Of a DNA stretch of 7,572 nucleotides, positions 1-7,572 are shown in pieces. Below the pieces are notes generated by a model. It was not told the origin of the DNA and did no database searches. It saw only the letters and a list, made by a program, of their open reading frames with translations. Position numbers and translations under genes: made by a program. The stretch is from the NCBI GenBank assembly GCA_021780275.1, contig JAJXZC010000244.1, forward strand, positions 1 to 7,572, read 5' to 3'. Source of the DNA: Pseudomonadota bacterium (GTDB lineage: Bacteria > Pseudomonadota > Alphaproteobacteria > Parvibaculales > Parvibaculaceae). Positions within the stretch are counted from its first letter, which is position 1. Each line of letters begins with the position of its first letter.

Positions 1-432
1 GATGCTGGAGAGTGCGAGCTGCGCTTCCTGCCGTTTGATCTGCGCTTCGAGGTCGCGGACCTTCGCCTTGTCGGCGGCCACAGTGGATTCATAGACGGTG
101 GGGTCGATCTCGGCGAGAAGGTCGCCTTTGTTCACGTGGTCGCCGATCTGGACATGAACGATCTTCAATTCGCCGGACGCCTGCGCGCCGACATCGACAT
201 AGTCCTTGGGCTGCAGTGAACCAAGGGCGGTGACGGTCTGCTCTATGTCGCCGCGGGTGACGGCTTCCGTCTTGAATCGCGTCGCGCCGTTTTCGACCGA
301 GCGGGCATACCAGACAAGCGCCGCCACGATGAGGATGAATAGCGCAGCGAGAACCCATTGCGTCCGTGGGGTCAAATCGCGCCATATGCCGGGCAGGGCG
401 GCAAGCCGCTGCCTTGGTCTTTCGAAATTCAT
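1..432 (-). CDS. MacA-like periplasmic adaptor (membrane fusion) protein, N-terminal part, cut by window edge
   Basis: The minus frame from the ATG at 432-430 stays open for 144 codons to the window edge, so the 3' end is missing. The translation begins MNFERPRQRL. It has a cytoplasmic tail of about 24 residues, one hydrophobic segment at about 25-43 (WVLAALFILIVAALVWYA), then a MacA/HlyD-type start: TEAVTRGDIEQTVTALGSL (55-73), a lipoyl/barrel-sandwich half with VDVGAQASGELK (79-90) and IGDHVNKGDLLAEIDP (96-111), and the beginning of a coiled-coil hairpin (about 120-142, DKAKVRDLEAQIKRQEAQL). In this family the adaptor links an inner-membrane transporter (MacB ABC or an RND pump) to an outer-membrane channel for export of macrolides, lipids or peptides. 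The VDVGAQ-SG-L signature favours MacA over AcrA types, but the partner gene is outside the window, so no symbol is given. A weak Shine-Dalgarno (GGACGGA on the minus strand) lies about 10 nt upstream. Confidence 0.85.
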   Translation of the reverse strand, partial: MNFERPRQRLAALPGIWRDLTPRTQWVLAALFILIVAALVWYARSVENGATRFKTEAVTRGDIEQTVTALGSLQPKDYVDVGAQASGELKIVHVQIGDHVNKGDLLAEIDPTVYESTVAADKAKVRDLEAQIKRQEAQLALSSI

Positions 433-517
433 GTGGTCGCATTCCGTCCGGGGAAACTCGACAGGTTATAATCAGTTCAACGTGACAGGCGCATTTCTCC
501 GTCGAGTGGTTCACATC
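433..517 (-). other. Short 5' region of the MacA-like gene
   Basis: This stretch lies between the terminator of the upstream oxidoreductase gene and the adaptor start codon, and should hold the adaptor gene's promoter and 5' leader. Read on the minus strand it contains an AT-rich TATAAC, a plausible -10 box, but I see no convincing -35 at 16-18 nt. No credible small gene is present. Confidence 0.3.
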
Positions 518-552
518 AAAAAGAAGCGGCGGAGGGGACCCCTCCGCCGCTT
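518..552 (-). terminator. Intrinsic terminator of the oxidoreductase gene
   Basis: A near-perfect inverted repeat pairs 524-535 with 541-552 (AAGCGGCGGAGG with CCTCCGCCGCTT) around a short GGACC centre. On the minus strand the stem is followed by CTTTTTG (plus-strand A518-A522), the U-tract of a Rho-independent terminator. It lies about 6 nt beyond the stop codon of the oxidoreductase gene and before the MacA-like gene, so the two minus-strand genes are probably separate transcription units. The TTTT at 551-554 on the plus strand means it may also act in the other direction. Confidence 0.85.
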
Positions 553-557
553 TTCGG

Positions 558-1562
558 TCAGCTCACCCTCACCATGCGCTTGCCGATATTCTCGCCGGCG
601 AGGAGGCCGATAAGCGCTGCGGGTGTATTTTCAAGGCCGGTCAAAATATCTTCACGCACCTTGATCTTGCCTTGCGCAACCCATGACTGGAGGTCGGCCA
701 TTGCCTGTTCGCGCTTGTCGTTGAAGTCCGTCAGGATGAAGCCCTGCATGGTGAGGCGCTTCACGACGATAAGGCCGGGAATGCCGCGCGGCCCGTGCGC
801 GGGCGGAGCACCGTCATATTGGGAAACGGCGCCGCAGCAGGCGATGCGTCCGTAAAGGTTCATGTTGAAGAGGCAGGCTTCGAGAATGTCGCCGCCCACA
901 TTGTCGAAATAGACGTCGATGCCCTTGGGCGCGGCGGCGCGGAGCGCCTTGCCGACGGCTTCCGTCTTGTAGTTGATGGCGTGGTCGAAGCCGAGTTCGT
1001 TCTTCAGTAGCGCGCATTTGTCGTCGCCGCCGGCGATGCCGATGACGGTGCAGCCCTTGAGCTTCGCGATCTGGCCCACGATGGAGCCGACAGACCCGGC
1101 CGCAGCCGACACGACCACCGTATCGCCTGCCTTGGGCTTACCCACGTCGAGGAGCCCGTGATAGGCGGTGAGGCCCGCAATGCCATAGACGCTGAGGAGA
1201 TGACTCAGCGGTTCGATGGCGGGAACCTTCTCGGCGGTGTTGGCGGGAATCGCGGCATATTCCTGCCAGCCCGTATCGGCGAAGACGAGGTCGCCGGTCG
1301 AAAAGCCGGGAGCCTTCGACTCGATCACTTCCGAGATGGAGCCGCCCGCCATGACGGTGCCGGACTCGACCGCCGAGCGGTAGGTCGCGCCCTGCATCCA
1401 GGCGCGGTTCGCGGCGTCGAGCGAGATGAGTTTCACCCGGACGAGCAGTTCGCCCTCCTTCGGGCTCGGAATCTTGCCCTCCGTCAGGCTGAAATTCTGC
1501 GGGGCAAGCTTGCCTCTAGGCGTCTCGACCAGAAGTATCTGGCGGTTGGTACCCGTTGCCAT
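558..1562 (-). CDS. Zinc-independent MDR-family NADP-dependent oxidoreductase (CurA/YncB, prostaglandin-reductase-like)
   Basis: The protein has 334 residues, normal for this family. An N-terminal GroES-like domain of the ADH_N_2 type (about 6-120, starting NRQILLVETPRGKL with SLDAANRAWM at 48-56) is followed by a Rossmann domain. The dinucleotide loop is AAAGSVGSIVGQ (153-164), then GCTVIGIAGGDDKC (170-183), a charged region likely to contact NADP phosphate, and IDVYFDNVGGDILEA (215-229), the typical (Y/F)(D/E)NVGG motif of CurA, YncB and leukotriene B4 dehydrogenase/prostaglandin reductases. No catalytic-zinc cysteine set is seen. Family members reduce the alpha,beta double bond of enones in the cytoplasm with NADPH; the substrate here is unknown. 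The frame stays open upstream to 1682, but ATG 1562 is preferred: GGGAGGA lies just upstream, and homologues begin close to the NRQ motif. The gene is divergent from nadE and ends at a strong terminator. Confidence 0.9.
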   Translation of the reverse strand: MATGTNRQILLVETPRGKLAPQNFSLTEGKIPSPKEGELLVRVKLISLDAANRAWMQGATYRSAVESGTVMAGGSISEVIESKAPGFSTGDLVFADTGWQEYAAIPANTAEKVPAIEPLSHLLSVYGIAGLTAYHGLLDVGKPKAGDTVVVSAAAGSVGSIVGQIAKLKGCTVIGIAGGDDKCALLKNELGFDHAINYKTEAVGKALRAAAPKGIDVYFDNVGGDILEACLFNMNLYGRIACCGAVSQYDGAPPAHGPRGIPGLIVVKRLTMQGFILTDFNDKREQAMADLQSWVAQGKIKVREDILTGLENTPAALIGLLAGENIGKRMVRVS

Positions 1563-1565
1563 TCG

Positions 1566-1572
1566 TCCTCCC
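1566..1572 (-). promoter_or_regulatory. Shine-Dalgarno that fixes the oxidoreductase start
   Basis: On the minus strand this reads GGGAGGA, a near-perfect ribosome binding site, three nt (CGA) before the ATG at 1562-1560. It decides against the 40-residue upstream extension of the open frame, whose extra residues (MRPRRTIGGR...) look like translated 5' leader. Confidence 0.75.
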
Positions 1573-1663
1573 AAGGCCCGTTCAGGGCGCGTTAAATGTC
1601 GATGGGCGAGCTTACCGGCATTGCGGGAAAGCCGCACCTGTCCAGAGGCCTGGCGCCCGCCTA

Positions 1664-1692
1664 TTGTTCGGCGGGGCCGCAAGGGCTAGAAA
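1664..1692 (+). promoter_or_regulatory. Candidate sigma-70 promoter for nadE-gltX
   Basis: TTGTTC (1664-1669), a 17-nt spacer and TAGAAA (1687-1692) resemble a housekeeping promoter, with the TTG of the -35 box and four of six -10 bases matching. The site is correctly placed in the divergent region, about 30 nt upstream of the nadE start. No other credible pair was seen here by eye. The match is partial and unsupported by expression data. Confidence 0.3.
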
Positions 1693-1722
1693 CGCCTGCC
1701 AAGACACGGATTCACGGGACTT

Positions 1723-3384
1723 ATGACCGACAAGCTCCGCATAGCGCTCGCCCAGCTCAATCCCATTGTGGGCGATATTGCCGGGAACCTCGAAAAGGCT
1801 GTCGAAGCGCGCCGCACGGCTGCGCTCAAGGACGCCGATCTCGTCATGTTCCCGGAACTCTTCCTTGTGGGCTATCCGCCGGAGGACCTGGTCCTGAAGC
1901 CGGCTTTCCAGCGGGCGGCCATGGCCGCAGTCGCGGAGCTGGCCTTGCAGACGGCTGATGGCGGCCCGGCGGTGCTGATCGGCGCGCCCTGGGTGGATGA
2001 CGGCAAGCTCTACAATGCCTTCCTGCTGCTCGATCATGGCGAGATCCGGGGGCATAGCTTCAAGGTCGATCTGCCGAATTACGGCCCCTTCGACGAAAAG
2101 CGCGTTTTCACGCCGGGGCCTGCGCCGGGGCCGCTTTCGGTGCGCGGCGTGCGCATCGGCGTTCCGATCTGCGAGGACATCTGGACGCCGGACGTCGTCG
2201 AATGCGTTTCCGAGACCGGCGGCGAAATCCTGCTCGTCCCCAACGGTTCGCCCTACTGGGCCGACAAGGTGGATGAGCGGCAGAACATCGTCGTCTCGCG
2301 CATTCGCGAAAGCGGGCTCCCGCTGGTCTACCTCAACCAGATCGGCGGTCAGGACGAGCTCGTCTTCGACGGCGGTTCCTTCGTCGTCAATGCGGATTAC
2401 TCAGTCGCGGTACAGATGCCCGCCTGGGAAGAAGCCATCGCCATCACCGACTGGACGCGCACCGATCTCGGCTGGGTCTGCGCGCCCGGCGAAAGGGTGC
2501 TGGTCGAGGAGGATCTCGAGTCCGTTTATCTCGCGGTCGTGCAGGGGCTTCGCGACTATGTGCGCAAGAACCGCTTTCCGGGCGTCGTACTCGGCCTTTC
2601 GGGCGGTATCGACTCCGCGCTTGTCGCCGCTGTAGCGGTGGATGCGCTGGGCGCCGACAAGGTTCACTGCGTCATGCTGCCTTACCGATACACGTCGGAT
2701 GAGAGCATCAAGGACGCGGCAGAATGCGCGAAGCTGCTTGGCGTGCGTTACGACGTCGTGCCGATCGAAGGGCCGGTCGCGGGCTTCACCGATGCATTGG
2801 GACCGCTTTTCGAGGGCACGCAGTCGGGCATCACCGAAGAAAATCTTCAGTCGCGCTCGCGCGGCGTGATCCTGATGGCGATTTCGAACAAGTTCGGTTC
2901 GATGCTGCTGACGACCGGCAACAAGTCGGAAGTGTCGGTCGGTTATGCCACGCTTTATGGCGACATGAATGGCGGCTTCAATCCGATCAAGGATCTTTAC
3001 AAGATGAAGGTCTTTGCGTTGTCGCGCTGGCGCAATGATCACAGGCCGAAGAATTGCCTCGGGCCCACAGGCCGCGTGATCCCCGAGAACATCATCACGC
3101 GTCCGCCGTCCGCCGAACTTCGCCCGGACCAGAAGGACGAGGACTCGCTGCCGCCTTATGAGGTTCTCGACGCGGTTCTCGAATGTCTGGTCGAGAAGGA
3201 AATGGCGATCCGCGACATCGTCGCGCTGGGTTACGACCGGGCAGTTGTGAAGCGGGTGGAGCATCTGCTCTATATTTCCGAGTACAAGCGCCGTCAGGCG
3301 GCGCCCGGCGTCAAGATCACGCAGCGCAATTTCGGCCGCGATCGCCGCTATCCGATCGTCAACGGTTTCCGCGATGCGGATTGA
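1723..3384 (+). CDS. nadE: Glutamine-dependent NAD+ synthetase
   Basis: The 553-residue enzyme catalyses the last step of NAD+ synthesis: deamido-NAD+ is adenylylated with ATP and amidated with ammonia from glutamine. The N-terminal nitrilase-fold glutaminase domain (about 5-255) shows the catalytic triad in context: Glu45 (MFPELF), Lys114 (SFKVDL) and Cys150 (VPICEDIW). The C-terminal synthetase domain (about 270-553) carries the PP-loop GLSGGIDSAL (291-300), TTGNKSEVSVGYATLYGDMNGGFNPI (397-422), the KPPSAELRP-like PPSAELRPDQ (461-470), and the conserved tail YKRRQAAPGVKITQRNFGRDRRYPI. The length fits two-domain bacterial NadE and no key residue is missing. The start at 1723 gives the usual N-terminus (LRIALAQLNPIVGD), although the ribosome binding site (ACGGGAC) is weak. 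It is followed 12 nt later by gltX, which suggests co-transcription. Ammonia is channelled between domains in this family, so the protein likely acts as an oligomer in the cytoplasm. Confidence 0.97.
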   Translation: MTDKLRIALAQLNPIVGDIAGNLEKAVEARRTAALKDADLVMFPELFLVGYPPEDLVLKPAFQRAAMAAVAELALQTADGGPAVLIGAPWVDDGKLYNAFLLLDHGEIRGHSFKVDLPNYGPFDEKRVFTPGPAPGPLSVRGVRIGVPICEDIWTPDVVECVSETGGEILLVPNGSPYWADKVDERQNIVVSRIRESGLPLVYLNQIGGQDELVFDGGSFVVNADYSVAVQMPAWEEAIAITDWTRTDLGWVCAPGERVLVEEDLESVYLAVVQGLRDYVRKNRFPGVVLGLSGGIDSALVAAVAVDALGADKVHCVMLPYRYTSDESIKDAAECAKLLGVRYDVVPIEGPVAGFTDALGPLFEGTQSGITEENLQSRSRGVILMAISNKFGSMLLTTGNKSEVSVGYATLYGDMNGGFNPIKDLYKMKVFALSRWRNDHRPKNCLGPTGRVIPENIITRPPSAELRPDQKDEDSLPPYEVLDAVLECLVEKEMAIRDIVALGYDRAVVKRVEHLLYISEYKRRQAAPGVKITQRNFGRDRRYPIVNGFRDAD

Positions 3385-3396
3385 ACGAGCGTAACC

Positions 3397-4737
3397 ATGA
3401 CCGTCATCGCCCGCTTTGCGCCCAGCCCGACCGGCAAGCTTCATGTCGGCAATATCCGCGCGGCGCTGTTCAGCTGGCTCTATGCGAAGAAGGCGGGCGG
3501 AAAATATCTGCTGCGTCTCGACGATACGGACACGGAACGGTCGACGGAAGAATTTGCCAAGGGGATCGAGACCGATCTCGAATGGCTTGGCTTGAAGCAC
3601 GATATTTTTGCGAGGCAGTCTGACCGGATCGCCGAATATGAGTCTGCCGCGGCGGCCTTGAAGGAAGCGGGGCGCCTTTACCCCTGCTACGAAACCGGGG
3701 CGGAACTCGAACGCAAGCGCAAGCTTCAGCTCTCACAGAAGAAGCCGCCGGTCTATGACCGCGCCGCGCTGAAGCTGACCGATGACGAGAAGCGCGCGCT
3801 CGAAGCGGAGGGGCGCCGCCCGCATTGGCGTTTCAAGCTCGACAGCGAGAAGACGGGCTTTGACGATCTCGTTCAGGGGCATGTGGCGGTCGACGCGGCC
3901 TCGTTGTCGGACCCGGTGCTGGTGCGCGAGGACGGCAGTTTCCTCTACACGCTGCCGAGTGTCGTCGACGATATCGAGTTCCGGGTCACCCATGTCGTTC
4001 GCGGCGCCGACCACATCACGAATACCGGCGTGCAGATTCAGATCGCCCGCGCGCTGGGCGCCGAGCCGCCGGTCTATGCGCATTTCTCGCTTCTGCAGGG
4101 CCCCGAGGGGCGGCCGCTTTCAAAGCGCGAAGATGCCGCCTTTTCGATAGAGGCGCTGCGCGAAGCGGGTTACGAGCCCATGGCAATCAATTCGCTGCTC
4201 GCGCGGCTGGGCACTTCGGACGCGCATGAGGCGCTGTTGTCGCTCGATGAGCTTGCTGCGGGTTTCGACATCTCGCATCTCGGCCGCGCCGACATCCGCT
4301 TCGAGCCCGCCGAACTCGACAGGATGAATGCGTCGATCCTGCACCTCACGCCATACGAGGCGGCACGGGCGCGTCTTGCCGATGCCGGCTGCGATCTCGG
4401 CCCCGCCTTCTGGGATGCGGTGAAGCCGAACCTCGCGCGGTTTGCAGATGTGGCGGAGTGGGCGCGGGTCGTCCGGGGGCCGATCACGCCGGTGATCGAG
4501 GATGCGGACTTTGCCGCGGAAGCCGCCGCCGAACTTCCGGCCGAGCCTTGGGATATCGCGACATGGGGCCTCTGGACCGAGGCGGTGAAGGGGAAGACCG
4601 GCCGCAAAGGCAAGGCACTCTTCATGCCGCTCAGGCTCGCGCTTACAGGGCTCGACCATGGACCGGAGCTCAAAAATCTGCTACCTCTCATCGGGCGCGA
4701 GAGGGCGGAAGCCCGACTTCGCGGCGTAAGTCACTGA
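3397..4737 (+). CDS. gltX: Glutamate--tRNA ligase (class I, alphaproteobacterial type)
   Basis: The 446-residue cytoplasmic enzyme attaches glutamate to tRNA(Glu), and in organisms using GatCAB also to tRNA(Gln). The HIGH-type signature is [17 protein letters not shown] (8-24), with HVGN at 16-19. The Rossmann domain includes [12 protein letters not shown] (38-49) and [22 protein letters not shown] (200-221). The KMSKS equivalent is PLSKRE (240-245). The helical anticodon-binding region ends in [18 protein letters not shown] (401-418), a conserved GltX motif. In the zinc-binding stretch only Cys97 (YPCYET) remains, as in many alphaproteobacterial GltX proteins, so zinc is probably not bound. 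Many alphaproteobacteria carry two gltX copies; this may be either, and its tRNA preference cannot be told from sequence. It starts 12 nt after nadE, probably in one operon, and ends with tandem in-frame stops TGA TAA (4735-4740). Confidence 0.95.
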
Positions 4738-4767
4738 TAAGGCTTATGTTTTCGTAACGGCGAGACG

Positions 4768-4830
4768 ATGGCACCGAACATGGCGATGAAACGCCCGGCC
4801 ATTATTGGGATTCTCATTATTCGCGGCTGA
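4768..4830 (+). CDS. Putative isoleucine-rich leader peptide of cimA (attenuator peptide)
   Basis: A 20-codon ORF starts with ATG 4768 (in-frame ATGs also at 4780 and 4786) and ends in TGA 4828-4830. It encodes MAPNMAMKRP followed by AIIGILIIRG. The codons at 4801-4821 are ATT ATT GGG ATT CTC ATT ATT: five Ile and one Leu in seven. All five Ile codons are ATT, whereas in cimA I count four ATT against about 27 ATC. A short ORF dense in the codons of an end-product amino acid, just upstream of a gene for making that amino acid, is the established hallmark of ribosome-mediated attenuation in ilv, leu, his and trp operons. cimA commits carbon to isoleucine, so the match is specific. The ribosome binding site is weak (GGCGAG, 3 nt from ATG 4768). 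I saw no convincing own promoter; it may be transcribed from the nadE-gltX promoter. Translation is inferred. Confidence 0.6.
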   Translation: MAPNMAMKRPAIIGILIIRG

Positions 4831-4914
4831 CAACAGTCTGCCGCCGCCGTACAAGCTCGCTTAAATTCCATGTGAGATAACGGGTCCGGTCGCGGCAGGG
4901 TGATGCTGTGCGCG
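4823..4914 (+). promoter_or_regulatory. Candidate attenuator with alternative RNA pairings before cimA
   Basis: Four segments can pair in exclusive ways. Segment 1 (GCGGC, 4823-4827, at the leader stop codon) pairs with segment 2 (GCCGC, 4840-4844); the hairpin adds GAC/GTC (4829-4831 with 4836-4838) around an AACA loop with one T-T mismatch. Segment 2, extended to CTGCCGC (4838-4844), can instead pair perfectly with segment 3 (GCGGCAG, 4892-4898). Segment 3 can also pair locally with segment 4 (4891-4897 with 4909-4914, one bulged G), placing GGGTGATGCTG in the loop. Segment 3 runs into AGGGTG, a possible ribosome binding site for the GTG at 4908. No U-tract follows, so control of translation or Rho access seems more likely than an intrinsic terminator. 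Pairings were found by eye without energy calculation, and the direction of regulation is not settled. Confidence 0.4.
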
Positions 4915-4931
4915 TCATACGGAATATGACC

Positions 4932-6569
4932 ATGAGCAGAGAACGCCTCTATCTCTTCGACACGACGCTCCGCGACGGAGCGCAGACGCAGGGCGTCGAC
5001 TTCAACGTCGAAGACAAGCGGCTCATTGCGGGCCTGCTGGATGAGTTGGGCGTCGATTACATTGAAGGCGGCTATCCCGGCGCCAATCCCACCGACACGA
5101 GCTTTTTCAGCGAGCGGCCGGCGCTGAAGCGCGCGAAGTTCACGGCTTTCGGCATGACGAAGCGCGCGGGCCGCAGTGCCTCGAACGATCCGGGGCTCGC
5201 CGCGATCCTCGATGCGGATACGGACGCCGTCTGCCTCGTTGCCAAGAGCTGGGACTTCCAGGTGAGGGTCGCGCTCGGCATCACCAATGAGGAAAACCTG
5301 GAGTCGATCGCGGATAGCGTGAAGGCCATCGCCGCCAAGGGCCGCGAGCCGATGATCGACTGCGAGCATTTCTTCGACGGGTACAAGGCGAACCGCGCCT
5401 ATGCGCTCTCCTGCATCGGGACGGCGCTGGACGCGGGCGCGCGCTGGGCGGTGCTTTGCGACACCAATGGCGGCACGCTGCCGGACGAGGTCGAGCGCAT
5501 TGTCGGCGAGGTGATCGCTTCCGGCGTCTCCGGCGACCGGCTCGGCATCCATGCGCATAACGACACGGAGAATGCGGTCGCGAATTCGCTCGCCGCGATC
5601 CGCGCAGGCGTGCGTCAGGTGCAGGGAACGCTCAACGGGCTGGGCGAGCGTTGCGGGAACGCGAACATCGTTTCGCTGATCCCGACGCTGCTTCTGAAGA
5701 AGGAATATGCAGATCGCTTCGAGATCGCCGTCAGCCTCGAAAGGCTGAAGACGCTGACGCATGTTTCGCGCACGCTGGACGAAATCCTCAACCGCGCGCC
5801 GAACCGCTATGCGCCCTATGTCGGCGAGAACGCCTTTGCTTCCAAGGCGGGCATCCATGTCTCGGCGATCCTGAAGGACCCCGCGACCTATGAGCATGTG
5901 CCGCCGGAAACCGTCGGCAACCAGCGCAAGATCGCCGTTTCCGATCAGGCGGGCCGTTCGAACATCCTTGCCGCGCTTGAAGAGGCCGGCATCAAGATCG
6001 ATCCGAAGGATTCCCGCGTACAGCGGCTTCTCGACGAGGTGAAGGAGCGCGAGTTCCTCGGCTATTCCTATGATGGCGCGGGCGCCTCATTCGAACTTCT
6101 CGCGCGGCGTCTTCTGGGCGAAGTGCCGGAATATTTCGTGATCGAATCCTTCCGGGTGCTGGTTGAACGCCGCTACAACGCGGTGGGCGAATTCGTCACG
6201 GTTTCGGAAGCGACCGTGAAAGTGAATGTGGACGGCGATGTGCTGATTTCTGTGGGCGAGGGCAACGGCCCCGTCAACGCGCTCGATCAGGCGCTGCGCA
6301 AGGATCTCGGCAAATATTCGCCCTATATCGAAGACCTGCGTCTTGCGGACTTCAAGGTCCGTATCCTGACGAGCGGCACCGAAGCCATCACTCGCGTCAT
6401 GATCGAAAGCGCGGACGATATGGGCAACCGATGGTTCACCGTCGGCGTCTCGCCCAACATCGTCGACGCCTCGTTCCAGGCGCTTGTCGATTCCATCACC
6501 TACAAGCTGCTGCGCGACGGCGCGCCCGCGCCCGTCAAACCGGCCAAAAAGATGGAAGTGCGAGTCTAG
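4932..6569 (+). CDS. cimA: (R)-citramalate synthase (2-isopropylmalate synthase family)
   Basis: The 545-residue enzyme of the LeuA/HMGL family condenses acetyl-CoA with pyruvate to (R)-citramalate, the first step of the threonine-independent route to 2-oxobutyrate and isoleucine. The TIM-barrel domain (about 5-270) has DTTLRDGAQTQG (10-21) with the catalytic Arg and metal Asp, EGGYPGANPTDTSFF (45-59), the metal-binding HAHND (207-211), and NGLGERCGNANIV (235-247). A linker with the conserved NRYAPYVGENAFASKAGIHVSA follows (about 291-312), then a C-terminal LeuA-type regulatory domain (about 385-530), the usual site of end-product feedback. The DGAQTQGVDF and YPGANPTDT versions mark CimA rather than LeuA or homocitrate synthase. 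Starts at GTG 4908 and ATG 4926 are in frame; ATG 4932 gives the N-terminus MSRERLYLFDTT that fits the family, with a weak site (ACGGAA) upstream. The upstream Ile-rich leader suggests attenuation in addition to allosteric control. Confidence 0.92.
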   Translation: MSRERLYLFDTTLRDGAQTQGVDFNVEDKRLIAGLLDELGVDYIEGGYPGANPTDTSFFSERPALKRAKFTAFGMTKRAGRSASNDPGLAAILDADTDAVCLVAKSWDFQVRVALGITNEENLESIADSVKAIAAKGREPMIDCEHFFDGYKANRAYALSCIGTALDAGARWAVLCDTNGGTLPDEVERIVGEVIASGVSGDRLGIHAHNDTENAVANSLAAIRAGVRQVQGTLNGLGERCGNANIVSLIPTLLLKKEYADRFEIAVSLERLKTLTHVSRTLDEILNRAPNRYAPYVGENAFASKAGIHVSAILKDPATYEHVPPETVGNQRKIAVSDQAGRSNILAALEEAGIKIDPKDSRVQRLLDEVKEREFLGYSYDGAGASFELLARRLLGEVPEYFVIESFRVLVERRYNAVGEFVTVSEATVKVNVDGDVLISVGEGNGPVNALDQALRKDLGKYSPYIEDLRLADFKVRILTSGTEAITRVMIESADDMGNRWFTVGVSPNIVDASFQALVDSITYKLLRDGAPAPVKPAKKMEVRV

Positions 6570-6586
6570 TTTTCCGCAGAGCGCAA

Positions 6587-6622
6587 CCTCGCCCGCGCTC
6601 CGGCCGGAGCGTCTGGGCGAGG
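6587..6622 (+). other. Strong GC-rich hairpin between cimA and the rarD-like gene
   Basis: Outer arms CCTCGCCC (6587-6594) and GGGCGAGG (6615-6622) are perfectly complementary. They enclose an inner palindrome CGCTCCGG/CCGGAGCG (6596-6611), and G6595 can pair with C6613, so nearly the whole element folds into one long stem with a GGCC loop. It begins 17 nt after the cimA stop. No U-tract follows in either direction, so it is not a canonical intrinsic terminator. It could protect the cimA mRNA 3' end, act as a U-less terminator, or shape translation of the next gene, since its 3' arm runs into AGGAGG at 6620-6625. Confidence 0.45.
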
Positions 6623-6644
6623 AGGCGAAACAAGGCTCTGCATC

Positions 6645-7559
6645 ATGACGACGACACAAAACGAAACCCTGACACGCGAGGCCTACCTCGGCGGCCTTGC
6701 TGCCGGCGCCGGATATATGTTCTGGGGCCTTTCGGTCATTTTCTACCGGCAGCTCGCGCATGTCGTGCCCTTCGAAATTCTGGCGCACCGCACGCTCTGG
6801 AGCATTCTGCTCATCGCGGCGCTGATCTTCGGGCTGGGGCGCGGGGTGCATCTTGGCGCGTTGCTGCGCGACCGCAGGAAGCTTGCGACGCTTGCCTCGT
6901 CGGCGATGCTCCTCGCGATGAATTGGGGCATTTTCATCTGGGCCATCAATTCCGGCCGCATTCTCGAAACGAGCCTCGGCTATTTCATCAATCCGCTGGT
7001 GAGCGTTCTCCTCGGCGTCGCTCTCCTTGGTGAGAGGCTGTCGCGTCCGCAAATCTCCGCCATTGCGCTCGCGGGGGCGGCGGTCGCGTGGTTCACTTTC
7101 TCGCTCGGGTTTCTGCCGTGGATCGCGCTGCTGCTGGCGGCGAGTTTTGCCGCCTATGGCTATTTGCGGAAGATCACGCGGGTCGACGCTCTGTCGGGGC
7201 TTCTCATCGAGGTGGTGGTGATGTCGCCCTTCGCGATTGCCTATCTCGCCTATGCCTCGGCGCATGGCGGAACGGGCTTTGCGAAGGACGGTTGGCTCAC
7301 CGATGTGTTGCTCGTTGCGACGGGACCGATGACGACGCTGCCGCTTGTGCTTTTCACCTATGGCGCGCAGCGCGTTCGGCTGACGACGCTTGGGCTCCTG
7401 CAATATCTGGTGCCGACCATGTCCTTCGTGATCGCCATCTGGGTCTATGGCGAGCCGCTGGGACATGGCCAGATGGTGACCTTCGGCCTCATCTGGATCG
7501 GACTTGCGATCTTCACGATGGACGCGTGGCGGAAGGAGCGGGAGCTTCGCCGCGCCTAG
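6645..7559 (+). CDS. rarD: EamA-family transporter of the RarD type
   Basis: The 304-residue inner-membrane protein of the drug/metabolite transporter superfamily has about ten predicted hydrophobic segments in two EamA repeats. RarD hallmarks are FEILAHRTLWSILLI (43-57), MNWGIFIWAINSGRILETSLGYFINPLVSVLLGVALLGERL spread over 92-132 (the NW-FIWA and SLGYFINPL signatures), and the second-repeat motif LTTLGLLQYLVPTMSFVIAIWVYGEPL over 246-272. The length is typical. The family was named for chloramphenicol sensitivity, but its real substrates are poorly known and members are probably metabolite exporters or permeases. The start ATG 6645 follows a 14-residue polar N-terminus with AAGG about 9 nt upstream; a perfect AGGAGG lies 19 nt upstream, too far to be ideal. 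It is co-directional with cimA, 75 nt downstream, with a hairpin between them, so shared transcription is possible but unproven. Confidence 0.9.
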   Translation: MTTTQNETLTREAYLGGLAAGAGYMFWGLSVIFYRQLAHVVPFEILAHRTLWSILLIAALIFGLGRGVHLGALLRDRRKLATLASSAMLLAMNWGIFIWAINSGRILETSLGYFINPLVSVLLGVALLGERLSRPQISAIALAGAAVAWFTFSLGFLPWIALLLAASFAAYGYLRKITRVDALSGLLIEVVVMSPFAIAYLAYASAHGGTGFAKDGWLTDVLLVATGPMTTLPLVLFTYGAQRVRLTTLGLLQYLVPTMSFVIAIWVYGEPLGHGQMVTFGLIWIGLAIFTMDAWRKERELRRA

Positions 7560-7572
7560 ATCACATGACGGC

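Follow-up and report, generated by a model that had tools for sequence, protein, structure and literature searches.

The window analysed here, a stretch of 7,572 nucleotides, comes from an incomplete Parvibaculaceae genome (G000, 57.6% complete). The closest named record is Parvibaculum sedimenti, whose cimA is 97% identical to that of the window; we took the family name from such named relatives. The plus strand carries, in this order, nadE, gltX, a short leader ORF, cimA and rarD. A preliminary description of this DNA had claimed a 20-codon, isoleucine-rich ORF about 100 nt before cimA, and we found this ORF to be real, with five Ile among seven codons and 101 nt between its stop and the cimA start. 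The features referred to below are as follows.

1723–3384, plus strand: nadE (gene call in the window)
3397–4737, plus strand: gltX (glutamate--tRNA ligase), the upstream gene (TIGR00464, 340 bits, cut-off 290)
4756–4762, plus strand: AACGGCG box before the leader start, recurring in relatives (by eye)
4768–4830, plus strand: Ile-rich leader ORF MAPNMAMKRPAIIGILIIRG, 20 codons, from ATG 4768 to TGA 4830, conserved in 39 of 39 relatives
4801–4821, plus strand: proposed regulatory codons Ile Ile Gly Ile Leu Ile Ile, from Ile-codon conservation in the family
4823–4830, plus strand: region 1, GCGGCUGA, leader end and stop, forming helix 1:2 with 4837–4844
4838–4849, plus strand: region 2, CUGCCGCCGCCG, which can pair with region 1 or with region 3
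4866–4875, plus strand: potential pairing partner of 4915–4924 (9 of 10 positions, by eye; varies among subclades), lying between regions 2 and 3
4887–4898, plus strand: region 3, CGGUCGCGGCAG, forming helix 2:3
4915–4924, plus strand: segment with the putative cimA Shine–Dalgarno sequence GGAA (4921–4924)
4932–6569, plus strand: cimA, citramalate synthase (TIGR00977, 625 bits, cut-off 450)
6645–7559, plus strand: rarD (gene call in the window)

A GTG in frame with cimA occurs at 4908, ahead of the ATG at 4932; the relatives fit the ATG better. A sigma-70 promoter scan of positions 4500–5000 returned no promoter-like site. Searching Rfam 15 at the gathering score, for the T-box and all other families, gave no matches in the window or in 10 related loci. 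This may say little, because Ile/Val attenuators were noted as missing from Rfam as of 2013 in the text of PMC3766115.

The isoleucine-rich leader and its conservation

The Ile codons of the leader start at 4801, 4804, 4810, 4816 and 4819, and account for 5 of the 7 codons across 4801–4821 and 5 of the last 9 codons of the leader. All five are ATT, as the preliminary description had noted, although nadE, gltX, cimA and rarD together use 78 ATC, 18 ATT and 2 ATA. The observation holds for the window but not for the relatives, whose leaders are mixed (112 ATT and 53 ATC across the family), and the accompanying suggestion that ATT sets the sensitivity of stalling finds no support in them. ATT is nearly fixed in the last Ile pair alone (37 and 32 of 39), the first pair being mixed.

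We estimated how often such a cluster arises by chance. When the 194-nt spacer was dinucleotide-shuffled 5,000 times, 3 of the shuffles contained a short ORF with five or more Ile in eight codons, and 29 one with four or more. The leader is also the sole ORF with at least five Ile in eight codons among the 107 short ORFs of the window (8–60 amino acids, both strands). The conservation of the leader is the stronger argument against chance. Our family sample consisted of 40 Parvibaculaceae genomes (a search at the level of the order gave the same 40), of which 39 have cimA; the fortieth, G022, is 84% complete and gave no cimA match at the threshold used. An Ile-rich leader ORF precedes cimA in all 39, at a distance of 101 to 333 nt, and each leader has 3 to 6 Ile within its last 12 codons (just 3, for example, in L005, L008, L014 and L022). 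Examples are MNPAHSIIQGLIISG, MIRLRASARIIIGTIIISG, MMALAWIIIKGIIIRG and MNIINAIIIKGLIISG. In the usual pattern, from which there are departures, two Ile pairs stand three codons apart, the second of them two codons before the stop; the N-terminal part varies across the family. Alignment of related upstream regions had been proposed as a check of the preliminary description, and in all 39 family members it brought out a short ORF that is conserved along with its Ile codons, besides the alternative helices described below.

The pattern of substitutions was analysed in 18 distinct nine-codon blocks, with L028 and L030, whose stop comes one codon later, left aside. In the four main Ile columns the pairwise difference rates were 0.028, 0.082 and 0.34 at codon positions 1, 2 and 3, compared with 0.247, 0.195 and 0.304 for all nine codons; the blocks contain 213 synonymous and 465 non-synonymous codon differences. 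The Ile columns thus vary at position 3 and hardly at positions 1 and 2, which is a coding signature, and the rates for all codons together with the non-synonymous excess indicate that the peptide changes freely outside them.

R1, a model of the leader RNA built from the family sequences, matches 39 of the 40 family genomes. A double match in G025 proved to be one element divided into two pieces by an insertion; an extra match in G026 (contig C33), at the end of the contig and accompanied by a gltX of its own, has the appearance of a second strain or an assembly copy; and a match in G010 (contig C81, 24.8 bits) falls within a 395-aa ORF and was set aside as a chance match. Insertions that by eye resemble palindromic repeats lie between the leader and cimA in L007, L012, L014, L116 and L120, with the leader and regions 2 and 3 kept. 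The ilvB loci examined in the same genomes showed no Ile-rich leader in an alignment that displayed 8 of its 15 sequences. The short ORF that recurs before ilvB is another reading frame of the end of the upstream gene, presumably miaA.

Alternative helices and the readout

The leader end could take part in an RNA switch. We scored its helices in a core alignment (A1) of 34 sequences, that is, the 39 minus identical ones and minus L012, which has an insertion between the stop and region 2. Helix 1:2 is paired in 87.0% of cells (n = 34; at most 66.5% in slid versions) and helix 2:3 in 94.7% (n = 34; at most 70.7%). Of the 8 pairs of helix 1:2, 2 are invariant and 2 changed on both sides, and one (columns 19–30) fails in 23 of 34 sequences; helix 2:3 has 12 pairs, 4 of them invariant, 5 varying on one side and 3 on both, with one (columns 30–107) failing in 13 of 34. 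In five rows TAA replaces TGA as the stop, turning G–C into A–U in helix 1:2, a compensatory change. RNAalifold unaided finds most of helix 2:3 (9 pairs), with a small covariation term. From start to start, regions 2 and 3 are about 43–51 nt apart, a range that excludes L026, L027, L029, L032, L114 and L117, where the region 3 pattern hit region 2.

For either helix, 500 shuffles never reached the observed number of paired cells, of double-change cells or the covariation score, a comparison to be read with the caveat that related sequences can beat shuffles without any structure and that the relatives are non-independent samples. The number of pairs with a double change was matched by 315 of 500 shuffles for helix 2:3 and by 41 of 500 for helix 1:2. 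Both helices are, then, well kept, with modest covariation. They are mutually exclusive and one of them overlaps the leader end, as in an attenuator; exclusive downstream helices are a feature of the classical ilv, leu and trp attenuators. Pairing between the AACGGC(G) box before the leader and the 3′ part of region 2 is possible, and might hold the switch off when the leader is not translated.

We searched for intrinsic terminators. No hairpin followed by a T-run was found between the leader stop and the cimA ATG in any of the 39 loci, which is only the chance level, because shuffles lead one to expect just 0.68. In the window itself, the terminator scan gave one weak plus-strand site inside the leader ORF (4794–4809; shuffles mean 0.4) and none between its stop and the cimA ATG. 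With no intrinsic terminator found between leader and cimA, the element does not resemble the classical, terminator-based type of attenuator. The same hairpin and T-run scan at the end of gltX gave 12 of 38 versus 0.4 expected (L005, L006, L009, L010, L011, L013, L017, L019, L020, L021, L023 and L120; the window itself is not among them), each a short hairpin around the gltX stop. As this possible gltX terminator adjoins the leader, cimA in those 12 relatives may need its own nearby promoter or readthrough.

We then modelled the cost of opening the cimA Shine–Dalgarno sequence with a ribosome on the last Ile codon or at the stop, on the assumption that 13 nt are blocked from the first base of the A-site codon; 40 shuffle sets of the segment between region 3 and the Shine–Dalgarno sequence served as the control. 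Across 27 representatives, opening was cheaper in the stalled state than at the stop by a mean of 1.04 kcal/mol (shuffles 0.16, s.d. 0.30, maximum 0.70), and cheaper than in free RNA by 0.59 (shuffles −0.26, maximum 0.32). The shift was favourable by more than 0.5 in 15 of 27 (shuffles mean 7.75, maximum 12) and contrary in one, the window itself (5.04 stalled, 4.41 at the stop). With longer flanks the window became neutral (5.0 in each state), 15 of 35 were favourable and 1 was contrary. L003, the near-twin of the window and omitted from the 27 as a near-duplicate, was favourable (0.55 versus 2.96). Because the window and L003 disagree, the folding model must be considered fragile, with single cases hanging on a few bases; L003 and L001 make this fragility plain. 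Nor do the relatives share one downstream fold, as the segment from region 3 to cimA varies and several of them have insertions in it. In one subclade CAUUGUGGA can pair with UCCACGAUG beside the Shine–Dalgarno sequence, with a compensatory change in L009 and L013 (by eye). On these models, a translational readout at cimA is likely, though short of certain.

We consider it likely that the leader acts as a ribosome-mediated attenuator of cimA that senses charged tRNA-Ile, with stalling releasing the Shine–Dalgarno sequence. When Ile is plentiful, the ribosome would reach the stop and mask the start of region 2, or, after its release, region 1 would pair with region 2; region 3 and the sequence downstream would then be free to fold over the cimA ribosome-binding site. 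When Ile is short, the ribosome would stall at the last Ile codons and cover region 1, so that region 2 could pair with region 3, the downstream fold would be broken and cimA translated. A ribosome that stalled as early as the first Ile pair would not cover region 1, which counts against this mechanism. The computed support for it consists of the conserved ORF, the codon-wise conservation of Ile, the two exclusive helices, the lack of a detected intrinsic terminator and the mean modelled Shine–Dalgarno shift in the relatives; that the leader is translated, that ribosomes stall on it and which way the control runs is what we infer. The sensor of Ile-tRNA for the pyruvate route to isoleucine that the preliminary description had proposed is thus a reading that the ORF conserved in 39 of 39 loci and the alternative helices argue for.

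It is also possible, if on balance rather unlikely, that such an Ile-sensing attenuator has a transcriptional readout, through Rho-dependent or some other U-run-free termination that 2:3 pairing prevents. The logic of helices 1:2 and 2:3 is independent of the type of readout, the window sequence itself showed no Shine–Dalgarno effect, and PMC1262725, in the parts that deal with mycobacterial cys leaders without visible terminators, proposes that they act via Rho. However, the mean Shine–Dalgarno shift goes in the direction expected of translational control and beyond shuffles in two sets of leaders, those before cimA and those before cysS (see below). The models leave the readout of the proposed Ile attenuator probably translational. 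A conserved ORF could also encode a functional small hydrophobic protein, or serve translational coupling to cimA, without any sensing of Ile. We regard this as very improbable, as the N-terminal half is not conserved and what is kept is mainly the Ile positions near the stop and the helices that overlap them; Cys joins Ile where cysS comes first, and as many as 101 to 333 nt lie between leader and cimA. That the Ile cluster is functionless and due to chance, as in the 3 of 5,000 spacer shuffles that reach it, is scarcely credible given its recurrence in 39 of 39 relatives, the third-position variation of its Ile columns and the kept helices.

Cysteine and isoleucine leaders before cysS

Outside Parvibaculaceae, a leader directly before cimA (at least four Ile in eight codons) was found in none of 117 loci. 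These comprised 65 named loci (L048–L113 minus L076) and 52 class loci (L121–L173, L159 being dropped as no cimA motif was found in it); L052 and L055 offered just 161 and 69 nt upstream of cimA. The leader dedicated to cimA of the preliminary description is thus borne out for Parvibaculaceae but not elsewhere, where some loci have a related, Cys-containing leader before cysS. The idea of an element confined to the family was overturned by an R1 match before cysS in G152, and then by leaders before other cysS genes. In the class-wide R1 search 6 of 385 genomes matched, five of them in Parvibaculaceae and the sixth being G152, in which the order is gltX, leader, cysS, cimA.

Leaders with both Cys and Ile before cysS include MKTAATIWCICCTIIIS, MTHTILICRIIIIS, MIGLNHICGICREIIR and MARICNQCCLIITG. 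We counted them in 55 distinct loci, each with fewer than 600 nt from cysS to cimA and 150 nt or more of sequence upstream. A leader with at least two Ile, at least one Cys and at least four of them together in its last 12 residues was present in 25 of 55, versus 1 of 55 on the reverse strand and a mean of 0.62 (maximum 3) in shuffles. Selection on Ile only (at least three) in 65 cysS-first loci, which include the added L307–L326, returned 27 leaders, and all 27 also have Cys; the reverse strand gave 4 of 65 by the Ile criterion, and one or two of the 27 (L316, L262) may be due to chance. The remaining 38 of 65 have no Ile-rich leader by this rule. Where cysS is not within 600 nt before cimA, 6 of 73 loci have an ORF with at least three Ile, none of which we took for a leader. 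In the last 11 codons of the Parvibaculaceae cimA leaders, Cys was found in none of 39.

The Cys/Ile leaders have the same layout as those of the family, in different letters. We aligned 26 of 30 located leaders (A4), a selected set, as the diverged L102, L051, L263 and L215 were omitted; 13 of the 26 come from loci with cysS more than 600 nt before cimA. Here region 1 is AGCUAGCG, region 2 is CGCUGGCU and region 3 is GCCAGC. Helix 1:2 is paired in 89.9% of cells (slid versions at most 44.7%) and helix 2:3 in 88.5% (at most 48.1%); since shuffles score equally well, A4 gives no covariation support of its own. When R1 was run against 16 loci with Cys/Ile leaders, 4 matched below E 0.001, in register with the leader end (L215, 31.1 bits; L048, 24.5; L263, 23.1; L050, 21.6), and 12 had no such match, L251 standing at E 0.019; the remaining Cys/Ile loci gave no match, or none better than chance. 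In a class-wide search R2, a model of A4, matched 12 of 385 genomes; the match stands before a cysS-like ORF in 7 and elsewhere in 5. Leaders of this type are thus confined to some lineages, and R2 had no match in the 5 Parvibaculaceae of the class sample.

A hairpin with a T-run follows the Cys/Ile leader in 2 of 25 cases. Modelled as above for the Shine–Dalgarno sequence of cysS, stalling made opening cheaper by more than 0.5 in 13 of 18 leaders (those with a recognised cysS start, out of 33 given) and was contrary by more than 0.5 in none; the mean gain was 1.87 kcal/mol versus 0.29 in 30 shuffles (maximum 1.08). By eye, region 3 of L065, L090 and L098 can adopt a hairpin that extends into the cysS Shine–Dalgarno sequence.

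In Parvibaculaceae themselves cysS lies apart, with no cimA in the 3′ flank of cysS in any of 30 loci. Upstream of it, a short ORF with CC or CxxC was present in 25 of the 29 loci with enough upstream sequence among L217–L246, compared with 6 of 29 on the reverse strand and a mean of 4.5 (maximum 11) in shuffles; in 23 of 29 it has the form TCCRT (also TCCRTS) or MTCRxC. We found no Cys-rich ORF before cysS in L220, L228, L243 and L246, nor, by eye, a Cys leader before the cysS of the window's own genome (L327), whose nearest relative is L243. The Cys half is thus usual in the family and unseen in the closest branch of the window.

The leader of the window probably shares descent with a Cys/Ile leader of a cysS–cimA operon, with Ile codons but no Cys codons where cysS does not adjoin cimA. 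Judging from the sequences, a Cys/Ile leader would then have been split, and the window probably has its Ile half. We lean slightly towards a broader reading, in which one translational leader senses both Cys-tRNA and Ile-tRNA for cysS and cimA in several lineages of Alphaproteobacteria. In Parvibaculaceae it would have been split, an Ile-only leader staying on cimA and a Cys-only leader arising or staying on cysS, with the codons re-set to the downstream gene and the 1:2/2:3 switch kept. For the change of the Cys codon and the separation of cysS from cimA, we infer the order of events.

Known leaders and the place of cimA in isoleucine synthesis

As described in the text of PMC6123439, the E. 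coli ilvGMEDA, ilvBN and leuABCD attenuators likewise have a short leader ORF in which codons for the regulated amino acids abound. Unlike the ilv, leu and trp attenuators, leaders of the type in the window have no hairpin with a T-run (0 of 39), have cimA as their target and cluster Ile alone. The uORFC-8-2 motif, according to the main text of PMC8632094, precedes the cysS gene of Rhodobacterales, and it has Cys codons in tandem and a U-run at its end; it too is an alphaproteobacterial leader before cysS, and tandem Cys also occurs in our family-f22 leaders (L293, L307–L309), which at a guess belong to the same group. The leader of the window differs in having Ile only and no Cys codon, in standing on cimA and in lacking a U-run, and the main text of PMC8632094, figures not counted, mentions neither isoleucine nor citramalate nor cimA.

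The ilvB-II, ilvB-OMG and ilvB motifs, as far as the text of PMC10272879 presents them, are similar in that an isoleucine-pathway gene is preceded by a leader ORF containing branched-chain codons. They differ in the gene (ilvB), in their mixed branched-chain codons (Thr too in two), in the terminator stem of ilvB-II and in their hosts, Corynebacterium and other bacteria. The Cys leaders of Actinobacteria and the LEU element, in which a run of Leu codons pairs with the Shine–Dalgarno box, share with the window a leader peptide without a visible terminator; compared by their description in PMC1262725 only, they differ in genes, amino acids and phylum. Further branched-chain or Cys leaders appear in sections of PMC11109978, and T-boxes before leuA in sections of PMC12452182. 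The window leader would belong among ribosome-mediated amino-acid leaders in general, outside the terminator-based class. In a literature search that left most subscription papers uncovered, we came across no title or abstract dealing with leaders of cimA or with combined Cys/Ile leaders. A comparative study of 2004 reportedly predicted ilvIH attenuators in Alphaproteobacteria.

We also looked at other entries to isoleucine. Only 2 of the 40 family genomes, both from genus g2, gave a threonine deaminase with the C-terminal regulatory domain of IlvA, PF00585. TIGR01127 exceeded its cut-off in none of the 40; 13 genomes had matches below it (170–322 bits), namely both PF00585 genomes and 11 others (170–282 bits). 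The best TIGR01127 match in G006, the genome nearest to the window and 100% complete, reached 62 bits. CimA is therefore probably the only entry to isoleucine, via 2-oxobutyrate, in many genomes of the family, and such a sole route suits control of cimA by Ile-tRNA.

The presence or absence of Cys codons according to the neighbouring gene amounts to a natural experiment, and supports the sensing role. The lack of a visible terminator makes the question of the readout a testable one. If our reading is true, citramalate synthase, at the entry of the pyruvate route to isoleucine, would be under the control of charged tRNA, for which we found no precedent in print; in the relatives, a single sensor would tie the supply of cysteinyl-tRNA to the synthesis of isoleucine, an unexpected pairing.
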